Part shown: one piece after another, positions 1-64,000 of the stretch
Position numbering within the stretch: position 1 is the first letter of the stretch
Layout of the letters: the number at the start of each line of letters is the position of its first letter
Assembly (NCBI GenBank): GCA_024403455.1
Contig: JAKSRR010000004.1
Span: forward strand, 1-64,000
Direction of reading: 5' to 3'
Length of the DNA: 64,000 nucleotides
Source: Lachnospiraceae bacterium
Lineage (GTDB): Bacteria; Bacillota; Clostridia; Lachnospirales; Lachnospiraceae
Notes under the pieces: generated by a model
The model's database searches: none
What the model saw: the letters and a program-made list of their open reading frames with translations, nothing else
What the model was told of the DNA's origin: nothing
Translations under genes and position numbers: made by a program

Positions 1-113
1 GCCTTCTTTGCAGGTGCTGCCTTTGCTGCAGTTGCCTTCTTTGCAGGTGCTGCCTTTGCTGCTACCTTTTTCTCAGTCGTCTTCTTTGCTACAGTTTTCT
101 TTTCTGCTGCCAT
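1..113 (-). CDS. Lys/Ala-rich basic protein, N-terminal fragment (runs off left edge)
   Basis: Reading leftwards from an ATG at 113 there are 37 codons that do not end before base 1, so only the N-terminus is present. The start has a GGAGAG ribosome binding site and a candidate promoter upstream. The protein begins MAAEKKTVAKKTTEKK and continues as AAKAAPAKKA-type repeats, giving a strongly basic, low-complexity sequence. Such tails occur on histone H1-like or HU-like DNA-binding proteins and on some ribosomal proteins and sigma factors. The rpoD product in this window carries a similar tail. The folded domain lies outside the window, so function cannot be assigned; a nucleoid or nucleic-acid-binding role is inference from composition alone. 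Confidence 0.7.
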   Translation of the reverse strand, partial: MAAEKKTVAKKTTEKKVAAKAAPAKKATAAKAAPAKK

Positions 114-186
114 TTTCACTCTCCATTAATTTTTGTTTTCAACTTTTCGTCGAAAAAATATATTTGTTTTTACAACAACCGCCTTT

Positions 187-215
187 ATTATAAACAAAAA
201 AATAATTTATTAAAA
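187..215 (-). promoter_or_regulatory. Candidate promoter for the Lys/Ala-rich gene
   Basis: On the minus strand there is a perfect TATAAT at 192-187, 17 bases after a weak -35 (TTTTAA at 215-210). The predicted start of transcription near 180 leaves an AT-rich leader of about 67 bases before the ATG at 113. The -35 is poor, so this rests mainly on the -10. Confidence 0.45.
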
Positions 216-252
216 CACATTTCTAAAAAAAATCCCCAAAATAAAAGGTTTT

Positions 253-894
253 TCAAGCATTTTTTAAAACTTCCGGTAATGTTTCAAATAAATCAGCAAC
301 AAATTCTGGTTCTTCAGCAATACCAAATCCCCACTTTGCATGCGCGAAAGCAATACCAGCTTTGTGCGCACTTACCTCGTCACCGCGAATATCTCCAACA
401 TATACGCACTCTTCTTTTACTAGATTATTTCTATCGATTAATATTTCAATAGATTCGTTCTTCGGTTTTTGTGTTTCACCAAAACAAGTGAAATCTTTAA
501 TCAATTCTGTAATTCCAGTTTTACCGCAAACCTGCTCAATATATCCAAGCTGGCAGTTGCTAACAATATACAAATTATATTCTTGGGAAAGACGTTCCAT
601 CGTTTCACGCATTTTAGGATAAGTTAAATCTTCTTCGTTTGCTTCCAAAAATTCATGTTCATATACATAAAGCAAATTCTGTAGTTTCGCAAATAACTCC
701 GAATTCGTTTGCGCAGGAAAAATACTTTCAAAAATATCCTGCATTGTTTTTCCAAATTCTTTCTTTAATCTTTCGGCACTAATTTCTTCCGTAGGAAGCC
801 CAAGCTCTGCTGCTGCTTTCACCCAAGCTTTTGCCACTACTGCTGTACTATCCCAAATGGTTCCATCTACATCAAATAAAATATTCTTAATCAC
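253..894 (-). CDS. HAD-family hydrolase (phosphoglycolate phosphatase-like)
   Basis: Cytosolic phosphatase of the haloacid dehalogenase superfamily, 213 residues. All four HAD motifs are visible: DVDGT at residues 8-12 (nucleophile D8, acid D10), the motif II serine in VSNCQ near 112, the lysine of QKPK near 143-145, and GDIRGDE at 167-173. A helical cap sits between motifs I and II, as in Gph/PpaX-type enzymes that remove phosphate from small metabolites. The substrate cannot be told from sequence. The start codon is GTG with AGGAG 8 bases upstream. It lies 37 bases downstream of the SGNH lipoprotein gene on the same strand and may be read from it. Confidence 0.88.
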   Translation of the reverse strand: MIKNILFDVDGTIWDSTAVVAKAWVKAAAELGLPTEEISAERLKKEFGKTMQDIFESIFPAQTNSELFAKLQNLLYVYEHEFLEANEEDLTYPKMRETMERLSQEYNLYIVSNCQLGYIEQVCGKTGITELIKDFTCFGETQKPKNESIEILIDRNNLVKEECVYVGDIRGDEVSAHKAGIAFAHAKWGFGIAEEPEFVADLFETLPEVLKNA

Positions 895-931
895 TTTCTT
901 CTCTCCTTCTTCACTTTATAATGCATTCTAA

Positions 932-2203
932 TTATTCTGAAATCATAAGTGCCAATATGTGTAAACTTCCTTCCTGTCCATCTACGGATTCTATCGTTAG
1001 CGTATGTTTTCCGCTTTCCATCTCTTTCATAACCTCTACGGTTTCTGTTTTATTCCAGCTTCTTTCATCCCAACTAGTGTCAAGCGTTGTCATCTCTACA
1101 CCATCAACAGAAACAACAAACCGTCCACCTTCCTCTGCTGCTGTCTTGGCATAGCAAAGGCCGATAGCTTTTGCCTCTACCGAAAAAGTAATCTTCCCCC
1201 CTTCTGCGGTTCCATATCCAGAATGTACAGAAAGCGGTGAATCAAACGCTTCTTCTACAAAACCATCCATTTCCGTTACTGTGATATTATCTGCTGTAGA
1301 AATTTCATTTGCATAATAAAGTCCAGCATCCATATATCTTCCTTTTGTCTGAAGTGAACCTGGCAGTGTATAGTCTGTAGCTGGCTCTCCATTCTTACAT
1401 ACGTTATAAAAATAGTTTGTTAATATATGTGCAATTAGCGTGTGACCACCATTCTTTGGATGCACGCCATCCGTATCGCCTACCTGACTCCAATTCACCT
1501 CTCCCCTTCGAAGCAGTTCCTTATAACTTACTACTGGGAGATCATAGTTAAATGCGAGAAGCTGCTGCACATCCGAATTATCCCAGCCGCCTTCCGTAGT
1601 AAGAATAAGAGGCAACACCGCTGTGTTCTCTTTATAGGTAAGGACTCTTCTAAGCAAACACTCATAGGATTCCTTGTTATATGTTTCCCCGTCATTCACT
1701 GCAAACTCAACAATGACAAGATCAGGATTCTTCGATAATACATCCTCTTCTAGTCTGTGCACGCCCAGATAAGAATCCGTAGCACCAATTCCCGCATTTA
1801 CATAATGAATCTGTGCTTCCGGAAAGGAGTGAACAAACCAATCATACGTCTGATACGCATAGCATGCCGTATTCATCGGACTGGCGTTGCTTCCCTGGGT
1901 AATAGAACCACCAATAAAGGCAATGGTAATTTCCTCGCCAGCATCCGCCCGCAGTAATACGTCCCTGATTCGACTACTGTTTCCTTCTCGAATTACGCTG
2001 GCATTTAATCCTTCCTCCGAAATAGAAAATCCGGAAAGTGACACTGGCTCCTGCAGCATAGCAAAACCCGTGCCATCACTCACCTCACTATGTACACTGT
2101 CCCCGCTTACAATACTAGTTTCATTACTTTCTGTTTTCCCACAACCACAAAGTCCCAATATGGTAATGAGTCCAGACAAAAATAATAAGTGCTTTTTGCT
2201 CAT
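932..2203 (-). CDS. SGNH/GDSL hydrolase lipoprotein
   Basis: Exported lipid-anchored esterase or acylhydrolase, about 423 residues. The N-terminus has a short positive region, a hydrophobic stretch and the lipobox LCGC with the lipidated cysteine at residue 21. SGNH motifs follow: GGSIT (catalytic Ser near 100), the glycine block NAGIGATDS near 138, the block III Asn in AVNDG near 170, and the Asp/His pair in DGVHP near 245-248. The last ~130 residues look like a separate beta-rich domain. I chose the second ATG (2203), because GGGAG between the two ATGs is its ribosome site; the upstream ATG at 2215 has none. SGNH proteins of this kind often remove acyl groups from glycans, which fits its place downstream of an MBOAT cluster. 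The substrate is unknown. Confidence 0.85.
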   Translation of the reverse strand: MSKKHLLFLSGLITILGLCGCGKTESNETSIVSGDSVHSEVSDGTGFAMLQEPVSLSGFSISEEGLNASVIREGNSSRIRDVLLRADAGEEITIAFIGGSITQGSNASPMNTACYAYQTYDWFVHSFPEAQIHYVNAGIGATDSYLGVHRLEEDVLSKNPDLVIVEFAVNDGETYNKESYECLLRRVLTYKENTAVLPLILTTEGGWDNSDVQQLLAFNYDLPVVSYKELLRRGEVNWSQVGDTDGVHPKNGGHTLIAHILTNYFYNVCKNGEPATDYTLPGSLQTKGRYMDAGLYYANEISTADNITVTEMDGFVEEAFDSPLSVHSGYGTAEGGKITFSVEAKAIGLCYAKTAAEEGGRFVVSVDGVEMTTLDTSWDERSWNKTETVEVMKEMESGKHTLTIESVDGQEGSLHILALMISE

Positions 2204-2227
2204 ATGTGCTCCCATTCTATATTCATC

Positions 2228-2253
2228 AAAAAAGAGCAGCTGTGCTGCTCTTT
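2228..2253 (-). terminator. Rho-independent terminator after the 126-residue protein gene
   Basis: A 10-bp perfect stem (AAAGAGCAGC / GCTGCTCTTT) with a 3-base loop ends in a T run on the minus strand. It lies just past the stop codon of the gene at 2258-2638 and 25 bases before the lipoprotein start, so the lipoprotein is probably read by partial readthrough or from its own promoter. Confidence 0.7.
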
Positions 2254-2257
2254 AAAA

Positions 2258-2638
2258 TCATTCTGCAATTTGCTCCTCATGAAGCACTTTCAGTTTATCA
2301 TGTTCAAAGGGCAGCATCTCAATCATTTCAAAATATGATCTGTCTCCCGTTGCTTCCTTATACTTACTCTTCGCAATATATCGAATGTTATAATGCATAA
2401 GATCAGATTCAATCTCCATCTTAGACTGAATACCCTTTTCTTCTGCCGCGGCTTTTGCTGCCTCTAATGTATCAAAAGATTCCATACACTTTCTGGACAA
2501 TGCATTCAGCATTACCGGATCGTGTCTGTAATTTTCAAATAAATTGTCTTGATCGTAAAAGGTCTTCCATCTCGCTACTCTAGCATCTTCATATACTTCA
2601 AATTTTGTGATGGAATTACCGTTATTATTTCTAGCCAT
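2258..2638 (-). CDS. Hypothetical protein, 126 residues
   Basis: I do not recognise this family. The predicted protein is soluble, with no signal peptide, membrane segment or cysteine cluster. It begins MARNNNGNSITKFEVY, has mixed charge, an alanine-rich helix around residues 58-68 (EAAKAAAEEKG) and an acidic C-terminal end. It is clearly a real gene: GAGGG ribosome site, an extended -10 promoter just upstream and a strong terminator just downstream, making it a one-gene unit between the MBOAT cluster and the SGNH lipoprotein. A role in surface modification would be inference from position only. Confidence 0.75.
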   Translation of the reverse strand: MARNNNGNSITKFEVYEDARVARWKTFYDQDNLFENYRHDPVMLNALSRKCMESFDTLEAAKAAAEEKGIQSKMEIESDLMHYNIRYIAKSKYKEATGDRSYFEMIEMLPFEHDKLKVLHEEQIAE

Positions 2639-2665
2639 AATTACCCTCTGCTATTTTCTGTCCGT

Positions 2666-2674
2666 ATTATATCA
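2666..2674 (-). promoter_or_regulatory. Extended -10 promoter for the 126-residue protein gene
   Basis: TGA followed by a perfect TATAAT on the minus strand, with no good -35. The predicted transcript start near 2659 gives a leader of about 20 bases that carries the GAGGG ribosome site. Confidence 0.6.
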
Positions 2675-2728
2675 CAAATTACTTCCGGGCATAAAGCACC
2701 ACCTATGATTCATATTTTCATGCCCGCT

Positions 2729-3676
2729 CTACTCTACACTATCCTGTGCTAACTGCTGATTAAATGAATCCAAATAAATATCCCAGTCCTGATAGCGCTC
2801 ATCACCTCTATGATCTACCAATATACCAAGAGAATGCAGGTATTCTCCCAAATAACCAGTTACTTTATTGGCTCCCCAATAATTCATATGGTCACCCTTA
2901 TCTCTGGTATCTCTTCTCCAGTCAATCCCAACATCTGCCTGCAAAATATTAAGATCTACATAGTCAATCCCAATATCTTCTGCCAGTATTTCCACACCAT
3001 TGTGTCTTCTCATATTCCAATTAACCGTGCTGGGGGTACTATAAAGAACCAGTAACGCACCTCGCTCATCACAGTATTCTTTAATCTGTCTAATATATTC
3101 CTGGTTGCGTTTCGGAATCACTTCCACTAACTCAGAGGGATCCATGTATCCATCTGTAGATGCCGGAACGATGGTAAGATCATAGCTATATCCCTTATTT
3201 TCTTCCACACCATACCCGCTATTCCTATGCACAAAGTCCGAGAATGAAAGCGTCTTCCACCTGTTATGATACAAGAACACAGGGAAGACTGTACTTAACT
3301 TATGCACTACTTCATCATTCTTTGCAGAACCATTGTATAGCATATCGGTCTCAATCATAACCACCAGTGGAGACTGATTTTTAAAGGTCTTCTCCAAAAA
3401 TTCCTTTGCATAGAAAAGTCTTTGATCCGGCGTGCCACAGCAATATGCGGTAATTCCTTTTTGCTCCCAAAGCTTTAATGGCACCACAGAAGAGTAGGTT
3501 TCACTATTTCCAAGCACCAGTACATCAATGGTTTGTTCCGGTTCAGAAACAATCGCATTCGCATGCTGATCCATCTTTTCTTTTACAACAACCATACGAG
3601 ACAATCCGTAAAGGAGTAATAATAATCCCATTACAAATATTACAGCTCGTGCGATTTTACTAACAATATCTTTCAC
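2729..3676 (-). CDS. DltD/AlgJ-like SGNH protein, membrane-anchored
   Basis: A 315-residue protein with one N-terminal membrane segment (about residues 10-30) and an extracytoplasmic domain. The hydrolase-fold signature is LGNSET with Ser58, and a DHMNYWG block with the Asp/His pair near 262-263. This layout matches the SGNH partners of MBOAT acyltransferases (DltD, AlgJ, PatB-like), which take the acyl group outside the membrane and pass it to a polymer. The frame stays open far upstream into the MBOAT gene. I place the start at GTG 3676, eight bases after the MBOAT stop, because AGGTGA lies just ahead and the MBOAT gene occupies the rest. It is the last gene of the five-gene operon. The acceptor polymer is unknown. 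Confidence 0.8.
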   Translation of the reverse strand: MKDIVSKIARAVIFVMGLLLLLYGLSRMVVVKEKMDQHANAIVSEPEQTIDVLVLGNSETYSSVVPLKLWEQKGITAYCCGTPDQRLFYAKEFLEKTFKNQSPLVVMIETDMLYNGSAKNDEVVHKLSTVFPVFLYHNRWKTLSFSDFVHRNSGYGVEENKGYSYDLTIVPASTDGYMDPSELVEVIPKRNQEYIRQIKEYCDERGALLVLYSTPSTVNWNMRRHNGVEILAEDIGIDYVDLNILQADVGIDWRRDTRDKGDHMNYWGANKVTGYLGEYLHSLGILVDHRGDERYQDWDIYLDSFNQQLAQDSVE

Positions 3677-3684
3677 ACTATCAC

Positions 3685-5316
3685 CTAATACTGTGCATAA
3701 AGTGGATCCACCACCACATATCCATAACCATAAGCGCCAAATACTACAATGCAAAGGATCAGCGCATATAGCACAATCCATCTCACTACGATATTGGTGT
3801 CAGCAAGCTTTCTTCTCACTGAAACACCTTTCTCGCTTAATATACTCACACACAATACAATGATTACAACCATTCCAACAATGATGAAATCTTTAGCGTC
3901 AACGCCGATGGTTTTCATGGTTGTCTCATCTATCAGCAAGAATGAAAAATTTGTAACCATACGCTTAAACATATGCAGTCCATTCTTCAGACCATACGCT
4001 CTAAAGAATAGTTCACCAATAACAACTAGGACGCATGTTCTGAAAATCTGCACTGCTCTATACCATTTTGCATCCGGATTTATTTTCAGTTTGCTATTTG
4101 TTTTTCTTACCAGAGGATTAATCAAACTTCCAATCAGAATCAGCACAAAATGATACATTCCAAAGAAAATAAAATTCCATGCGGCACCATGCCACAAACC
4201 GTTGCAGGCCCATACCGCAAACAAGGCAATGCTTCCTGCAAGTAAGGGACCATAGTGATTACCAATTTTCTTTCTTGCGCTGGAAGTCAGTTTTTTAATT
4301 TTCTTTGCAGAGGTAATGGGATAAAAAATATAGTCCTTAAACCAAGTACCCAAAGAAATATGCCATCTTGTCCAGAATTCTGAAATCGTTCTGGAGAAAA
4401 ATGGATGTTTAAAGTTCTCTGGCATCTGTATTCCAAATATTTGCGCCGTACCAATCACAGCATCCATAGATCCTGAGAAATCCATATATAACTGAATGGT
4501 ATATGCCACTGCCGCGAATGCGATAACTCCACCATGAAAACTAGAATAATTCGAAAAGATATGATCAACAAAGGTATTCAGACGATCTGCAACCACAATC
4601 TTCTTTAACATACCATAAAGAAGTCTTTGAATACCAAAAGTTAAATTCTCATACGTAATTTGCTTAATTTCCCATAGCTGATTCGCCGTCTGGTCATATC
4701 GACAAATGGGGCCTTCCACAATCTGTGGGAAGAAACAAATAAATAGTGCCAGTCTTCCTATATTTCTATCTGCTTTAATCTTTCCGTAATGCACATCTAA
4801 AATATAGGAAAGTGCCTGCAGGCTGAAGAAGGAGATTCCTATTGGCAACATGAACTGCGGCGCCTTGATGCTTCCTGCTATACCAAACTTGTTTAAGAGC
4901 AAATTAACATTATCAGAGAAAAATCCTGCATATTTCAGTACAAGCAATCCACCAATATGCAGCACAACTGATAAGATAACAATTCCACGTTCTTTATTAT
5001 TGTATTTTTCCTTAAGTGCTTTTCGTTCTTCTTTTTCCAGTCCGGCTGATTCCTGTTTTAGTTTGTCCTTAACCTTAGATAGCCATAGTCCAAAGAAATA
5101 CATGGACACCGTGGACAAAATTAAATAAGCAAGAAGAAGTCCGCTAATGAACCAGAAGAACATGTAGCTGACAAAAATAACAAAATATTTTTTTGCTTTC
5201 TTTGGCGTCAATGCAAATAGTACAATACACGCCGGCAAAAACATTGTGAAATACATTACGGAAAAGAAGGATGTGAGGGATACACCCTTTCCTGCCCATA
5301 ATATAGTGGACAACAT
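3685..5316 (-). CDS. MBOAT-family membrane O-acyltransferase
   Basis: Polytopic membrane protein of about 543 residues that should move an acyl group from a cytosolic donor across the membrane to an extracellular acceptor. Both conserved MBOAT histidines are present: H320 in FWTRWHIS and H377 in NGLWHGAAW. The stretch FFPQIVEGPICRYDQ near 197-210 is also typical. At ~540 residues it is closer in size to AlgI/PatA-type proteins than to DltB (about 400). A charged cytoplasmic loop rich in Lys/Glu spans about 81-111. Translation may start at GTG 5319 or ATG 5316; both follow an AGAGGA site. It lies directly after the carrier-protein gene, whose product is the likely donor. Confidence 0.92.
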   Translation of the reverse strand: MLSTILWAGKGVSLTSFFSVMYFTMFLPACIVLFALTPKKAKKYFVIFVSYMFFWFISGLLLAYLILSTVSMYFFGLWLSKVKDKLKQESAGLEKEERKALKEKYNNKERGIVILSVVLHIGGLLVLKYAGFFSDNVNLLLNKFGIAGSIKAPQFMLPIGISFFSLQALSYILDVHYGKIKADRNIGRLALFICFFPQIVEGPICRYDQTANQLWEIKQITYENLTFGIQRLLYGMLKKIVVADRLNTFVDHIFSNYSSFHGGVIAFAAVAYTIQLYMDFSGSMDAVIGTAQIFGIQMPENFKHPFFSRTISEFWTRWHISLGTWFKDYIFYPITSAKKIKKLTSSARKKIGNHYGPLLAGSIALFAVWACNGLWHGAAWNFIFFGMYHFVLILIGSLINPLVRKTNSKLKINPDAKWYRAVQIFRTCVLVVIGELFFRAYGLKNGLHMFKRMVTNFSFLLIDETTMKTIGVDAKDFIIVGMVVIIVLCVSILSEKGVSVRRKLADTNIVVRWIVLYALILCIVVFGAYGYGYVVVDPLYAQY

Positions 5317-5323
5317 CACTTTA

Positions 5324-5551
5324 TTATTCCTCTTGCAAGCGAGTTATCATCTTCATAATTCTCTCTGCAGAGTTGAAGTTATCCGGTACGATTTCAATCG
5401 CCGGAATCGTGATATCATATTCCTCTTCCAGTTCTGCGATGAGTGAAATGATTGCCAATGAATTCAAGTGATGATCATCAATCAGTGTTTCACAAGTTGC
5501 ATAATCCACATCAGGATTAATATCTTCCAAAATTTCAATCAGTTTTTCCAT
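5324..5551 (-). CDS. Acyl carrier protein (DltC-like)
   Basis: A 75-residue acidic four-helix carrier protein. The 4'-phosphopantetheine attachment serine is S31 in HHLNSLAI. The usual DSL is NSL here, with two preceding histidines, which is unusual but keeps the serine and leucine. The following helix EEEYDITIP matches the carrier-protein recognition region. The start has AAGGAG ten bases upstream. It sits between the PLP decarboxylase and the MBOAT gene, so it probably holds the aminoacyl group made by the ligase and altered by the decarboxylase, then hands it to the MBOAT. An ordinary fatty-acid ACP is unlikely in this context. Confidence 0.9.
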   Translation of the reverse strand: MEKLIEILEDINPDVDYATCETLIDDHHLNSLAIISLIAELEEEYDITIPAIEIVPDNFNSAERIMKMITRLQEE

Positions 5552-5565
5552 TCGATTTTTACTCC

Positions 5566-6741
5566 TTAATAACTTGGCATGTTCAGGTTCCTTGTCTCAT
5601 AAGATTCCCTGACACAAATATACTGCGATTCATCTTTTTTCAGATAAATAGCCGGCAAGTCTCTACTTAGAAATAGGGAAATCCCCTCCGTCATACAATA
5701 AGCACCTGTGCGCTCAAAACACATGACATCTCCCACTTCTATTTTAGGTAACTTTACTTGTTTTGCAACGATATCATTCATGGTACATAGAGATCCACAA
5801 ATTACCCACTCAGGATTCTCTTCGGTCGTCTCTTTGCCACATACCGACAAAATCGGCTTTTTCATAGCCATGTACTGCCCGAAATAGGTTAGCTGATGCA
5901 TGCCACCATCGATGAGTACATAGTTTTGCTGCTTACTACTTTTAATATCAACGATATGCGTATAGTACTTTCCACAGGAAGCAACCATACTTCTACCTAT
6001 CTCTAGGGTAATACGCACCGGGCTAACCATCTCCCCCAGCATCTGCGCAAAGGAATCGAAAATCTCCACTTCTTCATCTTTATCAGATTCGAAGTAAGAC
6101 ACGGGAAAGCCAGTTCCATATTCCAGCTCTTTTGCTTCGTAACCATACTCCTGCTTCAGTTTCTGAAGGAACTGATCCAAATAGGTAATCTCTCTCTTAT
6201 ACTTCTTAACGGAAGATTTTTGGGTTCCGGAAAAATACTGGATTCCAAGAATATCCACATATTCCTGCTGCTGTCTCTCCCTGATAATCTTCTCAATATC
6301 GCTTTCATCCATTCCAAACTGACTATCATTCGTAAGTCTTAATAGCAGTTTAATTCTCTTCCTATATTGTTTACTTAATCCACTTAATAGCCTAAACTGT
6401 TCTACAGATTCAGCCGTAAAGATACCATCAAAGTCATTTCCCCCAATATATTGTTCCATGACTGCTGCATTTTTATATACCCCAGAAATCACCATCTTTT
6501 CTGAAGGCACCTTTAGACAAGTGCAGATTTCTGCTTCCCCTGGAGAACAGATTTCAAATCGTTCTACCTGCTCTACGATTTCTTTTACAACAAAAGTATT
6601 AGCCTTTACTGCATAGCAAAGTGCCACATCCTTAGGCATCTTACTGCAAATATATTCAATTCTATTTTTCAGTTCACAGACATCAAATACATAAAATGCA
6701 TTTGCGCTTCTCTCTAGAACCTCTTCAAACGTATATGCCAA
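5566..6741 (-). CDS. Fold-type III PLP-dependent amino acid decarboxylase
   Basis: A 391-residue enzyme of the Orn/DAP/Arg decarboxylase (LysA/ODC) family. The N-terminal barrel carries the PLP lysine K46 in YAVKAN. The C-terminal part has the active-site Cys and partner Asp as C319 and D323 in SLCTMND, and a GAY motif at 346-348. Two usual PLP-site elements are altered. The HxGSQ/HVGS region reads YFSGTQ, with Phe170 where the ring-stacking His is expected. The phosphate loop GGG reads GTG near 209-211. Translation starts at TTG, two bases after the ligase stop, with GGGAG ahead, so the two are tightly coupled. Comparable trios are BtrJ/BtrI/BtrK and the exosortase-A-associated ligase/decarboxylase set, where the substrate is linked to a carrier. 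A racemase role is possible but less likely. Confidence 0.85.
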   Translation of the reverse strand: MAYTFEEVLERSANAFYVFDVCELKNRIEYICSKMPKDVALCYAVKANTFVVKEIVEQVERFEICSPGEAEICTCLKVPSEKMVISGVYKNAAVMEQYIGGNDFDGIFTAESVEQFRLLSGLSKQYRKRIKLLLRLTNDSQFGMDESDIEKIIRERQQQEYVDILGIQYFSGTQKSSVKKYKREITYLDQFLQKLKQEYGYEAKELEYGTGFPVSYFESDKDEEVEIFDSFAQMLGEMVSPVRITLEIGRSMVASCGKYYTHIVDIKSSKQQNYVLIDGGMHQLTYFGQYMAMKKPILSVCGKETTEENPEWVICGSLCTMNDIVAKQVKLPKIEVGDVMCFERTGAYCMTEGISLFLSRDLPAIYLKKDESQYICVRESYETRNLNMPSY

Positions 6742-6743
6742 GG

Positions 6744-8255
6744 TTAATCTCCCAACTGCGCCAGTGTCGCTTTCCTATCAATTTTACCATTCTTGGATAG
6801 TACCATGCTATCAATCTGACGCATAAATCCCGGAATCATGAATATCGGTAAAGTTTCACTTAAGCACTGGTGCAATTCCTTTTTCTCGATACTCCCCACA
6901 TAGTAGGCCTTTATTCTAGATTTTTTCTCGTCATAAATACAAAAGCAACGTTCCACTCCATCTACTCTTTCAATGGAATGCTCCACCTCTTCCATTTCAA
7001 TTCTGTGACCCATATGTTTCACTTGATTGTCTACTCGTCCGCAGAACATGATTTCCCCTAGAGCATTATACTTTCCCACATCTCCGGTTTTATATACAAG
7101 CTCCGGATACGCTGACTGCGCTGGATTCTGCACAAAATGTTCTGCCGTTTTATCTGGCATATTGTAATATCCCAAGGCAAGAGCCGTCCCCCGCACAATG
7201 ATTTCTCCCGGTATATCCGAATCGCAAATGGTTTTTCCTTCTGCATCAATCAGAAATACATCCTCATTAGGAAATGCTTTACCAATGGGAAGTCCACTCT
7301 CATAATCCCTATCAGCTTCCAAAATATGGTATGTGCAATTACAAGTGATCTCTGTGGGGCCATATAAATTCACATACATTGCATTTGGCAGATGCTTTTG
7401 CCACTCTTTCAAGTGTTTATATGGCATGATTTCACCACTGAATAAGATTTTGTTAACACTAACAGGCTGTCTGTAATCCAGGCCATGAAAGGTGGTAATC
7501 AAACAAAGCGCTGATACTGCCCAAATCATGGTTGTTACCTGGTGATCGCATAGGCAATCCAGCAACTCCGTAGGTTTGGAAAACAGCTCCTTCGCAACAA
7601 TCACAAGTGTTGCCCCGGTCTTCATAGCAGAATAAATATCTTTGACAGAAACATCAAAATCGAAGGGAGCCTGATTCGCAATCACATCCTCCCCCGTAAT
7701 ATGAAACAATTCTGTGAAGCATTCCATAAAATCGATAACGCTTCTATGGCAAACCACAATTCCTTTGGGAACACCTGTAGATCCTGATGTGAAGTTGATG
7801 TATAAGGGATCCGTGTCTATTCTATGACTACGTATTTCCTCAAGTCTCTTCTCGTCAGGCAGATTCGCAGTAAGACTTTCTATATCTAAGATTTTTACAC
7901 CAGGAAAATAACTCTTTGCGGCCTCCATAAGCGCAGCAGTAGTCACAATCACTCTTAGCTGTAATACCTCGCTGATCTGCTTTAGACGCGCTTCTGGAAG
8001 TCCGGGATTCAGCATCGAATAACAGCCGCCTGCATAAACCGTACCAAAGAAGGAACATAACGCATCAATGCCCTTCTCCATATATAGGCCTACGGGCTCT
8101 TTCGCAGTTATCATGGATGATAACGCTGTACCAATTCTCCGGCTTTTTTCCTGTAATTGTATATAGGTAATAGAATGTGCACCTTCTATCACGGCAACCT
8201 TGTTCGGATTGTCGCTAGCACTGTCTTCTAAATACTCTAGTACGTTTCTTTTCAT
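6744..8255 (-). CDS. AMP-forming aminoacyl ligase (DltA-like adenylation enzyme)
   Basis: Stand-alone adenylation domain of 503 residues that should activate an amino acid with ATP and load it on the carrier encoded two genes downstream. Core motifs are complete: A3 FTSGSTGVPKG at 155-165, A5 NLYGPTE at 296-302, A7 YKTGD at 388-392, A8 beginning GRVDNQ at 406, and the A10 lysine K491 in NGKIDRK. Overall layout is that of DltA and NRPS A-domains, with no attached carrier domain. I cannot deduce substrate specificity; D-alanine is the DltA precedent, but the coupled decarboxylase argues for a dicarboxylic amino acid. It is the first gene of the operon, with a GAGGGG ribosome site. Confidence 0.88.
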   Translation of the reverse strand: MKRNVLEYLEDSASDNPNKVAVIEGAHSITYIQLQEKSRRIGTALSSMITAKEPVGLYMEKGIDALCSFFGTVYAGGCYSMLNPGLPEARLKQISEVLQLRVIVTTAALMEAAKSYFPGVKILDIESLTANLPDEKRLEEIRSHRIDTDPLYINFTSGSTGVPKGIVVCHRSVIDFMECFTELFHITGEDVIANQAPFDFDVSVKDIYSAMKTGATLVIVAKELFSKPTELLDCLCDHQVTTMIWAVSALCLITTFHGLDYRQPVSVNKILFSGEIMPYKHLKEWQKHLPNAMYVNLYGPTEITCNCTYHILEADRDYESGLPIGKAFPNEDVFLIDAEGKTICDSDIPGEIIVRGTALALGYYNMPDKTAEHFVQNPAQSAYPELVYKTGDVGKYNALGEIMFCGRVDNQVKHMGHRIEMEEVEHSIERVDGVERCFCIYDEKKSRIKAYYVGSIEKKELHQCLSETLPIFMIPGFMRQIDSMVLSKNGKIDRKATLAQLGD

Positions 8256-8321
8256 ATTCCCCTCATTATCAGAACATACATTTTTGTATTTTTAAGTCAC
8301 TTATCTCAGTTACGAGATTTT

Positions 8322-9299
8322 CTACATTCTCGCTAAAGGTATACCATAGGGGCTCAGCGCATCACGGTGACTACGCTTGATTTCTTCCCTATACTCTAAC
8401 GGTGTAGTATTCATCGTTCTCTTAAATATTTTATTAAAATAGCTGGCATTTTGGAATCCAACTTCCTCTGCCAGATTTGCAATCTGGTACTTCTCCTGCG
8501 CATTTTGCTGCATCTTTACCGCTGACATATATACTCGCCAAGTATTTAAATAATCAAAGGGCGAGACATCCATGGATCTTTTGAAAAAGCGACAACACTC
8601 GCTCTTACTAACATGCACATATTCAGCAATGTCATCCAGTGTTATTTTTTTCTCATAATGATTCTGAATGAACAGAATCGCTTTCTTAGTTCTTTCCTCA
8701 TCCACCTCAGCACTGCTGAGATTCTCGGATGGTCCCTTCTTTAATGCAGGGCATAATTTGAGTGTCCTGTTCAAATAATGCATCCATAGTTTGCTGAGTT
8801 CACTCTTTGTAATTAACTCATAACCAAAAGGCTGTTCCAAATTGGTGTTTACAATATTTCTAATATACTCCAGCGCTGTTCGTCCATACAAATCCTGTCC
8901 GGAGAACACTTCTATGGTAAGGCCGCCATTACCTAATGCAGCTGCTGCATACTTAGAAAATAGGAACGTTTCCTTTCCTCCAAACAGATAGTCAGCATTA
9001 AACATGGTGGAAATAATTTCACAAGGTTCCTCCGCATAAATGGAATGTAAATGATTTCCATTTAATAACACTGCACTGCCGCTGGATACTCGGTAGGTTT
9101 TCTCACCCATACAAAAAACAGCAGTACCTTTTCGCACTAGGGCTATTTCTAATTCTTCATGCCAGTGCCAATAGGCTCTTTCCAAAAACATCTTAGAAAG
9201 TTCCACATAGTAAATGCCTACCGGATAGTCCGTACCCGTATGGGTGTTGGCATATACCATGGTTTCTTTTGCAATTTTTAATCGTTTTTCTCTGGCCAT
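8322..9299 (-). CDS. AraC-family transcriptional regulator with cupin sensor
   Basis: A 325-residue regulator. Residues about 20-105 form a cupin-like ligand pocket (YWHWHEELEIALV and later a GNHLHS segment). The C-terminal ~100 residues hold the two helix-turn-helix units: the first around ITLDDIAEYVHVSKSE and the second around IANLAEEVGFQNASYFNKIF. AraC proteins with cupins usually bind a sugar or similar small molecule and activate nearby genes. It lies 66 bases upstream of the surface-modification operon on the same strand, so it may control that operon; this is inference. The ATG at 9299 follows prfA by six bases and has a poor ribosome site, so the true start could be slightly downstream. 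Confidence 0.88.
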   Translation of the reverse strand: MAREKRLKIAKETMVYANTHTGTDYPVGIYYVELSKMFLERAYWHWHEELEIALVRKGTAVFCMGEKTYRVSSGSAVLLNGNHLHSIYAEEPCEIISTMFNADYLFGGKETFLFSKYAAAALGNGGLTIEVFSGQDLYGRTALEYIRNIVNTNLEQPFGYELITKSELSKLWMHYLNRTLKLCPALKKGPSENLSSAEVDEERTKKAILFIQNHYEKKITLDDIAEYVHVSKSECCRFFKRSMDVSPFDYLNTWRVYMSAVKMQQNAQEKYQIANLAEEVGFQNASYFNKIFKRTMNTTPLEYREEIKRSHRDALSPYGIPLARM

Positions 9300-9305
9300 G
9301 TAAAA

Positions 9306-10382
9306 CTAGTTCTCTTCATTCATCTTAAGGAGCTTTGCAGCCTGATCAGCGGCAATGCAAGCATCAACAATTTCCTGAATATCGCCATCCATAATCTTAT
9401 CTAGTTTGTATAGGGTAAGATTGATTCTGTGATCCGTAACACGCCCCTGTGGGAAGTTGTAGGTACGAATCTTTTCAGAACGATCGCCAGTACCAATCTG
9501 GCTTCTTCTTGCATCTGCTTCAGCATCATGTGCCTTCTGCTGCTCTAAATCATAAAGCTTTGCACGAAGCAAATTAAATGCCTTTTCTCTATTCTGAATC
9601 TGACTCTTTTCCGTCTGTGAATAAATAACAATACCCGTAGGATAGTGGGTTAATCGTACCGCAGAGTCGGTAGTATTGACACACTGTCCACCATTACCGG
9701 ATGCACGCATTACGTCAATACGAATATCTTTCTCGTCGATGACAACATCTACTTCTTCTGCCTCCGGAATAACTGCAACGGATGCAGTAGAGGTATGAAT
9801 ACGACCACCGGACTCCGTTTCCGGTACACGCTGTACACGGTGCACACCAGACTCATACTTTAATACAGAATACGCACCCTGGCCGGTAACCATGAACTGC
9901 ACTTCCTTCATACCGCCAATGCCAGTTTCATCTACGTTGATTAACTCCGTTTTCCAGCGTTTGCCTTCGATATAATGCATATACATACGATATAATTCTG
10001 CTGCAAACAGAGCTGCTTCATCTCCACCTGCACCAGCACGGATTTCCACAATGACATTCTTATCATCGTTAGGATCCTTAGGAAGAAGCAGAATCTTTAG
10101 CGTGTTTTCTAATTCTTCAATACGCTTCTTTGCAGTATTTAATTCATCCTTCAGCATTTCACGCATTTCAGGATCTTTCTCTTCCTCCAAAAGAAGCAAT
10201 GCATCTTCAACATCACCGTTGCATTTCTTATATTCCTTATAAGCCTCAACAATCGGTGTTAGGTCGCTTTGTTCCTTCATAAGGTTGCGGAAACGCTTTG
10301 CATCATTAGCAACACCAGGCTCTGCGAGCTCGTTTAGTATTTCCTCAAATCTGTGAATCAAATCTTCCAGTTTATCAAACAT
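9306..10382 (-). CDS. prfA: Peptide chain release factor 1
   Basis: A 358-residue class I release factor that ends translation at UAA and UAG. The GGQ motif that triggers peptidyl-tRNA hydrolysis is at 231-233. The PxT stop-codon reader is PET at 187-189, in [14 protein letters not shown]. This is RF1, not RF2, because of PxT rather than SPF and the absence of a programmed frameshift. Start ATG with AAAGGAAA upstream. Its partner methyltransferase PrmC is encoded immediately upstream, the usual pairing, since PrmC methylates the GGQ glutamine. Confidence 0.97.
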
Positions 10383-10432
10383 TTTTATTTCCTTTCTTTA
10401 TGCAAATTCCCTTGGGGGGGCATTGCATATCT

Positions 10433-11269
10433 CTACTTTAACCAAATTCCTTTTACTACTCTATCGAGACCAGCATAATCCTTTATCACAGTTACTTCGA
10501 CAAAACCTTTTTCTGTCATAAGATTCGACACTGCCATCCCTTGATCATAACCAATCTCAAAAAGAAGTTGACCACCATCTTTTAAATAACTGCCTGCTTG
10601 CTGGATGATACTTCTATAGAAGTCCAAACCATCCACGCCACCATCCAGTGCCAGCCTGGGATCATGATCCTTCACCTCAGGTGACAGGGTTTCAATCACA
10701 TCAGTGCATATATAAGGTGGATTGGATACAATCACATCGAAGGTACTTTCCACATTTTCAAAAAGATTACTTTGATATACCTTCCCACGATTCTCTAGGG
10801 ATGGAAACTGCTGAAGATTCTTTTGTGCAATCTCTAGCGCCTCTACAGATATATCAATCCCCTCTCCTGTTGCCATTTCCATAGCTAGCAGAACCGAACA
10901 AAGTATGCAACCACTTCCTGTGCAAAGATCCAGTACTCTTCCATCTGCAGGAAGTGCATTTATTGCTAACTCCGTAAGTATCTCTGTATCCGCCCTAGGG
11001 ACTAAAACCTTATCGGATACATAAAAGGAATGTCCCATAAAGGGTGCCTTCCCCAGTATATGCTGTAGTGGGATGTGTCTCAGACGCTTTTCAATACATG
11101 CCAAGTACTGTGACTCCTCCACCTCCTGCGTCGGACGAAGCAGCAAATCTGTCCTTGTGATATGGCAGATTTCTTCTAATAGGATTCTTGCATCGACTTC
11201 CGCATCAGTAATGCCAGCTTCCGTTAATAACCGGATGCCTTTTTGCAAAAGTTCTCTTGCAGGGAGCAT
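10433..11269 (-). CDS. prmC: Release factor glutamine N5-methyltransferase
   Basis: A 278-residue SAM-dependent enzyme that methylates the glutamine of the GGQ motif in RF1/RF2. The N-terminal helical substrate-binding domain covers about 1-75. The SAM-binding loop is DLCTGSGC at 114-121, and the catalytic NPPY is at 183-186. I set the start at ATG 11269, which overlaps the TGA of the upstream DUF1385 gene as TGATG, a sign of translational coupling. A TTG one codon earlier is an alternative. A run of seven G residues lies in the 50-base gap before prfA. Confidence 0.95.
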   Translation of the reverse strand: MLPARELLQKGIRLLTEAGITDAEVDARILLEEICHITRTDLLLRPTQEVEESQYLACIEKRLRHIPLQHILGKAPFMGHSFYVSDKVLVPRADTEILTELAINALPADGRVLDLCTGSGCILCSVLLAMEMATGEGIDISVEALEIAQKNLQQFPSLENRGKVYQSNLFENVESTFDVIVSNPPYICTDVIETLSPEVKDHDPRLALDGGVDGLDFYRSIIQQAGSYLKDGGQLLFEIGYDQGMAVSNLMTEKGFVEVTVIKDYAGLDRVVKGIWLK

Positions 11270-12375
11270 CAAGGTTCCTCTTTCTTCTCGATGTGATTTC
11301 CTAATACGCGATAATCCTCATCATCTGAAAGTTTCTCGTTTAGCTCCTTTACATCAACCTGCACGGTTTCTTCATCAGTATCCACCATTTCACCGGCAGC
11401 ATTCTTTGCTTTCTTCTTTACAACTTTCTGATTAAAATGCTTATTTTCAAACTTCTTCCAGTTAAAGACTTCCTCAATGGCAGCTATCGCAACTTCAATC
11501 ATATCTTCTTCAGGTTCTTTCGTTGTAATATGTTGCATCAGAAGTCCCGGTGCAGAAATAATCTTCACAAAAACATTATCATAACGACCAGCAAGACGAA
11601 GCAGTTCGTAAGAAAATCCTGCGATAACTGGAATCAACAGAATACGGAGACCAATACGTAACATGGGTGACTCTACTCTGATAAAGAAAAACAAGATGAT
11701 ACTTACAATCATTACCAAAAGTAAAAAGCTGGTCCCGCATCTTCTGTGAAATCTAGATGATTTTTTTACATTCTCAACCGTTAATGGAAGTCCATTCTCT
11801 ATGCAGTTAATGCACTTATGCTCACTTCCATGATACATGTATACGCGCTTAATATCCTTCATAAGGGAAATCAGTACCACATAAAGGATAAAGATGGTCA
11901 ATCTAATTACACCTTCTAGGATTAAAATAACCGTGGTGTTCTCAATATACTTTCCAACCCAATTAGACAAAAAGTACGGCGCAACCATAAATAATGCAAT
12001 GGCTAATATAAGGGAAACAAAGATGGTGATTCCCGTTACCACACTTTCCGCCTTGCTTCCGTGCTTCTTTTCTAAAGCAACATCCTGATTGGTTCTTCTC
12101 TCTTCCTCTTCAAAAAAGGAGGAGTAGTAGGTAAGTGACTTCATACCAAGGGAAAGAGACTCAATAAAGTTAATAACACCGCGAACCAGCGGAACTTTTC
12201 TCCATACAGAATTTAAGGAAATAACTCCCTTATCCTCAAATCGTTCCACACTGATTCCACCATTTGGCAATCTCACTGCAACGGAATACTCATTTTTGTT
12301 TTTCATCATGATGCCTTCCAGTACGGCCTGTCCGCCGATTCCGGAATACACAGAATGCTGTTTCTTTTTACTCAT
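11269..12375 (-). CDS. DUF1385 (YqhQ-like) multipass membrane protein
   Basis: A 368-residue membrane protein of the DUF1385 family. The N-terminal signature GGQAVLEGIMMK (residues about 14-25) is diagnostic. There are about four membrane spans between residues ~105 and ~265, and a conserved cytoplasmic block with His and Cys residues (HGSEHKCINC, then FHRRCGTS) that might bind metal. The last ~60 residues are Lys/Glu-rich and probably unstructured. The molecular role of the family is not known to me. It is regularly found between rpmE and prmC in clostridia, as here. Confidence 0.9.
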   Translation of the reverse strand: MSKKKQHSVYSGIGGQAVLEGIMMKNKNEYSVAVRLPNGGISVERFEDKGVISLNSVWRKVPLVRGVINFIESLSLGMKSLTYYSSFFEEEERRTNQDVALEKKHGSKAESVVTGITIFVSLILAIALFMVAPYFLSNWVGKYIENTTVILILEGVIRLTIFILYVVLISLMKDIKRVYMYHGSEHKCINCIENGLPLTVENVKKSSRFHRRCGTSFLLLVMIVSIILFFFIRVESPMLRIGLRILLIPVIAGFSYELLRLAGRYDNVFVKIISAPGLLMQHITTKEPEEDMIEVAIAAIEEVFNWKKFENKHFNQKVVKKKAKNAAGEMVDTDEETVQVDVKELNEKLSDDEDYRVLGNHIEKKEEP

Positions 12376-12400
12376 AAGACCTCACGAATTATTGAATCAG

Positions 12401-12433
12401 AGGGACACTCCTATACCCAAAAGGACCGTCCCT
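12401..12433. repeat. 33-bp palindromic element, possible dispersed repeat
   Basis: Inverted repeat with arms AGGGACACTCCT and its near-complement around a short A-rich centre. In RNA it folds into a stem of about 11 pairs. It sits between the DUF1385 start and the rpmE terminator, has no T run, and so is not a terminator. No second copy was found by eye in this window. Confidence 0.5.
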
Positions 12434-12435
12434 AC

Positions 12436-12469
12436 AAAAAAAGAGGCTGAGACTACCTCAACCTCTTTT
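12436..12469 (-). terminator. Rho-independent terminator of rpmE
   Basis: On the minus strand a 13-bp stem (AAAAGAGGTTGAG with CTCAGCCTCTTTT, one G-U pair) and a 5-base loop run into a T tract, 15 bases past the rpmE stop. It separates rpmE from the DUF1385-prmC-prfA genes. Confidence 0.85.
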
Positions 12470-12483
12470 CCATCATAAGAAAA

Positions 12484-12690
12484 CTAATTGTTGCCCATGC
12501 CGTACTTCTTGTTGAACTTATCAACACGTCCTCTAGCCTGTGCAGCCTTCTGCTGGCCAGTGTAGAAAGTGTGGCACTTGGAGCAAACTTCTACGTGGAT
12601 TTCAGACTTGGTAGAACCGGTTACAAAAGTGTTACCACAGTTGCAGGTAACGGTTGCCTGATAGTACTCGGGATGTAATCCTTCTTTCAT
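12484..12690 (-). CDS. rpmE: 50S ribosomal protein L31, zinc-binding form
   Basis: A 68-residue ribosomal large-subunit protein. The cysteines C16, C18, C36 and C39 (CNC and CSKC) form the zinc ribbon of the C+ type, as opposed to the cysteine-free form made under zinc shortage. The start is ATG 12690, giving [10 protein letters not shown] as in other L31 proteins. The in-frame GTG nine bases upstream overlaps the AGAGG ribosome site and is not the start. It follows rho, the common Firmicute arrangement, but has its own promoter, a structured leader and a terminator. Confidence 0.96.
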
Positions 12691-12788
12691 TATTTTCACC
12701 TCTTAAAATATATTACTAGGATATGCCTTTCATAAGACCAATACTGCTGGTTAGTTCTTATAAATGCTATCCGATAGTGCACTCAAAA
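12691..12788 (-). promoter_or_regulatory. Structured 5' leader of rpmE (candidate L31 autoregulatory RNA)
   Basis: The predicted transcript starts near 12788, so rpmE has a leader of about 98 bases. Positions 12772-12719 fold as one long stem-loop. Reading from the 5' side, GGATA pairs with TATCC, GC with GC, TTT with AAA, and ATAAGA with TCTTAT, broken only by single-base bulges or mismatches. An apical ACCA/TGGT hairpin caps it. The fold ends about 20 bases before the ribosome site. Structured L31 leaders thought to bind L31 are known in Firmicutes; whether this matches them needs a covariance search. Confidence 0.5.
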
Positions 12789-12795
12789 CACAGAA

Positions 12796-12824
12796 ATTTT
12801 AGCACAATGTAGGGCTAATTGCAA
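12796..12824 (-). promoter_or_regulatory. Sigma-A promoter of rpmE
   Basis: TTGCAA (12824-12819), a 17-base spacer and TAAAAT (12801-12796) preceded by TGC, which also makes it an extended -10. Confidence 0.75.
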
Positions 12825-12874
12825 GTCTTCATTTATTACAGCTATCCACGCCCTAGAATCATCACGCTTTTTTA

Positions 12875-14251
12875 TTACAGAAAGCGCTTCTCTGCCTGTC
12901 TTACAAATTCCACATTTGTGTCCGTATTCTTGAACATTTCTACGACCATATCAGCCTGATCTTCTGGTCTAAGTCCGTTGAATTTCTTACGAATCGCATT
13001 CATAACAGCCAGTTCATCCTTTGGAAGCAACAAATCCTCTCTTCTGGTAGATGACTTCATAAGATCAATAGCAGGGAATACTCGGCGCTCTGACAGTTTT
13101 CTGTCTAACACCATTTCCATGTTACCTGTTCCCTTAAATTCTTCGTATACAACATCATCCATCTTAGAACCAGTTTCCACAAGAGCTGTTGCAAGAATGG
13201 TAAGCGATCCGCCTTCTCTCATATTTCTTGCAGCACCAAAGAAACGCTTTGGCATATGTAATGCTGCAGGATCCAGACCACCAGACAGGGTTCTTCCGGA
13301 AGGCTGTACTACCTGATTATAAGCCCTGGTCAGTCTGGTAATGGAATCTAATAAAATAACAACATCTTTTTTATATTCCACCATACGACGAGCTCTTTCA
13401 ATAACCATCTCCGCCACACGCTTATGATGTTCTGCTGTTTCATCAAAAGTAGAATAAATCACCTCAACATTTGGTCCTTCTACTTCTTCCTTAATGTCCG
13501 TTACTTCTTCTGGACGCTCATCAATCAGTAGAATAATCATATGCATATCCGGATTGGAATGCTTAATTGACTTTGCCACACTCTTTAATAGTGTCGTTTT
13601 ACCAGCCTTCGGCGGAGACACAATCATACCACGCTGTCCTTTACCAACCGGACACACTAGATCCATGATACGCATGGATACTTCCCCTCTTCGCTCCAAA
13701 ACAATTCTTTCATTAGGAAAGATTGGGGTCATCTTATCAAAATTAAAGCGTTTCTGTCCTTCTGAAACAGGCATGCCATTAATACCAGTCAGATATAACA
13801 GTGCCGCAAATTTTTCTCTTTCTGTTTTTATACGGGTATTTCCAGTTAAGATATCTCCTGTCCGTAATCCCAACTTACGAATCTGGGCTGGAGATACATA
13901 AATATCATTCTCTCCCGGTAGGAAATTCGCAGAACGAATGAAACCAAAACCATCGGGCATAATTTCTAAAATACCAGTTACAGAAACACCACTGTCTAAC
14001 GTTAAATCAATATCAGATTCTGCATTCTTCACCTCTGGTGCTGCTTCCTGTGTTTCTTCCTTAGCAGGAGCCTCTACCTTAGGCGCAGGGGCTGCCATTT
14101 CTTTTTCCTTTGCATCCTCGACATCCTTCTGCAACATAGCTTCTACCAGTTCATCTTTTTTTAAACTAGTAACACCCTTCATACCGCGGTTCTTAGCCAT
14201 AGCTCTCAAATCAATCAAACTGATGGATTCATAGCGTTCTCTCATTCCCAT
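12875..14251 (-). CDS. rho: Transcription termination factor Rho
   Basis: A 458-residue hexameric RNA helicase that ends transcription. The N-terminal SAP-like helical domain (about 8-45) is followed by an Ala/Glu/Pro-rich linker (45-85) and the cold-shock-like RNA-binding domain with GFGFIR at 101-106. The ATPase core has Walker A SPPKAGKTT at 212-220 and Walker B VVILLDS near 300. The linker makes it longer than the ~420 residues of E. coli Rho. Start ATG with AAAGGA seven bases ahead. It has its own promoter and a ~90-base leader containing a GGTGC/GCACC hairpin, and leaders of rho genes are often autoregulated by Rho. Confidence 0.96.
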   Translation of the reverse strand: MGMRERYESISLIDLRAMAKNRGMKGVTSLKKDELVEAMLQKDVEDAKEKEMAAPAPKVEAPAKEETQEAAPEVKNAESDIDLTLDSGVSVTGILEIMPDGFGFIRSANFLPGENDIYVSPAQIRKLGLRTGDILTGNTRIKTEREKFAALLYLTGINGMPVSEGQKRFNFDKMTPIFPNERIVLERRGEVSMRIMDLVCPVGKGQRGMIVSPPKAGKTTLLKSVAKSIKHSNPDMHMIILLIDERPEEVTDIKEEVEGPNVEVIYSTFDETAEHHKRVAEMVIERARRMVEYKKDVVILLDSITRLTRAYNQVVQPSGRTLSGGLDPAALHMPKRFFGAARNMREGGSLTILATALVETGSKMDDVVYEEFKGTGNMEMVLDRKLSERRVFPAIDLMKSSTRREDLLLPKDELAVMNAIRKKFNGLRPEDQADMVVEMFKNTDTNVEFVRQAEKRFL

Positions 14252-14345
14252 GTAAAAATCCTTTCGCTTACCTTACGCAATCAATCTATACTCTTTTTTT
14301 GGAATTGTGGTGCGAAACAATTGCACCTATATGAATGTTGCTTTC

Positions 14346-14373
14346 ATTATATCTTTTTTCTTTTCATTGTAAA
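14346..14373 (-). promoter_or_regulatory. Promoter of rho
   Basis: TTTACA (14373-14368), a 16-base spacer and a perfect TATAAT (14351-14346) on the minus strand. Transcription would start near 14339. It is back to back with the malic enzyme promoter on the other strand. Confidence 0.7.
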
Positions 14374-14403
14374 TAGTTATAGAAGAGAAAAAATAAAAAG
14401 CAT

Positions 14404-14432
14404 TTGATATTACCTACCCGTTGGCATATCAT
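14404..14432 (+). promoter_or_regulatory. Promoter of the malic enzyme gene
   Basis: TTGATA (14404-14409), a 17-base spacer and TATCAT (14427-14432), predicting a start near 14439 and a leader of about 40 bases with an AGAGGG ribosome site. Confidence 0.6.
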
Positions 14433-14480
14433 ATAAGAGGTGGTTTTCACTATATTTTAATGGAAAAAGAGGGTAAAAAA

Positions 14481-15629
14481 ATGACAAATGCAGAAAAAGC
14501 TTTACAGCTTCACGAAGAGTGGAACGGAAAGATTAACACCGTATCCAAAGTACGCGTAGATTCCAGAGAGGCGCTTGCTTTAGCATACACCCCTGGTGTA
14601 GCAGAACCCTGCAAGGTAATTGCTGAAGATAAGGAAGCTGCATACAAATATACGATGAAGAAAAATACCATTTTAGTTGTTTCCGACGGTAGTGCTGTTC
14701 TTGGACTTGGTAACATCGGCCCCGAGGCTGCTATGCCTGTTATGGAAGGAAAAGCTATCCTTTTCAAGGAGTTCGGTAATGTAAATGCCGTTCCTATCTG
14801 TCTGGATACCCAGGACACAGAAGAAATCATCAAAGCGGTTACTTGGCTTGCTCCTGGATACGGTGGTGTAAACTTAGAAGATATTTCTGCTCCCAGATGT
14901 TTTGAAATCGAGCAGCGTTTAAAGGAAACCTTAAACATCCCTGTTTTCCATGATGATCAGCATGGTACTGCAATTGTTGTACTTGCAGGATTAATCAATG
15001 CGTTAAAGGTAACTGGAAAGAAGAAAGAGGAATGTAAGGTCGTTATCAATGGTGCTGGTGCAGCTGGTGTTGCCATTACTAAACTTCTTATGAACTATGG
15101 TTTCAAGAATTGCACCATGTGTAACTCCAAGGGTATTATCTGCAAAGGTGATACCAAGTTAAACTGGATGCAGGCACAGATGGCTGAGGTCACCAACTTA
15201 GATGGTCTCACCGGTACTCTTGCTGATGCAGTAAAGGGTGCTGACATCTTCATCGGTGTATCTGCTCCTGGTGTGCTCACTGAAGAAATGGTTAAGACCA
15301 TGAACAAGGATTCTATTATCTTTGCGATGGCTAATCCTACTCCTGAAATCATGCCTGACATTGCGAAGAAGGCTGGAGCAAAGGTTGTTGGTACAGGACG
15401 AAGCGACTTCCCTAACCAGGTCAATAACGTAATTGCCTTCCCCGGTATCTTCCGCGGTGCACTGGAAGGTCGTGCTTCACAGATTACAGAAGAAATGAAG
15501 ATGGCTGCTTCCCTCGCCTTAGCAGGTCTGGTGTCTGACGACCAGTTATCTGAAGATTTCGTTATTCCGGAAGCATTTGATCCTCGTGTTGCAGATACTG
15601 TTGCAGAGGCTGTAAAGAAGTTAATCTAA
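14481..15629 (+). CDS. Malic enzyme, NAD(P)-dependent (malate to pyruvate + CO2)
   Basis: Oxidative malate decarboxylase of the short bacterial type, 382 residues. Family features are visible: the catalytic Tyr region ALAYTPGVAEPCK, the Lys/SDGSAVLGLGNIG block, the metal and substrate site FHDDQHGTAIV, and the Rossmann loop INGAGAAG. NAD versus NADP preference cannot be told. The start is ATG 14481, with AGAGGG seven bases upstream; an open frame continues 60 bases further but crosses the predicted transcript start. Codon use (GGT, CGT, AAG, GCT) suggests high expression. It is one of the few plus-strand genes and is followed after two bases by a radical SAM gene. Confidence 0.93.
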   Translation: MTNAEKALQLHEEWNGKINTVSKVRVDSREALALAYTPGVAEPCKVIAEDKEAAYKYTMKKNTILVVSDGSAVLGLGNIGPEAAMPVMEGKAILFKEFGNVNAVPICLDTQDTEEIIKAVTWLAPGYGGVNLEDISAPRCFEIEQRLKETLNIPVFHDDQHGTAIVVLAGLINALKVTGKKKEECKVVINGAGAAGVAITKLLMNYGFKNCTMCNSKGIICKGDTKLNWMQAQMAEVTNLDGLTGTLADAVKGADIFIGVSAPGVLTEEMVKTMNKDSIIFAMANPTPEIMPDIAKKAGAKVVGTGRSDFPNQVNNVIAFPGIFRGALEGRASQITEEMKMAASLALAGLVSDDQLSEDFVIPEAFDPRVADTVAEAVKKLI

Positions 15630-15631
15630 GA

Positions 15632-16594
15632 ATGCATAAGATTTGGAATGATAAGCCATACTACTCTTTAAATACCTATTTTAAGAATGTATATGGCGAA
15701 AAGATATATAAAGTAGCCTTAGATGGTGGCATGACCTGTCCCAACAGAGATGGGTCCCTTGACACCCGCGGGTGTATATTTTGTTCAGAAGGTGGCAGCG
15801 GCGAGTTCGCTGCCTCTTTTGATAGACTACACCCCAATATCGGTGCCCAGCTCGCCATCGGTAAGGAATTTATCAAAGACAAAAATCCATCCGGAAAGTT
15901 CGTCGCATATTTTCAACCATTTACGAATACCTACGCTCCGATTCCCTATTTACGAGCGCTCTATACGGCAGCTCTTTTAGACGACGATGTGGTAGGTCTA
16001 TCTATTGCTACCCGTCCCGATTGCCTGTCAGGTCCCGTTCTAGAGCTCCTGGAAGACCTTAAAATGGAATATCCCGATAAATTTATTTGGATTGAGCTGG
16101 GACTACAGACCATTCTCCGCCAAAGCGCGGAATACATTCGCCGTGGTTATGACCTCTCTGTCTTTGAGACTGCGGTCCGCAACTTGCATGCCATTTCTAT
16201 TCCCACAATTATTCATATTATTTTAGGTCTCCCCGGAGAAACTAAGGCAGATATGCTCTCAGCTATAGAGTATTTAAATACGTTCCCCATATTCGGCATC
16301 AAGCTTCAGCTCCTTCATGTGCTTCGCGGCACAGACCTTGCACATGATTACGCGGACAGAAAGTTTGAAGTTCTCTCGCAAACAGAATATACAGATATAC
16401 TCATTGACTGCATCGAGCATTTGAGTCCGGAGATTGTCATTCATCGTCTTACTGGCGATGGTCCCAAAGAGTTATTACTTGCGCCGCTATGGAGCACCAA
16501 TAAAAAAGGAGTGCTTAACACACTCCTTAAAGAAATGAAAATCCGCGGTAGCTATCAAGGAAAGAAATACACATCCTCTCCTTTTACGATTTAA
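15632..16594 (+). CDS. Radical SAM protein, TIGR01212/YhcC family
   Basis: A 320-residue iron-sulfur enzyme. The 4Fe-4S cysteines are C36, C48 and C51 in MTCPNRDGS and GCIFCSEGG. The spacing differs from the canonical CxxxCxxC and is typical of the YhcC group. GLSIATRPDC and WIELGLQT mark the radical SAM barrel. The reaction is not established; Elp3-like relatives act on tRNA, but I would not assign that here. The ATG lies two bases after the malic enzyme stop without its own clear ribosome site, so translation is probably coupled. It converges with, and overlaps by 11 bases, the methyltransferase gene on the other strand. Confidence 0.88.
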   Translation: MHKIWNDKPYYSLNTYFKNVYGEKIYKVALDGGMTCPNRDGSLDTRGCIFCSEGGSGEFAASFDRLHPNIGAQLAIGKEFIKDKNPSGKFVAYFQPFTNTYAPIPYLRALYTAALLDDDVVGLSIATRPDCLSGPVLELLEDLKMEYPDKFIWIELGLQTILRQSAEYIRRGYDLSVFETAVRNLHAISIPTIIHIILGLPGETKADMLSAIEYLNTFPIFGIKLQLLHVLRGTDLAHDYADRKFEVLSQTEYTDILIDCIEHLSPEIVIHRLTGDGPKELLLAPLWSTNKKGVLNTLLKEMKIRGSYQGKKYTSSPFTI

Positions 16595-18557
16595 ACGTTT
16601 TCTCTACCACCACAATACAGTTCGAGCAGGGGTATTCGCTCTTTGGTAGCTCTACTGTTTCTGACAGATGGTCATAGTAACCATCCTCCAAGAACTCTTT
16701 CGCTTTCAAAATTTTTGCACCTAGGCTTTCAAAAAATGCCTTAAATTCTCCAATTGTATAGTATCCAAATTGTTCATGAATCTCGTGGGAGTAACTTTCC
16801 GTTCCCCATGTATACGTAAATAAAAATTCTCGCACAAGGTTCACGTCACCTGTAACACGCGCCAGGCCGTCCTCTTTCTCCTCAATGGAGATTTTCCATT
16901 CCACATCCTTCAAGCCCTTAAAATCATGAATATAGTTTTTAAAGAACGTTAATGCTTCCGGAGTTTTTAATGTTACAGATAAGGTGTCGTCCCCCTCTGT
17001 CTTCACTCCATCGCGAATCACAATTCGTCCACCACTACTTAATGAGTCATAAGCATTTCTTAGTGCCTTTTCTACGGAAGCAATATTAAACTTTCCCTCC
17101 TCTGTGTCAGTATAAGAATAAATCTCATGAAGGATGGAGGAAAAAATAACCGTATCCACTTTTTTCTCTAAAGGTCCATCCACAAAGTTATGTTTCAGCG
17201 TATTCCAGTGGTGCCCTTCTCTTGCTTTCTTATCATTCAGTTCTAATAGCACATTGGTACTGATATCTGTACCAATCACTTCCTTCTCTGGATATTTTTT
17301 CTCCAGAAGATCCAGCATAACACCCCCACCAGAGCCAACATCAACAATGATATTTCCTACTACTTCATCTGCAATGGACTTTTTAGAATCTGCTGCATCA
17401 TTCATGGTAGCCAAATATTTTGATTCATTATTTAATCTATCGAATTCATCACGCATGAATCCAAACATTTCATATAAGACACTGATACTCTTTTCAAAAG
17501 TAAGAAGACCTGACCGTTCTGCTTCAACGCAGAAATCAATTAACTTCTGACAAACCTTCGAAAAAACAAAATCAATGCACAGCGTATCTCCTCGCTGCGT
17601 AAGTAAAAGACGCACATTCTCTACAGAATTGTCTTTTAAATATTTCTCAATGATACGAAGCTTATAGACATTAACATGCTTCCGATCCTCATAGTCATAA
17701 TAGAGTCCATCCTCTAAGGGCTTAAAGTTCAGATGACGTATCTCTGCAAGCTTTGGATAAGCAACAACCTTTTCCATAATGGACATAACCTGTTCCATGG
17801 AAAATGGTTCCAAAGAAAACCCTATATACCAAAGCTGAAACTTCGTAAAAATATTCTGTTCAAAAAAGCTGACTTCCTGTGCTCCTGCTTCTTTAAAATT
17901 TCCAAGCAGTTTCTTTAATCGTTCTTCCCCCCGATAGATTTCACTGTAATCATCCAAATCCAGCCTACGTACAAGCATTTCAACCTGTGGACGAACATCT
18001 AGCCAAAGTTCTCTGCTGACAGCCTTGATAACGCACTCCGTAAGCAGTAATAAGGTATCTGTAAATTCTTCCTGCAAAAATGCCTTAACTTTTTTAAGGC
18101 CTTCCCCATCCCTAACAGATACTTCTCCGCGAATACATTGTCCAATGAAGCCATGGTTTTTGATGAGTTCATAAACTACATCTTCTGCTTCAGCCACTTC
18201 CTCTTTATAAATGTCAGCAGAAGCCTCATTATGTACAGCGAGGTTATACCCCTTCTTATACCACTGCTGGCGTACTTCATCATTTCCACCCTTAGCAGTT
18301 TCAGCCCATTTTAATGCTGTCGCCACACGCTCTATCGTAGCTTCACAAAGGCAGTAGGCTGCTTTCTGGCTCTCCAAAATATCCAGGGTTCTAAACACAT
18401 AATCTCTTGTTTCTGTTCCCGAGATACTACCAATCGCCTCCACGCGCTCCCTGTTTATTACCTGCGCATTGGTAAAGGTCAAATAGTACAGCCACTTCTC
18501 CTGATGCTTATAATCATTTTGAAGCATTGCTTCTGCCAATTTCTTATAATCTGTCAT
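16584..18557 (-). CDS. Large class I SAM-dependent methyltransferase, substrate unknown
   Basis: A 657-residue protein with a class I methyltransferase domain in its second half. Motif I is DVGSGGG near residue 412, followed by GTDIS (motif II acid), HEIYSY and GGRIVIRDGV. The first ~390 residues are helical, have no motif I recognise and probably form a substrate or scaffold domain. The C-terminal ~110 residues after the SAM fold are also extra. It starts two bases after the rarA stop, so the two are co-transcribed. No target can be named: an rRNA, tRNA, protein or small molecule are all possible. Confidence 0.8.
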   Translation of the reverse strand: MTDYKKLAEAMLQNDYKHQEKWLYYLTFTNAQVINRERVEAIGSISGTETRDYVFRTLDILESQKAAYCLCEATIERVATALKWAETAKGGNDEVRQQWYKKGYNLAVHNEASADIYKEEVAEAEDVVYELIKNHGFIGQCIRGEVSVRDGEGLKKVKAFLQEEFTDTLLLLTECVIKAVSRELWLDVRPQVEMLVRRLDLDDYSEIYRGEERLKKLLGNFKEAGAQEVSFFEQNIFTKFQLWYIGFSLEPFSMEQVMSIMEKVVAYPKLAEIRHLNFKPLEDGLYYDYEDRKHVNVYKLRIIEKYLKDNSVENVRLLLTQRGDTLCIDFVFSKVCQKLIDFCVEAERSGLLTFEKSISVLYEMFGFMRDEFDRLNNESKYLATMNDAADSKKSIADEVVGNIIVDVGSGGGVMLDLLEKKYPEKEVIGTDISTNVLLELNDKKAREGHHWNTLKHNFVDGPLEKKVDTVIFSSILHEIYSYTDTEEGKFNIASVEKALRNAYDSLSSGGRIVIRDGVKTEGDDTLSVTLKTPEALTFFKNYIHDFKGLKDVEWKISIEEKEDGLARVTGDVNLVREFLFTYTWGTESYSHEIHEQFGYYTIGEFKAFFESLGAKILKAKEFLEDGYYDHLSETVELPKSEYPCSNCIVVVEKTFKS

Positions 18558-18559
18558 CC

Positions 18560-19903
18560 TTACTCTGCTTCCTTTTTAATCTTCTTCATATGTTCCTTAA
18601 TCTTCACCTCATAGCCTAGGTTTCCTGGCTTATAGAACTCCCGACCTGTGAGTTCATAAGGAAGATACTGCTGCTTACAGTAATGATTGGGATAATCATG
18701 CGAATACTTGTATCCGATTCCTGCTCCCAACTTACCAGCACTCTTATAATGTGCATCCTGCAAATGGGCTGGTATTTCTAGATCTCCATCCTCTTTTACA
18801 GATTGCAACGCTTCAAACACTGCATTGCAAGAAGCATTTGACTTAGGTGCGGTTGCAATATACGTAACTGCCTCAGCCAAAATAATCTGTGCCTCCGGCA
18901 TACCCACTCGTTCCACAGCAAGGGATGCATTCGTCGCAACCACTAACGCTTGTGGATCTGCCATTCCCACATCCTCTGCGGCACAAATCATAATACGTCT
19001 GGCAATAAACGTCACGCTTTCTCCCGCATACAACATCTTTGCCAAATAATAAACTGCCGCATCAGGATCAGATCCTCGCATACTCTTAATAAATGCAGAA
19101 ATCGTATTATAGTGATTGTTCCCCGTTTTATCAAAACGAAGTACCCGCCGCTGCACACATTCTCCTGCCACCTCGCGAGTAATATGGATGATGCCATCTT
19201 CACTTCGTTCTGTGGTTAATACGCCTAGCTCCACGGCATTTAATATTCTTCTGGCATCACCATCTGCCTGATCCGCCAGAAATTCTATGGCTTCCTCATC
19301 AATCTCTGCTTTATAGGCGCCCATACCCTTTTTCTCATCATAAACAGCACGCTTAATGAGTTCGATAATATTTTCTCTACTAAGTGGCTGCAGTTGAAAA
19401 ATATTAGAACGTGAAATAAGAGCGCCGTTCACCTCAAAATAGGGGTTCTCTGTGGTTGCACCAATTAGGATAATGGTACCATCCTCCACAAAGGGAAGAA
19501 GATAATCCTGCTGCCCTTTATTAAAACGATGAATCTCGTCAATAAAAAGAATAGTTTTCTTTCCATACATGGCAGCAGTAGACTTAGCTTTTTCTACCAC
19601 TTCCTCCATATCTTTTTTACCTGCAATGGTTGCGTTAATCTGCTTAAAGTCAGCACTGGTCGTCCTTGCAATGATTCTTGCCAGTGTCGTCTTTCCGGTT
19701 CCCGGAGGTCCATAAAAAATGACGGAACTTAATTTGTCCGCCTTAATTGCACGATAGAGAAGTTTATCTTTCCCAACAATGTGCTCCTGACCTACCAGCT
19801 CATCTAGTGTCTCCGGCCGCATTCTTGCAGCTAGAGGAGATTCCTTTTCCTGATCCTCTTTTTTCATCTCTGATAAGACAGAGAACATATCTAATGATTC
19901 CAT
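18560..19903 (-). CDS. rarA: Replication-associated recombination protein A (AAA+ ATPase)
   Basis: A 447-residue clamp-loader-like AAA+ ATPase (RarA/MgsA) that acts at stalled replication forks. Walker A GPPGTGKT is at 65-72, Walker B with DEIH at 122-125, sensor 1 in GATTEN, and the family C-terminal tetramerisation region includes the late GYKYSHDYPNHY block. Start ATG with AAAGGA six bases ahead. It lies directly downstream of rnpB and upstream of the methyltransferase. Confidence 0.94.
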   Translation of the reverse strand: MESLDMFSVLSEMKKEDQEKESPLAARMRPETLDELVGQEHIVGKDKLLYRAIKADKLSSVIFYGPPGTGKTTLARIIARTTSADFKQINATIAGKKDMEEVVEKAKSTAAMYGKKTILFIDEIHRFNKGQQDYLLPFVEDGTIILIGATTENPYFEVNGALISRSNIFQLQPLSRENIIELIKRAVYDEKKGMGAYKAEIDEEAIEFLADQADGDARRILNAVELGVLTTERSEDGIIHITREVAGECVQRRVLRFDKTGNNHYNTISAFIKSMRGSDPDAAVYYLAKMLYAGESVTFIARRIMICAAEDVGMADPQALVVATNASLAVERVGMPEAQIILAEAVTYIATAPKSNASCNAVFEALQSVKEDGDLEIPAHLQDAHYKSAGKLGAGIGYKYSHDYPNHYCKQQYLPYELTGREFYKPGNLGYEVKIKEHMKKIKKEAE

Positions 19904-19923
19904 AATAAATCCTTTATAAAAAA

Positions 19924-20273
19924 CACCAGCAGGGCTGTAAGCCGGGTTATGTCCTAGCGTAAAGCCGAGATGATCATCTATCTGGTCTTACCGTTACCGA
20001 TAAGCTCAAGCGACCAACCTGAAAGCAGACCGGGCAAGTCTATCGCTCTCTATTAGGTCTTGCTTCGGATGGGGTTTACATGGCTATCTGTGTTACCACA
20101 GATACGGTGGTCTCTTACACCGCCTTTCCACCATCACCATAGTTACCTATGGCAGTTTATTTCTGTTGCACTAGCCTTGGAGTCACCTCCACCGGACGTT
20201 ATCCGGCATCCTGCCCTGCGAAGCCCGGACTTTCCTCACATTTGCATGCGCGATCATCCGCCCTACTGATGGT
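19924..20273 (-). ncRNA. rnpB: RNase P RNA
   Basis: The catalytic RNA of RNase P, which removes 5' leaders from tRNA precursors, about 350 bases, transcribed right to left. The 5' conserved block GAGGAAAGTCCGGGCT lies around 20240, and the 3' partner ACATAACCCGGCTTAC around 19945. The ends pair to form P1 (ATCAGTAGGGC near 20272 with GCCCTGCTGG near 19930), followed by a T run that can act as terminator. Ends are estimated from P1, within a few bases. The space between the kinase stop (20294) and the RNA is only about 20 bases and holds a small CCTG/CAGG hairpin; I see no clear promoter there, so it may lie inside the kinase gene. Confidence 0.93.
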
Positions 20274-20293
20274 TTTCTTATTTTACTTTCCTG

Positions 20294-21955
20294 TTATACA
20301 GGGAATACACTGCCTCCCACAAACTCACGAACGATGGAATTATTCGGCAAACGATCGGAAGGCATACCTAAGAAATAATCTAAGAACTTAAGCAATCTCT
20401 TCGCTTCATCGTACTCCGCATCCTCCGGTTCAATGGAAAACAGAATAGGTTCTGCATACTGCTTTAATGCTGCCAACTCATAAATGGAGGCAGAGTTAAA
20501 GGTTGCATCTGCGGTTTCCTGGAAGGGGAAAATATTCTCCTCCTCACCCTTTCTTACCGAAGGCCACATCTGAATCGTACGCTTTGCAGATGCACCTCTG
20601 GTTCTAAAATCACGCACCATTCTACGAAGAAGACGATTGTCAGTGGTAGGGATGCGATTATGCTCATCTATGTTCAGACAAGTCAGTGCAGAAATATAAA
20701 TCTTATACTTACTGTCTGTAGGTAAGGAATAGCTCATCTTATCATTGAGACCATGAATTCCCTCAATGACCAAAATATCTTCCTTGCCAAGCTGCATGAA
20801 ATGTCCCTTGAATTCGCTCTTACCAGTAAGGAAATTGTAGGTAGGAAGTTCCACACGTTTTCCAGCCAAAAGATCTGTCATGTTCTGGTTAAAGAGTTCC
20901 ACATCAATGGCTTCCAAACACTCGAAATTATAATCACCTTTTTCATCTCTGGGTGTTTTTTCTCTATCCACAAAATAGTCATCAACTGCAATAGGATGTG
21001 GTTTTAATCCTAAAGATGCTAACTGGATAGACAGTCTGTGAGAGAAACTGGTCTTTCCAGAGGAGGAAGGACCTGCAATCATGACAAACTTCACGCCGTC
21101 TCTGGCAGCAATATCCTTTGCAATTTCTGAAATCTTTCTCTCCTGCAAAGCTTCCTGCAGAAGGATCAAATCGTTCATTTCTCCGTGACTAATCTTGTCG
21201 TTTAAGTCACCGACCGTATCAACCCCCATGGTGGAAGACCAGTCCGTGGCTTCCTTTAAAGCCTTAAAGAGTTTCGGAAGTTCTTTAAATTCCGGCACTT
21301 CCTTCGGCTCCTCTTTTCCAGGAATCATAAGCATAAATCCTTCATCATAAGGAACTACGTCAAACCATCTAACATATCCGGTTCCTGGAAGCATATATCC
21401 GTAATAGTAATCTTTATATCCGTCTACATCATATGCATTGACAAAGGAAGAACGTCTATATCTGAAGAGTCTGTCCTTATCATCCATACCCTGCGCTCTA
21501 AATACCTTACGTGCCTCTCCCGTTGACAGGGTTGCCTTTCTGAAAGGTACTCCCTCTTCTACTAGCTGCTGCATTCTTTCTTTAACTCTTGCAACGAAGT
21601 CATCGGTGATTGTTAAGGTTCCCCTAGGACTACAGTAATATCCTCTGCCGATAGAGAATTCTACCTTCACCTTCTTATCCTGATCTCCGCCTACCACATC
21701 ATGTACCGCTTTTACCATCAGTAAAATAGCACTTCTTTCGTAGGTCTTGTGTCCAATGGTTTCATCTAAACGAATGAAGGTGATCTCTCCGTCCTTCTCC
21801 GCTTTTCTGGAAAGTTCCTGAATCTTTCCATTAAATCTAACTAACGCAATTAATCCATCGTTTGCAATCTGATACTCTGCGACAATATCTTCAAAGGTAG
21901 TGCCCGCATCGTAAATCTTCTGTTCCCCCTCAATGGTCAATGTAATCTTTGCCAT
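20294..21955 (-). CDS. Nucleoside (uridine-type) kinase with ThrRS-like N-terminus
   Basis: A 553-residue fusion. Residues 1-65 are a TGS-like domain and ~66-190 resemble the editing-domain region of threonyl-tRNA synthetase (HKTYERSAILLM, GRGYYCS). The C-terminal half is a P-loop nucleoside kinase with Walker A GPSSSGKT at 295-302 and the DDYFVDR segment typical of uridine/phosphoribulokinase-like enzymes. This arrangement is common in clostridia and Thermotoga. The expected reaction is phosphorylation of uridine or a related nucleoside. The N-terminal part lacks obvious synthetase function. Start ATG with AAGGGGG eight bases ahead. Confidence 0.88.
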   Translation of the reverse strand: MAKITLTIEGEQKIYDAGTTFEDIVAEYQIANDGLIALVRFNGKIQELSRKAEKDGEITFIRLDETIGHKTYERSAILLMVKAVHDVVGGDQDKKVKVEFSIGRGYYCSPRGTLTITDDFVARVKERMQQLVEEGVPFRKATLSTGEARKVFRAQGMDDKDRLFRYRRSSFVNAYDVDGYKDYYYGYMLPGTGYVRWFDVVPYDEGFMLMIPGKEEPKEVPEFKELPKLFKALKEATDWSSTMGVDTVGDLNDKISHGEMNDLILLQEALQERKISEIAKDIAARDGVKFVMIAGPSSSGKTSFSHRLSIQLASLGLKPHPIAVDDYFVDREKTPRDEKGDYNFECLEAIDVELFNQNMTDLLAGKRVELPTYNFLTGKSEFKGHFMQLGKEDILVIEGIHGLNDKMSYSLPTDSKYKIYISALTCLNIDEHNRIPTTDNRLLRRMVRDFRTRGASAKRTIQMWPSVRKGEEENIFPFQETADATFNSASIYELAALKQYAEPILFSIEPEDAEYDEAKRLLKFLDYFLGMPSDRLPNNSIVREFVGGSVFPV

Positions 21956-21974
21956 GTTTTATACCCCCTTCTCT

Positions 21975-22757
21975 TTATAATGTCACAAATGGTGCCTTCT
22001 CCTTTGCTGCCATAACTTTTAACCCCGGCAGTTGTTTATTTAACACCTTTGTGATATCTTCCACAAAAATTTTTTCAATGCCATAGTGTCCTGCATCAAT
22101 AACAGCAAGCCCTTCTGCCACAGCATCAATACCTTCATGATGATCAATGTCACCCGTAATCAGCACATCCGCCCCAGTCTTTAATGCATACTTTGCCATA
22201 TGTTTTCCACTACCAGGACATACTGCTGCAATTTTTATTTTCTTTCGTAGATCACCAAAAACCCGAACGCTGTCTAGGCCAAAAACTTCCTTCACATACA
22301 CTGCACAATTCTTAAGCGTCATGGTTTTCGGTAAAAGACCAACTCTGCCAATCCCTGCCTTAAAACCATCCTGGGCAAAGGTTAATTCCAAAACACCTGC
22401 ATTCGTTATCCCCAGACGCTTTGCTGCGGCTTCGCCCATCCCACTGACATCATAATTGGTATGCATGGAATAACATGCAATCTTATGCTCGATAAGTTCA
22501 TAAACCAAACTTCCCTTTGTTCCTTCATCGGTAACAGAAGTAAGGGATGAAAACAGAAATGGGTGATGGGTCACCAGCAAATCCACTTTTTTCTCTACAG
22601 CCTGTTTTATCACGTCTTCGGTTGCATCTACGGCAACCATAATCGACTGGATGTCCTGTCCAAGTCTTCCGCATTGCAGGCCACTTTTATCCCAATCCAT
22701 AGCTAACGGTGGCGGTGAAAACTGTTCTAAGAGCTGAATAATTTCTTTTAATGTCAT
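21975..22757 (-). CDS. Nif3-like dinuclear metal centre protein
   Basis: A 260-residue member of the Nif3/YqfO family. Metal-binding histidines are seen in THHPFLF (H64, H65) and near the C-terminus in DAGHYGIEK, with D/E residues between. It is the short form without the PII-like middle insert found in B. subtilis YqfO. Family function is unsettled, with GTP cyclohydrolase I type 2-like and hydrolase roles proposed. It follows trmK, as in B. subtilis (yqfN-yqfO). Start ATG with GGAG five bases ahead. Confidence 0.92.
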   Translation of the reverse strand: MTLKEIIQLLEQFSPPPLAMDWDKSGLQCGRLGQDIQSIMVAVDATEDVIKQAVEKKVDLLVTHHPFLFSSLTSVTDEGTKGSLVYELIEHKIACYSMHTNYDVSGMGEAAAKRLGITNAGVLELTFAQDGFKAGIGRVGLLPKTMTLKNCAVYVKEVFGLDSVRVFGDLRKKIKIAAVCPGSGKHMAKYALKTGADVLITGDIDHHEGIDAVAEGLAVIDAGHYGIEKIFVEDITKVLNKQLPGLKVMAAKEKAPFVTL

Positions 22758-22772
22758 ATATACTCCAACGAT

Positions 22773-23474
22773 TTACTTGTAGAAATCCATCGCTTCCTGA
22801 ATATACCTAAGGTCTCGCTTCGTTTCTGCAAGTTGTCTCTGAATACGCTCATTCGCGTCGGCTTTCTGCAGCCGTTCTATAATCTTCTCTTTGACAGAGA
22901 TCTGCTGCAGGAGATACTCCTTTAGCACCGGATGTTTCTTTTCTAGCAACAGTTTGCCGAAAGCATCGAATACTGGCTGCTCAGTGAAGTCCTTCTCCAT
23001 TCCTGGGAACACAAGCATCATGGGATAGTACTTCCCATCTTCATAAACGATATCCTCTTCTACAACTTGACAACCGTTTTCTCGAAGATATTTTCTAAAA
23101 GCTGACAATTCTGACTGTGGTTGCAGCAAAAGGTTTTTAGCTTTACGAACCACTTCCTGTCCTGCTTCTAGAATCATGCGCATGGTCGCTCCTCCCATGC
23201 CGCCAATGAGAATGCCATCTGCTTCTCCTGGCGCAAGTCCCTGCAAACCATCGTACAGCCGCGTTTCAATCTGCTCTGTCAGTCCGTGCATCGCAATATT
23301 TTTTCGTGCACTTTCCAGCGGTCCTTTTCTCACATCAGAAGCAATTACTTTCTTATACTTACCAATTTCAATAAGGCGAATGGCTGCGTAGGCATGATCA
23401 CATCCTATATCCGCAGCCACTTCACCACAAGGAAGCAACGAGGTCATTCTGCTTAGTCGCTTCGATATCTCCAT
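22773..23474 (-). CDS. trmK: tRNA (adenine(22)-N1)-methyltransferase
   Basis: A 233-residue SAM enzyme that methylates N1 of A22 in the tRNA D-loop. The SAM-binding motif is ADIGCDHAYAA near 21-31, followed by SDVRKGPL, and the family motif GGMGGATM lies near 90-97. The last ~60 residues form the coiled-coil tail typical of TrmK. Its ATG comes one base after the rpoD stop, so it is part of the dnaG-rpoD-trmK-nif3 unit. Confidence 0.93.
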   Translation of the reverse strand: MEISKRLSRMTSLLPCGEVAADIGCDHAYAAIRLIEIGKYKKVIASDVRKGPLESARKNIAMHGLTEQIETRLYDGLQGLAPGEADGILIGGMGGATMRMILEAGQEVVRKAKNLLLQPQSELSAFRKYLRENGCQVVEEDIVYEDGKYYPMMLVFPGMEKDFTEQPVFDAFGKLLLEKKHPVLKEYLLQQISVKEKIIERLQKADANERIQRQLAETKRDLRYIQEAMDFYK

Positions 23475-23475
23475 A

Positions 23476-25275
23476 TTAGCTCATGAATCCTTCAAATAAT
23501 TTTCTCTGCTTAGGATGACGCAGTCTGCGAAGAGCCTTTGCCTCAATCTGTCTGATACGCTCCCTAGTAACCTCAAAAACTTTACCAACTTCTTCCAATG
23601 TTCTTGCTCTGCCATCCTCTAAACCAAAGCGCAAAACAAGTACCTTTCTTTCACGCTCCGTCAAAGTGTCTAAAGCCTTATCAATCTGCTTACGCAACAT
23701 AACAGACTTTGCAACCTGCTCTGGTGTAGGTGTATCATTGTCTGCCAAGAAATCTCCAAGATGGCTATCTTCCTCTTCACCAATAGGTGTCTCCAAAGAA
23801 GTAGGCTCCTGACTGATTCTTTGAATTTCACGAACTCTGTCTTCCGTCATACCCATGCGCTCAGCAATTTCTGCAGTAGAAGGTTCACGCCCCAGTTCCT
23901 GTACCAACTGTCTGTTGATACGAACAATCTTGTTAATGGTTTCCACCATGTGTACTGGAATACGAATGGTTCTTGCCTGGTCTGCAATGGCTCTGGTGAT
24001 CGCCTGACGAATCCACCATGTTGCATAGGTAGAGAACTTAAATCCTCTTCTATAATCGAACTTCTCCACTGCCTTAATCAGACCCATGTTTCCTTCCTGC
24101 ACAAGATCAAGAAGCTGCATACCACGTCCTACATAACGCTTTGCAATGCTGACTACTAAACGAAGGTTTGCTTCCGCAAGACGCTTTGCCGCTCTCTTAC
24201 CAGCATCAATGGGCTTCTTATTTTCTGCCATCTGCGCAGTAATCTTATCAATTTCCTTCTGCACTTTCTGCGTGGGACGTGCTGCCTGCTTTTCTTCTAA
24301 CTCCACAAGCTGCCCCATTAGTTCGTCATTTTCTGCCTTGGCAGCATGACCATCTTCCATCATCTTTGCAAATTCAATCTCACGATCTGCGGTAAGAAGA
24401 GGAACACGTCCAATCTCTTTCAGGTATACCTTTACTGGATCTGTAGTATCCAAATAATCATCAGAGAGATCATCACTTTCTCCCTGCTCTTCTACTTCAG
24501 CAATAATTTCAGCATCTTCTTCGCTCATTTCTTCTTCTGAATCTTTAAAGAAATCATCAGAAGGAACACCATCCGCTTCTACAGAAACATTTTCATCTCT
24601 AAGAATAATGCCGTTTTTGTCTAAAGTTGCGTAGATTTTTTCATATAATTCTTCACCGGGATTCATGGAATCAAATGCATCATTTAACTCCGCGATTTCC
24701 AAAAAGCCTTTCTTTTTTCCACTCTTTACAACTTCATCAAGACGCATTAAAAAGAATGGATCATCGGAAGTAACATCTTCCTCTGCATCTCCCTTTTTTG
24801 CAGTATCCACTTTTTCTGCCTTGCTGGTCTTCGGAGTCTTTTCCTTAACGGGTTTTGCCGCAGACTTACTCGTCTGCTTTGTTTCAGCAGGCTTCTTTGC
24901 AGCCTTCACAGCAGGCTTTTCTGCCTTTTCGCTTTTTGCAGGTGCTTTAGCTTTAGCAGTTTCCTTCTTTGCTGCAGTTGTCTTTGCAGGAGTTTCCTTT
25001 ACAGCGCTCTTTGTCGCTTTCGTTGCAGACTTTATCTTTTCTGCAGTCGCTTTTGTAGCGGGCTTTGCAGCCGTCGCTTTCGCTGCGGGCTTTGCAGTTT
25101 CCTTCTTTGCAGATGTTGCTTTTGCTGCAGGTTTCGCCGCCGTCTTTGCAGGCTTTGCTGCTGAAGGTTTCTCTGCCTTCTTTGCAGTAGCCTTTGCTAC
25201 GGGCTTTGTATCCTTCACCGCTGCTGCCTTCTTCGTCTGCTTTTTTACATCCTCTTTTGCACTTTTGGCACTCAT
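23476..25275 (-). CDS. rpoD: Primary RNA polymerase sigma factor (RpoD/SigA) with Lys/Ala-rich extension
   Basis: A 599-residue housekeeping sigma factor. Residues 1-161 are an Ala/Lys/Pro/Thr-rich basic tail built of AKKAEKP- and KPAAKATA-like units. A region 1.1-like domain spans about 165-235, an acidic linker about 240-275, and region 1.2 about 276-310. A Gln/Lys/Glu-rich predicted coiled coil at 311-360 is inserted before region 2. Regions 2 to 4 are standard, with the -10 reading helix in [14 protein letters not shown] and the final HTH in [19 protein letters not shown]. Typical clostridial SigA is about 360-400 residues, so nearly 200 residues are extra. Start ATG with a strong GAGGAGG. 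Lies between dnaG and trmK. Confidence 0.96.
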
Positions 25276-25287
25276 AGGGTTCCTCCT

Positions 25288-27054
25288 CTAGTTCATGGAT
25301 ATCCTAATTTTTTGTAGTCTCTCAAGGTTCTGTCTGGCTGCAAGAAGTTTGGTCAAATCACCACCTTCTTTTTGCATAGCCATAAAACTGTGTTGTTTTA
25401 CTGACAGAAGCACATCTTTAAACGCCTTCTCTTTTTCCTCTTCCGTCTCTATTGCCGGAAGCTCCGTTGCGAAAATATTCGCCACTAGGTCCTGTTCCTC
25501 TGGGTCCCCAAAAGAGTTCACTAAGGATGCCTCTACAAAGGTTCCTTCCTCCATCGTCTGAAAGACTTTCATCGCTACCCTTTTATACAGGTCGTCTGTA
25601 AAATCATCTACCGAAACATAGGCTTTGATTTTCTCAAAAAGCGATGGCTTTGCTGTCAGATAATTCAGTAGGAGCCGCTGGGATTTCTTCCCTGCATCTT
25701 CTGCACTCTGGGGGGCCTTCAGCCCGGACTTCACTTCCGTGGAAAGCATTCGCACTGGTTTTCCTTCTGCTGCCATAGTCCGCACCATTTTACGCAAACT
25801 ATCTGCAGAAATAGAATACTCTTTTGCAATTGCTTCCAAATAGTTTTCCCGTTCAATTTCTTCTTCAAACCGATACAAAAGACTCGCTATCTCTTTGTAA
25901 AACAAAGTCTTTTCATCAGGGTCATCCAGAGCATACTTTCCTTTTGCCTGTCTTACCTCAAAGAAGAAACCGTTCTCCGCCTGATCGAGACGCTTCTGGT
26001 ATTCTTCTGCTCCCAGATTTTTGATGAATTCATCAGGATCCTTATAGGGACGCATATCCACGACTTTTCCATGAAGTCCTGCTTCCCGGAGAATCTGTAT
26101 ACCTCTGAGAGCTGCCTTTACACCAGCCTCGTCACTGTCATAGGACAGGAGAACATTTCGGGTGTAGCGTTTTATAATCATAGCCTGCCCAGGAGTAAAT
26201 GCTGTCCCTAGGGATGCGACGCTTTCTGTAAAGCCAGCCTGATGCAGTGCTATAACATCCATATAACCTTCACAAAGAATAAAATGATTTTTCTTTGCAT
26301 TCTTTGCGAACTGCAGTCCATATAAATTCCTGGACTTATCAAAAATATCTGTTTCTGGTGAGTTTAAATACTTTGGCTTTGCATCACCAAGCACGCGTCC
26401 ACCAAATCCGATTACCTTCTGATTCACATCAAAAATCGGAAACATTACACGATTGAAAAACTTATCTGTCAGTCCATATTTTTCATGGAACCCAGCTAAT
26501 CCCGCATCGCGAATAATATCATCAGTGAATCCCTTGGCTCTGAGATGCTTTATAATGGCATCATTGTACATAGGAGCATAACCTAGCCCAAACTTCTGCA
26601 TGGTTTCGGGCGAAAGCTTTCTTCCGGCAAAATAATCCATTCCTACCTTTCCCTGCTCTGAACGGAGCACTTTAAAGTAAAAGGTAGCAGCTTCTCTATT
26701 CGCTTCATACAGCCTTGCTTTGCGGTCGCGACTACGTTTCTCTTCTTCCGCATTGCCAGTTTTTTCTGGAAGGGTAATTCCTGCTTTTTCTGCTAGCATT
26801 TCCACGGCTTCTGTAAATGTAAGCCTCTCATGCTCCATCAGAAAACGATAAACATTCCCTGAAGCCCCGCAGCCAAAACAGTGGTAAAACTGCCTGTCCT
26901 GCCTTACGGAAAAGGATCCTGATTTCTCATTATGAAAAGGGCACAAGCCAAAATAGTTTGCCCCCTTCTTCGTCAAATGGACATAGGAACCAATGACGTC
27001 TACAATATCATTTTTCTGTGCAATTTCCTGAATCAGTTCTTCTGGATAATACAT
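25288..27054 (-). CDS. dnaG: DNA primase
   Basis: A 588-residue primase that makes RNA primers for DNA replication. The N-terminal zinc finger is C38, H41, C59, C62 (CPFH and CFGC). The catalytic TOPRIM domain includes LCEGYMDVIAL near 260 and LSYDSDEAG near 305. The C-terminal helicase-binding domain covers roughly the last 150 residues. Start ATG with GGAAAG eight bases ahead. Its stop overlaps the ribosome site of rpoD, giving the conserved dnaG-rpoD pairing. Confidence 0.96.
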   Translation of the reverse strand: MYYPEELIQEIAQKNDIVDVIGSYVHLTKKGANYFGLCPFHNEKSGSFSVRQDRQFYHCFGCGASGNVYRFLMEHERLTFTEAVEMLAEKAGITLPEKTGNAEEEKRSRDRKARLYEANREAATFYFKVLRSEQGKVGMDYFAGRKLSPETMQKFGLGYAPMYNDAIIKHLRAKGFTDDIIRDAGLAGFHEKYGLTDKFFNRVMFPIFDVNQKVIGFGGRVLGDAKPKYLNSPETDIFDKSRNLYGLQFAKNAKKNHFILCEGYMDVIALHQAGFTESVASLGTAFTPGQAMIIKRYTRNVLLSYDSDEAGVKAALRGIQILREAGLHGKVVDMRPYKDPDEFIKNLGAEEYQKRLDQAENGFFFEVRQAKGKYALDDPDEKTLFYKEIASLLYRFEEEIERENYLEAIAKEYSISADSLRKMVRTMAAEGKPVRMLSTEVKSGLKAPQSAEDAGKKSQRLLLNYLTAKPSLFEKIKAYVSVDDFTDDLYKRVAMKVFQTMEEGTFVEASLVNSFGDPEEQDLVANIFATELPAIETEEEKEKAFKDVLLSVKQHSFMAMQKEGGDLTKLLAARQNLERLQKIRISMN

Positions 27055-27071
27055 AGGGGGTTCTTTCCATT

Positions 27072-28130
27072 TTAGCCATGCCAGGCCTTCGGCACATAGA
27101 TATCGTTATACAGGGTAATCGCATAACGATCTGTCATGGAGCTGATAAAATCAGCTACCACACGTTCCGGATACTGTCCATCTTTTAACAGTTGCACGTA
27201 TTCTGCCGGCATTGCTTCTCTATTGGTAATGAAATGTTCAAATAGGGTAAGTACTAGCTGCTCTGCTTTGGCCTCTTCACTTTTCGCCTTTGGATTCGTG
27301 TACACTCTATCAAACATGAAATCACGCATCTTCATCAGCGCACCATAGCATTCTGCAGACATAGCAATATCGTCTTTCTCAAAGCTGGTGGTAACAATAT
27401 CATGAATCATACGATCCAATCGATCTTTGGTTCGATAACCAAGTACCTCTCCAATCTCTGCTGGAACATCCTCATCGGTCAGAATCTTTGCCCGAATGGC
27501 ATCATCCATATCATGGTGAATATAAGCAAGCTTGTCTGAAAGCCGAACAATTTTTCCCTCCAAAGTGAACGGCATGGTAGAAGTCTGATGATTCTTAATG
27601 CCATCCTTCACTTCTTTGGTAAGATTTAGTCCCTTGCCTTCCCTCTCATAGAGTTCTGTTACACGAACGCTTTGGTCACTGTGTACAAAACCAAAGGGTC
27701 TTTCTGGGTCGGCACCTTCATGATAACCGACCACGCCATCCAGATAGTCCTTAACGGCAGCATCTAGTGCTCTCTCTCCAGCATGTCCAAAAGGCGTATG
27801 TCCTAAATCATGCCCAAGCGCAATTGCCTCGCACAAATCTTCATTGAGCCTAAGTGCTTTAGCAATGGTTCTTGCATTCTGAGACACTTCCAGCGTATGC
27901 GTTAATCTGGTTCTATAGTGATCCCCCTCTGGTGTTAAAAACACCTGGGTCTTATCTTTTAGTCTACGGAATGCTTTAGAGTGAATAATACGATCTCTGT
28001 CACGCTGAAAAACAGTACGAATATCGCACTGTTCCTCCTCCATATCTCGTCCCAGACATTTCCCACTTAAGGTGGCATAGGGACTCAAGAACTCACTTTC
28101 CGTTTTCTCGATTCTCTCTCGAATTAACAT
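27072..28130 (-). CDS. HD-domain deoxyguanosinetriphosphate triphosphohydrolase-like protein
   Basis: A 352-residue dNTP triphosphohydrolase (Dgt/SAMHD1-like, short type 2 form) that should split a dNTP into nucleoside and triphosphate. The HD metal site is H78 (RLTHTLE), H107-D108 (GHDLGH) and a later Asp in SDKLAYIHHDMDD. The N-terminus IRERIEKTESEFLSPYATLS matches the family start, supporting ATG 28130 although its ribosome site is close. It lies 62 bases after purL across a strong hairpin, and a link to purine nucleotide balance is plausible. Confidence 0.92.
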   Translation of the reverse strand: MLIRERIEKTESEFLSPYATLSGKCLGRDMEEEQCDIRTVFQRDRDRIIHSKAFRRLKDKTQVFLTPEGDHYRTRLTHTLEVSQNARTIAKALRLNEDLCEAIALGHDLGHTPFGHAGERALDAAVKDYLDGVVGYHEGADPERPFGFVHSDQSVRVTELYEREGKGLNLTKEVKDGIKNHQTSTMPFTLEGKIVRLSDKLAYIHHDMDDAIRAKILTDEDVPAEIGEVLGYRTKDRLDRMIHDIVTTSFEKDDIAMSAECYGALMKMRDFMFDRVYTNPKAKSEEAKAEQLVLTLFEHFITNREAMPAEYVQLLKDGQYPERVVADFISSMTDRYAITLYNDIYVPKAWHG

Positions 28131-28143
28131 TCCCTTTTTATTT

Positions 28144-28177
28144 GCTGATGCAGACTCCCCCTGGAACCTGCATCAGC
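28144..28177. other. Strong hairpin between purL and dgt, no T run
   Basis: A 9-bp perfect inverted repeat (GCTGATGCA / TGCATCAGC) around a 16-base loop. On the minus strand it is followed by AAATAAAAAGGG, not by T residues, so it is not a standard terminator. It may be an RNA processing or stability element, or a Rho-assisted stop. Confidence 0.55.
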
Positions 28178-28192
28178 CACTTTCTACATGAA

Positions 28193-31100
28193 TTAGCTAA
28201 AGTATGCTACACCGCTTTCAAAGATCTTCAGATCCTGATCGCCGTAAATATTCATTGCAACACTTCTGTCGCGACGTTCTGCATGCGCCATCTTACCAAA
28301 GCATCTTCCGTCAGGAGATGTAATACCTTCGATTGCCATGTAGGAACCATTGACATTCCACTCTTCATCTGCAGAAATATTACCATCCACATCCGCATAT
28401 CTGGTAGCTACCTGGCCATTTGCAAAGAGTTTATCTAACCATTCCTTAGGTGCTACGAAACGTCCCTCTCCGTGGGATGCAGGAGAACAATAGGTCTTTC
28501 CAAGCTCTGCTCCCATGAGCCAAGGGCTCTTATTGGAAACAACCTTGGTGTATACCATCTTGGAAATGTGACGATTTACGGTATTAAAGGTTAAGGTCGG
28601 AGAGTCCTCCGTCTGACCAACAACATCACCATAAGGTACAAGTCCTAACTTAATGAGTGCCTGGAATCCATTACAGATACCAAGAGCAAGACCATCACGC
28701 TGTCCAATCAAATCCTGTACTGCTTCCTTCAACTTCGCATTCTGGAAAGCAGTAGCAAAGAATTTTGCAGAACCATCAGGCTCGTCACCAGCAGAGAATC
28801 CGCCAGGGAACATAATAATCTGTGCATTCTTAATGGCATCCTCAAATACCGCTACGGAGTCCAAAATATCCTGTGCATTCTGATTCTTGAATACCTTGGT
28901 TACCACATTAGCACCAGCGCGCTTAAATGCTCTCGCGGAGTCATACTCACAGTTCGTTCCAGGGAATACAGGAATAAATACCGTAGGCTTTGCAATCTTG
29001 TTCTTGCATACATAAATCTGATCAGCCTTATAAATCTTATCTTCGAAGGTTCCTTCCGTATCTGCACCCTTGGTAGGGAATACCTTTTCCAAAGGCTTCT
29101 TCCAAGCTTCTAATGCTTCTGCCTGAGATACTACCGCATCACCATACATAAAGTCACCATCGGTAACTTCACCGATTACAGTATAGTCTGCATCAATGGC
29201 ATCCACATACTCTGCAGGAATCTCTAACAGAATATTACCGCACTGGTTTGCGAATACTTCTTCTAAAGAAAGACTGTCATAAATCTTTGCACCATATCCA
29301 TTACCAAAACCAGCCTTCGCCACTGCTGCAGGGATACCACGAGCATCCAGTACATAAGCACTCAGTACCTTCTTTTCCTGCATAAGGGCCTGAATCTTAT
29401 CAAGCATATCGCATACATCCTTGTAAACAGGGATGTCGAATTCATCACGATAGGATGTGAAAAGAACCAATTTGCTACCAGGCTTTTTAAATTCAGGACT
29501 AATGATATCGCTTTCCTTCGCAACATCTACCGCAAAAGATACTAATGTAGGAGGAACATCAATGTCATTGAAGGTTCCACTCATACTATCCTTACCACCA
29601 ATAGAAGCAAGGCCAAATCCTACCTGTGCATCATAAGCACCCAGAAGGGCTGCAAATGGCTGACTCCATCTGGTCTTCTCTCCGGTCATACGGCGGAAAT
29701 ATTCCTGGAATGTAAAGTGAAGTTTCTTATAATCACCACCTGCTGCCACGCACTTTAAGATGGATTCCAAAACTGCATAAATAGCACCATGGTACGGGCT
29801 CCAGCTAGACAGATAAGGATCAAAGCCATAACTCATCATGGTTACAGTCTCACTACTCTTTAATCCGAGCATAGGAAGTTTTGCCACCATAGCCTGGGTC
29901 TCTGTAAGCTGATACTTACCACCATAAGGCATGAACACACTGCCTGCACCGATGGATGCATCAAACATTTCAACCAGACCTTTTTGAGAGCATACGTTAA
30001 GGTCTTTCAGAGTTGCTAGCCAAGCACCCTTCACGTCCCCTGCTTCTACTGCCTCTTCTACCGCAGGAACAGCAATCTTATTTAAATAGTTATCCTCCTC
30101 AGAAGGAACTTCCACAAATACACTGGTTTCCTGGTGTGCACCATTGGTATCTAAGAATGCTCTGGACAGATTAACAATATCCTTACCTCTCCAGCTTAAG
30201 ACCAATCTCGGTTCTTCGGTTACCGTTGCAACGCAAACTGCCTCTAAGTTTTCTTCTGCTGCATAGCCAAGGAACTTATCTACATCCTTAGGATCTACAA
30301 CAACTGCCATACGCTCCTGAGATTCGGAAATAGCAAGTTCCGTACCATCAAGACCTGCGTACTTCTTAGGAACCTTATCCAAATCAACCGTAAGACCTGC
30401 TGCCAACTCACCGATGGCAACGGATACACCGCCTGCACCAAAGTCGTTACACTTCTTAATCAGTGTACTAACTTCCTCTCTTCTGAAGAGTCTCTGAATC
30501 TTACGCTCCGTAGGTGCATTTCCCTTCTGTACTTCTGCACCGCAGTTTTCAATAGACTTCTCGGTGTGTACCTTGGAAGAACCAGTCGCTCCACCACAAC
30601 CATCACGACCAGTACGTCCGCCTAACAAAATAATAATATCGCCGGGATCAGAGGTTGCACGGATAACATTCTTTCTAGGAGCTGCGCCCATAACGGCACC
30701 AATCTCCATACGCTTTGCAACATAGCCGGGATGATAAAGTTCTTTTACAAATCCGGTAGCAAGACCAATCTGGTTACCGTAGGAAGAATATCCGCTGGCT
30801 GCACCGCGAACAAGCTTCATCTGAGGAAGCTTACCCTTTAAGGTATCTGCTACAGGAACCGTAGGATCAGCTGCACCAGTCACACGCATTGCCTGATATA
30901 CATAGCTTCTGCCAGACAGTGGATCACGAATGGCACCACCAAGACAGGTTGCTGCACCACCAAATGGTTCTATTTCTGTAGGATGGTTATGGGTTTCATT
31001 CTTGAAACTTACTAACCATTCCTCTGTCTCCTTAGTTCCATCTGCTTCTGTAATTTCTACAGGTACAACAATGGAGCAGGCATTGATTTCTTCAGACTCT

Positions 31101-31987
31101 TCTAAATCTGTCAGCATACCATTTGCCTTTAACTTCTTCATTGCGATGAGTGCTAAATCCATGAGGCAGACAAACTTGTCATCTCTACCCGCATAAAGTT
31201 CATTTCTGGTATCCAAATAACTCTGATAGGTTGTCTCAATCGGAGTGCGATAGAATCCATCAGCAAACTCTACATCCTTCAGTTCCGTTGCAAAGGTCGT
31301 ATGACGGCAATGATCAGACCAGTAGGTATCTAACACTCTGATTTCCGTCATGGAAGGGTTGCGTTTCTCTTCTGTCTCAAAGTATTTTCTGATATGCAGA
31401 AAATCCTTGAAGGTCATAGCAAGACCGAGAGATTCATAGAGTGCCTCTAACTCCGCCTCTGTCATGGTAATAAAGCCATCAAAAATCTTTACATCTTCCG
31501 GATCAGCATATTCCGTTACTAAGGTTGCAGGCTTCTCCATGCCGACCTCTCTGGAATCAACTGGGTTGATGCAGTGACTCTTAATACGTCCAAATTCTTC
31601 TTCTGTGATGTCACCCACAATCATGTAAACTACAGCAGTCTTAATGACAGGATTCTCATCTTCCTTTAAGAACTGTACACACTGGGTTGCAGAGTCCGCT
31701 CTCTGATCATACTGACCAGGTAAAAACTCTGTACCAAATACTTTTGCTCCTGCTGGTACATCAATGGTCTCTTTATAAAGGATATCTACCGGAGGTTCTG
31801 CGAAAATGCCTCTGCAGGCTTTCTCAAATACTTCCTCAGATATGTTTTCTACATCATATCGAATGAATACGCGAACCTCTTTTACCCCAGTAATTCCAAG
31901 GTAGCCCGCGATTTCCTCCTTTAGTTCCTTTGCCTTTACAGCAAAGTCAGCTTTCTTTTCCACATACACCCGTTTGACAGTGTCCAT
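28193..31987 (-). CDS. purL: Phosphoribosylformylglycinamidine synthase, one-chain form
   Basis: A 1264-residue enzyme for the fourth step of purine synthesis (FGAR + Gln + ATP to FGAM). The PurS-like N-terminus is about 1-90. The synthetase core includes DTYWSDHCRHTTF near 225 and the ATP-binding GGAIRDPLSGR and GGRTGRDG segments. The C-terminal glutaminase has its nucleophile C1105 in GICNGFQ, with later His and Glu in HGEGR and MAHAERR. This is the clostridial fused type rather than the separate PurS/PurL/PurQ of Bacillus. The start has GGAGGAAG. It has its own promoter. I see no purine riboswitch; the leader has only a TGGCC/GGCCA hairpin. Confidence 0.96.
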   Translation of the reverse strand: MDTVKRVYVEKKADFAVKAKELKEEIAGYLGITGVKEVRVFIRYDVENISEEVFEKACRGIFAEPPVDILYKETIDVPAGAKVFGTEFLPGQYDQRADSATQCVQFLKEDENPVIKTAVVYMIVGDITEEEFGRIKSHCINPVDSREVGMEKPATLVTEYADPEDVKIFDGFITMTEAELEALYESLGLAMTFKDFLHIRKYFETEEKRNPSMTEIRVLDTYWSDHCRHTTFATELKDVEFADGFYRTPIETTYQSYLDTRNELYAGRDDKFVCLMDLALIAMKKLKANGMLTDLEESEEINACSIVVPVEITEADGTKETEEWLVSFKNETHNHPTEIEPFGGAATCLGGAIRDPLSGRSYVYQAMRVTGAADPTVPVADTLKGKLPQMKLVRGAASGYSSYGNQIGLATGFVKELYHPGYVAKRMEIGAVMGAAPRKNVIRATSDPGDIIILLGGRTGRDGCGGATGSSKVHTEKSIENCGAEVQKGNAPTERKIQRLFRREEVSTLIKKCNDFGAGGVSVAIGELAAGLTVDLDKVPKKYAGLDGTELAISESQERMAVVVDPKDVDKFLGYAAEENLEAVCVATVTEEPRLVLSWRGKDIVNLSRAFLDTNGAHQETSVFVEVPSEEDNYLNKIAVPAVEEAVEAGDVKGAWLATLKDLNVCSQKGLVEMFDASIGAGSVFMPYGGKYQLTETQAMVAKLPMLGLKSSETVTMMSYGFDPYLSSWSPYHGAIYAVLESILKCVAAGGDYKKLHFTFQEYFRRMTGEKTRWSQPFAALLGAYDAQVGFGLASIGGKDSMSGTFNDIDVPPTLVSFAVDVAKESDIISPEFKKPGSKLVLFTSYRDEFDIPVYKDVCDMLDKIQALMQEKKVLSAYVLDARGIPAAVAKAGFGNGYGAKIYDSLSLEEVFANQCGNILLEIPAEYVDAIDADYTVIGEVTDGDFMYGDAVVSQAEALEAWKKPLEKVFPTKGADTEGTFEDKIYKADQIYVCKNKIAKPTVFIPVFPGTNCEYDSARAFKRAGANVVTKVFKNQNAQDILDSVAVFEDAIKNAQIIMFPGGFSAGDEPDGSAKFFATAFQNAKLKEAVQDLIGQRDGLALGICNGFQALIKLGLVPYGDVVGQTEDSPTLTFNTVNRHISKMVYTKVVSNKSPWLMGAELGKTYCSPASHGEGRFVAPKEWLDKLFANGQVATRYADVDGNISADEEWNVNGSYMAIEGITSPDGRCFGKMAHAERRDRSVAMNIYGDQDLKIFESGVAYFS

Positions 31988-32071
31988 GTTCTTCCTCCAT
32001 AAAATAGTTGTTTATGATAATTATTTCTTACACAAATACAATAATTGGCCAAAAAGCGGCCATTCTTTTCC

Positions 32072-32080
32072 ATTATAGCA
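32072..32080 (-). promoter_or_regulatory. Extended -10 promoter of purL
   Basis: TGC followed by TATAAT on the minus strand, 85 bases ahead of the purL ATG. The -35 is weak (GTAGAA). A hairpin (TGGCC, 6-base loop, GGCCA) lies just downstream in the leader. Confidence 0.6.
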
Positions 32081-32096
32081 TAATTACGGATTCTTT

Positions 32097-32702
32097 CTAC
32101 AGCGTATCTGTAGAACCGGAATCTGATGGAACAAAGCTACGTACGGCATTTACAATAGCATCGTCCACATCGCTACTGGTTACTTTCCCTGTTCTGGAAA
32201 GAATTTTCAGTCCTTCCATGATATACATAATCTGCTTGGCATCTTTCTGCGGATCCGCTGAAAGAAATTCACCCGACTTGTTACCATCTACAATAACGCG
32301 CTGTAAAAAGGTAACACCATTATCAAACTGAGACTGCACCACTGTATGCTCGGTCTCGCCTCGTTTCACTGCGCAGTACTCATAGATGGCCATCATTAGG
32401 CTTTTATCCCCATGGATAATTTCTTTCTTGAGTACCTTCAAAAAGAGCAGGAGTAATTTAAGCTGGCTGTCAATTCTTGGAAGCGCTCCTGTGACCGTCT
32501 CATCACTCTTCTTTTGTTCCGCTTCCAGCACCGCTAAAAATACCTGTTCCACATTCTCAAAATATAAATACAAGCCACCTCTGCTGATCTCACAGGCGTC
32601 CACAATATCCTTCATGGTTACTGTCTTATATCCATTCTTTGCGAATACTTCTCGCGCCGTCTCTATGATAAATTGTTTTTTCTTTACTGACTTATCTGTC
32701 AT
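32097..32702 (-). CDS. TetR/AcrR-family transcriptional regulator
   Basis: A 201-residue repressor. The N-terminal helix-turn-helix (about 12-58) is typical: AREVFAKNGYKTVTMKDIVDACEISRG in overlapping short blocks ending in GGLYLYFEN. The C-terminal ligand-binding part is unrelated to any subgroup I can name. Ribosome site GGGGAGG. It is the last gene of a three-gene unit after a hybrid kinase and an unknown protein, with only three bases separating it from the latter. Confidence 0.9.
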   Translation of the reverse strand: MTDKSVKKKQFIIETAREVFAKNGYKTVTMKDIVDACEISRGGLYLYFENVEQVFLAVLEAEQKKSDETVTGALPRIDSQLKLLLLFLKVLKKEIIHGDKSLMMAIYEYCAVKRGETEHTVVQSQFDNGVTFLQRVIVDGNKSGEFLSADPQKDAKQIMYIMEGLKILSRTGKVTSSDVDDAIVNAVRSFVPSDSGSTDTL

Positions 32703-32705
32703 GAT

Positions 32706-33182
32706 TTACCTCCCCTGTCGCGGTACCGTCCAGTACTCCACAAGTTCTTTCATCTTGCGAACGCCCGCAAGGTATACTCCGTTATACACACCTTGGTTCC
32801 ACAGAATACTTTTGCTCTGCCCTCCCAGAATATACTTAGCCATTACGTCCCCAATTACCGCTATATCTAATATATCTGCCTGTTCAATGACACGAAGTTC
32901 ATCGCGGACGCTGGTAATTCTTTTTCTGGAGAAGGTATACACATAATTGCGGCGCATAAGCCCTGTCTTCTGTGCTTCCTTAATAAACGCCAAAAGATTG
33001 CTGTCATATACTGGAACCTGCAACGCATGAGGTCCACTGCCTTCTGGGGTCTGATATGCATCTAGATTCTTTCCTGACATCTGTTCTAACCAGGGCAGAA
33101 ATCTCGCCAGGCGATCCACATCCCCCTTATAAGTTGTCAATAATTCTTCAATGGTTTCTTTATTGGAATATCCCAGTTCCAT
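32706..33182 (-). CDS. Hypothetical protein, 158 residues
   Basis: I do not recognise this family. It is a soluble, mainly helical protein beginning MELGYSNKETIEELL; the C-terminal half includes ADILDIAVIGDVMAKYILGG and LAGVRKMKELVEYW. There are no cysteine clusters, signal peptide or membrane segments. The open frame extends 66 bases upstream into the kinase gene, but ATG 33182 has AAAGGA seven bases ahead and lies 16 bases after the kinase stop, so I take it as the start. Tight packing with the kinase and TetR genes suggests a shared regulatory role, which is inference only. Confidence 0.78.
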   Translation of the reverse strand: MELGYSNKETIEELLTTYKGDVDRLARFLPWLEQMSGKNLDAYQTPEGSGPHALQVPVYDSNLLAFIKEAQKTGLMRRNYVYTFSRKRITSVRDELRVIEQADILDIAVIGDVMAKYILGGQSKSILWNQGVYNGVYLAGVRKMKELVEYWTVPRQGR

Positions 33183-33198
33183 AGTACTATCCTTTCCT

Positions 33199-35424
33199 TT
33201 ATAACAACTGTCTGATGAGTTCTGTCGCCTGCTCATATTCAAATTCATTAATGGCGTGCTTTATTTCAATAATTTGTTTTCGAATACCATCCTCTAACGG
33301 ATAGGTTAATAAGTTATCTGCTTTGATTGCAGCTTCATTCTGCTCTAATAAATCTAGCGATCCCTGCAAAGAATGCAGCATATTGCAGAACTCATTCCAG
33401 GTAAGTTCATGATCTCTGATCTGGATAATCTGCTCACGAAGCATACCACTATCATTTAGTACCTTCTTAATGTTTTCCAGCATCAAGACATACTGACTCA
33501 GCATATACTCACTGTCTCTTTCGATAATGGATATATTCCCATCCCGCCCCGCAAACTCCTGCAGTCTGGCAAGCTCAGAGAGTTCATCGGCACCAATGCC
33601 CGCCATCAGTCCCTTTAATGCATGAACTTCATATACATACTCTCTATAATGCCGGCCTTCCAAATAGTCTTTAATACGATGCAGATGCCCTTCCCCATCA
33701 TCATAAATGTACTTTAGAATCTGCAGATATTTTCCTTTGTCGCGGCCATAATTCTTAAGTCCCTTGTCCACGTTAACAGAGGGAATCTTGATTTCCAGAC
33801 TATCATAGTCCTTATCTTCCTCCGGCTTATCAATATACTTCACGATTTCCGTCGGAAGGAACTTTTTAAGAATCATTTCCACGCTTTCTAAAGCAATAGG
33901 CTTACTGATATATTCCTGGAAACCATTCTGCAGGAACATCTCTCTGGCTCCCGTAATAGCATTTGCCGTCATAGCAATAATTTTGGTGGATCTAATCTCT
34001 GGGTGACTGTCAATGCGAATCAGTTTTGTGGTCTCAATGCCATCCATTTCTGGCATCATCTGATCCATAAAAATCATGTGATAGCGATTCTTCTTCAGTT
34101 TTTCTAGGCACTCTTTTCCGCTGCTGGCTGTATCCACCCGCACCTGATACATGGTAAGAATCCCTCTGGCCACCTTAATATTGGTCGGATTGTCATCTAC
34201 AACAAGAATCTTCGCCAGCGGAGCTATAAGCTGCTTTCTCTCCGCATCTCTAGTGCTAACCTCCAGAGATTCATAATCCCCCATATGGGTAAAGTCTTCT
34301 ACATCCATGTAAAAGGAAAAAGTAAATACGCTGCCAATACCGTAACTACTCTTCACATCAATTTTTCCACCCATGGATTCAATCAGTCGCTTACATATCG
34401 CTAGACCTAGTCCGGTTCCTTCGATGGTTCTGTTTTTGATCATGTCTGCACGCTGGAAAGAATCAAAGAGGGTTTCTAGGTGTTCTTCCTTAATACCACA
34501 TCCGGTATCCTCCACCGTAACCTTAAAGAATGCATTCCCTTTCGGCGTTTTCTTCCAATCGATATGCATACGAATATATCCGCGTTTGGTATACTTTGCT
34601 GCATTGGTTAGGATGTTGGTAAACACCTGTCTCACCTGGGTTTCATCACCCTTTAATGACACCGGCACATCCGCTGGCACATGCACTATTAGTTCGACGT
34701 TCTTATCACGGAGATTTTGGGAAATAATGTTGCAGATTTCTTTGACCATACGGCCTAAATGGAAGGTTGTCTCAATCCTTTCCACAGTTCCCGCCTCTAT
34801 TTTAGAGAAATCCAGAATTCCGTTAATAATAGACAGTAAGGAGTTTCCTGCAGCTTTGATATTCTTTGCGTTCTCTTCTACGTTACTGTTTATGTTGTCA
34901 TGAAGAATCATCTCCGTCATACCAATAATGGCATTCATCGGAGTACGAATTTCGTGGCTCATATTGGCAAGGAACAAAGACTTGGCTTCGTTCGCCTTTT
35001 CCGCCTCGTCCTTTAGTTCCGTCAGTCGCATGGTCGTAGCCTGATCTTCTGTCTTGTCATGCAGCCAGATTGTGGACCCCTTCTTCACCTTCTTTTTATA
35101 ATAGGGCACCACGGAAACGGAAATGCTTCTTCCTTCCGTTTCAATCATTTCCTTATCACTGTCCAGAAGTTCATTCACCATTTTTCTTTGCTTATCTTCC
35201 ACCGCAAGATCCGGAAAATACTCCTTGGCCTGATCGTTTACCATCAGAATCTTCTTACTGGTAGACACAATTAAGAACCCATCTTCGATGGATTCAATAA
35301 TATTCTCTTTCGCGCGTCTAATAGGATCATAATGTTTAGAACGAATGATTAGTGCAACAACAAGAGCCGCCAGCACGACAACCAGAATAATATGCAGAAT
35401 CGGTAAAAAAGCTTGAAAATTCAT
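33199..35424 (-). CDS. Hybrid sensor histidine kinase with receiver and Hpt domains
   Basis: A membrane-bound phosphorelay protein of 741 residues. One membrane span (about 8-28) is followed by a PAS-like domain (~45-105), then HisKA with the phosphorylated His near 157 in LANMSHEIRTPMN, the HATPase domain (GTGLGLAICKRL), a receiver with VDDNPTN and the acceptor Asp in FMDQMMPEMDG, and a C-terminal Hpt with HALKG. The whole relay is in one chain. ATG 35424 is the only sensible start, because the promoter -10 is six bases upstream; there is no ribosome site, so the mRNA appears leaderless. No separate response regulator lies nearby; the TetR two genes down is a possible but unproven partner. 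Confidence 0.9.
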   Translation of the reverse strand: MNFQAFLPILHIILVVVLAALVVALIIRSKHYDPIRRAKENIIESIEDGFLIVSTSKKILMVNDQAKEYFPDLAVEDKQRKMVNELLDSDKEMIETEGRSISVSVVPYYKKKVKKGSTIWLHDKTEDQATTMRLTELKDEAEKANEAKSLFLANMSHEIRTPMNAIIGMTEMILHDNINSNVEENAKNIKAAGNSLLSIINGILDFSKIEAGTVERIETTFHLGRMVKEICNIISQNLRDKNVELIVHVPADVPVSLKGDETQVRQVFTNILTNAAKYTKRGYIRMHIDWKKTPKGNAFFKVTVEDTGCGIKEEHLETLFDSFQRADMIKNRTIEGTGLGLAICKRLIESMGGKIDVKSSYGIGSVFTFSFYMDVEDFTHMGDYESLEVSTRDAERKQLIAPLAKILVVDDNPTNIKVARGILTMYQVRVDTASSGKECLEKLKKNRYHMIFMDQMMPEMDGIETTKLIRIDSHPEIRSTKIIAMTANAITGAREMFLQNGFQEYISKPIALESVEMILKKFLPTEIVKYIDKPEEDKDYDSLEIKIPSVNVDKGLKNYGRDKGKYLQILKYIYDDGEGHLHRIKDYLEGRHYREYVYEVHALKGLMAGIGADELSELARLQEFAGRDGNISIIERDSEYMLSQYVLMLENIKKVLNDSGMLREQIIQIRDHELTWNEFCNMLHSLQGSLDLLEQNEAAIKADNLLTYPLEDGIRKQIIEIKHAINEFEYEQATELIRQLL

Positions 35425-35430
35425 AGAGCA

Positions 35431-35461
35431 ATTATACCACAAAAAAAGACGCACGTGTCAA
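35431..35461 (-). promoter_or_regulatory. Promoter of the hybrid kinase, giving a leaderless mRNA
   Basis: TTGACA at 35461-35456, a 19-base spacer, then TGG-TATAAT with the hexamer at 35436-35431 (extended -10). The predicted start of transcription falls at about 35424, the A of the kinase ATG. Confidence 0.65.
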
Positions 35462-35473
35462 AAACACATGCGC
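35441..35473 (-). terminator. Terminator of tRNA-Trp, overlapping the kinase promoter
   Basis: A 10-bp stem (GCGCATGTGT with ACACGTGCGT, two G-U pairs) and 5-base loop followed by C and seven T residues, starting 10 bases after the tRNA 3' end. The kinase -35 box lies in its loop and 3' arm. Confidence 0.8.
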
Positions 35474-35482
35474 TTTCTAAAG

Positions 35483-35553
35483 CAGGGGCGGAAGGAGTCG
35501 AACCCTCTTCGACGGTTTTGGAGACCGATGTTAAACCGTTTAACTACGCCCCT
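35483..35553 (-). tRNA. tRNA-Trp (anticodon CCA)
   Basis: 71-base cloverleaf on the minus strand. The acceptor stem is AGGGGCG with CGCCCCT, discriminator base G, anticodon loop CTCCAAA with anticodon CCA, and T-arm loop TTCGACT. The CCA tail is not encoded. It has its own promoter and a strong terminator. Confidence 0.95.
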
Positions 35554-35578
35554 ATATAATCGCTTACGCGACTTTGCT

Positions 35579-35607
35579 ATAATACCATTTTTATTCCTTG
35601 GTTGCAA
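35579..35607 (-). promoter_or_regulatory. Promoter of tRNA-Trp
   Basis: TTGCAA (35607-35602), a 17-base spacer and TATTAT (35584-35579) on the minus strand, with transcription starting about 19 bases before the mature tRNA. Confidence 0.7.
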
Positions 35608-35650
35608 GGGTTTTTCATTGTTTTTTGCTTTTTATTATGTTAACATTAGT

Positions 35651-35679
35651 TTAACTGTGGCACAGGGTCACAATATAAT
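35651..35679 (+). promoter_or_regulatory. Candidate promoter of pilT
   Basis: TTAACT (35651-35656), 17 bases, and a perfect TATAAT (35674-35679). The predicted start near 35686 falls inside the GAGGGAGGAA ribosome site, leaving only AGGAA upstream of the ATG. An upstream promoter is possible. Confidence 0.5.
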
Positions 35680-35695
35680 TGAGGGAGGAATACCA

Positions 35696-36745
35696 ATGAC
35701 ATTCGAAGAACTCTTAACTTATGCGTTAGATACCCACTGCTCCGATATTCACATTACTGTAGGAACTCACCTGGCACTTCGTCGTCACGGAACCTTAATG
35801 TTCCTTGATAATGAGCTTACCATGCCTGAATGTCGTGCACTGATTAACGAATTAATGACTCCGGAACAGATTCAGAAAGCGGATGCTGGTCAGGATCTTG
35901 ACTTCGCTCGTTTCTGCTTAAATGGCCGTGTTCGTATCCGTGTTAATATTTTCCATCAGCGTAATAACTTAGCTGCAACCGTTCGTATTCTGAACGAGAC
36001 GATCCCTAGCATTGAAGAGTTAAAGCTTCCTGATGTAATCAATGATTTTGCTACGCTGCCTAGAGGTCTTGTCCTGATTACTGGACCTACCGGTTCTGGT
36101 AAGACCACCACCTTAGCAGCTTTAATCGATAAGATTAACCGTACTCGTCTCTGCCACATCATGACTCTGGAAGATCCTATTGAGTACATCTACAACCATC
36201 ACCTTGCTCTGATTCACCAGCGTGAGCTTGGCACCGATGTTAAGGATTATGCATCCGGTCTTCGTTCTGCACTTCGTGAAGATCCCGATATCATCCTCGT
36301 AGGTGAGATGCGTGACTACGAAACCATTCGTGCTGCTATTACCGCTGCAGAAACCGGACACCTTGTATTCTCTACCTTACATACCACTGGTGCAGCGCAG
36401 ACCATCGACCGTATTATCGACGGATGCCCTGTAGAAGGAAGAGAACAGCTTCGTATCCAGCTTTCTTCCATTCTCTACGGTGTTGTTTCCCAGCAGCTCA
36501 TTCCTACTGCCGATGGCAATGGCCGTGTAGTTGCAACCGAAACCATGATTATGAACCCTGCAATCGGTAACCAGATTCGTGAGAATAAGACCGCACAGAT
36601 TGCTTCCACCATGCAGGCAAATGCTGCCATGGGTATGCACACCTTAAACTCCGACTTAAAGAGACTTTGCATGGGTGGCTTCATCGACAGAAGTATGGCT
36701 ATGAACTACACCAACGACCGTGAAGGTTTCATGAAGATGATGTAA
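35696..36745 (+). CDS. pilT: Type IV pilus retraction ATPase PilT
   Basis: A 349-residue hexameric ATPase that pulls back type IV pili. N-terminal PAS-like domain (1-100), then Walker A GPTGSGKTTT near 129-138, the Asp box LEDPIEYI, Walker B region DIILVGEMRD, and the His box STLHTTGAAQTIDRIID. The AIRAAI-type C-terminal motif of PilT is approximated near the end (TMQANAAMGMHTLN). ATG 35696 has GGGAGGAA ahead; the frame is open upstream through the tRNA but that cannot be coding. Arginine is mostly CGT/CGC, unlike neighbouring genes, which suggests high expression. No other pilus gene is in the window. Confidence 0.93.
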   Translation: MTFEELLTYALDTHCSDIHITVGTHLALRRHGTLMFLDNELTMPECRALINELMTPEQIQKADAGQDLDFARFCLNGRVRIRVNIFHQRNNLAATVRILNETIPSIEELKLPDVINDFATLPRGLVLITGPTGSGKTTTLAALIDKINRTRLCHIMTLEDPIEYIYNHHLALIHQRELGTDVKDYASGLRSALREDPDIILVGEMRDYETIRAAITAAETGHLVFSTLHTTGAAQTIDRIIDGCPVEGREQLRIQLSSILYGVVSQQLIPTADGNGRVVATETMIMNPAIGNQIRENKTAQIASTMQANAAMGMHTLNSDLKRLCMGGFIDRSMAMNYTNDREGFMKMM

Positions 36746-36766
36746 TTAAGATTCTATCTAAAAAGC

Positions 36767-36800
36767 AAAAACAGGATTGCCAAAGCAATCCTGTTTTTTT
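36767..36800. terminator. Bidirectional terminator between pilT and the ABC-F gene
   Basis: A 14-bp perfect stem (AAAAACAGGATTGC / GCAATCCTGTTTTT) with a 4-base loop and T runs on both strands. It can end pilT and the converging ABC-F gene. Confidence 0.9.
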
Positions 36801-36843
36801 ATTTCCAAATCTACAATCTAGTTCCGGCTCTATTTTCTGAGAC

Positions 36844-38769
36844 TTATTCCTCCTCGGAGAGTTTCTCCCATTCCTCCATATAGGCATCATTTTGGGCGTT
36901 AATCTGATCAATCTCCTTCTGGATTTCTGCAAGCTTCCCATAATCCGTTGCATTAGCAACCAGTTCATCATTTAAGGCAGCAAGCCGTTCTTCTCCCGCT
37001 TCTATCAGTTCTTCTAATTTGGCAATTCTTCGTTCTCTTTTGGCTCTTTCTTTTCCGGGATTATTATAATTCTTGGCAGCATCCGGTTTACCCTTCTTTT
37101 CTTCTGCTTCGTCAGCAGAAGGGGCATGTAGCCTAAGAGCATCATCTCCCGTCTTTGCCTTCTCCCCGCTGCCATAGTTTCTTTCATACTCCGTATAATC
37201 AAAGGGATAGTACATGGCACCCTCTTCTGTAAATACAAGAAGTGCGTCTGCAATCTCTCTGACAAAATATCTGTCATGGGATACAAAGAGTACCGTCCCC
37301 TCATAATTCTTTAGAAGGGATTCCAGTGCTTCTTTTCCAACAATATCCATGTGGTTCGTCGGCTCGTCTAATAGAAGGAAGTTTGGTCTTGCTTCGAAAA
37401 TCTTTGCTAGCGCCAGCCTGACTTTTTCTCCTCCAGAAAGATTGTTCACATTTTTAAAGACATCATCCCCACGGAACAAAAATCCGCCCAGAATATTACG
37501 CACCTGGGTTTCTGTCATAGTAGGATACTCGTCCCAAAATTCATCAATGACAGACTTATCACTTTCATAGCGCGCCATCTGCTGATCGAAATACCCAATC
37601 TCCACATTATACCCAAAGGAGAAGGTTCCACTATGTTTTTTAATCACACTCACCAGCGTCTTAAGGAACGTAGATTTCCCTAAACCATTGCCGCCAATAA
37701 TAGCAATCTTCTGTCCTTTTTTCTGTTCAAAATTAACCTTTGCCAAAGGCTTATCATATCCAACGACCAGATTCTGCACCTGCAGCACATCATTACCGCT
37801 TTCTTTTTCCGGAACAAGACTACTGAAAAAAGCTCTGTCATCAAAGCTTTCTGGCTTTTCAATCTTCTCCATATGCTCAATAGCTTTGAGCTTACTGCGG
37901 GTCATCGCTACCTTGGTTGGCGTATTTTTAAACCTTTCCACCAGTTCCATCAATCTGGCAATTTCTTTCTGTTGCGCTTCGTAGGCTTTCAGCTGTTTAT
38001 CATAGTCTTCCCGTTTTCTTGCCATGAAATTCGTGTAATTACCAGGGTATCGCTTCATGTGGCCACGCTCAATTTCATAAACCACATCTGCTACTCTATC
38101 TAAAAACATACGGTCATGGCTTACCAAAATGACCGCTCTGGGATATTCTTTCAAGTATCCTTCCAGCCAACCAATGGTAGATATATCCAAATGGTTTGTG
38201 GGCTCGTCTAACAGTAATATATCAGGCTTGGAAAGCAACAGTTTTACAAAAGCAATCTTCGTACGCTGTCCACCGGAAAATTCTGTAAGCTGCTTCTTCT
38301 CATCTTCTGGTGTGAAGCCAAAACGCTTTACAATGAGTTCGTAATCCTTCTCATATCGATAACCGCCAAGGTAAGTAAATCGCTCTTCTAACGCTGAATA
38401 CTCTGCAACATCGCTATCTTTCGCATCCTTTTCTATCGCAGCTAAAAGAGTCTCCATGCGTGCCTTCATGGCAAGGATAGGCTGAAATACTTTCTTGATT
38501 TCTTCCGCTAACGTCACATGCTCATCATCAAAGGTCATCTGCTTTAAGCAGCCAATGGTTACGCCACCAGTTTTTGCGATAGATGCACCGTCTCCATCAC
38601 TTCTAGTTAACGGAATCTCTCCTAGGATTAAATTAAGCAACGTAGACTTACCACAGCCATTTCTACCAATGACTGCGATTTTTTCCGTATTACGCACTTC
38701 AAAATTGATAGCATCCAGAACCACCTTATCCCCAAAAGCAACGGTTCCGTTTGTAATCTGATAAAGCAT
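36844..38769 (-). CDS. ABC-F family ATPase (ribosome-associated)
   Basis: A 641-residue soluble protein with two ABC nucleotide-binding domains and no membrane part. Walker A motifs are GRNGCGKST near 35-43 and GGNGLGKST near 365. Signatures are FSGGQRTK and LSGGEKVR, with DEPTNHLD and DEPTNHMD Walker B motifs. The linker between domains (about 240-310) is Lys/Glu-rich and helical, as in ABC-F proteins that enter the ribosomal E site. The last ~100 residues are a charged predicted coiled coil, as in Uup or YdiF types. Start ATG 38769 with AAGGAAG six bases ahead; an in-frame TTG is further upstream. Subgroup (antibiotic resistance or housekeeping) cannot be decided. Confidence 0.92.
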   Translation of the reverse strand: MLYQITNGTVAFGDKVVLDAINFEVRNTEKIAVIGRNGCGKSTLLNLILGEIPLTRSDGDGASIAKTGGVTIGCLKQMTFDDEHVTLAEEIKKVFQPILAMKARMETLLAAIEKDAKDSDVAEYSALEERFTYLGGYRYEKDYELIVKRFGFTPEDEKKQLTEFSGGQRTKIAFVKLLLSKPDILLLDEPTNHLDISTIGWLEGYLKEYPRAVILVSHDRMFLDRVADVVYEIERGHMKRYPGNYTNFMARKREDYDKQLKAYEAQQKEIARLMELVERFKNTPTKVAMTRSKLKAIEHMEKIEKPESFDDRAFFSSLVPEKESGNDVLQVQNLVVGYDKPLAKVNFEQKKGQKIAIIGGNGLGKSTFLKTLVSVIKKHSGTFSFGYNVEIGYFDQQMARYESDKSVIDEFWDEYPTMTETQVRNILGGFLFRGDDVFKNVNNLSGGEKVRLALAKIFEARPNFLLLDEPTNHMDIVGKEALESLLKNYEGTVLFVSHDRYFVREIADALLVFTEEGAMYYPFDYTEYERNYGSGEKAKTGDDALRLHAPSADEAEEKKGKPDAAKNYNNPGKERAKRERRIAKLEELIEAGEERLAALNDELVANATDYGKLAEIQKEIDQINAQNDAYMEEWEKLSEEE

Positions 38770-38799
38770 TCTACTCTTCCTTTCCAATCAGAATTACCC

Positions 38800-38838
38800 A
38801 AAAAAAGAATGGGCAAAAACCATCTGGCCTTGCCCATT
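38800..38838 (-). terminator. Terminator after the SecB-like gene
   Basis: AATGGGCAA and TTGCCCATT form a 9-bp stem with a 12-base loop, followed by C and seven T residues on the minus strand, 19 bases past the stop codon. Confidence 0.85.
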
Positions 38839-38856
38839 ACATTACACTAATAATAA

Positions 38857-39273
38857 TTATGCACGAAAGATTTCTGCATCAATACTATTGGAAGAATCTT
38901 TACGTTCGAACTTAATAGGCGGAATTGCAATATTCATACCAACCATGGAGGCTACGGTACGAATTTTCTCATTGACTGCCATCATGATAGTAGACATATA
39001 GTTCTCTTTAATCATATCATCCAGGTTATCCACAAAGGTACTTACCTGTACTGCAGTCACAGTCTCTAATTCAAAGCGAATGGTATCTGCTTCATCCTTT
39101 GCCTCGAACTTTACACCTACTACTGCCATGGTAGGCTGTGCAGGATTCAGTTTAACACCTGCATTGTTCTTCACCTGAATCTTCATAGGCTCACCGGGCT
39201 TTCCGGAAAACTTATTCTCATAAACTACGCTACGAACATCCGTAGGGCGAATTGTTACAGCTACATTTTTCAT
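38857..39273 (-). CDS. SecB-like fold protein (tentative), 138 residues
   Basis: Small soluble protein. It has alternating hydrophobic strands (TMAVVGVKFEAK, TIRFELETVTAVQ) then a helix and the segment VASMVGMNIAIPPIKFE. The strand order and the end ASMV...IPPIKF recall the SecB chaperone, where a helix carrying a SMV-type segment is followed by a short Pro-containing stretch. Identity is too low for certainty by eye. SecB-like proteins in Gram-positives can be chaperones outside the Sec pathway. Ribosome site AGGAGGAG. It lies 30 bases downstream of cheC and shares its promoter, with a terminator just after it. Confidence 0.5.
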   Translation of the reverse strand: MKNVAVTIRPTDVRSVVYENKFSGKPGEPMKIQVKNNAGVKLNPAQPTMAVVGVKFEAKDEADTIRFELETVTAVQVSTFVDNLDDMIKENYMSTIMMAVNEKIRTVASMVGMNIAIPPIKFERKDSSNSIDAEIFRA

Positions 39274-39303
39274 TTTTTCTCCTCCTAATAAACAACAAAC
39301 GCT

Positions 39304-39927
39304 TTACAGGGCAGGGTTCTCCCCCTGCTGTTTCTTTATAATAAACAAATCCGCAATGGCCTTTGCCAATTTCAGTGGATACGCCTGTACCATATCTGCA
39401 ACCATCAAATCTCCAACCTTCATCTGGAAATCAATCTGAATGAACTTCTCATCCCCTGGGATTTCGAAAGCTATATATTCTCCAGCACTCATGGTCGTGG
39501 CACTCGGTGTAGAGATGTCCACCAAATGGGCTAGCATCGTACTCATAGCTGTTGCAGAAGCGCCCATCATCTGATTCATCGCTTCAGAAATCGCAGAAAG
39601 ATGCATCTCCGAAAAATCCATCTGCGTCATCATTCCGTGTCCATCGCTGCCCATCATCAAATCGGCAATCATCTTTACATCATTTTCTTTTAGAAAGAAA
39701 ATACTATATCCCTGCAGACCTTTTACATAATCTACACGTACTACAACACTATCTTCTGTATGGCTGCGAACAAATTCATCTTTATTTTTTATCGCAACAC
39801 GGGGAACAGATATATCGATTTCTCTGTTCACAATAACACTCATCGCTGTGGCTGCGTTGCCCATACTAATATTGGACACTTCACCAATTGCAGAGATTTC
39901 CATGTCATTAAATGTAATTTCTGCCAT
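39304..39927 (-). CDS. CheC-family CheY-P phosphatase
   Basis: A 207-residue chemotaxis phosphatase. CheC proteins carry two copies of an E-x2-N active site. Both are visible: EVSN in the first helix near residue 16 and EAMN near residue 113, each followed by a Gly/Ala-rich helix and a Pro-containing strand. Length fits CheC (about 209 in B. subtilis). FliY is excluded because no C-terminal FliN/SpoA domain follows. ATG 39927 has GGGAG five bases ahead; the open frame begins earlier but upstream of a likely promoter leader. No other chemotaxis or flagellar gene is in the window. Confidence 0.82.
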   Translation of the reverse strand: MAEITFNDMEISAIGEVSNISMGNAATAMSVIVNREIDISVPRVAIKNKDEFVRSHTEDSVVVRVDYVKGLQGYSIFFLKENDVKMIADLMMGSDGHGMMTQMDFSEMHLSAISEAMNQMMGASATAMSTMLAHLVDISTPSATTMSAGEYIAFEIPGDEKFIQIDFQMKVGDLMVADMVQAYPLKLAKAIADLFIIKKQQGENPAL

Positions 39928-40003
39928 AATAACTCCCAAAACAATATCCCACGTCGCCCGGAGGTGATAAAAGCCATCCCCTTGCACGCAATATAGTGAA
40001 ATA

Positions 40004-40032
40004 ATTTTATACTAAACAGGGCAAAAAAGCAA
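40004..40032 (-). promoter_or_regulatory. Promoter of the cheC unit
   Basis: TTGCTT (40032-40027), 17 bases, TAAAAT (40009-40004) on the minus strand. The transcript would carry a leader of about 70 bases. Confidence 0.6.
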
Positions 40033-40042
40033 ACCGGCCCGG

Positions 40043-40522
40043 CTACTCTTCCTCCCTATAATCCGCTAATGATAGCACGTAAATAGCCTCGTTTCCAGCC
40101 ATTCGTCCGCTATCTTTAAAGCCGACTTTTTCATAAAGATGCTTTGCTCTTTCGTTCTCCGGATGCATACGTATGCAAAGTTCTTCGCAATCTTCGATTT
40201 CTAGAATTTCTTCAATCGCCAGCCTGAGGATGATATTTCCAAAACCTCTGCCCTGGTGTCTAACATCCACCATCAATCGACATAGTTCATAAAAATCATA
40301 CTCCTCACAATAGCCATACATCACAAATCCGACGGGCCGGTGTCCGCAGTAAGCGACTCTGACCGTCCAAGTATCTTCAAAAAAGGCCTGACATATGGAA
40401 AGTGCATTTCCAGCTACATACTTCTCACAGGTCTTAGGAATATGATCAGCCTCTGTGGTAAGCATAGCGACTTCACGCCAATTTTCTTCATCTATATCTT
40501 CTAATGTAACCCTAACATCCAT
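40043..40522 (-). CDS. GNAT-family N-acetyltransferase
   Basis: A 159-residue acetyl-CoA-dependent acetyltransferase. The acetyl-CoA loop is DVRHQGRGFGNI near 92-103 (QGRGFG is the R/Q-x-x-G-x-G/A motif), and the C-terminal block ENERAKHLYEKVGFKDSG is typical. Overall it resembles polyamine or ribosomal-protein acetyltransferases (SpeG/BltD-like), but the acceptor cannot be fixed. I chose ATG 40522, which has AGGAAG five bases ahead; a GTG five codons upstream is an alternative. Confidence 0.85.
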   Translation of the reverse strand: MDVRVTLEDIDEENWREVAMLTTEADHIPKTCEKYVAGNALSICQAFFEDTWTVRVAYCGHRPVGFVMYGYCEEYDFYELCRLMVDVRHQGRGFGNIILRLAIEEILEIEDCEELCIRMHPENERAKHLYEKVGFKDSGRMAGNEAIYVLSLADYREEE

Positions 40523-40548
40523 GCGCGCTTCCTGCACAATCTCCCAGA

Positions 40549-41730
40549 TTAACTGTTTTTTGCTTCATAAAACTTTCTTTCGTATCCTCTCCGTACCGCA
40601 TTTCCTATAATCGTAAAGAGAATACCAAGTACCAAAAGACCTCCGGCTGTGATCAGACCATATTTTAACATCTCTCCCCAGAAAGATTCCATGCCTGCTG
40701 AGATTAGTCCGGAAGCTTTTTTTACAATCGCTAAAACACCCATAACGATGCCCCAGAGTGCCCCGGAAACCATGGCATTGATTCCTAGACAAGTCAGGGA
40801 GTGTCCTGCAAAACGGTTATAGATAATAATAATTAACAGCGCAATAATGCAGGTAATTCCGATGGCAAAATAAAACTTCACAGAAAGGGCAATCCCTACA
40901 ACGAAGCTAAAAATCTGGTAATCACGGTTGTCCGCCAAAGAATCTTTTGCCTCATCCAAACTCTCTGTCAACTGATCATTCACTTCTATGAGACCGGCTT
41001 CCAAATCATCATAATCCACGTCCTCTAGGCTGATACCAGTCTGTACTTCTATATCATCCGCGTGTTCTTCTATAAATCCAACCCACATGGCAACATCTAA
41101 AGGCTCTCCCTTCCCTGTCGCCGTATAGGCAATCACATCACTGATGGTGTCGTAATACATATCACTAATTTCTTCCATCTCAGTATCATTGATTTCGATA
41201 CCAATCTTAATAGACAACTCCTCTGAAATCATCTCGGTAGTCACATCATAAAAGGATGCCGCAACAGTTCCCTGGAAGGTTTTTTCCACAAAGCTCTGCA
41301 ACCCATCACCAGAGAGAAAATAACGAATACATGCGAGGGATAAGGTCCCAACCACACTGACACATAACAATATACTTAGCAGAACAGAAAAGAACACCTG
41401 CCAGCCTGACGGAATGCCCCGCTTTTCTTTTTTTCTCTTTTCAGGCTTACTTACTACCACTTCCTTCTGCGGTTCCACTTTAACATCTTCCTCCACCACT
41501 TTTTCTTCCTTGGCCACTTCTTCTGGCTTCTCTATTTCTACAGAATCAACATTCTCTGACTGCACCTCGGAGCCTTCCGTTTCCCCGCTAGCAGCAGATT
41601 CCACTACCTCTGCGGATGTCTCTTCTATTGCAGTTGTCTGCTCCTCTTTTTCTTGCGTAAGATTTTCTGCTTCCATATTTTCAACGGACCAACCGGTCCT
41701 TCCTTTCCGCCACTTAGGCATAACAGCCAT
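40549..41730 (-). CDS. Membrane protein with acidic N-terminal tail, function unknown
   Basis: I do not recognise the family. The 393-residue protein has a Glu/Val-rich low-complexity cytoplasmic tail (about 20-100), then a membrane span (~108-133). A ~125-residue acidic, probably external domain (DVDYDDLEAG, DTEMEEISDMYYD) follows, then three further spans (~268-290, ~308-333, ~345-372) and a basic end. A short perfect inverted repeat, GGACC-GGTT-GGTCC, lies inside its first codons. The start is uncertain: ATG 41730 has no good ribosome site, while an internal ATG is possible at residue 19. It lies 26 bases upstream of the GNAT gene. Confidence 0.7.
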   Translation of the reverse strand: MAVMPKWRKGRTGWSVENMEAENLTQEKEEQTTAIEETSAEVVESAASGETEGSEVQSENVDSVEIEKPEEVAKEEKVVEEDVKVEPQKEVVVSKPEKRKKEKRGIPSGWQVFFSVLLSILLCVSVVGTLSLACIRYFLSGDGLQSFVEKTFQGTVAASFYDVTTEMISEELSIKIGIEINDTEMEEISDMYYDTISDVIAYTATGKGEPLDVAMWVGFIEEHADDIEVQTGISLEDVDYDDLEAGLIEVNDQLTESLDEAKDSLADNRDYQIFSFVVGIALSVKFYFAIGITCIIALLIIIIYNRFAGHSLTCLGINAMVSGALWGIVMGVLAIVKKASGLISAGMESFWGEMLKYGLITAGGLLVLGILFTIIGNAVRRGYERKFYEAKNS

Positions 41731-41807
41731 AGCAACACATATATCTCTATTTTACCTAAATTCCACCTGTTTTTCTATCAATATTTAGTGGTTTTAACAT
41801 TTTTTAT

Positions 41808-41836
41808 TTGAAATAGACACAGTATTTGGTTATAAT
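41808..41836 (+). promoter_or_regulatory. Strong promoter of the 142-residue membrane protein gene
   Basis: TTGAAA (41808-41813), exactly 17 bases, TATAAT (41831-41836). The predicted start near 41843 leaves a ~42-base leader with AAAGGAG. Confidence 0.8.
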
Positions 41837-41885
41837 GCAAGAAAGGGCAACCTGACTAATACACCCACAAAAAGGAGACTAAACT

Positions 41886-42314
41886 ATGAGAACTAAACTT
41901 GGTATTTCTGCCGGACTTCTTGCAGCAATTATGTACTGGTGCGGATTTTTCAGTGGCATCGTTCCTCTGATTATCATTGCCGGCTATGTTTTCCTCAAAG
42001 AAGAAAACGACTTCTTAAAGCGTACTGCATTAAAGGCTGTTGTATTCCTTCTTGCATTCTTTGTAATCAAAGAACTTCTCGTCATCATTCCTGTTATGAT
42101 TGGCGACGTATTAGATATCGTTAATACCTACTCTGGTAATTACTATTCTCTTAATAAAGTTACCCAGGTATTCTATACCATTAGAGATATCGTTGGTTGG
42201 GCACAGACCTTCTTCTTTGTCTTCGTTGGTTTTGCAAGCTTAAAGTTAAAGGACATTCCTTTTGCACCCCTTGATAAGATTGTTGATTCCAACATCCTTC
42301 ACAACAATCAGTAA
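41886..42314 (+). CDS. Small membrane protein, function unknown
   Basis: 142 residues with about four hydrophobic stretches: GISAGLLAAIMYWCGFF, VPLIIIAGYVFL, AVVFLLAFFVIKELLVIIPVM, and VGWAQTFFFVFVGFASL. No known motif. It has a near-consensus promoter, a strong ribosome site and codon use like highly expressed genes, and is closed by a strong terminator, so it is a well-expressed single-gene unit. It may belong to the broad DUF4870-like group of small membrane proteins, which is a guess from length and layout. Confidence 0.8.
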   Translation: MRTKLGISAGLLAAIMYWCGFFSGIVPLIIIAGYVFLKEENDFLKRTALKAVVFLLAFFVIKELLVIIPVMIGDVLDIVNTYSGNYYSLNKVTQVFYTIRDIVGWAQTFFFVFVGFASLKLKDIPFAPLDKIVDSNILHNNQ

Positions 42315-42350
42315 GACGAAGAAGCAAATCTTGCGTCACTCATAGAAAAC

Positions 42351-42384
42351 AAAAAACTGTAGGCAGATGCCTACAGTTTTTTTT
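42351..42384. terminator. Bidirectional terminator
   Basis: A 13-bp perfect stem (AAAACTGTAGGCA / TGCCTACAGTTTT) with a 2-base loop and T/A runs on both sides, ending the 142-residue gene and the converging glycosyltransferase operon. Confidence 0.92.
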
Positions 42385-43540
42385 ATTGCAATAAAGTTTC
42401 TTCCCCTTGTAGCTCATATTTCCTACAAAAATCATCTAGAGAAAATACAATCTTTTTCTCTGCTGGAATGCTCTCTGCAGCTGTAGAAATCCCTGCAAGC
42501 ACTACGGCAAAGGAAATCTCTGCCATACCAAGTAGCTCCGCCGGGAAATCAGCCGGAAGAAAATGCGCCCCAGGAAATACACTATCGTATGATACCTTAT
42601 CCCTGGGATGTAATTTTACGAAAAGCGCACCCGCGCCATACTCCTGCACCATGCTTAGGTATATTTCCTGCTGCCTCTCTGTTGTCATAGTAGGATCTAG
42701 GTCTTTTAGCGGCTGCGTTAGTAAAAGCGTACACCTCTTTCCTTTCAGGCGCATCCCCCATTCCACTAGATTACTAGCATCAAATATCTGCAGTAGCATC
42801 CTTTTTTGCTCATTTGAAAGATTAGCAAACATATCCTCTTTATTAACAACATGAAGCGGCAATTCATCTTTCATGTAGCGAAAGCTAGGAACTCTTTCAT
42901 GCACCTCTAGACTTCTCACAAGCGGCGACTGCCCCATAGACAGGTGACGGCTATGCCAGATATAGTCTCTCGCCTCAACCCATTTATTTTTCCCTCTTAA
43001 CCGTAGCACATCCTTTGCAAATGCATAGTTATTTCTTCCATCCTCCAAAAGATGGTAGGGCTTTTGCAGCAGTTGCAAGTAATATCCTGCTATGGTTGTA
43101 TCATTAAACAAAAACACTCTTTGGGAAGCAACTACGCGAAGCGATGGAAAATCCTGCTCCATTTTTTTCTTCTTGTCAGTTCTTCTGCTAAGCCATCTGT
43201 ATTTATGATACTCCATGTAATCCATGAGATTCTTAGTCCTGTCTTTCAATCCATAAATCTTCACAAATAAACCGCTGGCTTTAAGATTCTGTATTATTTT
43301 TCTAGAGCGAATGAACTTATTCGACAGCATTAGGCTAGGTTTCTGCCCCTGCTGCATTGCCTTAATGATGGCAACCAATAGGTGATATGGCGTATCACAA
43401 ATATATAAATCCCCCTTCGCAGAAGGATTCTCGTTCATCCTTAACAATCTTTTATAATGCATTTCAAAAACAGGCTGACATAGTGCATCCCGGATTTCTC
43501 GCAATATTTCTCCACTATTTTTGAACCTGCCTTTACGCAT
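42383..43540 (-). CDS. Glycosyltransferase family 52-like protein (sialyltransferase-like)
   Basis: A 385-residue protein. Two blocks point to the GT52/polysialyltransferase-like fold: the N-terminal LYICDTPYHLLVAI near 46-59, and the pair LLLTQPL and FVKLHPRDK near 275-325, where KxHPRD binds the nucleotide sugar. Such enzymes transfer sialic acid or other sugars from CMP- or UDP-donors to cell-surface glycans. Donor and acceptor are unknown. ATG 43540 has a long purine-rich GGGGAAGGA site directly ahead; an ATG ten codons upstream is less likely. Last gene of the glycan cluster. Confidence 0.72.
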   Translation of the reverse strand: MRKGRFKNSGEILREIRDALCQPVFEMHYKRLLRMNENPSAKGDLYICDTPYHLLVAIIKAMQQGQKPSLMLSNKFIRSRKIIQNLKASGLFVKIYGLKDRTKNLMDYMEYHKYRWLSRRTDKKKKMEQDFPSLRVVASQRVFLFNDTTIAGYYLQLLQKPYHLLEDGRNNYAFAKDVLRLRGKNKWVEARDYIWHSRHLSMGQSPLVRSLEVHERVPSFRYMKDELPLHVVNKEDMFANLSNEQKRMLLQIFDASNLVEWGMRLKGKRCTLLLTQPLKDLDPTMTTERQQEIYLSMVQEYGAGALFVKLHPRDKVSYDSVFPGAHFLPADFPAELLGMAEISFAVVLAGISTAAESIPAEKKIVFSLDDFCRKYELQGEETLLQ

Positions 43541-43577
43541 TCCTTCCCCTTTGCATGAATTTCTATGCATTTGTTCC

Positions 43578-44555
43578 CTATTCTACTACCTGTCCTAGAA
43601 CCACTTCACTATACCAGGCCTTTTCCTTACACTTCATATACTGGTAAAAAAGCGCCGGCGAATGGTAAAACAATCGGTAGCGATAAGGAATCTTAATATC
43701 TCTATTTGCCCTTACAATCTGCTTATATTTCGCATGGATTTTGTCTGCCACAGACTTCTTTCCATACACATCTCTCCACTGGAAATATGCCAAACAGTAA
43801 AATTCCGAATTTTCTTCCATGGCATGAAATCGTCCTTCCGGCCAGTTTCTCTCTTCCATGTACCGTAGCATCCTGTAAGCTGCCCCTGCCCAGTCCTTAT
43901 AACGTTTAGGACTAGCCTCTGCAGATATACTGTCCTCTCGCATAATATATCCATAGAGTTTAACGTCAGTATATGCCACCATTTTGGCAGAAAGCAGAAA
44001 ACGATAGTAACTATCCACATCCTCATGAAGGATACCTTCCGTAAATCTTTCTTCTGCAAAGATGCTCCGATGATACAATTTATTCCATGCCGCCTGATGC
44101 ACCATCGCTCTATGAAGAAAGGCTTCTTTTCCAGAAAAACACTTCTCCACCTTCTTAATGGTTTGCGTCTTCATAAATCCACTAATCTGTTTTGGCTGCA
44201 TGCGCTTATAATCACAAACGGCTATATCAGCACCATGCTTCTCTATAAGTGTATGCAAAGTTTCTAGGTAGGACGGATGAAGAACATCATCCCCATCTAC
44301 AAAAGCGATATATTCTCCTCTGGCCTCCCGTATTCCTCGGTTTCTTGCTGCCGACAACCCTGCATTGATCTGATGCACAGCAAAAACATTTTCACAATTC
44401 CGCGCAAAAGTATCACAGAGATTCTCGCTGCCATCCGTAGATCCATCATCCACCAAAATGACCTCATAATCCGAAAAGGTCTGTCCCAGCACAGAATCCA
44501 TGCAACGATCCAGTTCTTTTTGCAGATTATAAACCGGAATAATCACGCTAATCAT
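43578..44555 (-). CDS. Glycosyltransferase family 2
   Basis: A 325-residue GT-A fold enzyme. Motifs are VIIPVYNLQ at the N-terminus, VDDGSTDGS near 36-44 and the metal-binding DxD in FVDGDD near 84-89. The C-terminal half is like bacterial GT2 enzymes that build capsule or cell-wall glycans. No membrane anchor. Ribosome site AGGAGG. It overlaps the end of the preceding GT4 gene by 8 bases, so the two are translationally linked. Confidence 0.92.
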   Translation of the reverse strand: MISVIIPVYNLQKELDRCMDSVLGQTFSDYEVILVDDGSTDGSENLCDTFARNCENVFAVHQINAGLSAARNRGIREARGEYIAFVDGDDVLHPSYLETLHTLIEKHGADIAVCDYKRMQPKQISGFMKTQTIKKVEKCFSGKEAFLHRAMVHQAAWNKLYHRSIFAEERFTEGILHEDVDSYYRFLLSAKMVAYTDVKLYGYIMREDSISAEASPKRYKDWAGAAYRMLRYMEERNWPEGRFHAMEENSEFYCLAYFQWRDVYGKKSVADKIHAKYKQIVRANRDIKIPYRYRLFYHSPALFYQYMKCKEKAWYSEVVLGQVVE

Positions 44556-45675
44556 TCTGCGCCTCCTGCCATGCTGCCATTAGTGCATCTGCCGTTCGTT
44601 TCCAGGTAAATTTCTCCACCTGCATAGTCATCTTCTCCTGTAAGTTGCTTTTTGCCTCCGCAGTTAGGTTGCAAACCGTTTCCATTTTCTCGGCCAATGC
44701 CTGCGCATCCGTTGCATCCTCTATATAGAATGCAGCTTCCCCACCTACCTCAGGAAGGGATGAGTTTCTGGCAGTAACCACTGGAACGCCATAGGAAAAT
44801 GCTTCTAATACCGGTATTCCAAATCCCTCAAAAAGAGAAGGATAGAGGACGCCTCTGGCATGCTGATAAAGCGCCTGTTTTTCCTGCGCCGAAATATAGC
44901 CTGGCATAATAATATCCTTCTGGTAGAGACTATGCTTTACCGCTTCATAAATATCCTCACAGTTCCAACCACGTTTTCCTGCAAGGACGAGTTTGCCATC
45001 CCCACCACATGCCTTAAACTTTTCAAATCCTTGAATAATGGTCAGAATATTTTTTCTTGGTTCGATCGTACTAACAAACAAAAAGAACGGCGCATTCGAC
45101 ACGTAATCTGGAAGAGGCTGTTTTACCAAACTTCTCTGATCGCCTACACCTCCCGGGTAAGCCACATGAATTTTTTCTTCTGGAACCCCTAATATTTGCA
45201 CAATATCTTTCTTCGTATATTCAGAAATAGTAAGAACTGTCCTTGCTTTCTTCACCGCTTTTCCTGTTCCCATGCGCACCCGAAAGAAATTCTTCTTCTC
45301 GCCAACCTTCGGGAAATGCCACAGTGCCAGATCATAAATCGTAACAAAAAAGGCCGTCTTAACACGCTTCCTACGAATCGCAGGCAGTGTAAAGTTCGGT
45401 CCCCAATAAATATCAAAATTTTCTTTTTTTATAATCTTTGGAAGTTCAAGCAGCGCCCAGATTTTACCCCTGGTAGAAATTTGTCCCTCTGTCATAAAAT
45501 GCCAGTTATCTGGAAATGTATGAACGGTTTGGAACGGTCTGGGCGCCAAAACAAAATACTCATGCTCCGGATGATAAAGAGACAAGGCCACGCAGGCCTC
45601 GTATAAGTAGGTACTCACCCCTGTATATTTTCCATTTTCCCAGGAAAGACTCCTGGCATCAATGGCAATTCGCAT
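44548..45675 (-). CDS. Glycosyltransferase family 4
   Basis: A 375-residue GT-B retaining glycosyltransferase. The C-terminal domain shows SIFEGFGIPVLEA-like EX7E (FEGFGIPVLEAFSYGVPVV), and the nucleotide-sugar region STIEPRKN near 200. The N-terminus AIDARSLSW is typical of mannosyl- or rhamnosyltransferase-like members. Donor and acceptor cannot be read from sequence. Ribosome site AGGGGAG. Second of four glycosyltransferases in the cluster. Confidence 0.92.
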   Translation of the reverse strand: MRIAIDARSLSWENGKYTGVSTYLYEACVALSLYHPEHEYFVLAPRPFQTVHTFPDNWHFMTEGQISTRGKIWALLELPKIIKKENFDIYWGPNFTLPAIRRKRVKTAFFVTIYDLALWHFPKVGEKKNFFRVRMGTGKAVKKARTVLTISEYTKKDIVQILGVPEEKIHVAYPGGVGDQRSLVKQPLPDYVSNAPFFLFVSTIEPRKNILTIIQGFEKFKACGGDGKLVLAGKRGWNCEDIYEAVKHSLYQKDIIMPGYISAQEKQALYQHARGVLYPSLFEGFGIPVLEAFSYGVPVVTARNSSLPEVGGEAAFYIEDATDAQALAEKMETVCNLTAEAKSNLQEKMTMQVEKFTWKRTADALMAAWQEAQND

Positions 45676-45684
45676 TTTTCTCCC

Positions 45685-46821
45685 CTAACAAGAATATCCT
45701 TTTGCCCTTCGCATAGACGCTAATGCTTTCTCCGCAACATCCTGATACCGATACTTCCCGGCCAATTCCTTACCACGTCGGATTCTGGCATCTTTCTCGC
45801 CCCCAGACAGCCTTACCAAAGAAAGCAGTCCCTTCTTTAATCCATCTTGACCATCCTGCAGTTTAAAATAAATGACCGCATCCTTTAGTACTTCCTTTAA
45901 TGCTCGCGCATTAGACGCAAGTACCGGGCATCCGCAGGCCATGGCTTCCACTGGCGGAATCCCGAACCCTTCATATATAGACGGAAATACAAAACCGCAA
46001 GCGCCACCATAAAGGCTGGGAAGATCTTCTTCCTCCACAAATCCCGTAATATAAATCTTTTCTCTGGCTTCTGGTGAGATTCCTTTCAAAAAGTCTAACA
46101 TACGCCAGCCCTTTCTTCCTGCCAGTACTAGTGGCGGAAGTTTTTTTCCACCTCGTACAAGGGCGTCATAGGCTAGCACCAGTGCTTTTAGATTCTTACG
46201 CGGTTCTAGGGTAGACAATGAAAGAAGATAATTCTCTGGGATTCGATACTTCTTACGCATCGTCTGAATCTCGCACGCCTCTCTCTGATAGGAAAGGTAT
46301 GCATCATCAATCCCACAAGAAATATTTAATATCTCTGGATTTGCCAAGGGAAGTTTTTTAAAGATGCGACTCATAGAAAAATCAGAAATCGTAAAAATTT
46401 GCTTCGCTCTTCTCGCTTCATGGAGTCTGGAAAGCTGGTAATACCACCGCTGCAAGAGGCGCATGGTCTTTCCTTCATCAAAACAAGCCACATCATGAAT
46501 GACCGCGAAACAATCCCTTCTTTGGCATAAAATGGGCATAGGAAATCCCGGGAACAGGTACGCGTCAGCTTTAATCAAACGAATAGCCCGCAGTAGTGTC
46601 ACCTGATTAAAAAGTACCTTAGAGCAGCCTTCCCGAAGTACCACCATTCGTACTCTTGGGTGTTTCTCATAAACCCAAAATAAAGGATGCACCTGCCCCT
46701 TGAACAGAAGAATACAATTGGTTTTATTATCTTTAATAATTGCCTTCGTTAAGGAAGACGCATATCTCTCCACGCCGGAAAAATGGTCCGCCAGAGATGT
46801 TAAATCAATACATAGTTTCAT
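45685..46821 (-). CDS. Glycosyltransferase family 4
   Basis: A 378-residue GT-B enzyme related in layout to its downstream neighbour. STLEPRKN near 205 and YEGFGIPPVEAMACGCPVLA near 295 are the EX7E nucleotide-sugar site. The N-terminus reads CIDLTSLADHFSGVERY, as in many O-antigen or capsule transferases. It begins one base after the DUF5050 stop with a weak ribosome site, so translation is probably coupled. Confidence 0.92.
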   Translation of the reverse strand: MKLCIDLTSLADHFSGVERYASSLTKAIIKDNKTNCILLFKGQVHPLFWVYEKHPRVRMVVLREGCSKVLFNQVTLLRAIRLIKADAYLFPGFPMPILCQRRDCFAVIHDVACFDEGKTMRLLQRWYYQLSRLHEARRAKQIFTISDFSMSRIFKKLPLANPEILNISCGIDDAYLSYQREACEIQTMRKKYRIPENYLLSLSTLEPRKNLKALVLAYDALVRGGKKLPPLVLAGRKGWRMLDFLKGISPEAREKIYITGFVEEEDLPSLYGGACGFVFPSIYEGFGIPPVEAMACGCPVLASNARALKEVLKDAVIYFKLQDGQDGLKKGLLSLVRLSGGEKDARIRRGKELAGKYRYQDVAEKALASMRRAKGYSC

Positions 46822-46822
46822 T

Positions 46823-47872
46823 TTATCTTATACTTTCTTGCGCTGCCTGCAGAGCCTCTGTAAAAGTGTCGATCTGCACAGCACCATAGGTCGGTGTTTT
46901 ATACATCGGTATATCTGCCCCGAAAAGCGTAAAATAGGTATAGTCACTCGTCATAAAAATAGAAGACGCAACACCATCATACACTTTTTCCAATCCAGAA
47001 CCATCTGTATGTATGCGCATAAGGGCATAACTATCTGGATTACAATTCTGATAGTAAATCATATCCCCCAGCATATTAAATGTATCTACGCGCTCATTTA
47101 CAATGGTGGTTACAGAGCCATCAGACATATGATAGCACTTCACCTTATAATCATCGCTGATATCCATATAATATACTAAACCATTTTGTACAATGGGCTT
47201 ATAAGCATTTAAGGGCGCCACATCCCTTTCCATACCACTTGTGCTGTCTAACGCATATAGATGATGATTCTCCGTCACACCGGCATAATACAGGTTAATG
47301 CCGTCTGCTGCCCCTAAAAGGACGTGGTTCTCAGAAAGTTTGGTCTCCTCTTCCCCATTGATAGAAATGCGACTCAGCGTTACTACTGCATTGTTCTTCC
47401 CATCCGTGTCACCAAAGTTGGTATAGTAAATATAATTGCCTAAAAGAAGCACCGCATCAGAAGTACCATGTACCAAAATCGTATCATTCTTCCCCTTCTT
47501 TGCAATCCTGTAAATTCCACGGCCGCCACGAACATACCCTAAACCGGCACCTGAACTGGTTTCTGCTGTATAGTAATAAAGATAGTCTCCCGCTGCGTTA
47601 ATGTAAGAGATATTTCCTTCTGCAATCTTTTTCGCTTTGCCATCGGTCCCCAGAAAATATAAAGCACCACCATCGTAGGCGTTAGAAAAATAAACGCCCT
47701 CCTCTGTTTCGCAAAACTTTCCACCATTATAAATATTGCCTGCCGTATTGCCCTGCAGGGTAACCTCATTCTCTGGTATAATGCTGGCTTTAGCGGCAAA
47801 TCTTCTAACAACCACCAGGATTGCAATCACTACAGCCAAAACAATAAAGGGAAGTATCTTTTTGATTTTCAA
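46823..47872 (-). CDS. DUF5050 membrane-anchored beta-propeller protein
   Basis: A 349-residue protein with an N-terminal signal anchor (about 5-22) and an extracytoplasmic domain of repeated strands such as GNYIYYTN, GDYLYYY, DMIYYQN and DYTYFTL. This is the DUF5050/TolB-like propeller pattern with YY-rich repeats every ~40-45 residues. Such proteins may bind glycans or other surface ligands; no enzyme motif is seen. Translation starts at TTG with AGGAAGGA seven bases ahead. It heads the glycosyltransferase operon, so a role in displaying or sensing the glycan is plausible. Confidence 0.82.
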   Translation of the reverse strand: MKIKKILPFIVLAVVIAILVVVRRFAAKASIIPENEVTLQGNTAGNIYNGGKFCETEEGVYFSNAYDGGALYFLGTDGKAKKIAEGNISYINAAGDYLYYYTAETSSGAGLGYVRGGRGIYRIAKKGKNDTILVHGTSDAVLLLGNYIYYTNFGDTDGKNNAVVTLSRISINGEEETKLSENHVLLGAADGINLYYAGVTENHHLYALDSTSGMERDVAPLNAYKPIVQNGLVYYMDISDDYKVKCYHMSDGSVTTIVNERVDTFNMLGDMIYYQNCNPDSYALMRIHTDGSGLEKVYDGVASSIFMTSDYTYFTLFGADIPMYKTPTYGAVQIDTFTEALQAAQESIR

Positions 47873-47927
47873 AGGCCTGTTCCTTCCTTCTTATCACTAT
47901 TAATCGGATGAATGAAATACGAATACG

Positions 47928-48755
47928 CTAACAAACATGCTTTTCTTTCACTTCTGTTGCCATCTGCGCTATAGACTTTCCTGTAATCGGATGCCTTAGC
48001 CAAGGCGCAATTTCCAATAATGGATTCAACACAAAATCCCGATTCGCCATATCCTGATGAGGAATGGTAAGGGTCTCGGTATTCAGAATGAGATCATCAT
48101 AAAAAAGAATATCCAGATCTAACGTTCTTGGTCCCCAATGCACATGACGTACTCTGCCAAACTCTTTTTCCAGAGCATGTAATTCTTCTAACAGCGCAAA
48201 CGGTTCCAGATAGGTCTCAATCTCTAAGGCCCCATTCACAAAATTATCCTGCTCCACGCCACCATAGGGTGTGCTTTCTATCAGTTCTGACATCGCAAGT
48301 ACCACAGTATCATCCCGATATTTTAATCGTTCTACTGCACTACGAATCTGGCTTTCTGCATCCCCTTCATTGGCGCCTAAAGCAATAAAAGCATGATGTC
48401 TTTTCCTCTGAAGTTTTACAGAAACAGAGCCGAACTTCTGCGGAAGCGGTGCCTCGGGCTTTTTCAGTTCTAAATGCACTTCCTGAATCTGCTCGTAAGT
48501 ATTTAATATACATTTACACAGATGCTCTGCAGCTGCTTCAATGAGATCATAGGACTGCGCCTGCATCTCCTTGCAAATAAGGTCTGCCACCTCTGCATAG
48601 CTTACAGAAAGCCTCAAATCATCCTGCCTTCCAGCTTTTTCTAGCGATAAAAAAAGGTGGCAGGAAACCAAAAATTTCTGCCCCTTTTCTTTTTCAAACT
48701 CAAATACCCCATGATGGGCAAATACTTCTAAATCCTCGATAAGAATCTCATCCAT
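47928..48755 (-). CDS. folB-folK: Bifunctional dihydroneopterin aldolase / HPPK
   Basis: A 275-residue fusion of two successive folate enzymes. Residues 1-117 are FolB, with the HHGVFEFEKEKGQ region (substrate-binding Glu) and KKPEAP near 99-104 holding the catalytic Lys. Residues ~120-275 are FolK, with ALGANEGD, the YGG loop and the metal/ATP signature GPRTLDLDIL. It turns 7,8-dihydroneopterin into 6-hydroxymethyl-dihydropterin and then its pyrophosphate. It lies 17 bases after folE. Confidence 0.95.
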   Translation of the reverse strand: MDEILIEDLEVFAHHGVFEFEKEKGQKFLVSCHLFLSLEKAGRQDDLRLSVSYAEVADLICKEMQAQSYDLIEAAAEHLCKCILNTYEQIQEVHLELKKPEAPLPQKFGSVSVKLQRKRHHAFIALGANEGDAESQIRSAVERLKYRDDTVVLAMSELIESTPYGGVEQDNFVNGALEIETYLEPFALLEELHALEKEFGRVRHVHWGPRTLDLDILFYDDLILNTETLTIPHQDMANRDFVLNPLLEIAPWLRHPITGKSIAQMATEVKEKHVC

Positions 48756-48772
48756 TATTCTTCTCTTTCCAC

Positions 48773-49327
48773 CTACATGCGCACCATTTTAAAGAACTGA
48801 TCCTGCAATACAGCATTCTCCTCAAATGCACCCTTTACAGCCATCGTGACCGTCTTACTTCCGGGCTTTTTAATTCCTCGCATGGTCATACACATATGTT
48901 CCGCTTCTAAAACCACCATGGCTCCTAGTGGCTTCAAATACTCCATCAGTGCTTCTGCAATCTGTTCTGTTAGCTGCTCCTGGATTTGCGGACGTTTTGC
49001 ATAAACCTCTACACATCTGGCAAGCTTTGATAGTCCCACAACTCGGCCGTTCGGAATATAAGCTACATGCGCCTTTCCATAGAACGGAAGCAGATGGTGT
49101 TCGCACATAGAATAAAAAACAATATCCTTTTCTACCACCATCTCCTTAGCATCAGAAGAAAAAGTCTTCATTAAAGGCACTTCTGCCGTCTGTCCAATGC
49201 CTGAAAAGATTTCTTCATACATCCTAGCGATACGCTCCGGTGTTTCTTTCAAACCTTCTCTATCTGGATTTTCTCCTACACCCTCCAGTAATAGGGTGAC
49301 GGCTTTTTTAATCTTTTCTGCATCCAT
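48773..49327 (-). CDS. folE: GTP cyclohydrolase I
   Basis: A 184-residue enzyme for the first folate step (GTP to dihydroneopterin triphosphate). Zinc ligands are visible: Cys and His in [10 protein letters not shown] near 73-82 and the second Cys in [11 protein letters not shown] near 141-151. Also present are the [11 protein letters not shown] and QIQEQLT motifs. This is the zinc-dependent type IA. It has its own promoter and leads into folB-folK. No folP or folC is nearby. Confidence 0.96.
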
Positions 49328-49414
49328 GGCTCATTCTTCTTTCAAACGATTTCGTTCTATCATTGGTATTCGCAGCGCTTCGCTTGCTGTGAATCAATAT
49401 CACTAGTCCCTTAT

Positions 49415-49443
49415 ATTTTACCGAATTTTCTACGCTTTGTCAT
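49415..49443 (-). promoter_or_regulatory. Promoter of folE-folBK, overlapping the end of lgt
   Basis: ATGACA (49443-49438), 17 bases, TAAAAT (49420-49415) on the minus strand. The -35 lies within the last codons of lgt. The leader is about 80 bases. Confidence 0.65.
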
Positions 49444-50299
49444 TTTGCGCTTCCTGGGAAGCTTCTTCCTGTTTCGGCGGTATCTCTGTTCCTTCACTAA
49501 TTCCCAGAAGTGCCCGTCTTGCCTTAGCCTTCTTTCCACAGTACTGAATAGGTATCAAAACAATCCCTGCCACCATCATTCCTATACTAATCCACTGGGA
49601 AGTTGATAAGCCAAAATAGATACCCCTAATTTCATCATATCTGTAGTTTTCCAAAACAAATCTTACAATCGCATATAAAATCAGGTAAACAGATACCGTA
49701 GGGGCATCCTTCTTCACCTTATCCAAAATCATAATTAATAACGCAATAATCAATAAGCAGCTTGCTTCTACAAGAGGCATAGGGAATAAGGGAATCCCTG
49801 CAGGCGCACCGTTAGAAAACGGACTTTCCGGATATACCACTGCCAAAGGTCCATTATAAGGGATTCCATAGCAGCATCCCGCAAAGAAACAGCCTACTCG
49901 TCCAAAAGCATGAATCATAGGCACGATGAAAATGGCATGATAGGCAAATTCTCTGGAATTAATCTTATGAATTTTTCCGCCTAACCAGCAGCCAAAAATA
50001 CCAAGGATTAATCCGCCATAAAATACGAAACCGCCATTCAACAGAGCCATGAAGTACTGGGGCTCAAAAAAATGCTTCCAATCTATATCTTTAAAGGAGA
50101 CAACAAAGTATAGTAACTTCGCTCCGAGTATTCCAAATAAAAAGCTATATCCTTCCAGAATCAGGAAATCATATCGATTGACGCCCTTCTTTTCCACTAC
50201 ACCGAAGATGGCAATCAGATTGGCAACAATCAGTCCCAAAGAAATCATGCAGCCATAGGCCGGAAGTTTCATTCCAAATACATTAAAAAATACACACAT
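49430..50299 (-). CDS. lgt: Prolipoprotein diacylglyceryl transferase
   Basis: A 289-residue membrane enzyme that attaches diacylglycerol to the lipobox cysteine of lipoproteins, such as the SGNH lipoprotein in this window. About seven membrane spans. The Lgt signature appears as HAFGRVGCFFAGCCYG near 130-145, a cysteine-rich variant of GRIGNFINGELYG seen in some clostridia. GGFVFYGGL and FVLENYRYDEIRG match other conserved blocks. The C-terminal ~30 residues are charged. It follows a strong terminator, so it relies on readthrough or an unseen promoter. Confidence 0.88.
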   Translation of the reverse strand: MCVFFNVFGMKLPAYGCMISLGLIVANLIAIFGVVEKKGVNRYDFLILEGYSFLFGILGAKLLYFVVSFKDIDWKHFFEPQYFMALLNGGFVFYGGLILGIFGCWLGGKIHKINSREFAYHAIFIVPMIHAFGRVGCFFAGCCYGIPYNGPLAVVYPESPFSNGAPAGIPLFPMPLVEASCLLIIALLIMILDKVKKDAPTVSVYLILYAIVRFVLENYRYDEIRGIYFGLSTSQWISIGMMVAGIVLIPIQYCGKKAKARRALLGISEGTEIPPKQEEASQEAQNDKA

Positions 50300-50313
50300 A
50301 CATCTCTCCCGTT

Positions 50314-50343
50314 AAAAAAACTCCCCGTACTGAGTACGGGGAG
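50314..50343 (-). terminator. Rho-independent terminator of the small membrane protein gene
   Basis: A perfect 10-bp stem (CTCCCCGTAC / GTACGGGGAG) with a 3-base loop, followed by seven T residues on the minus strand, 21 bases past the stop codon and just ahead of lgt. Confidence 0.92.
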
Positions 50344-50363
50344 CAAATGGAATTTCGTGTAAA

Positions 50364-50702
50364 TTACTCTTCCCAATCAAAGCTTGCACCAGCATCTTCA
50401 AGTGCACCAGTGATTTCCTGACCAGCCTTGTTTGCTGCTGCGTGGCAAGCTACACAAGCTGCGAAACGGATGGTAGCAAATACAGTACCAATGATTGCAA
50501 CTACTAAAGCTGCAGTAGCAACGCCGCCCTTACCCTTCTTCTTGGATACAGCAGCCATAACGATACCAAGGATACCAACAACAACAGGAATGATTGCCAT
50601 GATGATACCGGTAGTACCAAATACACCATCTACACTAGCTGAACCTAAGAAGAAGGTCAGGGGAATAGATGCGATTGCTAAAATAAGTGCTAAAAACTCC
50701 AT
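50364..50702 (-). CDS. Small membrane protein with CxxCH motif, function unknown
   Basis: 112 residues with three hydrophobic stretches (about 3-20, 30-52, 61-80), a KKKGKGG loop and an acidic end (EDAGASFDWEE). The layout resembles DUF4190-like small membrane proteins. A CVACH sequence at 83-87, directly after the third span, matches the CxxCH pattern for covalent heme, but no other evidence supports a cytochrome. ATG 50702 has GGGAGGAA ahead, and the gene has a near-consensus promoter, a hairpin at the 5' end of the mRNA and a strong terminator, so it is probably abundant. Confidence 0.8.
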   Translation of the reverse strand: MEFLALILAIASIPLTFFLGSASVDGVFGTTGIIMAIIPVVVGILGIVMAAVSKKKGKGGVATAALVVAIIGTVFATIRFAACVACHAAANKAGQEITGALEDAGASFDWEE

Positions 50703-50735
50703 TTTAATTTCCTCCCTTATAATGGTTAATAATAT

Positions 50736-50753
50736 GTAATCCACTTGGATTAC
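50736..50753 (-). other. Hairpin at the predicted 5' end of the mRNA
   Basis: Perfect 7-bp inverted repeat (GTAATCC, AAGT loop, GGATTAC) that begins at the predicted transcript start. Such 5' hairpins can protect mRNA from 5' decay. Confidence 0.55.
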
Positions 50754-50759
50754 CGCATC

Positions 50760-50789
50760 ATTCTACTATAGTTTTCATTATTATGTCAA
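50760..50789 (-). promoter_or_regulatory. Promoter of the small membrane protein gene
   Basis: Perfect TTGACA (50789-50784), an 18-base spacer and TAGAAT (50765-50760). Confidence 0.75.
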
Positions 50790-50824
50790 CAAAAAATCAT
50801 ATTTTTTTCACATTCTGGTACCAG

Positions 50825-51442
50825 CTAACAATTGCAGACCGTTGATGGTCGAAAGGCTTCAAACTCCGCTGGCAACTGGAACCTTCCTTCCTGCCATTTA
50901 ATTTTTAGTTCTTTACAGTTTTCCATTAGTGGCATCTTCCAGAAATCTTCCAGTTTTGACTGCAGCATCACCCAAATTAGTCCCTTACACAAAGCACCGT
51001 GGGCAACAACCAGCACATTCTCCTTCCCCGTCTTAACTAGGTCATTCAAAAAGCTCTCTGCGCGATTCTTTAAGTCATCGTAAGACTCCGCATCTCCCTT
51101 CGGCACATATTTTTCAGGGGTTTTAAAAAGAATACGTCTGTCTTCCTTGTCAGGGTCATTTTCTGGGGTTGTCCCTTCGTGGGCACCAAAGCCAAATTCC
51201 TTCAGTCGTTCATCCGTCTGCACCACTACTTCTTGGTGAAGAGAAGCAATGGTACATGCCGTGTCCTTCGCTCGCTGCAGGGGACTGGAATATATGCCAT
51301 CAAAAGGAATTTCCTTTAGCCGCTTGGCGGCCTCTTTTGCCTGCTGCAGCCCCGTTTCATTTAACGGAACATCCGTCTGTCCCTGCAGACGCCACTCTAT
51401 GTTCCAGTTCGTTTCCCCGTGCCTAATCAAATAAATATTCAT
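50825..51442 (-). CDS. Histidine phosphatase family protein (phosphoglycerate mutase-like)
   Basis: A 205-residue enzyme. The catalytic LIRHGETNWN holds the phosphorylated His at residue 8, with the second His in VVAHGA near 150 and an Arg in SSPLQRAKDTA near 57-67. This is the CobC/GpmB-type branch of the superfamily, which dephosphorylates small molecules; the substrate is unknown. I use ATG 51442; an ATG 12 codons earlier begins within the preceding terminator region. Confidence 0.9.
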   Translation of the reverse strand: MNIYLIRHGETNWNIEWRLQGQTDVPLNETGLQQAKEAAKRLKEIPFDGIYSSPLQRAKDTACTIASLHQEVVVQTDERLKEFGFGAHEGTTPENDPDKEDRRILFKTPEKYVPKGDAESYDDLKNRAESFLNDLVKTGKENVLVVAHGALCKGLIWVMLQSKLEDFWKMPLMENCKELKIKWQEGRFQLPAEFEAFRPSTVCNC

Positions 51443-51485
51443 TGCATCATCTTTCTGGCATCCGTAAAATGCACACATTCATCAA

Positions 51486-51509
51486 AGAAACCGGCCTAAG
51501 CCGGTCTCT
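51486..51509 (-). terminator. Probable terminator after the zinc ribbon gene
   Basis: A 10-bp stem (AGAGACCGGC / GCCGGTTTCT, one G-U pair) with a TTAG loop. The following T run is short (TTGATG), so efficiency may be partial. Confidence 0.55.
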
Positions 51510-51521
51510 TATCATACAACC

Positions 51522-51788
51522 CTATATCCAAGTTTCGTCATCCACGTAGGCAGCACTCAGTAGCACATCCATACGCTTCACATTCTCATCGCCCTCTACG
51601 ACTTCATTTAAATCAGCCGTATCCAAATAGTCTTCCATGTTCTCGTCAGGACCAATTTCATAATCAATGTCCTGTTCACACAGGGGACAGGGAATCTTTG
51701 CCATAGTCTGGATAGACAAAAAACGATAATCGCACTTGCGACAGGTGTAAAATCCGGCTTTCACCGTACCATCCGGCACAAAATACAT
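51522..51788 (-). CDS. Small zinc ribbon protein, function unknown
   Basis: 88 residues. Four cysteines in two pairs, CRKC (16-19) and CPLC (34-37), form a likely zinc ribbon. The rest is acidic, with GPDENMEDYLDTADLNEVVEGDEN. No other motif. Ribosome site GGAGG. It lies 25 bases after gatB and is probably the last gene of the aspS-gatCAB transcript. Confidence 0.75.
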   Translation of the reverse strand: MYFVPDGTVKAGFYTCRKCDYRFLSIQTMAKIPCPLCEQDIDYEIGPDENMEDYLDTADLNEVVEGDENVKRMDVLLSAAYVDDETWI

Positions 51789-51813
51789 ACTTTTACCTCC
51801 GTGTCACTCTGCT

Positions 51814-53244
51814 TTATAACAGTTCCTTTAGAAGCTTTGTTACTACTGCAGGGTCTGCTTTTCCACCCATGGCTTTCATAGTCTGTCCAACGAGTGCTCC
51901 AATAGCTTTTTCTTTGCCACCACGATAGTCCGCTACTGACTTGGGATTATCAGCCATTACCTTTTCTACAACAGCCTTTAATGCCCCTTCGTCGCTCTCC
52001 TGCTTTAGTCCATGTTCCTCAACATAAGCAACCGGATCCACATCATCCGTAAACATATGCTCAAAAATTTCCTTTGCAACCGGCTGGTTAATTATCTTCT
52101 GATCAACGAGTCCAATTAAATCAGCCAAATGTTTTGCAGAGAACTTAATGTCCGATGCATCCATCTCATGCGCATTTAGAAGACGCATGGTTTCTACCAT
52201 CAACCAGTTGCTGACTTTCTTCGGCTGATTACAAATAGCTGTGGTTGCCTCAAAAATATCTGCCAATGCTTTTTCTGAGGTAATCTGGTCAATGTCATAT
52301 TCAGGAAGTCCAAATTCCTCTGCATAGCGCTTCTTCTTAGCATCTCTGAACTCTGGCTGGCTCGCCTTAACCTTCTCAAGCCACTCCTCAGAAATATCAA
52401 TCGGAATCAGGTCAGGATCCGGGAAATATCTATAGTCCTGCGCATCTTCCTTGCTTCGCATTGCATAAGACTCACCCTTGGTGTCATCCCATCTTCTGGT
52501 TTCCTGTACTACCTTCTCCCCCGCCTCTAAGAGGTCAGACTGTCTTTCAATCTCACCCTTAATCGCATGGGTAATCGCAGTAAAGGAATTCAGGTTTTTC
52601 ATTTCTGTACGGGTACCAAACTCTGTGGTTCCTTTTTCTCTAAGAGAAAGGTTGACATCCGCACGCATGGAGCCTTCCTGCAGTTTACAGTCAGAAGCCC
52701 CAAGATACTGGATCAGCATACGCAGTTTTTCAAGGTATGCAATAACCTCTTCTGCGGAACGCATATCCGGTTCCGAAACAATCTCAATCAGGGGAACACC
52801 GGAACGGTTGTAGTCAACTAAGGAAACATCATCCCACTCATCGTGAATTAGTTTTCCCGCATCTTCTTCCATATGAATTTCATGAATACCAATCTTCTTG
52901 GTTCCATTCTCTGTCTCTATCTCTACATATCCATTTCTGCAGATTGGAAGATATAACTGAGAAATCTGATAGTTCTGTGGGTTATCAGGATAGAAATAAT
53001 TCTTGCGATCAAATTTGCCATGTCTGGTAATCTCGCAGTTGGTTGCTACACCTACTGCCATGGCATATTCTACAACCTGCTTATTTAATACAGGCAGAGA
53101 TCCAGGCATACCAGTACAAACGGGGCAGGTATGAGTATTGGGTGCACCACCAAATGCAGTGGAACAGCCACAGAAAATTTTTGTCTTCGTGGCAAGCTCT
53201 ACGTGAACTTCCAGACCAATTACTACTTCATATTCTTTAGCCAT
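51814..53244 (-). CDS. gatB: Asp/Glu-tRNA amidotransferase subunit B
   Basis: A 476-residue tRNA-binding and kinase subunit of GatCAB, which converts Glu-tRNA(Gln) and Asp-tRNA(Asn) to the amide form. The N-terminal cradle domain starts VVIGLEVHVELAT and has the zinc cysteines CGC and CPVC. The signature DYNRSGVPLIEIVSEPD lies near 150-165. The helical and YqeY-like tail domains fill the last ~180 residues. It begins two bases after the gatA stop. Confidence 0.97.
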   Translation of the reverse strand: MAKEYEVVIGLEVHVELATKTKIFCGCSTAFGGAPNTHTCPVCTGMPGSLPVLNKQVVEYAMAVGVATNCEITRHGKFDRKNYFYPDNPQNYQISQLYLPICRNGYVEIETENGTKKIGIHEIHMEEDAGKLIHDEWDDVSLVDYNRSGVPLIEIVSEPDMRSAEEVIAYLEKLRMLIQYLGASDCKLQEGSMRADVNLSLREKGTTEFGTRTEMKNLNSFTAITHAIKGEIERQSDLLEAGEKVVQETRRWDDTKGESYAMRSKEDAQDYRYFPDPDLIPIDISEEWLEKVKASQPEFRDAKKKRYAEEFGLPEYDIDQITSEKALADIFEATTAICNQPKKVSNWLMVETMRLLNAHEMDASDIKFSAKHLADLIGLVDQKIINQPVAKEIFEHMFTDDVDPVAYVEEHGLKQESDEGALKAVVEKVMADNPKSVADYRGGKEKAIGALVGQTMKAMGGKADPAVVTKLLKELL

Positions 53245-53246
53245 GA

Positions 53247-54695
53247 TTAGTTCCCGCCTTTCTTTGTCATCTGTTCATAGGTATATGCCGTCTGCAATAA
53301 TACATTTTCATTAAAGCAATCCGCAATTAGCTGAAGACCAATGGGCATTCCCTTTGAATCTGTGCCGCAGGGAACTGAAATACCAGGAAGACCAGCTAAG
53401 TTCACTGCGATAGTATATATATCGCCTAAGTACATCTTCATTGGATCGGAAAGACTCTCTCCTAACTTTGGTGCAGTAGTAGGTGCCACCGGTCCTAAAA
53501 TAACATCATACTTTTCAAATGCTTTATCAAAGGCCTGCTTAATTAATGCCTTTACACGAAGTGCTTTTAAGTAGTAAGCATCATAGTAACCTGAAGAAAG
53601 TACGAAGGAGCCTAACATAATACGACGTTTTACTTCCGGTCCAAAACCTTCGCTACGGGTCTTCTTATACATGTTATGAAGTCCCTGAAACTCTTCGGTT
53701 CTGTAGCCATACTTAATACCATCAAATCGCTCCAGGTTAGAGGATGCCTCTGCATCTGCAATCGTATAATATGCAGGAATTGCATACTTTACATAGTCTA
53801 AATCAAACTCTTCTACAATCGCACCCTTTGCCTTCAGTGCCTCAGCTGCCGCAAGTACTGCATCCTTTACTTCTGCATCCAGACCTTCGCCAAAATATGC
53901 CTTCGGAATACCAATCTTCATTCCAGCCACATCTTCTACTAGTGCTTTCGTGAAGTCCAAATCATTTCTAGGAATAGATGTGGAATCCTTCTGATCCTGT
54001 CCACTGATAATGGATAACGTAATAGCTGCATCTTCTACTGTCTTACACAGAGGTCCAATCTGGTCTAAGGAAGAACCATAAGCAACTAGTCCATAGCGGG
54101 ATACCGTACCATAGGTAGGCTTAATACCTACCACACCACAATAGGATGCTGGCTGACGAATGGAGCCACCAGTATCACTTCCAAGAGCCATAAAGCATTC
54201 CTCTGCTGCTACAGCTGCAGCAGAACCACCAGAGGAACCTCCAGGTACATGTTCGGTATTTCTAGGGTTTCTGGTAACACCAAAGGCGGATGTTTCTGTC
54301 GTTGAACCCATAGCAAACTCATCCATATTGGTCTTACCAAGAACCACCACGCCAGCTTCCTCTAACTTCTTTACCGCTTCTGAGGAATAGGTAGGTACAA
54401 AATTGCCAAGAATTTTAGATGCACAGGTGGTCAAAATACCTTCCGTACACATATTATCCTTTATGGCAACCGGTACACCGGCAAAGGGGCCAGTTAATTC
54501 CCCAGCATCAATCTTCTTCTGTACCTCTTCTGCCTTTTTATATGCTTCTTCTCTGCAGATAGTGATGTAGGCATGTACAGATTCTTCTTTGGCGTCAATA
54601 TTCGCAAAGCAAGCATCTACTGCTTCCTTTACAGTTACCTCTCCGGCTTTAATCTTGTCGGAAAGCTCTTTTGCAGAATACTTTAATAAATCCAT
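53247..54695 (-). CDS. gatA: Asp/Glu-tRNA amidotransferase subunit A (glutaminase)
   Basis: A 482-residue amidase-signature enzyme that frees ammonia from glutamine for the GatB site. The catalytic triad is Lys in PVAIKDN near 78, with Ser and Ser in SDTGGSIRQP and GGSSGGSAA. ATG 54695 has AAGGAGGAAA ahead. An open frame of 22 more codons upstream overlaps the end of gatC and is not used. It starts 13 bases after gatC. Confidence 0.97.
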   Translation of the reverse strand: MDLLKYSAKELSDKIKAGEVTVKEAVDACFANIDAKEESVHAYITICREEAYKKAEEVQKKIDAGELTGPFAGVPVAIKDNMCTEGILTTCASKILGNFVPTYSSEAVKKLEEAGVVVLGKTNMDEFAMGSTTETSAFGVTRNPRNTEHVPGGSSGGSAAAVAAEECFMALGSDTGGSIRQPASYCGVVGIKPTYGTVSRYGLVAYGSSLDQIGPLCKTVEDAAITLSIISGQDQKDSTSIPRNDLDFTKALVEDVAGMKIGIPKAYFGEGLDAEVKDAVLAAAEALKAKGAIVEEFDLDYVKYAIPAYYTIADAEASSNLERFDGIKYGYRTEEFQGLHNMYKKTRSEGFGPEVKRRIMLGSFVLSSGYYDAYYLKALRVKALIKQAFDKAFEKYDVILGPVAPTTAPKLGESLSDPMKMYLGDIYTIAVNLAGLPGISVPCGTDSKGMPIGLQLIADCFNENVLLQTAYTYEQMTKKGGN

Positions 54696-54708
54696 TTTGC
54701 TTTCCTCC

Positions 54709-55002
54709 TTAATCAAATGTTTTCGGTACGACAAAGGCACCCTCTTTTTCTTCGGGAGCATTCTTCAAAATATTCTCTCTATCATCCCCGTTGGTAACTA
54801 CATCTTCTCTGAAGAAATTGCAGGTAGGATGTACATGACTCATAGGTTCTACTGCGGAAGTATCCAGTTCGGAAAGCTCGTCAATATAATCTAGCATTTC
54901 TGCCAGATCTTTCTTTGCCTGCTCCTTCTGGGCGTCATCTAACTCCAGCTTGGCAAGAATACCAACATACTCTATGGTTTCATCACTAATGACATTTGCC
55001 AT
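54709..55002 (-). CDS. gatC: Asp/Glu-tRNA amidotransferase subunit C
   Basis: 97 residues; clamps GatA and GatB together. The N-terminus [17 protein letters not shown] and the later [19 protein letters not shown] block are family features. ATG 55002 has AAAGGAG ahead. An in-frame ATG at 55065 with GAGG ahead would add 21 residues; these lie over a strong CGCTTCC/GGAAGCG hairpin, so I treat them as leader. First of the gat genes after aspS. Confidence 0.94.
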
Positions 55003-55084
55003 TGTCGGCTCCTTTCTATTATCGCAAATCGCTTCCCACAGAACCCTGCAGGAAGCGTTATCCATTTACTTACCTCAAATTTAA

Positions 55085-56830
55085 TTAATCTCTTACCTTA
55101 ATGTGTACTTCACGGAGCTGTAATTCCGTAACATCGTTAGGCGCACCGCACATGAGATCCTGCGCTGTACCACTCATAGGGAAGGGAATGATTTCACGAA
55201 TGTTTTCTTCATTGCGAAGAAGCATAATCATTCGGTCTACACCAGGTGCCATACCAGCATGAGGCGGTGCACCAAACTGGAATGCATTGTATAAAGCACC
55301 GAATTTATTCTTCAATACTTCTTTATCGTAACCGGCAATTTCAAACGCCTTCTCCATAATCTTCATATCATGGTTACGAACAGCACCAGAGGAAAGTTCT
55401 ACACCATTACATACAATGTCATACTGATATGCCAGGATGCTTAATGGATCTTCCTTCTCTAATGCATCTAAGCCACCCTGAGGCATAGAGAACGGATTGT
55501 GTGTGAAACCAATCTGCTTCTCTTCTTCCTTGTACTCGTACATCGGGAAGTCATTGATATAGCAGAATCTGTAGGCATTCTTCTCAATCAGGTCAAGCTT
55601 AGTTCCCAGTTCTGTTCTAATCTGTCCTGCGTAAAGATTTGCTTTTTCTTCCTTATCTGCAATGAAGAAGATGGTATCACCGACTTCTAATCCTGCAAGT
55701 GTCTTTAATTCAACCTTCTTCTCATCCGGAATGAATTTATCAATGGGTCCCTTGTAAGAGCCATCTTCTAAAACTTCCAAATAGCCAAGACCACCCATAC
55801 CGATAGAGTTTGCAAACTTAAGGAGTTTCTCATGGAAGCCCTTACTCATTTCCGCATGTACCTTGATTGCACGAACAGTACGGCCAATAAACATCTTAAA
55901 GGTACACTGCTGGAAGAAATCGGTAAGATCAATAATCTCTAATGGATTACGAAGATCAGGCTTATCTGTACCGTACTTAAGCATTGCTTCCTTGTAAGGA
56001 ATAATGGGGTAAGGAGCCTTTGTTACAGTGTATCCTTCCGGCGCAAACTTCTCAAAAGTAGCAGAAAGTACTTCTTCACCAACAGCAAACACATCTTCCT
56101 GGGTTGCAAAACTCATCTCAAAGTCAAGCTGATAGAATTCTCCCGGGCTGCGGTCTGCTCTGGCATCCTCGTCTCTAAAGCAAGGTGCAATCTGGAAATA
56201 TTTATCGAATCCAGAAACCATTAAAAGCTGCTTATACTGCTGCGGAGCCTGGGGAAGTGCATAGAACTTACCCTTATATCTTCTGGAAGGAACGATATAG
56301 TCTCTTGCGCCCTCAGGAGAGGATGCACAAAGGATGGGGGTCTGGATTTCCATAAATCCCATCTCTGTCATCTTCTGGCGAAGGAAAGCAATAACATTAG
56401 AACGGAATATCATATTGTCCTTAACCTTAGGATTACGAAGATCCAAATAACGATACTTCAGACGAAGATCCTCACGAATTTCCTTACTGGTCTGTACCTC
56501 AAAAGGAAGCTGGGTATATACCTTTCCTAACAGGTTAATGGAATGTGCCTCCAACTCAATGGTACCGGAAGGAATCTTAGGATTATAGGTATCCTCACTT
56601 CGCTTCTCCACCTTTCCTTCGATAGAAACACAATCTTCTTTGGTCAGTCCCTTTAATAAACCAGTGTCACGAAGTACTACCTGTACTACACCATACATAT
56701 CACGAAGATCGATAAAGGATACACCGCCGTGGTCACGGATGTTTTCAATCCAGCCTGCGATGCGAAGGTTTTTATCAATATCCGCTTCTGTCATCTGATT
56801 TAAAGTAATGTCTCTGTAAATCGCGCTCAT
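55085..56830 (-). CDS. aspS: Aspartyl-tRNA synthetase, probably non-discriminating
   Basis: A 581-residue bacterial-type class IIb synthetase. The OB-fold anticodon domain (1-105) is followed by the class II core with motif 2 FRDEDARADR near 218-227, the GAD insertion domain (~280-400) and motif 3 GMAPGVDRM near 535. His34 in IRDHGG and the SEDTYNPK loop near 80 resemble AspRS forms that charge both tRNA-Asp and tRNA-Asn. Discriminating E. coli AspRS has Leu at the first site. This fits co-transcription with gatCAB, which would amidate Asp-tRNA(Asn). Ribosome site AAAGGAG. Controlled by an upstream T-box. Confidence 0.95.
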   Translation of the reverse strand: MSAIYRDITLNQMTEADIDKNLRIAGWIENIRDHGGVSFIDLRDMYGVVQVVLRDTGLLKGLTKEDCVSIEGKVEKRSEDTYNPKIPSGTIELEAHSINLLGKVYTQLPFEVQTSKEIREDLRLKYRYLDLRNPKVKDNMIFRSNVIAFLRQKMTEMGFMEIQTPILCASSPEGARDYIVPSRRYKGKFYALPQAPQQYKQLLMVSGFDKYFQIAPCFRDEDARADRSPGEFYQLDFEMSFATQEDVFAVGEEVLSATFEKFAPEGYTVTKAPYPIIPYKEAMLKYGTDKPDLRNPLEIIDLTDFFQQCTFKMFIGRTVRAIKVHAEMSKGFHEKLLKFANSIGMGGLGYLEVLEDGSYKGPIDKFIPDEKKVELKTLAGLEVGDTIFFIADKEEKANLYAGQIRTELGTKLDLIEKNAYRFCYINDFPMYEYKEEEKQIGFTHNPFSMPQGGLDALEKEDPLSILAYQYDIVCNGVELSSGAVRNHDMKIMEKAFEIAGYDKEVLKNKFGALYNAFQFGAPPHAGMAPGVDRMIMLLRNEENIREIIPFPMSGTAQDLMCGAPNDVTELQLREVHIKVRD

Positions 56831-56860
56831 GCTTTCTCTCCTTTAAATAATATGCTTTTA

Positions 56861-57151
56861 GAAAAACAAAAAAACGGGACACTTCTCTCGAAATATCCCG
56901 GGACGAATCATTGATCCGCGGTACCACCCGCATTGAAAACTAGTCTAGTTTTCCACTTTCTAACGTCTTTCACGGAACGACCCGAATAGCCCTACCCCGT
57001 TTCTCACTCTTTTGGCACTTTGCTTAAGAGGGATGGCTCAAACTACCAGCTCCAGAGCGTTCCCCTTTTCTCTCCTGCAAGTGGCGCTTTCAGCCCATGA
57101 CGCCGCCTCTCTTTTGCTCTCTAAGGAAAGGAGTCTCCTTCATCGCAATTC
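56861..57151 (-). promoter_or_regulatory. T-box riboswitch of the aspS-gatCAB operon
   Basis: A ~290-base leader that senses uncharged tRNA. Stem I runs from about 57125 to 57048. Its lower stem pairs AGAGC with GCTCT, and the distal loop holds GGCTGAAAGCGCC. The specifier side reads GGGGAAC just before GCTCTGGAG, so AAC (Asn, 57061-57059) precedes a purine and overlaps GAA (Glu). The T-box core TGGTACCGCGG is at 56926-56916. The terminator stem (GGGATATTTC with GAAGTGTCCC) spans 56899-56876, and the T run ends near 56861. With uncharged tRNA bound, the antiterminator forms and the operon is expressed. Confidence 0.9.
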
Positions 57152-57157
57152 ATAGGT

Positions 57158-57186
57158 ATTCTAACACAATACCACTATCTTTTCAA
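57158..57186 (-). promoter_or_regulatory. Promoter of the T-box / aspS-gatCAB operon
   Basis: TTGAAA (57186-57181), 17 bases and TGT-TAGAAT (57163-57158), also an extended -10. It lies just past the stop of the upstream kinase gene at 57203. Confidence 0.75.
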
Positions 57187-57202
57187 ACATTCCTAATGAC
57201 TT

Positions 57203-59296
57203 TTAAACAGGCTCTTCCACCTTCATCATCTTATCTTCTGGAATCCATTTCGCAAGCAGCGTTACTAAATCCTTCGGTTTGATGGGTTTTGCTGCAAAAT
57301 CATCCAGGCCTTCCTTAAGAAGCATTTCTCTCGTACCATCTACCACATTGGCTGTTAATGCAATCACCGGGGTCTTTTCATACCCAGGCACTTCCTGTCT
57401 GATTCTATGGGTCGCTTCCACACCATCCATCTCCGGCATCATGTGATCCATAAGAATGATGTCATACTTCGTCTTACCAGCCATTTCGATTGCTTCTTTC
57501 CCGCTCATGGCTGTATCGATCTGCATCTTTAATGGTGCCAAAATCTTGGTGGTTACTAAAAGATTCACTTTGTTGTCATCCACCGCCAAAACAGAGATTT
57601 CTGGCGCAATATAAGCGAACTGCGTCCTCGCTGTCCTTTGCGACCGTTTCTCAGAAGCTAATAGTCCAAATGCTTCCTGTAGAACTGCAGCATAAACTGG
57701 TTTGCGAAGCATGGTTACATTCGGCAGATGAATCTTTCCTGCGTAATCAAACGGTACAAGTAGAAAGCACTGTATCTCCGCATGATTTTTTAAATAAAGC
57801 AATGCATTCTCATCAAAAAACTTTGCATCCATGATGCAATAGCCTTGCTCCATTGCAGACAGATCTTCCAGTTCCCGGTAAGTCACTTTGCCCTGCCCAA
57901 TGGCTTCCAAATCCTTCGCCAATGCTTCCTGCGCAGTTTTGTTCTTTAACATAGAGCCAACGAAGATATTCTCTGGAAGGGGCTGTACCTCTGCTCTTCT
58001 CACAACAATCTTTTGTGGAACCGATACCGTAAAGGTTGTTCCCTCACCAAACTCACTTTGTACAGTAATCTTACCGCCCATCATCTCTACCAGATTCTTA
58101 GAGATGGCGAGCCCTAGTCCAGCACCTTCGTTTTGTCTGGATCTGCGAGCATCCAACTGTTGGAAGGACGTAAACAGCTTCTGCATATCACTAGCCTTGA
58201 TACCAATACCCGTATCTGTCACTTCCACTTTCAAGAGTATCTTATCCTCAGCTAAAGCCTCATGATAAATCTTCATTCTCACTTGCCCTGCTGCCGTAAA
58301 CTTCGCAGCATTACTCAGTAGATTCAAGAATATCTGCTGTAGCCGAACTTTATCTCCGCACAATTCCTTCGGTAAGTCCATGGAATAATCCACGATAAAA
58401 TCAAGGCCTTTCTCATCCATCTTTCCAGCAATCAAGGGGATGAGTTCCTGCACAATCCTAGCAGGTTCATAGTTGATTTCGTTGATATTTAGCTTTCCGG
58501 ATTCAATCTTAGATAAATCCAAAATATCGTCAATAATGACTAACAAATTTCTACCGGCAGCCTGAATCTGTTCCAAATATTCCCGCAGGGAATCCGACAT
58601 ATTCTCTCTAAGCGCCACTTCCGACAATCCTAGAACAGCATTCATCGGTGTCCTGATTTCATGGCTCATATTTGCCAGAAAATCAGACTTCTGAACAGCC
58701 GCTTCCAAAGCTTTCCTACTAAGCTCCTTAGATAAAAATTCCTTATAAGCCATATCGGACATACTGGCTGCAAACTCATAGATAAATCTGGTAGCTCTGT
58801 CAATCTCCTCCTGCGGAACAATATGCGTCTGCATGGCGGCTTCCACAAAACTATCCTCATCGAGCTGTAATTCCCTGGCAATCTCCCGCATTTTCTCCGG
58901 ATCAGGCTTTTCCGTCAGAACCTGGCCTCCAATGAACGAACCAAGCATTCGGTCCCCTAACATAATAGGAGCCGCAAAATCTACCATATTCGCATGGCAG
59001 AAATAGGAAATGGGTCCTTTCTTTTCTAAAGACATCTGTGCGCCTTTTCGGTCGCATTCCTCACAGCGTTTTAGACCCTTTTCACTTTTTCTACAGAAAT
59101 CCATACAGAGACCCGAGAAATTGGTTCCTTTTGTGACTGGTATTCCCTCGGCATCCGTTATTAACGATGCCATCTGTGTCACTCCAGCGAAAGAATCCTG
59201 TAATTTCTGTAAAACATCTACAGAGATTAAGTCCGTTAACGTCAGATTATTTTTTAAGTCCTCGTCGATTTCTAAACGCAGATCATCAATGAGCAT
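57203..59296 (-). CDS. Hybrid histidine kinase with PocR sensor domain
   Basis: A 697-residue cytosolic kinase. Residues ~20-165 are a PocR-type ligand domain with cysteines C64, C68, C78, C81 and C100 in LCMDFCRK, RCEECD and YFCH. Such domains bind small organic molecules or metals. HisKA has its phosphorylated H212 in ANMSHEIRTPMN, then HATPase (EGAGLGLAISKNL), a degenerate receiver-like region (~440-560), and a true receiver with VDDNKVN and acceptor D617 in LMDHMMPEMDG. No membrane span is seen. It has no adjacent response regulator. It lies upstream of, and separate from, the T-box operon. Confidence 0.9.
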   Translation of the reverse strand: MLIDDLRLEIDEDLKNNLTLTDLISVDVLQKLQDSFAGVTQMASLITDAEGIPVTKGTNFSGLCMDFCRKSEKGLKRCEECDRKGAQMSLEKKGPISYFCHANMVDFAAPIMLGDRMLGSFIGGQVLTEKPDPEKMREIARELQLDEDSFVEAAMQTHIVPQEEIDRATRFIYEFAASMSDMAYKEFLSKELSRKALEAAVQKSDFLANMSHEIRTPMNAVLGLSEVALRENMSDSLREYLEQIQAAGRNLLVIIDDILDLSKIESGKLNINEINYEPARIVQELIPLIAGKMDEKGLDFIVDYSMDLPKELCGDKVRLQQIFLNLLSNAAKFTAAGQVRMKIYHEALAEDKILLKVEVTDTGIGIKASDMQKLFTSFQQLDARRSRQNEGAGLGLAISKNLVEMMGGKITVQSEFGEGTTFTVSVPQKIVVRRAEVQPLPENIFVGSMLKNKTAQEALAKDLEAIGQGKVTYRELEDLSAMEQGYCIMDAKFFDENALLYLKNHAEIQCFLLVPFDYAGKIHLPNVTMLRKPVYAAVLQEAFGLLASEKRSQRTARTQFAYIAPEISVLAVDDNKVNLLVTTKILAPLKMQIDTAMSGKEAIEMAGKTKYDIILMDHMMPEMDGVEATHRIRQEVPGYEKTPVIALTANVVDGTREMLLKEGLDDFAAKPIKPKDLVTLLAKWIPEDKMMKVEEPV

Positions 59297-59335
59297 TGTT
59301 TCTTACTTTCCCCCACCCCAAAGAATTATAAAAAA

Positions 59336-60409
59336 CTATAGCGCAGCATTCTGGCTGAGCATCAAATACGTAAAATATCCGGCGTAAGATAAAATCATCA
59401 GTACACCACACCAGCGCTCTAATCGTTTTCGGTTATTCAGAACACCTATGAATAATAATACTGCCGCAAAAATGGCAACGCAGTTATCTACTAAGAAATT
59501 GGTTGTCGCATTCTTATAAGGCAATGCCACAGGAGACACGATGGCAGTTAGTGCCATAACAAACAACAGGTTGAAAATATTGGAACCAACGATATTACCA
59601 ATCGCAATATCTGCTTTCTTCTTGGATGCCGCGATAATACTGGTCATCAGTTCCGGAAGTGATGTTCCGAATGCCACAATGGTAAGCCCTACCATCTTCT
59701 CACTCATACCAGCCTTCTTTGCAATGACCGTTGCTGCCGCAACCGTAATATCCGATCCAAATACAATGCAGGCACCGCCAATAAGTGCAAGCAAAATAAG
59801 GAGCGGCACCTTATCATCTGCACTTGCCTCTTCTCCTTCTTCCACACTTCCCTGGCCCTTCTTCGCCATAATCAGAAGATAAACAATGAATCCCACCATT
59901 AGGGTAAGTAAGATTGCACCATCTAGCTTCCCAATCTTTCCATCGGATAATCCCAGACCTAAGGTTAGCGCTGTAATAAAAATCACAAAAGGAATTTCTA
60001 TTTTTCTGGTAGATTTCTGTACTGCCAAGGGACAGATAATACAGGTAATTCCTAAAATCACCAGAATATTCATAATATTACTTCCCAGAACATTACCGAT
60101 AGCAATATCCACACTGCCGCCTCCCGCGGATCCAGCAGCTGCAGTAATGGATACAGCTGCTTCTGGTGCGCTGGTACCAAAGGCAACAATGGTTAATCCT
60201 ATAATCAGCTGGGATACGCCCAGTTTATCAGCGATTTTGCTGGCGCTTTCCACAAACCAGTCAGCCCCTTTAATGAGCATAAAGAAACCAAAGGCTAACA
60301 GAATAATGTTCAGCCACAGCATGTCTGTATCAGGCATAGCAAACTTTATAGCAAGACCAACTCCTAAGATTACCAATTTAAAAATAAAACTAAGTGTCTG
60401 TTTTTTCAC
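59336..60409 (-). CDS. Ca2+/cation antiporter family membrane protein (YrbG-like)
   Basis: A 357-residue transporter of the CaCA superfamily, exchanging Ca2+ for Na+ or H+. About ten membrane spans hold two inverted alpha-repeats, IVAFGTSAPEAAVS near 72-85 and IVAFGTSLPELMTS near 248-261, whose acidic residues bind the cation. An acidic loop (EEGEEASADDK) joins the halves at about 193-203. Start codon GTG with a perfect AGGAGG seven bases ahead. The upstream region carries a duplicated 31-bp hairpin plus ribosome-site unit. No Mn2+ (yybP-ykoY) riboswitch is visible. Confidence 0.92.
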   Translation of the reverse strand: MKKQTLSFIFKLVILGVGLAIKFAMPDTDMLWLNIILLAFGFFMLIKGADWFVESASKIADKLGVSQLIIGLTIVAFGTSAPEAAVSITAAAGSAGGGSVDIAIGNVLGSNIMNILVILGITCIICPLAVQKSTRKIEIPFVIFITALTLGLGLSDGKIGKLDGAILLTLMVGFIVYLLIMAKKGQGSVEEGEEASADDKVPLLILLALIGGACIVFGSDITVAAATVIAKKAGMSEKMVGLTIVAFGTSLPELMTSIIAASKKKADIAIGNIVGSNIFNLLFVMALTAIVSPVALPYKNATTNFLVDNCVAIFAAVLLFIGVLNNRKRLERWCGVLMILSYAGYFTYLMLSQNAAL

Positions 60410-60416
60410 GTATATA

Positions 60417-60499
60417 CCTCCTGTGTTTTCGAGGAAAACTATGGGCCCTCATGGCGAGGAGAGGTTAACCTCCTGTGTTTTCGGAGAAAACTACGGGCC
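60417..60499. repeat. Tandem 31-bp repeat with hairpin and ribosome site
   Basis: Two near-identical 31-bp units at 60417-60447 and 60469-60499 (52-base period, three differences). On the minus strand each reads GGCCC, a small GTTTTC-NNN-GAAAAC hairpin, then ACAGGAGG. The downstream copy supplies the ribosome site of the antiporter gene. The upstream copy starts within three bases of the preceding gene's stop, and its AGGAGG can pair with a following CCTCT. Confidence 0.85.
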
Positions 60500-60501
60500 G
60501 C

Positions 60502-60891
60502 TTACCACAACCTATCCTGGTCGCGTCCTTCTTCCAATACTTTAATAAAATGGTCCGGATCTCTTTTTAGACGAAGCATTTCTACAAAGGTTTCAAGGAC
60601 CATGGCTTCCTTGTTGCAATCCGAAGTATTTTTCCCGTAATCACTGCGGATGTTAAAGTCCTTGAGGCGAACCACATATAAATCCGTTAATGAAAAACCG
60701 TGACATTTATACTGGTCAAGCAGTTCGTGATGATCAATATAGTATAAAAACTCCGCAAACAGTGCTTCATCAAAGACCAGTTCGTCCCACAGGGCATTCA
60801 CATATGCCTCCGTCTTACCAGCATATACACCCCAGGCTTTCAATACTTCCAGTGCTTTAATTTTTCTTCCATCAAGAACAATGTTTGCCAT
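60502..60891 (-). CDS. Hypothetical protein, 129 residues
   Basis: I do not recognise this family. Soluble and mostly helical: MANIVLDGRKIKALEV at the start, a Trp/Tyr-containing middle (WDELVFDEALFAEFLYYIDHHEL), and YVVRLKDFNIRSDYGKN before a charged end. No signal, membrane or metal motif. The gene is supported by an extended -10 promoter upstream and its place in line with the antiporter gene, although its ribosome site is weak (AGAGAG). Confidence 0.72.
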   Translation of the reverse strand: MANIVLDGRKIKALEVLKAWGVYAGKTEAYVNALWDELVFDEALFAEFLYYIDHHELLDQYKCHGFSLTDLYVVRLKDFNIRSDYGKNTSDCNKEAMVLETFVEMLRLKRDPDHFIKVLEEGRDQDRLW

Positions 60892-60926
60892 ACAGCTGCT
60901 CTCTACCTATGCTTCATTTGAAGATT

Positions 60927-60935
60927 ATTCTATCA
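60927..60935 (-). promoter_or_regulatory. Extended -10 promoter for the 129-residue protein gene
   Basis: TGA followed by TAGAAT on the minus strand; the -35 is weak. A small CTTCA/TGAAG hairpin straddles the predicted start. Confidence 0.4.
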
Positions 60936-60967
60936 CAAAAATAATTCTTTTCATGTGCCATTTATAC

Positions 60968-62632
60968 TTACATGATTTCCATATTTTGTAATATTTTCTT
61001 TGTTCCGACTTTCCCACTGATTACTACAATAAGCAGCAAGGTTACAGCCAGTCCCACATGGAATATTAATCCATTCATCGACGTATGGTAGTACAGTAAG
61101 AATCCGCCTCCACACAGAATCATGGCAGTCACCATAACAATAGCCATATTAAAGAATGTATTCAAATTTCCACGAAGCGCACTGTACTCATCATCCCAAG
61201 CAGAGTGCGGTGCTGTAGAATCCAAAATCATACCCAGAATTGTCGTAAAAACAATCACTGCAAGCAGGATGACAAAATCAAACAAATACCAGTAGATCGG
61301 TGCCCCCATAGATATACGAGCAATTACTGCTGCCATATATACTGGCACAAAGGAAATCATAATGGCCACATAAGCCTTCGCCTTCATCTGGGTTCTGTAA
61401 TCTACCGGAATATATTTTACAAGACTAAGATGTGCCCCTTCTCTGGTAAAGGAGGTAGACGCCACTGAATTCATTGCCGATGCAATGAATCCCACAGCAG
61501 TTAAAATAACAGTATACAAAACGGCTGGCCAATCCTGCCCCTGTTGAAAACTATCCAAAATATGTGCAAATGTTCCTCCCTCTTTTCTGGTAAGAAAGAG
61601 TACTAGCACCGCTACTGGCCAAAGGAAATTCACCATCACACAGTTAATACGGTAAGCCTTGGTACGTATTAACACTCTCCACTCCTTCTTCACACAAGAG
61701 GCAAAGACGGAATCTGATTTTTTCTTTCCAAGAGCAGCTGCCTTCTTCTTTTTGCCGCCCCCTAAGCGTGCGACAGTAAATAAGCCTTCCTGATATAAGA
61801 AGTGACCTATACCAAGCATCAGTGCCACTAATGCTACATTACAAACTAAATAAAGCAGCAAATATAACACATTTCCTGCCTGTATACCTTTCATGAGAAG
61901 CGGTGATACAAAAAAGATTTTATTTAGGGTACGTACGAAGAGATTGCTTCCATCAGCAATGCTTCCCACAAAATTTTCTACCGTAATCTTTCCCATTCCT
62001 TTAAAAGAAAGCAGGAATAATCCCACAAACACTAGTAAAAGCAGTGTTGAAATCTGTCCAAATACCTTGGTAGACTTCACATTCTTGAGAATCGCCATCA
62101 GGAGAATACTAAGGATTGCACAGTAGGTTAAAGGAATCAGCGGAATCACTACCGTACCGATGAGCCCCGAGATAATGGACATGGGCGCTGGACCATCTGC
62201 AATTACAAAGCCCACAAACATAGATAAAAGCACCATGAATTCCATAACACTTTCCGCAAAGAAGGCATAGAAAAACTTGGCTGCCAGTATTTCCTCCGCC
62301 TTTAACGGTAGCGGAACCAAATGCTCTCTATCTGAAGAAAAGAACAATACATTAAAAATAACCAGAATACCAAAGATCATGGAAAATGCAGACATAATGT
62401 GCACTTCCGCCAGGAGTCCGCCTGTGACATCACCGCCTGTCAGCTGCAAAGACTTCGTCATCATATAACTGATGTAGCCTACTACAAAACAGCAGGGGAG
62501 CATGATACAAGCCACAGCAATAACACCTAAAGCCGTATAAAACGTCTTGCGATTTCCTTCCTGTGGAAGACGCATTTCTGCATTATGAAGAAGTACTTTA
62601 ATAAGTGTGAAAACGCCTTTGGATTTCTTCAT
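60968..62632 (-). CDS. ABC-2 type exporter permease
   Basis: A 554-residue membrane protein with about 12 spans in two similar halves: each half starts with a cytoplasmic stretch near a KVLLHN- or KEWRVLIRTKAY-type segment. The SSDREHLVPLPLKAEEILAAKF region near 108-130 is characteristic of ABC-2 permeases, where polar residues face the ATPase. The exported substrate is unknown. It begins immediately after the ATPase stop, with GGAGG inside the ATPase end, so the two form one transporter. Confidence 0.85.
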   Translation of the reverse strand: MKKSKGVFTLIKVLLHNAEMRLPQEGNRKTFYTALGVIAVACIMLPCCFVVGYISYMMTKSLQLTGGDVTGGLLAEVHIMSAFSMIFGILVIFNVLFFSSDREHLVPLPLKAEEILAAKFFYAFFAESVMEFMVLLSMFVGFVIADGPAPMSIISGLIGTVVIPLIPLTYCAILSILLMAILKNVKSTKVFGQISTLLLLVFVGLFLLSFKGMGKITVENFVGSIADGSNLFVRTLNKIFFVSPLLMKGIQAGNVLYLLLYLVCNVALVALMLGIGHFLYQEGLFTVARLGGGKKKKAAALGKKKSDSVFASCVKKEWRVLIRTKAYRINCVMVNFLWPVAVLVLFLTRKEGGTFAHILDSFQQGQDWPAVLYTVILTAVGFIASAMNSVASTSFTREGAHLSLVKYIPVDYRTQMKAKAYVAIMISFVPVYMAAVIARISMGAPIYWYLFDFVILLAVIVFTTILGMILDSTAPHSAWDDEYSALRGNLNTFFNMAIVMVTAMILCGGGFLLYYHTSMNGLIFHVGLAVTLLLIVVISGKVGTKKILQNMEIM

Positions 62633-63367
62633 TTATGCCTCCGTCTTTTTGTAGCTAATCATATCCAGGAAAATCTTCTCCAAATCTTCACCCGGATGTT
62701 GCTCCGTCAGTCCTTCCAAAGTTCCCTGATACAATTCCTTACCATGGTTGATAATGAGAATCTGATCACAGAGTTTTTCTGCAACTTCTAGTACATGGGT
62801 AGAAAACAAAACAGCATTCCCTTTCGCTGCATGTTCTCTCATCATTTGTTTTAATTCATAAGCTGCTGCTGGATCTAATCCAGTCATGGGCTCATCTAGA
62901 ATCCATGCTGGAGGATTATGAATCAGCGCTGCAATAATCATTAACTTCTGGCGCATACCATGAGAATATTCTCGCATGGGCTTATTTAATGCTTCCGTAA
63001 TGGCAAAGCGTTCTGCCATCTCCTTAATTCGCTCCTCTCGTTCCTCGTTCGGAACCTTATATACATCCGCAATAAAATGAATGTATTCTAAGCCCGTGAG
63101 CTGCAGTAAGATATCGGGATCATCTGCCACATAAGCAATGGATGATTTTGCCTTTAGTGCTTCCTTTCGGATATCGAATCCGTTGATAACAGCACTTCCC
63201 TCTGTAGGTTTTAAAATACCGGTAAGCATCTTAATTACCGTGGTTTTTCCGGCACCATTCGGCCCCACGAATCCCACAATCTGCCCCTTCTCAATATGAA
63301 AGGAAAGATGGTCTACTGCAAGGAAATCACTACCATATACCATTGTCAAATCTGTTGTTTGAATCAT
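62633..63367 (-). CDS. ABC transporter ATP-binding protein
   Basis: A 244-residue ATPase partner of the following permease. Walker A is GPNGAGKTT near 35-43, the signature is YSHGMRQKL near 134 (SHGMRQ in place of SGGQ), Walker B is AWILDEPMTGLD near 152-163, and the switch His is in STHVLE. This is the CcmA/NatA-like type of exporter ATPases. It lies 22 bases after the DUF2812 gene. Confidence 0.93.
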   Translation of the reverse strand: MIQTTDLTMVYGSDFLAVDHLSFHIEKGQIVGFVGPNGAGKTTVIKMLTGILKPTEGSAVINGFDIRKEALKAKSSIAYVADDPDILLQLTGLEYIHFIADVYKVPNEEREERIKEMAERFAITEALNKPMREYSHGMRQKLMIIAALIHNPPAWILDEPMTGLDPAAAYELKQMMREHAAKGNAVLFSTHVLEVAEKLCDQILIINHGKELYQGTLEGLTEQHPGEDLEKIFLDMISYKKTEA

Positions 63368-63389
63368 GCAATTCTCCTTTGTTCTCCCC

Positions 63390-64000
63390 TTACTTTTTCA
63401 AAAAATCCAACTCCGGCTCTTCCTCTCCAAAGATGGATACATACTGCTCCGGTTCTTTCTTCTCCTCCTTTGCCGGTTCTTTTTCACCAGCAAGGAATTC
63501 CAAGCTCTCCTGTGTCTCCTCTTCTGCCGGCATCACCTTTCTAGGTTGCCTAATGACTGGATGATATCCAAAACACTGTCTGGCATTTCGCAAAAAGAGT
63601 AATGCTAGCGGAAACTGTAATACCATCTGTACAATATACAAAATCCTATGCTGCACCGGATGCGGCATCAGCGTCTGCGGAAGCTTATATAAACTATAGG
63701 CAGCCAGTCCGCAGAGGCCAAGCAGTACTAACGCTAGTATCAAATACGCCAAACCTACATTTCTGCAGTGCTTGATACGAAGCACCTCATTCACCGGTTT
63801 CTCTGGTCTTCGATCTGTATAGTATTTTCTGGCAATGATAAGATTACCGCTCTTTCCAAGGTATTCCCAATCCTGCTCTGACAGGTAAAACATGTGATCT
63901 CCCTGGTTTGGTTGAATGGCATCAACCATGTAGCAGCATTTTCCACCCTTTTTCTTATCAAATTCATAGAAAAACAGACCGCCCTGCTTTATATACTGAA
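63390..64000 (-). CDS. DUF2812 membrane protein, 5' end beyond the window
   Basis: The frame that contains a possible ATG at 63929 stays open to base 64000 and reads sensibly there (KQGGLFFYEFDKKKGGKCCYMVDA), so the gene enters from the right edge and about 203 residues are visible. GKSGNLIIAR after DWEYL matches the DUF2812 domain end. Two membrane spans follow (near LILALVLLGLCGLAAYSL and YIVQMVLQFPLALLFL), then a Glu/Pro/Lys-rich tail. DUF2812 proteins are often next to PadR regulators and ABC exporters, and an exporter follows here. The exact role is unknown. Confidence 0.7.
   Translation of the reverse strand, partial: QYIKQGGLFFYEFDKKKGGKCCYMVDAIQPNQGDHMFYLSEQDWEYLGKSGNLIIARKYYTDRRPEKPVNEVLRIKHCRNVGLAYLILALVLLGLCGLAAYSLYKLPQTLMPHPVQHRILYIVQMVLQFPLALLFLRNARQCFGYHPVIRQPRKVMPAEEETQESLEFLAGEKEPAKEEKKEPEQYVSIFGEEEPELDFLKK

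Follow-up and report, generated by a model that had tools for sequence, protein, structure and literature searches.

A five-gene operon on the minus strand of a Lachnospiraceae contig encodes an adenylating ligase, a PLP decarboxylase, a carrier protein, an MBOAT acyltransferase and an SGNH protein, and is shared by some gut bacteria of the Lachnospiraceae and related families; it looks built for a route unlike classical D-alanylation. The operon occupies positions 2729-8255 of the window, i.e., the whole 64,000-nucleotide stretch that was analysed (contig JAKSRR010000004.1, assembly GCA_024403455.1). We propose, with a probability of roughly 0.6, that aspartate or glutamate is loaded onto the carrier through its side chain and decarboxylated on the carrier to a beta-alanyl or GABA group, which the MBOAT and SGNH proteins would then transfer to a surface polymer. 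D-alanylation is a main mechanism by which Gram-positive bacteria tune their surface charge and resist cationic peptides. According to the excerpted text of one survey, complete dltABCD was absent in all eight gut commensals tested for lantibiotic sensitivity (PMC10877564). If our proposal is true, gut bacteria, among them Ruminococcus bromii, which carries the operon (loci L100 and L101), have an overlooked surface amine chemistry. Searches limited to the openly licensed literature found, among the matches listed, no publication on such an operon and no description of omega-amino acylation via carrier-bound decarboxylation as a surface decoration.

The five genes and the residues that bear on their predicted functions are as follows.

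6744..8255, minus strand: adenylating ligase with a DltA-like A domain (503 aa; pocket code DVKILSLCNK; TIGR01733 331.9 bits, above the cut-off)
7641..7643, minus strand: Lys205 of the ligase, equivalent to pocket position 239 (Lys in 44 and Arg in 2 of 46 decarboxylase-linked ligases)
5566..6741, minus strand: putative PLP decarboxylase of the alanine-racemase fold, BtrK-like (391 aa, TTG start)
5782..5787, minus strand: Cys319-Thr320 of the decarboxylase, with Thr at the site of LysA's Glu
5324..5551, minus strand: carrier protein (75 aa; predicted phosphopantetheine Ser31 in DDHHLNSLAI)
3685..5283 (alternative start 5319), minus strand: MBOAT acyltransferase (PF03062, 61 bits; cut-off 27)
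3697..3699, minus strand: putative acyl-shuttle Tyr, fourth residue from the end, in the MBOAT C-terminal hexapeptide PLYAQY
2729..3676, minus strand: SGNH protein with an N-terminal hydrophobic stretch and a predicted DltD/PatB-like role (conserved GxS and HLN His)

An earlier sequence-only reading had described this gene set and a decarboxylase TTG start two bases after the ligase; both observations hold, the TTG lying exactly 2 bases past the ligase stop codon. Such tight spacing is general: among 120 adjacent ligase-decarboxylase pairs, 115 were separated by no more than 60 nt, and the median gap was -4. Judged from spacing and upstream sequence, a GTG at 5283 is a possible MBOAT start in place of 5319, and for the SGNH gene a GTG at 3676 is the likelier start; beginning at the ATG at 3781 would create a 97-base overlap with the MBOAT gene. 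A promoter pattern scan of the operon was uninformative, with 14 sites as compared to 23.4 in shuffled sequences, i.e., fewer than in the shuffles. Flanking genes were searched for at E 1e-3 among the ORFs of 46 relatives' loci; the AraC-type regulator (8322-9299) matched only at L047 and L070 (41 and 18 bits, respectively), while prfA, a 126-aa protein (2258-2638) and a GDSL lipoprotein (932-2215) had no match. Since only the regulator matched, and at two loci, these neighbours were not counted in the operon. A histidine kinase and a response regulator were found near 32 of 126 loci, and kinases made up 38 of the 616 genes within 2.5 kb of loci versus 7 of the 545 genes at 2.5-7 kb.

Clustering of the five genes exceeds chance. 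The search for the five-gene order in other genomes that the sequence-only reading had proposed showed that all five genes cluster at 30 of 46 Lachnospiraceae loci as well as at 66 of the best 80 matches among named contigs; at the remaining 16 family loci, some of them at contig ends, one or more partners were absent nearby. Ligase and decarboxylase genes were side by side in nearly all loci (45/46 and 79/80, respectively). The proteins also co-diverged (r = 0.74 for ligase and decarboxylase, 0.70 for decarboxylase and MBOAT, and 0.89 for MBOAT and SGNH protein), with none of 1000 permutations giving values as high. Of 250 genomes of the family, at least 46 encode the operon's decarboxylase, and 6 have a true dlt ligase scoring above the DltA cut-off. 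A search of a plasmid collection at E 1e-40 gave no match to the operon.

Whether these genes simply lie inside ordinary dlt operons was considered in the light of model scores, pocket code and gene order, all of which set them apart. The ligase carries AMP-binding and amino-acid adenylation domains above Pfam and NCBIfam cut-offs, but reached 284.9 bits with the DltA model TIGR01734, where 559.85 are needed; the carrier, just over the PP-binding cut-off (PF00550, 22.5 bits versus 20.8), reached 34.9 of the 68 bits needed for DltC. It is true that the named families with the highest scores for the operon include DltA, DltB and DltC, as would be expected for an ordinary dlt operon into which a lysine-biosynthesis gene had been inserted by chance; all three scores are, however, far under the cut-offs, and the ligase's code, DVKILSLCNK, differs from the DLMVLCTV[AC]K found in 10 of 11 DltA-type reference ligases. 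Likewise, true dlt loci (L202-L205) show the order ligase, MBOAT, carrier and a protein of 389 to 393 aa, as opposed to ligase, decarboxylase, carrier, MBOAT and SGNH protein. Together with the near-constant adjacency of ligase and decarboxylase, with the residues discussed below and with the fact that 42 of 45 relatives possess a further LysA, these differences make a chance-inserted LysA gene barely credible, and it was dismissed. What the operon does share with Dlt (DltA, DltB, DltC, DltD and DltX) is an adenylating ligase, a small carrier, an MBOAT with its catalytic His and an SGNH partner; it differs in the extra decarboxylase and in lacking the D-Ala code.

The ligase pocket suggests an acidic amino acid as the substrate. 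DVK-type codes were present in 43 of 46 family ligases linked to a decarboxylase (window included) and in 79 of 79 other readable ones, and the remaining three family ligases had other codes. At the third code position, assigned, like the other pocket positions, by motif alignment rather than from a structure, all 46 decarboxylase-linked ligases have a basic residue (Lys or Arg), as compared to 38 of the 66 remaining ligases (P 2e-8 by Fisher's test, which takes no account of relatedness); 25 of these 38 belong to the DAKC class. In the window ligase this residue is Lys205, which we take to be pocket position 239 in GrsA numbering and at which 10 of 11 DltA-type ligases have Met. A conserved Lys or Arg at this position is what leads us to expect an acidic substrate. 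Aspartate and glutamate are not separable from the pocket code alone by comparison with the known codes considered. In the proposed reaction, the ligase would adenylate Asp or Glu and load the 75-aa carrier via the side-chain carboxylate, while the basic residue at position 239 would hold the free alpha-carboxylate.

The second enzyme would then recognise the carrier-bound substrate as BtrK does and strip off its alpha-carboxylate, and its sequence is consistent with this role. Both the N and C domains of the Orn/DAP decarboxylases score above cut-off, and the nearest solved structure is that of BtrK (2j66/7ru7; E 2e-28 in a single-sequence search), which also led a profile search of solved structures with 213.5 bits (182.4 for the next protein), with DAP, ornithine and arginine enzymes among the matches as well. 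Lys46, Cys319 and Asp323 are conserved in 46 of 46 family decarboxylases. The residue after the catalytic Cys is Thr in 51 and Ser in 8 of 59 family members, and Thr in BtrK; it is Glu in 11 of 11 LysA-type enzymes. With the lysA model, the window decarboxylase fails (159.2 bits, cut-off 297.9), and in a phylogenetic tree the operon's decarboxylases and LysA formed separate clades (support 0.90 and 0.99, respectively), with BtrK outside both. Judged by its matches among solved structures and by the residue after the catalytic Cys, the decarboxylase appears closer to BtrK than to LysA. The separate LysA-type genes of the relatives were counted from 259 bits upwards; most score 259-291, just below the lysA cut-off. 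The window's own genome, which is 81.8% complete, yielded no second LysA, and hence a role of the decarboxylase in lysine synthesis may be possible there.

Two other reaction schemes use the same genes. Free amino acids are common substrates of PLP decarboxylases with the alanine-racemase fold, and the enzyme could likewise decarboxylate one of them, with the ligase then activating free beta-alanine, GABA or a similar compound and the acylation half of the pathway staying the same. Adjacency of the two genes fits this scheme equally, and the 159 bits obtained with lysA speak for it; the basic pocket residue would, however, be partnerless if the substrate had no second carboxylate, the DVK code is also carried by 11 of the 66 ligases not linked to a decarboxylase, and both the BtrK match and the missing LysA Glu point the other way, so that we consider it improbable. 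A far smaller chance is given to loading of Asp by its alpha-carboxylate and removal of the beta-carboxylate on the carrier, which would yield an alanyl-carrier and thus D-alanylation by another route. The DVK code does keep the pocket Asp at position 235 that is typical of enzymes activating an alpha-carboxylate, and the basic residue at 239 would in that case bind the side chain. To our knowledge, however, characterised decarboxylases of the alanine-racemase fold remove the alpha-carboxylate, and BtrK itself is described, in the excerpt of PMC7857480, as converting carrier-bound glutamate to carrier-bound GABA. Under the favoured scheme of side-chain loading, the product would be an omega-amino acyl thioester, with Asp giving a beta-alanyl and Glu a 4-aminobutyryl group; on chemical grounds we favour the former, as thioesters and esters of GABA are prone to lactamisation, unlike those of beta-alanine.

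The sequence-only reading is upheld in part, namely as to a coherent, carrier-dependent MBOAT-SGNH acylation system that is not dlt, with a probably BtrK-like decarboxylase and a conserved basic pocket residue compatible with an acidic substrate; its use of BtrJ as the ligase analogue needs repair. The butirosin proteins BtrI and BtrK share with the operon a carrier and an alanine-racemase-fold decarboxylase with a CTxxD motif, but serve an antibiotic pathway; the Btr ligase, BtrJ, is an ATP-grasp enzyme of another fold, and we know of no MBOAT or SGNH protein in that system. Closer in logic is VinN/VinL/VinO of vicenistatin synthesis, likened here by description rather than by sequence, in which, according to the portion of PMC11284099 available, an adenylation enzyme, a stand-alone carrier and a thioester-requiring PLP decarboxylase act on carrier-bound 3-methyl-Asp; this system makes a polyketide starter unit, with no envelope transfer mentioned in that portion. 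The exosortase-A pair TIGR03098/TIGR03099 similarly combines ligase and decarboxylase within one system, and TIGR03099 is the best-scoring named model for the window decarboxylase, yet the window proteins are far below both cut-offs (TIGR03098: 223 bits, cut-off 592; TIGR03099: 164 bits, cut-off 478). Both models are hypothetical equivalogs, named from association and not from tested function.

With regard to the transfer half, the catalytic His in NGLWHG is conserved in 36 of 36 MBOATs (window included), and the fourth-last residue is Tyr in all 36 of these family MBOATs as well as in 75 of 76 further ones. The C-terminal hexapeptide carrying this Tyr is an acyl-shuttle motif in PatA/PatB and other MBOAT-SGNH pairs, which also have a separate SGNH protein, as described in the excerpt of PMC12148441; the first Phe of FXYXXF is replaced by Pro, Leu or Met in many of our MBOATs (Pro in the window). 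The MBOAT thus appears to bear a shuttle Tyr of its own, which in Dlt is on DltX, and DltX is not simply missing. PatA takes acetyl-CoA according to the same excerpt (PMC12148441), whereas here the acyl group would come from a dedicated ligase and carrier. The window SGNH protein matched no Pfam family (GDSL_2 matched weakly in 10 of 20 aligned members, the window's not among them), and an SGNH profile gave chance matches only against solved structures. The GxS site has Ser in 21, Cys in 2 and a gap in 1 of 24 members, the HLN His is present in 24 of 24 (window included), and an Asp is spaced as DxxxH. The MBOAT would carry the acyl moiety through the membrane onto its own Tyr, which would thereby stand in for DltX, and the SGNH Ser would take it from there to hydroxyls of a surface polymer.

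The acceptor is probably an LTA-type polymer, on which the amine would offset negative charge. The window's genome encodes two proteins with a sulfatase domain (PF00884) that on visual inspection resemble LtaS, and these favour this acceptor over a capsule, glycan, lipid or secreted product, which could receive the group even if Asp/Glu loading and decarboxylation hold. Such a non-teichoic acceptor is somewhat unlikely but would accord with the lack of a PF04464 match at E 1e-5 in 19 of 46 operon-bearing genomes, including the window's, and with five loci (L054, L067, L070, L072 and L074) at which ligase, decarboxylase and carrier occur without an MBOAT or SGNH gene nearby. However, MBOAT genes are present elsewhere in these five genomes, and the described MBOAT-SGNH pairs with the Tyr motif act on envelope polymers, as far as the excerpt of PMC12148441 covers them.

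Related operons, in which pocket codes differ or a formyltransferase replaces the decarboxylase, hint that the acyl groups on the surface form an alphabet. We consider it an even bet that Lachnospiraceae use a combinatorial version of it, with one ligase-carrier-MBOAT-SGNH chassis, switched pocket codes and on-carrier tailoring by decarboxylation, N-formylation or neither, and with omega-amino acylation largely in place of D-alanylation. Among the 11 DVK-code operons without a decarboxylase, four (L191, L267, L274 and L286) have an N-formyltransferase homologue, its identity checked with Pfam PF00551 for three of the four, compared to none of 55 other decarboxylase-free ligase loci; a formyltransferase alongside the same ligase code suggests that a single loaded amino acid is tailored. 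The other seven of the 11 have neither tailoring enzyme, and the loaded acid may thus sometimes be used untrimmed.

The candidate operon proposed in the sequence-only reading, consisting of genes for a ligase, a decarboxylase, a carrier, an MBOAT and an SGNH protein, is real, as judged from the gene calls in the window and from the same gene order in relatives. In the window genome (2.23 Mb in 35 contigs, 81.8% complete), the operon is preceded by genes for an AraC-type regulator and prfA and followed by genes for a 126-aa protein and a GDSL-type lipoprotein.

Operon genes and the downstream lipoprotein gene in the window
6744-8255, minus strand, ligase, first gene of the operon
5566-6741, minus strand, decarboxylase, TTG start 2 bases after the ligase stop
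5324-5551, minus strand, carrier
3685 to 5283 or 5319 (two candidate starts), minus strand, MBOAT
2729-3676, minus strand, SGNH protein
932-2215, same strand as the operon, GDSL-type lipoprotein, two genes downstream

The GDSL-type lipoprotein, which could be an esterase that takes acyl groups off, had no match in the loci of 46 relatives.

The decarboxylase was matched in 46 of 250 Lachnospiraceae genomes, including the window's own (E 1e-40); this number is a lower bound, as locus L259 in genome G112 represents an additional case. At the same threshold, no decarboxylase match was found in G004, the sole same-genus genome listed. Across the phylum only 4 of 398 genomes, again including the window's own, carried a match (E 1e-50), and the system is thus concentrated in some families. 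Two sets of loci were compared. The first holds 46 loci read in 45 further genomes of the family; the second, made up of the top 80 out of at least 563 relatives on named genome contigs, is skewed toward close relatives and shares at least two loci with the first (L035/L134 and L038/L175). All five genes were located on one strand within 6 kb in 30/46 family and 66/80 named-contig loci, ligase and decarboxylase occurred together in 45/46 and 79/80, and the plain order ligase-decarboxylase-carrier-MBOAT-SGNH, with unlabelled genes ignored, was found in 24/46 and 53/80, respectively. Among the 16 incomplete family loci, L054, L067, L070, L072, and L074 encode ligase, decarboxylase, and carrier with no MBOAT or SGNH gene nearby, and others stop at contig edges; MBOAT matches, elsewhere or in the operon, were present in all 10 genomes searched, including those of these five loci. 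Pairwise protein divergences were correlated (r 0.51 to 0.89) in six comparisons of 22 to 42 loci each, with rows L043, L060, and L069 left out beforehand; none of 1000 permutations reached the observed value in any of the six. Named contigs with the operon come, among others, from Catenibacillus scindens, Ruminococcus bromii, Acetobacterium wieringae, Enorma phocaeensis, and one Eggerthellaceae MAG. The five-gene operon is also present in a record titled Streptococcus suis (L155; decarboxylase identity 48%), which may represent a contaminated or mislabelled assembly.

Among proteins of solved structure, BtrK was the best match to the decarboxylase both by single sequence and by profile (213.5 bits, with the next protein at 182.4 bits); the available text of PMC7857480 describes BtrK as decarboxylating carrier-bound glutamate. 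Of the named models, that of the exosortase-A-associated decarboxylase fitted the window decarboxylase best, and this model and the lysA model each matched 32/32 aligned members of the operon decarboxylase group. The PLP-binding Lys46, Cys319, and Asp323 are all kept in 46/46 decarboxylases. The residue that follows the Cys is Thr (51) or Ser (8) in all 59 group members, compared with Glu in 11/11 LysA-type enzymes, and BtrK has Thr at this position, as do most group members. In a FastTree phylogeny, the operon decarboxylases (support 0.90) and the LysA-type enzymes (support 0.99) formed separate clades, with BtrK outside both. A separate LysA-type gene scoring at least 259 bits was found in 42 of 45 relatives; no one-piece separate LysA-type gene was found in G001, G016, and G128, all of which are less than 90% complete, nor in the window genome. 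An alpha-decarboxylase of this fold requires free alpha-amino and alpha-carboxyl groups; if the enzyme acts on a carrier-bound amino acid, the attachment must therefore be through the side-chain carboxylate, and it is from this that an omega-amino acid product would follow.

Although the window ligase is over the cut-off of the general amino acid adenylation model, it falls far short of the DltA model (284.9 bits, 559.85 needed) and of the exosortase-A ligase model (223 bits, 592 needed). Its ten-position pocket code, placed by motif alignment in GrsA numbering, reads DVKILSLCNK, whereas 10 of 11 DltA-type ligases of Lachnospiraceae have DLMVLCTV[AC]K. The code D[VI]K..S[LVI]CNK was found in 43/46 family ligases, with the window counted and L069 read without its last position; the exceptions are L043 (DAKCAVLGVK) and L063 and L073 (both IARGCSQASK). 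All 79 readable named-contig ligases have DVK..SLCNK, one of the 80 being partial. The third code position is Lys or Arg in 46/46 decarboxylase-linked ligases versus 38/66 unlinked family ligases, a count that leaves out L190 (a contig-end ligase from G001) and the decarboxylase-linked L259. Glutamate-activating domains have Lys at this position, and Arg stands there in domains that activate the side chain of aminoadipate, methyl-Asp, or iso-Glu; the conserved Lys/Arg thus fits an acidic substrate, while on its own it does not tell which carboxylate is activated.

With regard to transfer, in the MBOAT-SGNH systems described in the available text of PMC12148441 the MBOAT places the acyl group on the Tyr of a FXYXXF motif at its own C-terminus, from where the SGNH protein passes it to a polymer; according to the same text, DltB, unlike those MBOATs, uses DltX, and other MBOAT/SGNH pathways operate without a Dlt-type carrier. 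The catalytic His, a Tyr fourth from the C-terminus, and a final Phe or Tyr are present in 36/36 family MBOATs, and the C-terminal Tyr motif was found in 75 of 76 named-contig MBOATs; the single exception has a truncated frame. Among 24 SGNH proteins, the Ser position of the GxS motif is occupied by Ser in 21 and Cys in 2 (with 1 gap), the His is present in all 24, and the Asp is spaced DxxxH. By these residues, the transfer half is of the PatA MBOAT type and is supplied by a Dlt-type carrier; the available text of PMC12148441 does not describe such a pairing. The window genome contains 8 matches to the operon MBOAT, its own counted, one of them just past the window (C30:65777-67282), which suggests several surface acylation systems.

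The proposal that this operon attaches an omega-amino acyl group to a surface polymer stands in outline: Asp or Glu would be loaded by its side chain, decarboxylated on the carrier, and moved to the polymer. Which acyl group is carried, in what sequence the reactions run, and what accepts the group are inferred. As to the acceptor, the window genome encodes two adjoining sulfatase-domain (PF00884) proteins (C32:13314-16498), one of which looks LtaS-like on visual inspection; downstream of the second lies a gene resembling serine hydroxymethyltransferase. PF04464 had no match in the window genome and a match in 27/46 operon-bearing genomes. True dlt is rare in Lachnospiraceae (6/250 genomes over the cut-off, 10/250 at E 1e-130) and was over the cut-off in 2/45 other operon-bearing genomes; the available text of PMC10877564 reports complete dltABCD as absent from 8/8 gut commensals.

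In 32/126 loci, the operon has a histidine kinase and a response regulator no more than 2.5 kb away; by similarity to two pairs drawn from the same loci, kinases account for 38/616 genes within 2.5 kb versus 7/545 genes at 2.5-7 kb. Such neighbours fit an envelope-stress response. The window operon has the AraC-type regulator in their place.

In L038, a protein with Ig and transglutaminase-like domains and a hydrophobic stretch is encoded between decarboxylase and MBOAT (9175-10215), and in L043 such domains are fused to the decarboxylase (5838-9179, 1114 aa); the SGNH proteins of both loci have Cys in place of Ser in the GxS motif. We speculate that the new amine possibly serves as a cross-linking point in these two loci.

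The ligase itself was matched in 97/250 Lachnospiraceae genomes (E 1e-90). Of 68 loci read outside known decarboxylase operons, 66 remained after removal of L259, a decarboxylase operon, and L190, a contig-end piece; among the neighbours listed, a carrier is present in 58, accompanied by an MBOAT in 46 and by both an MBOAT and an SGNH protein in 44. Their ligase codes are DAKC (25), DVK (11), SM-type (10), and others (20). The pocket Asp, which holds the amino group of the substrate, is replaced by Ser in the SM-type ligases (L193, L241, L254, L260, L265, L266, L273, L275, L284, and L285), and these may hence load a hydroxy acid or another non-amino acid acyl group. A formyltransferase homologue was found in 4/11 DVK operons without decarboxylase versus 0/55 other loci; in L191, L274, and L286 it is a PF00551 protein encoded between ligase and carrier.

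Formyltransferase genes in DVK operons
L191:4122-5003
L274:4056-4940
L286:3448-4302
L267:2-850

The formyltransferase query also yielded weaker matches in the 126 decarboxylase loci, one in L073 (E 2e-11) and another, at the opposite side of the flank, in L102 (E 5e-6). In the main DVK ligase clade (support 1.0), 42/46 ligases are decarboxylase-linked, L259 counted, and the other 4 include contig-end L190. This linkage, along with the formyltransferases in DVK operons, favours a scheme in which the loaded acidic amino acid would be trimmed, formylated, or left alone ahead of export. Of the DVK operons with neither decarboxylase nor formyltransferase, L269 carries a GNAT-type gene that separates MBOAT from SGNH. 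In L196, L257, and L276, ligase-carrier operons with the code DIFFWALLDK are followed by a gene encoding 354-356 aa, which in L196 resembles ketoacyl synthase III by eye; here the ligase family would serve another line of products.
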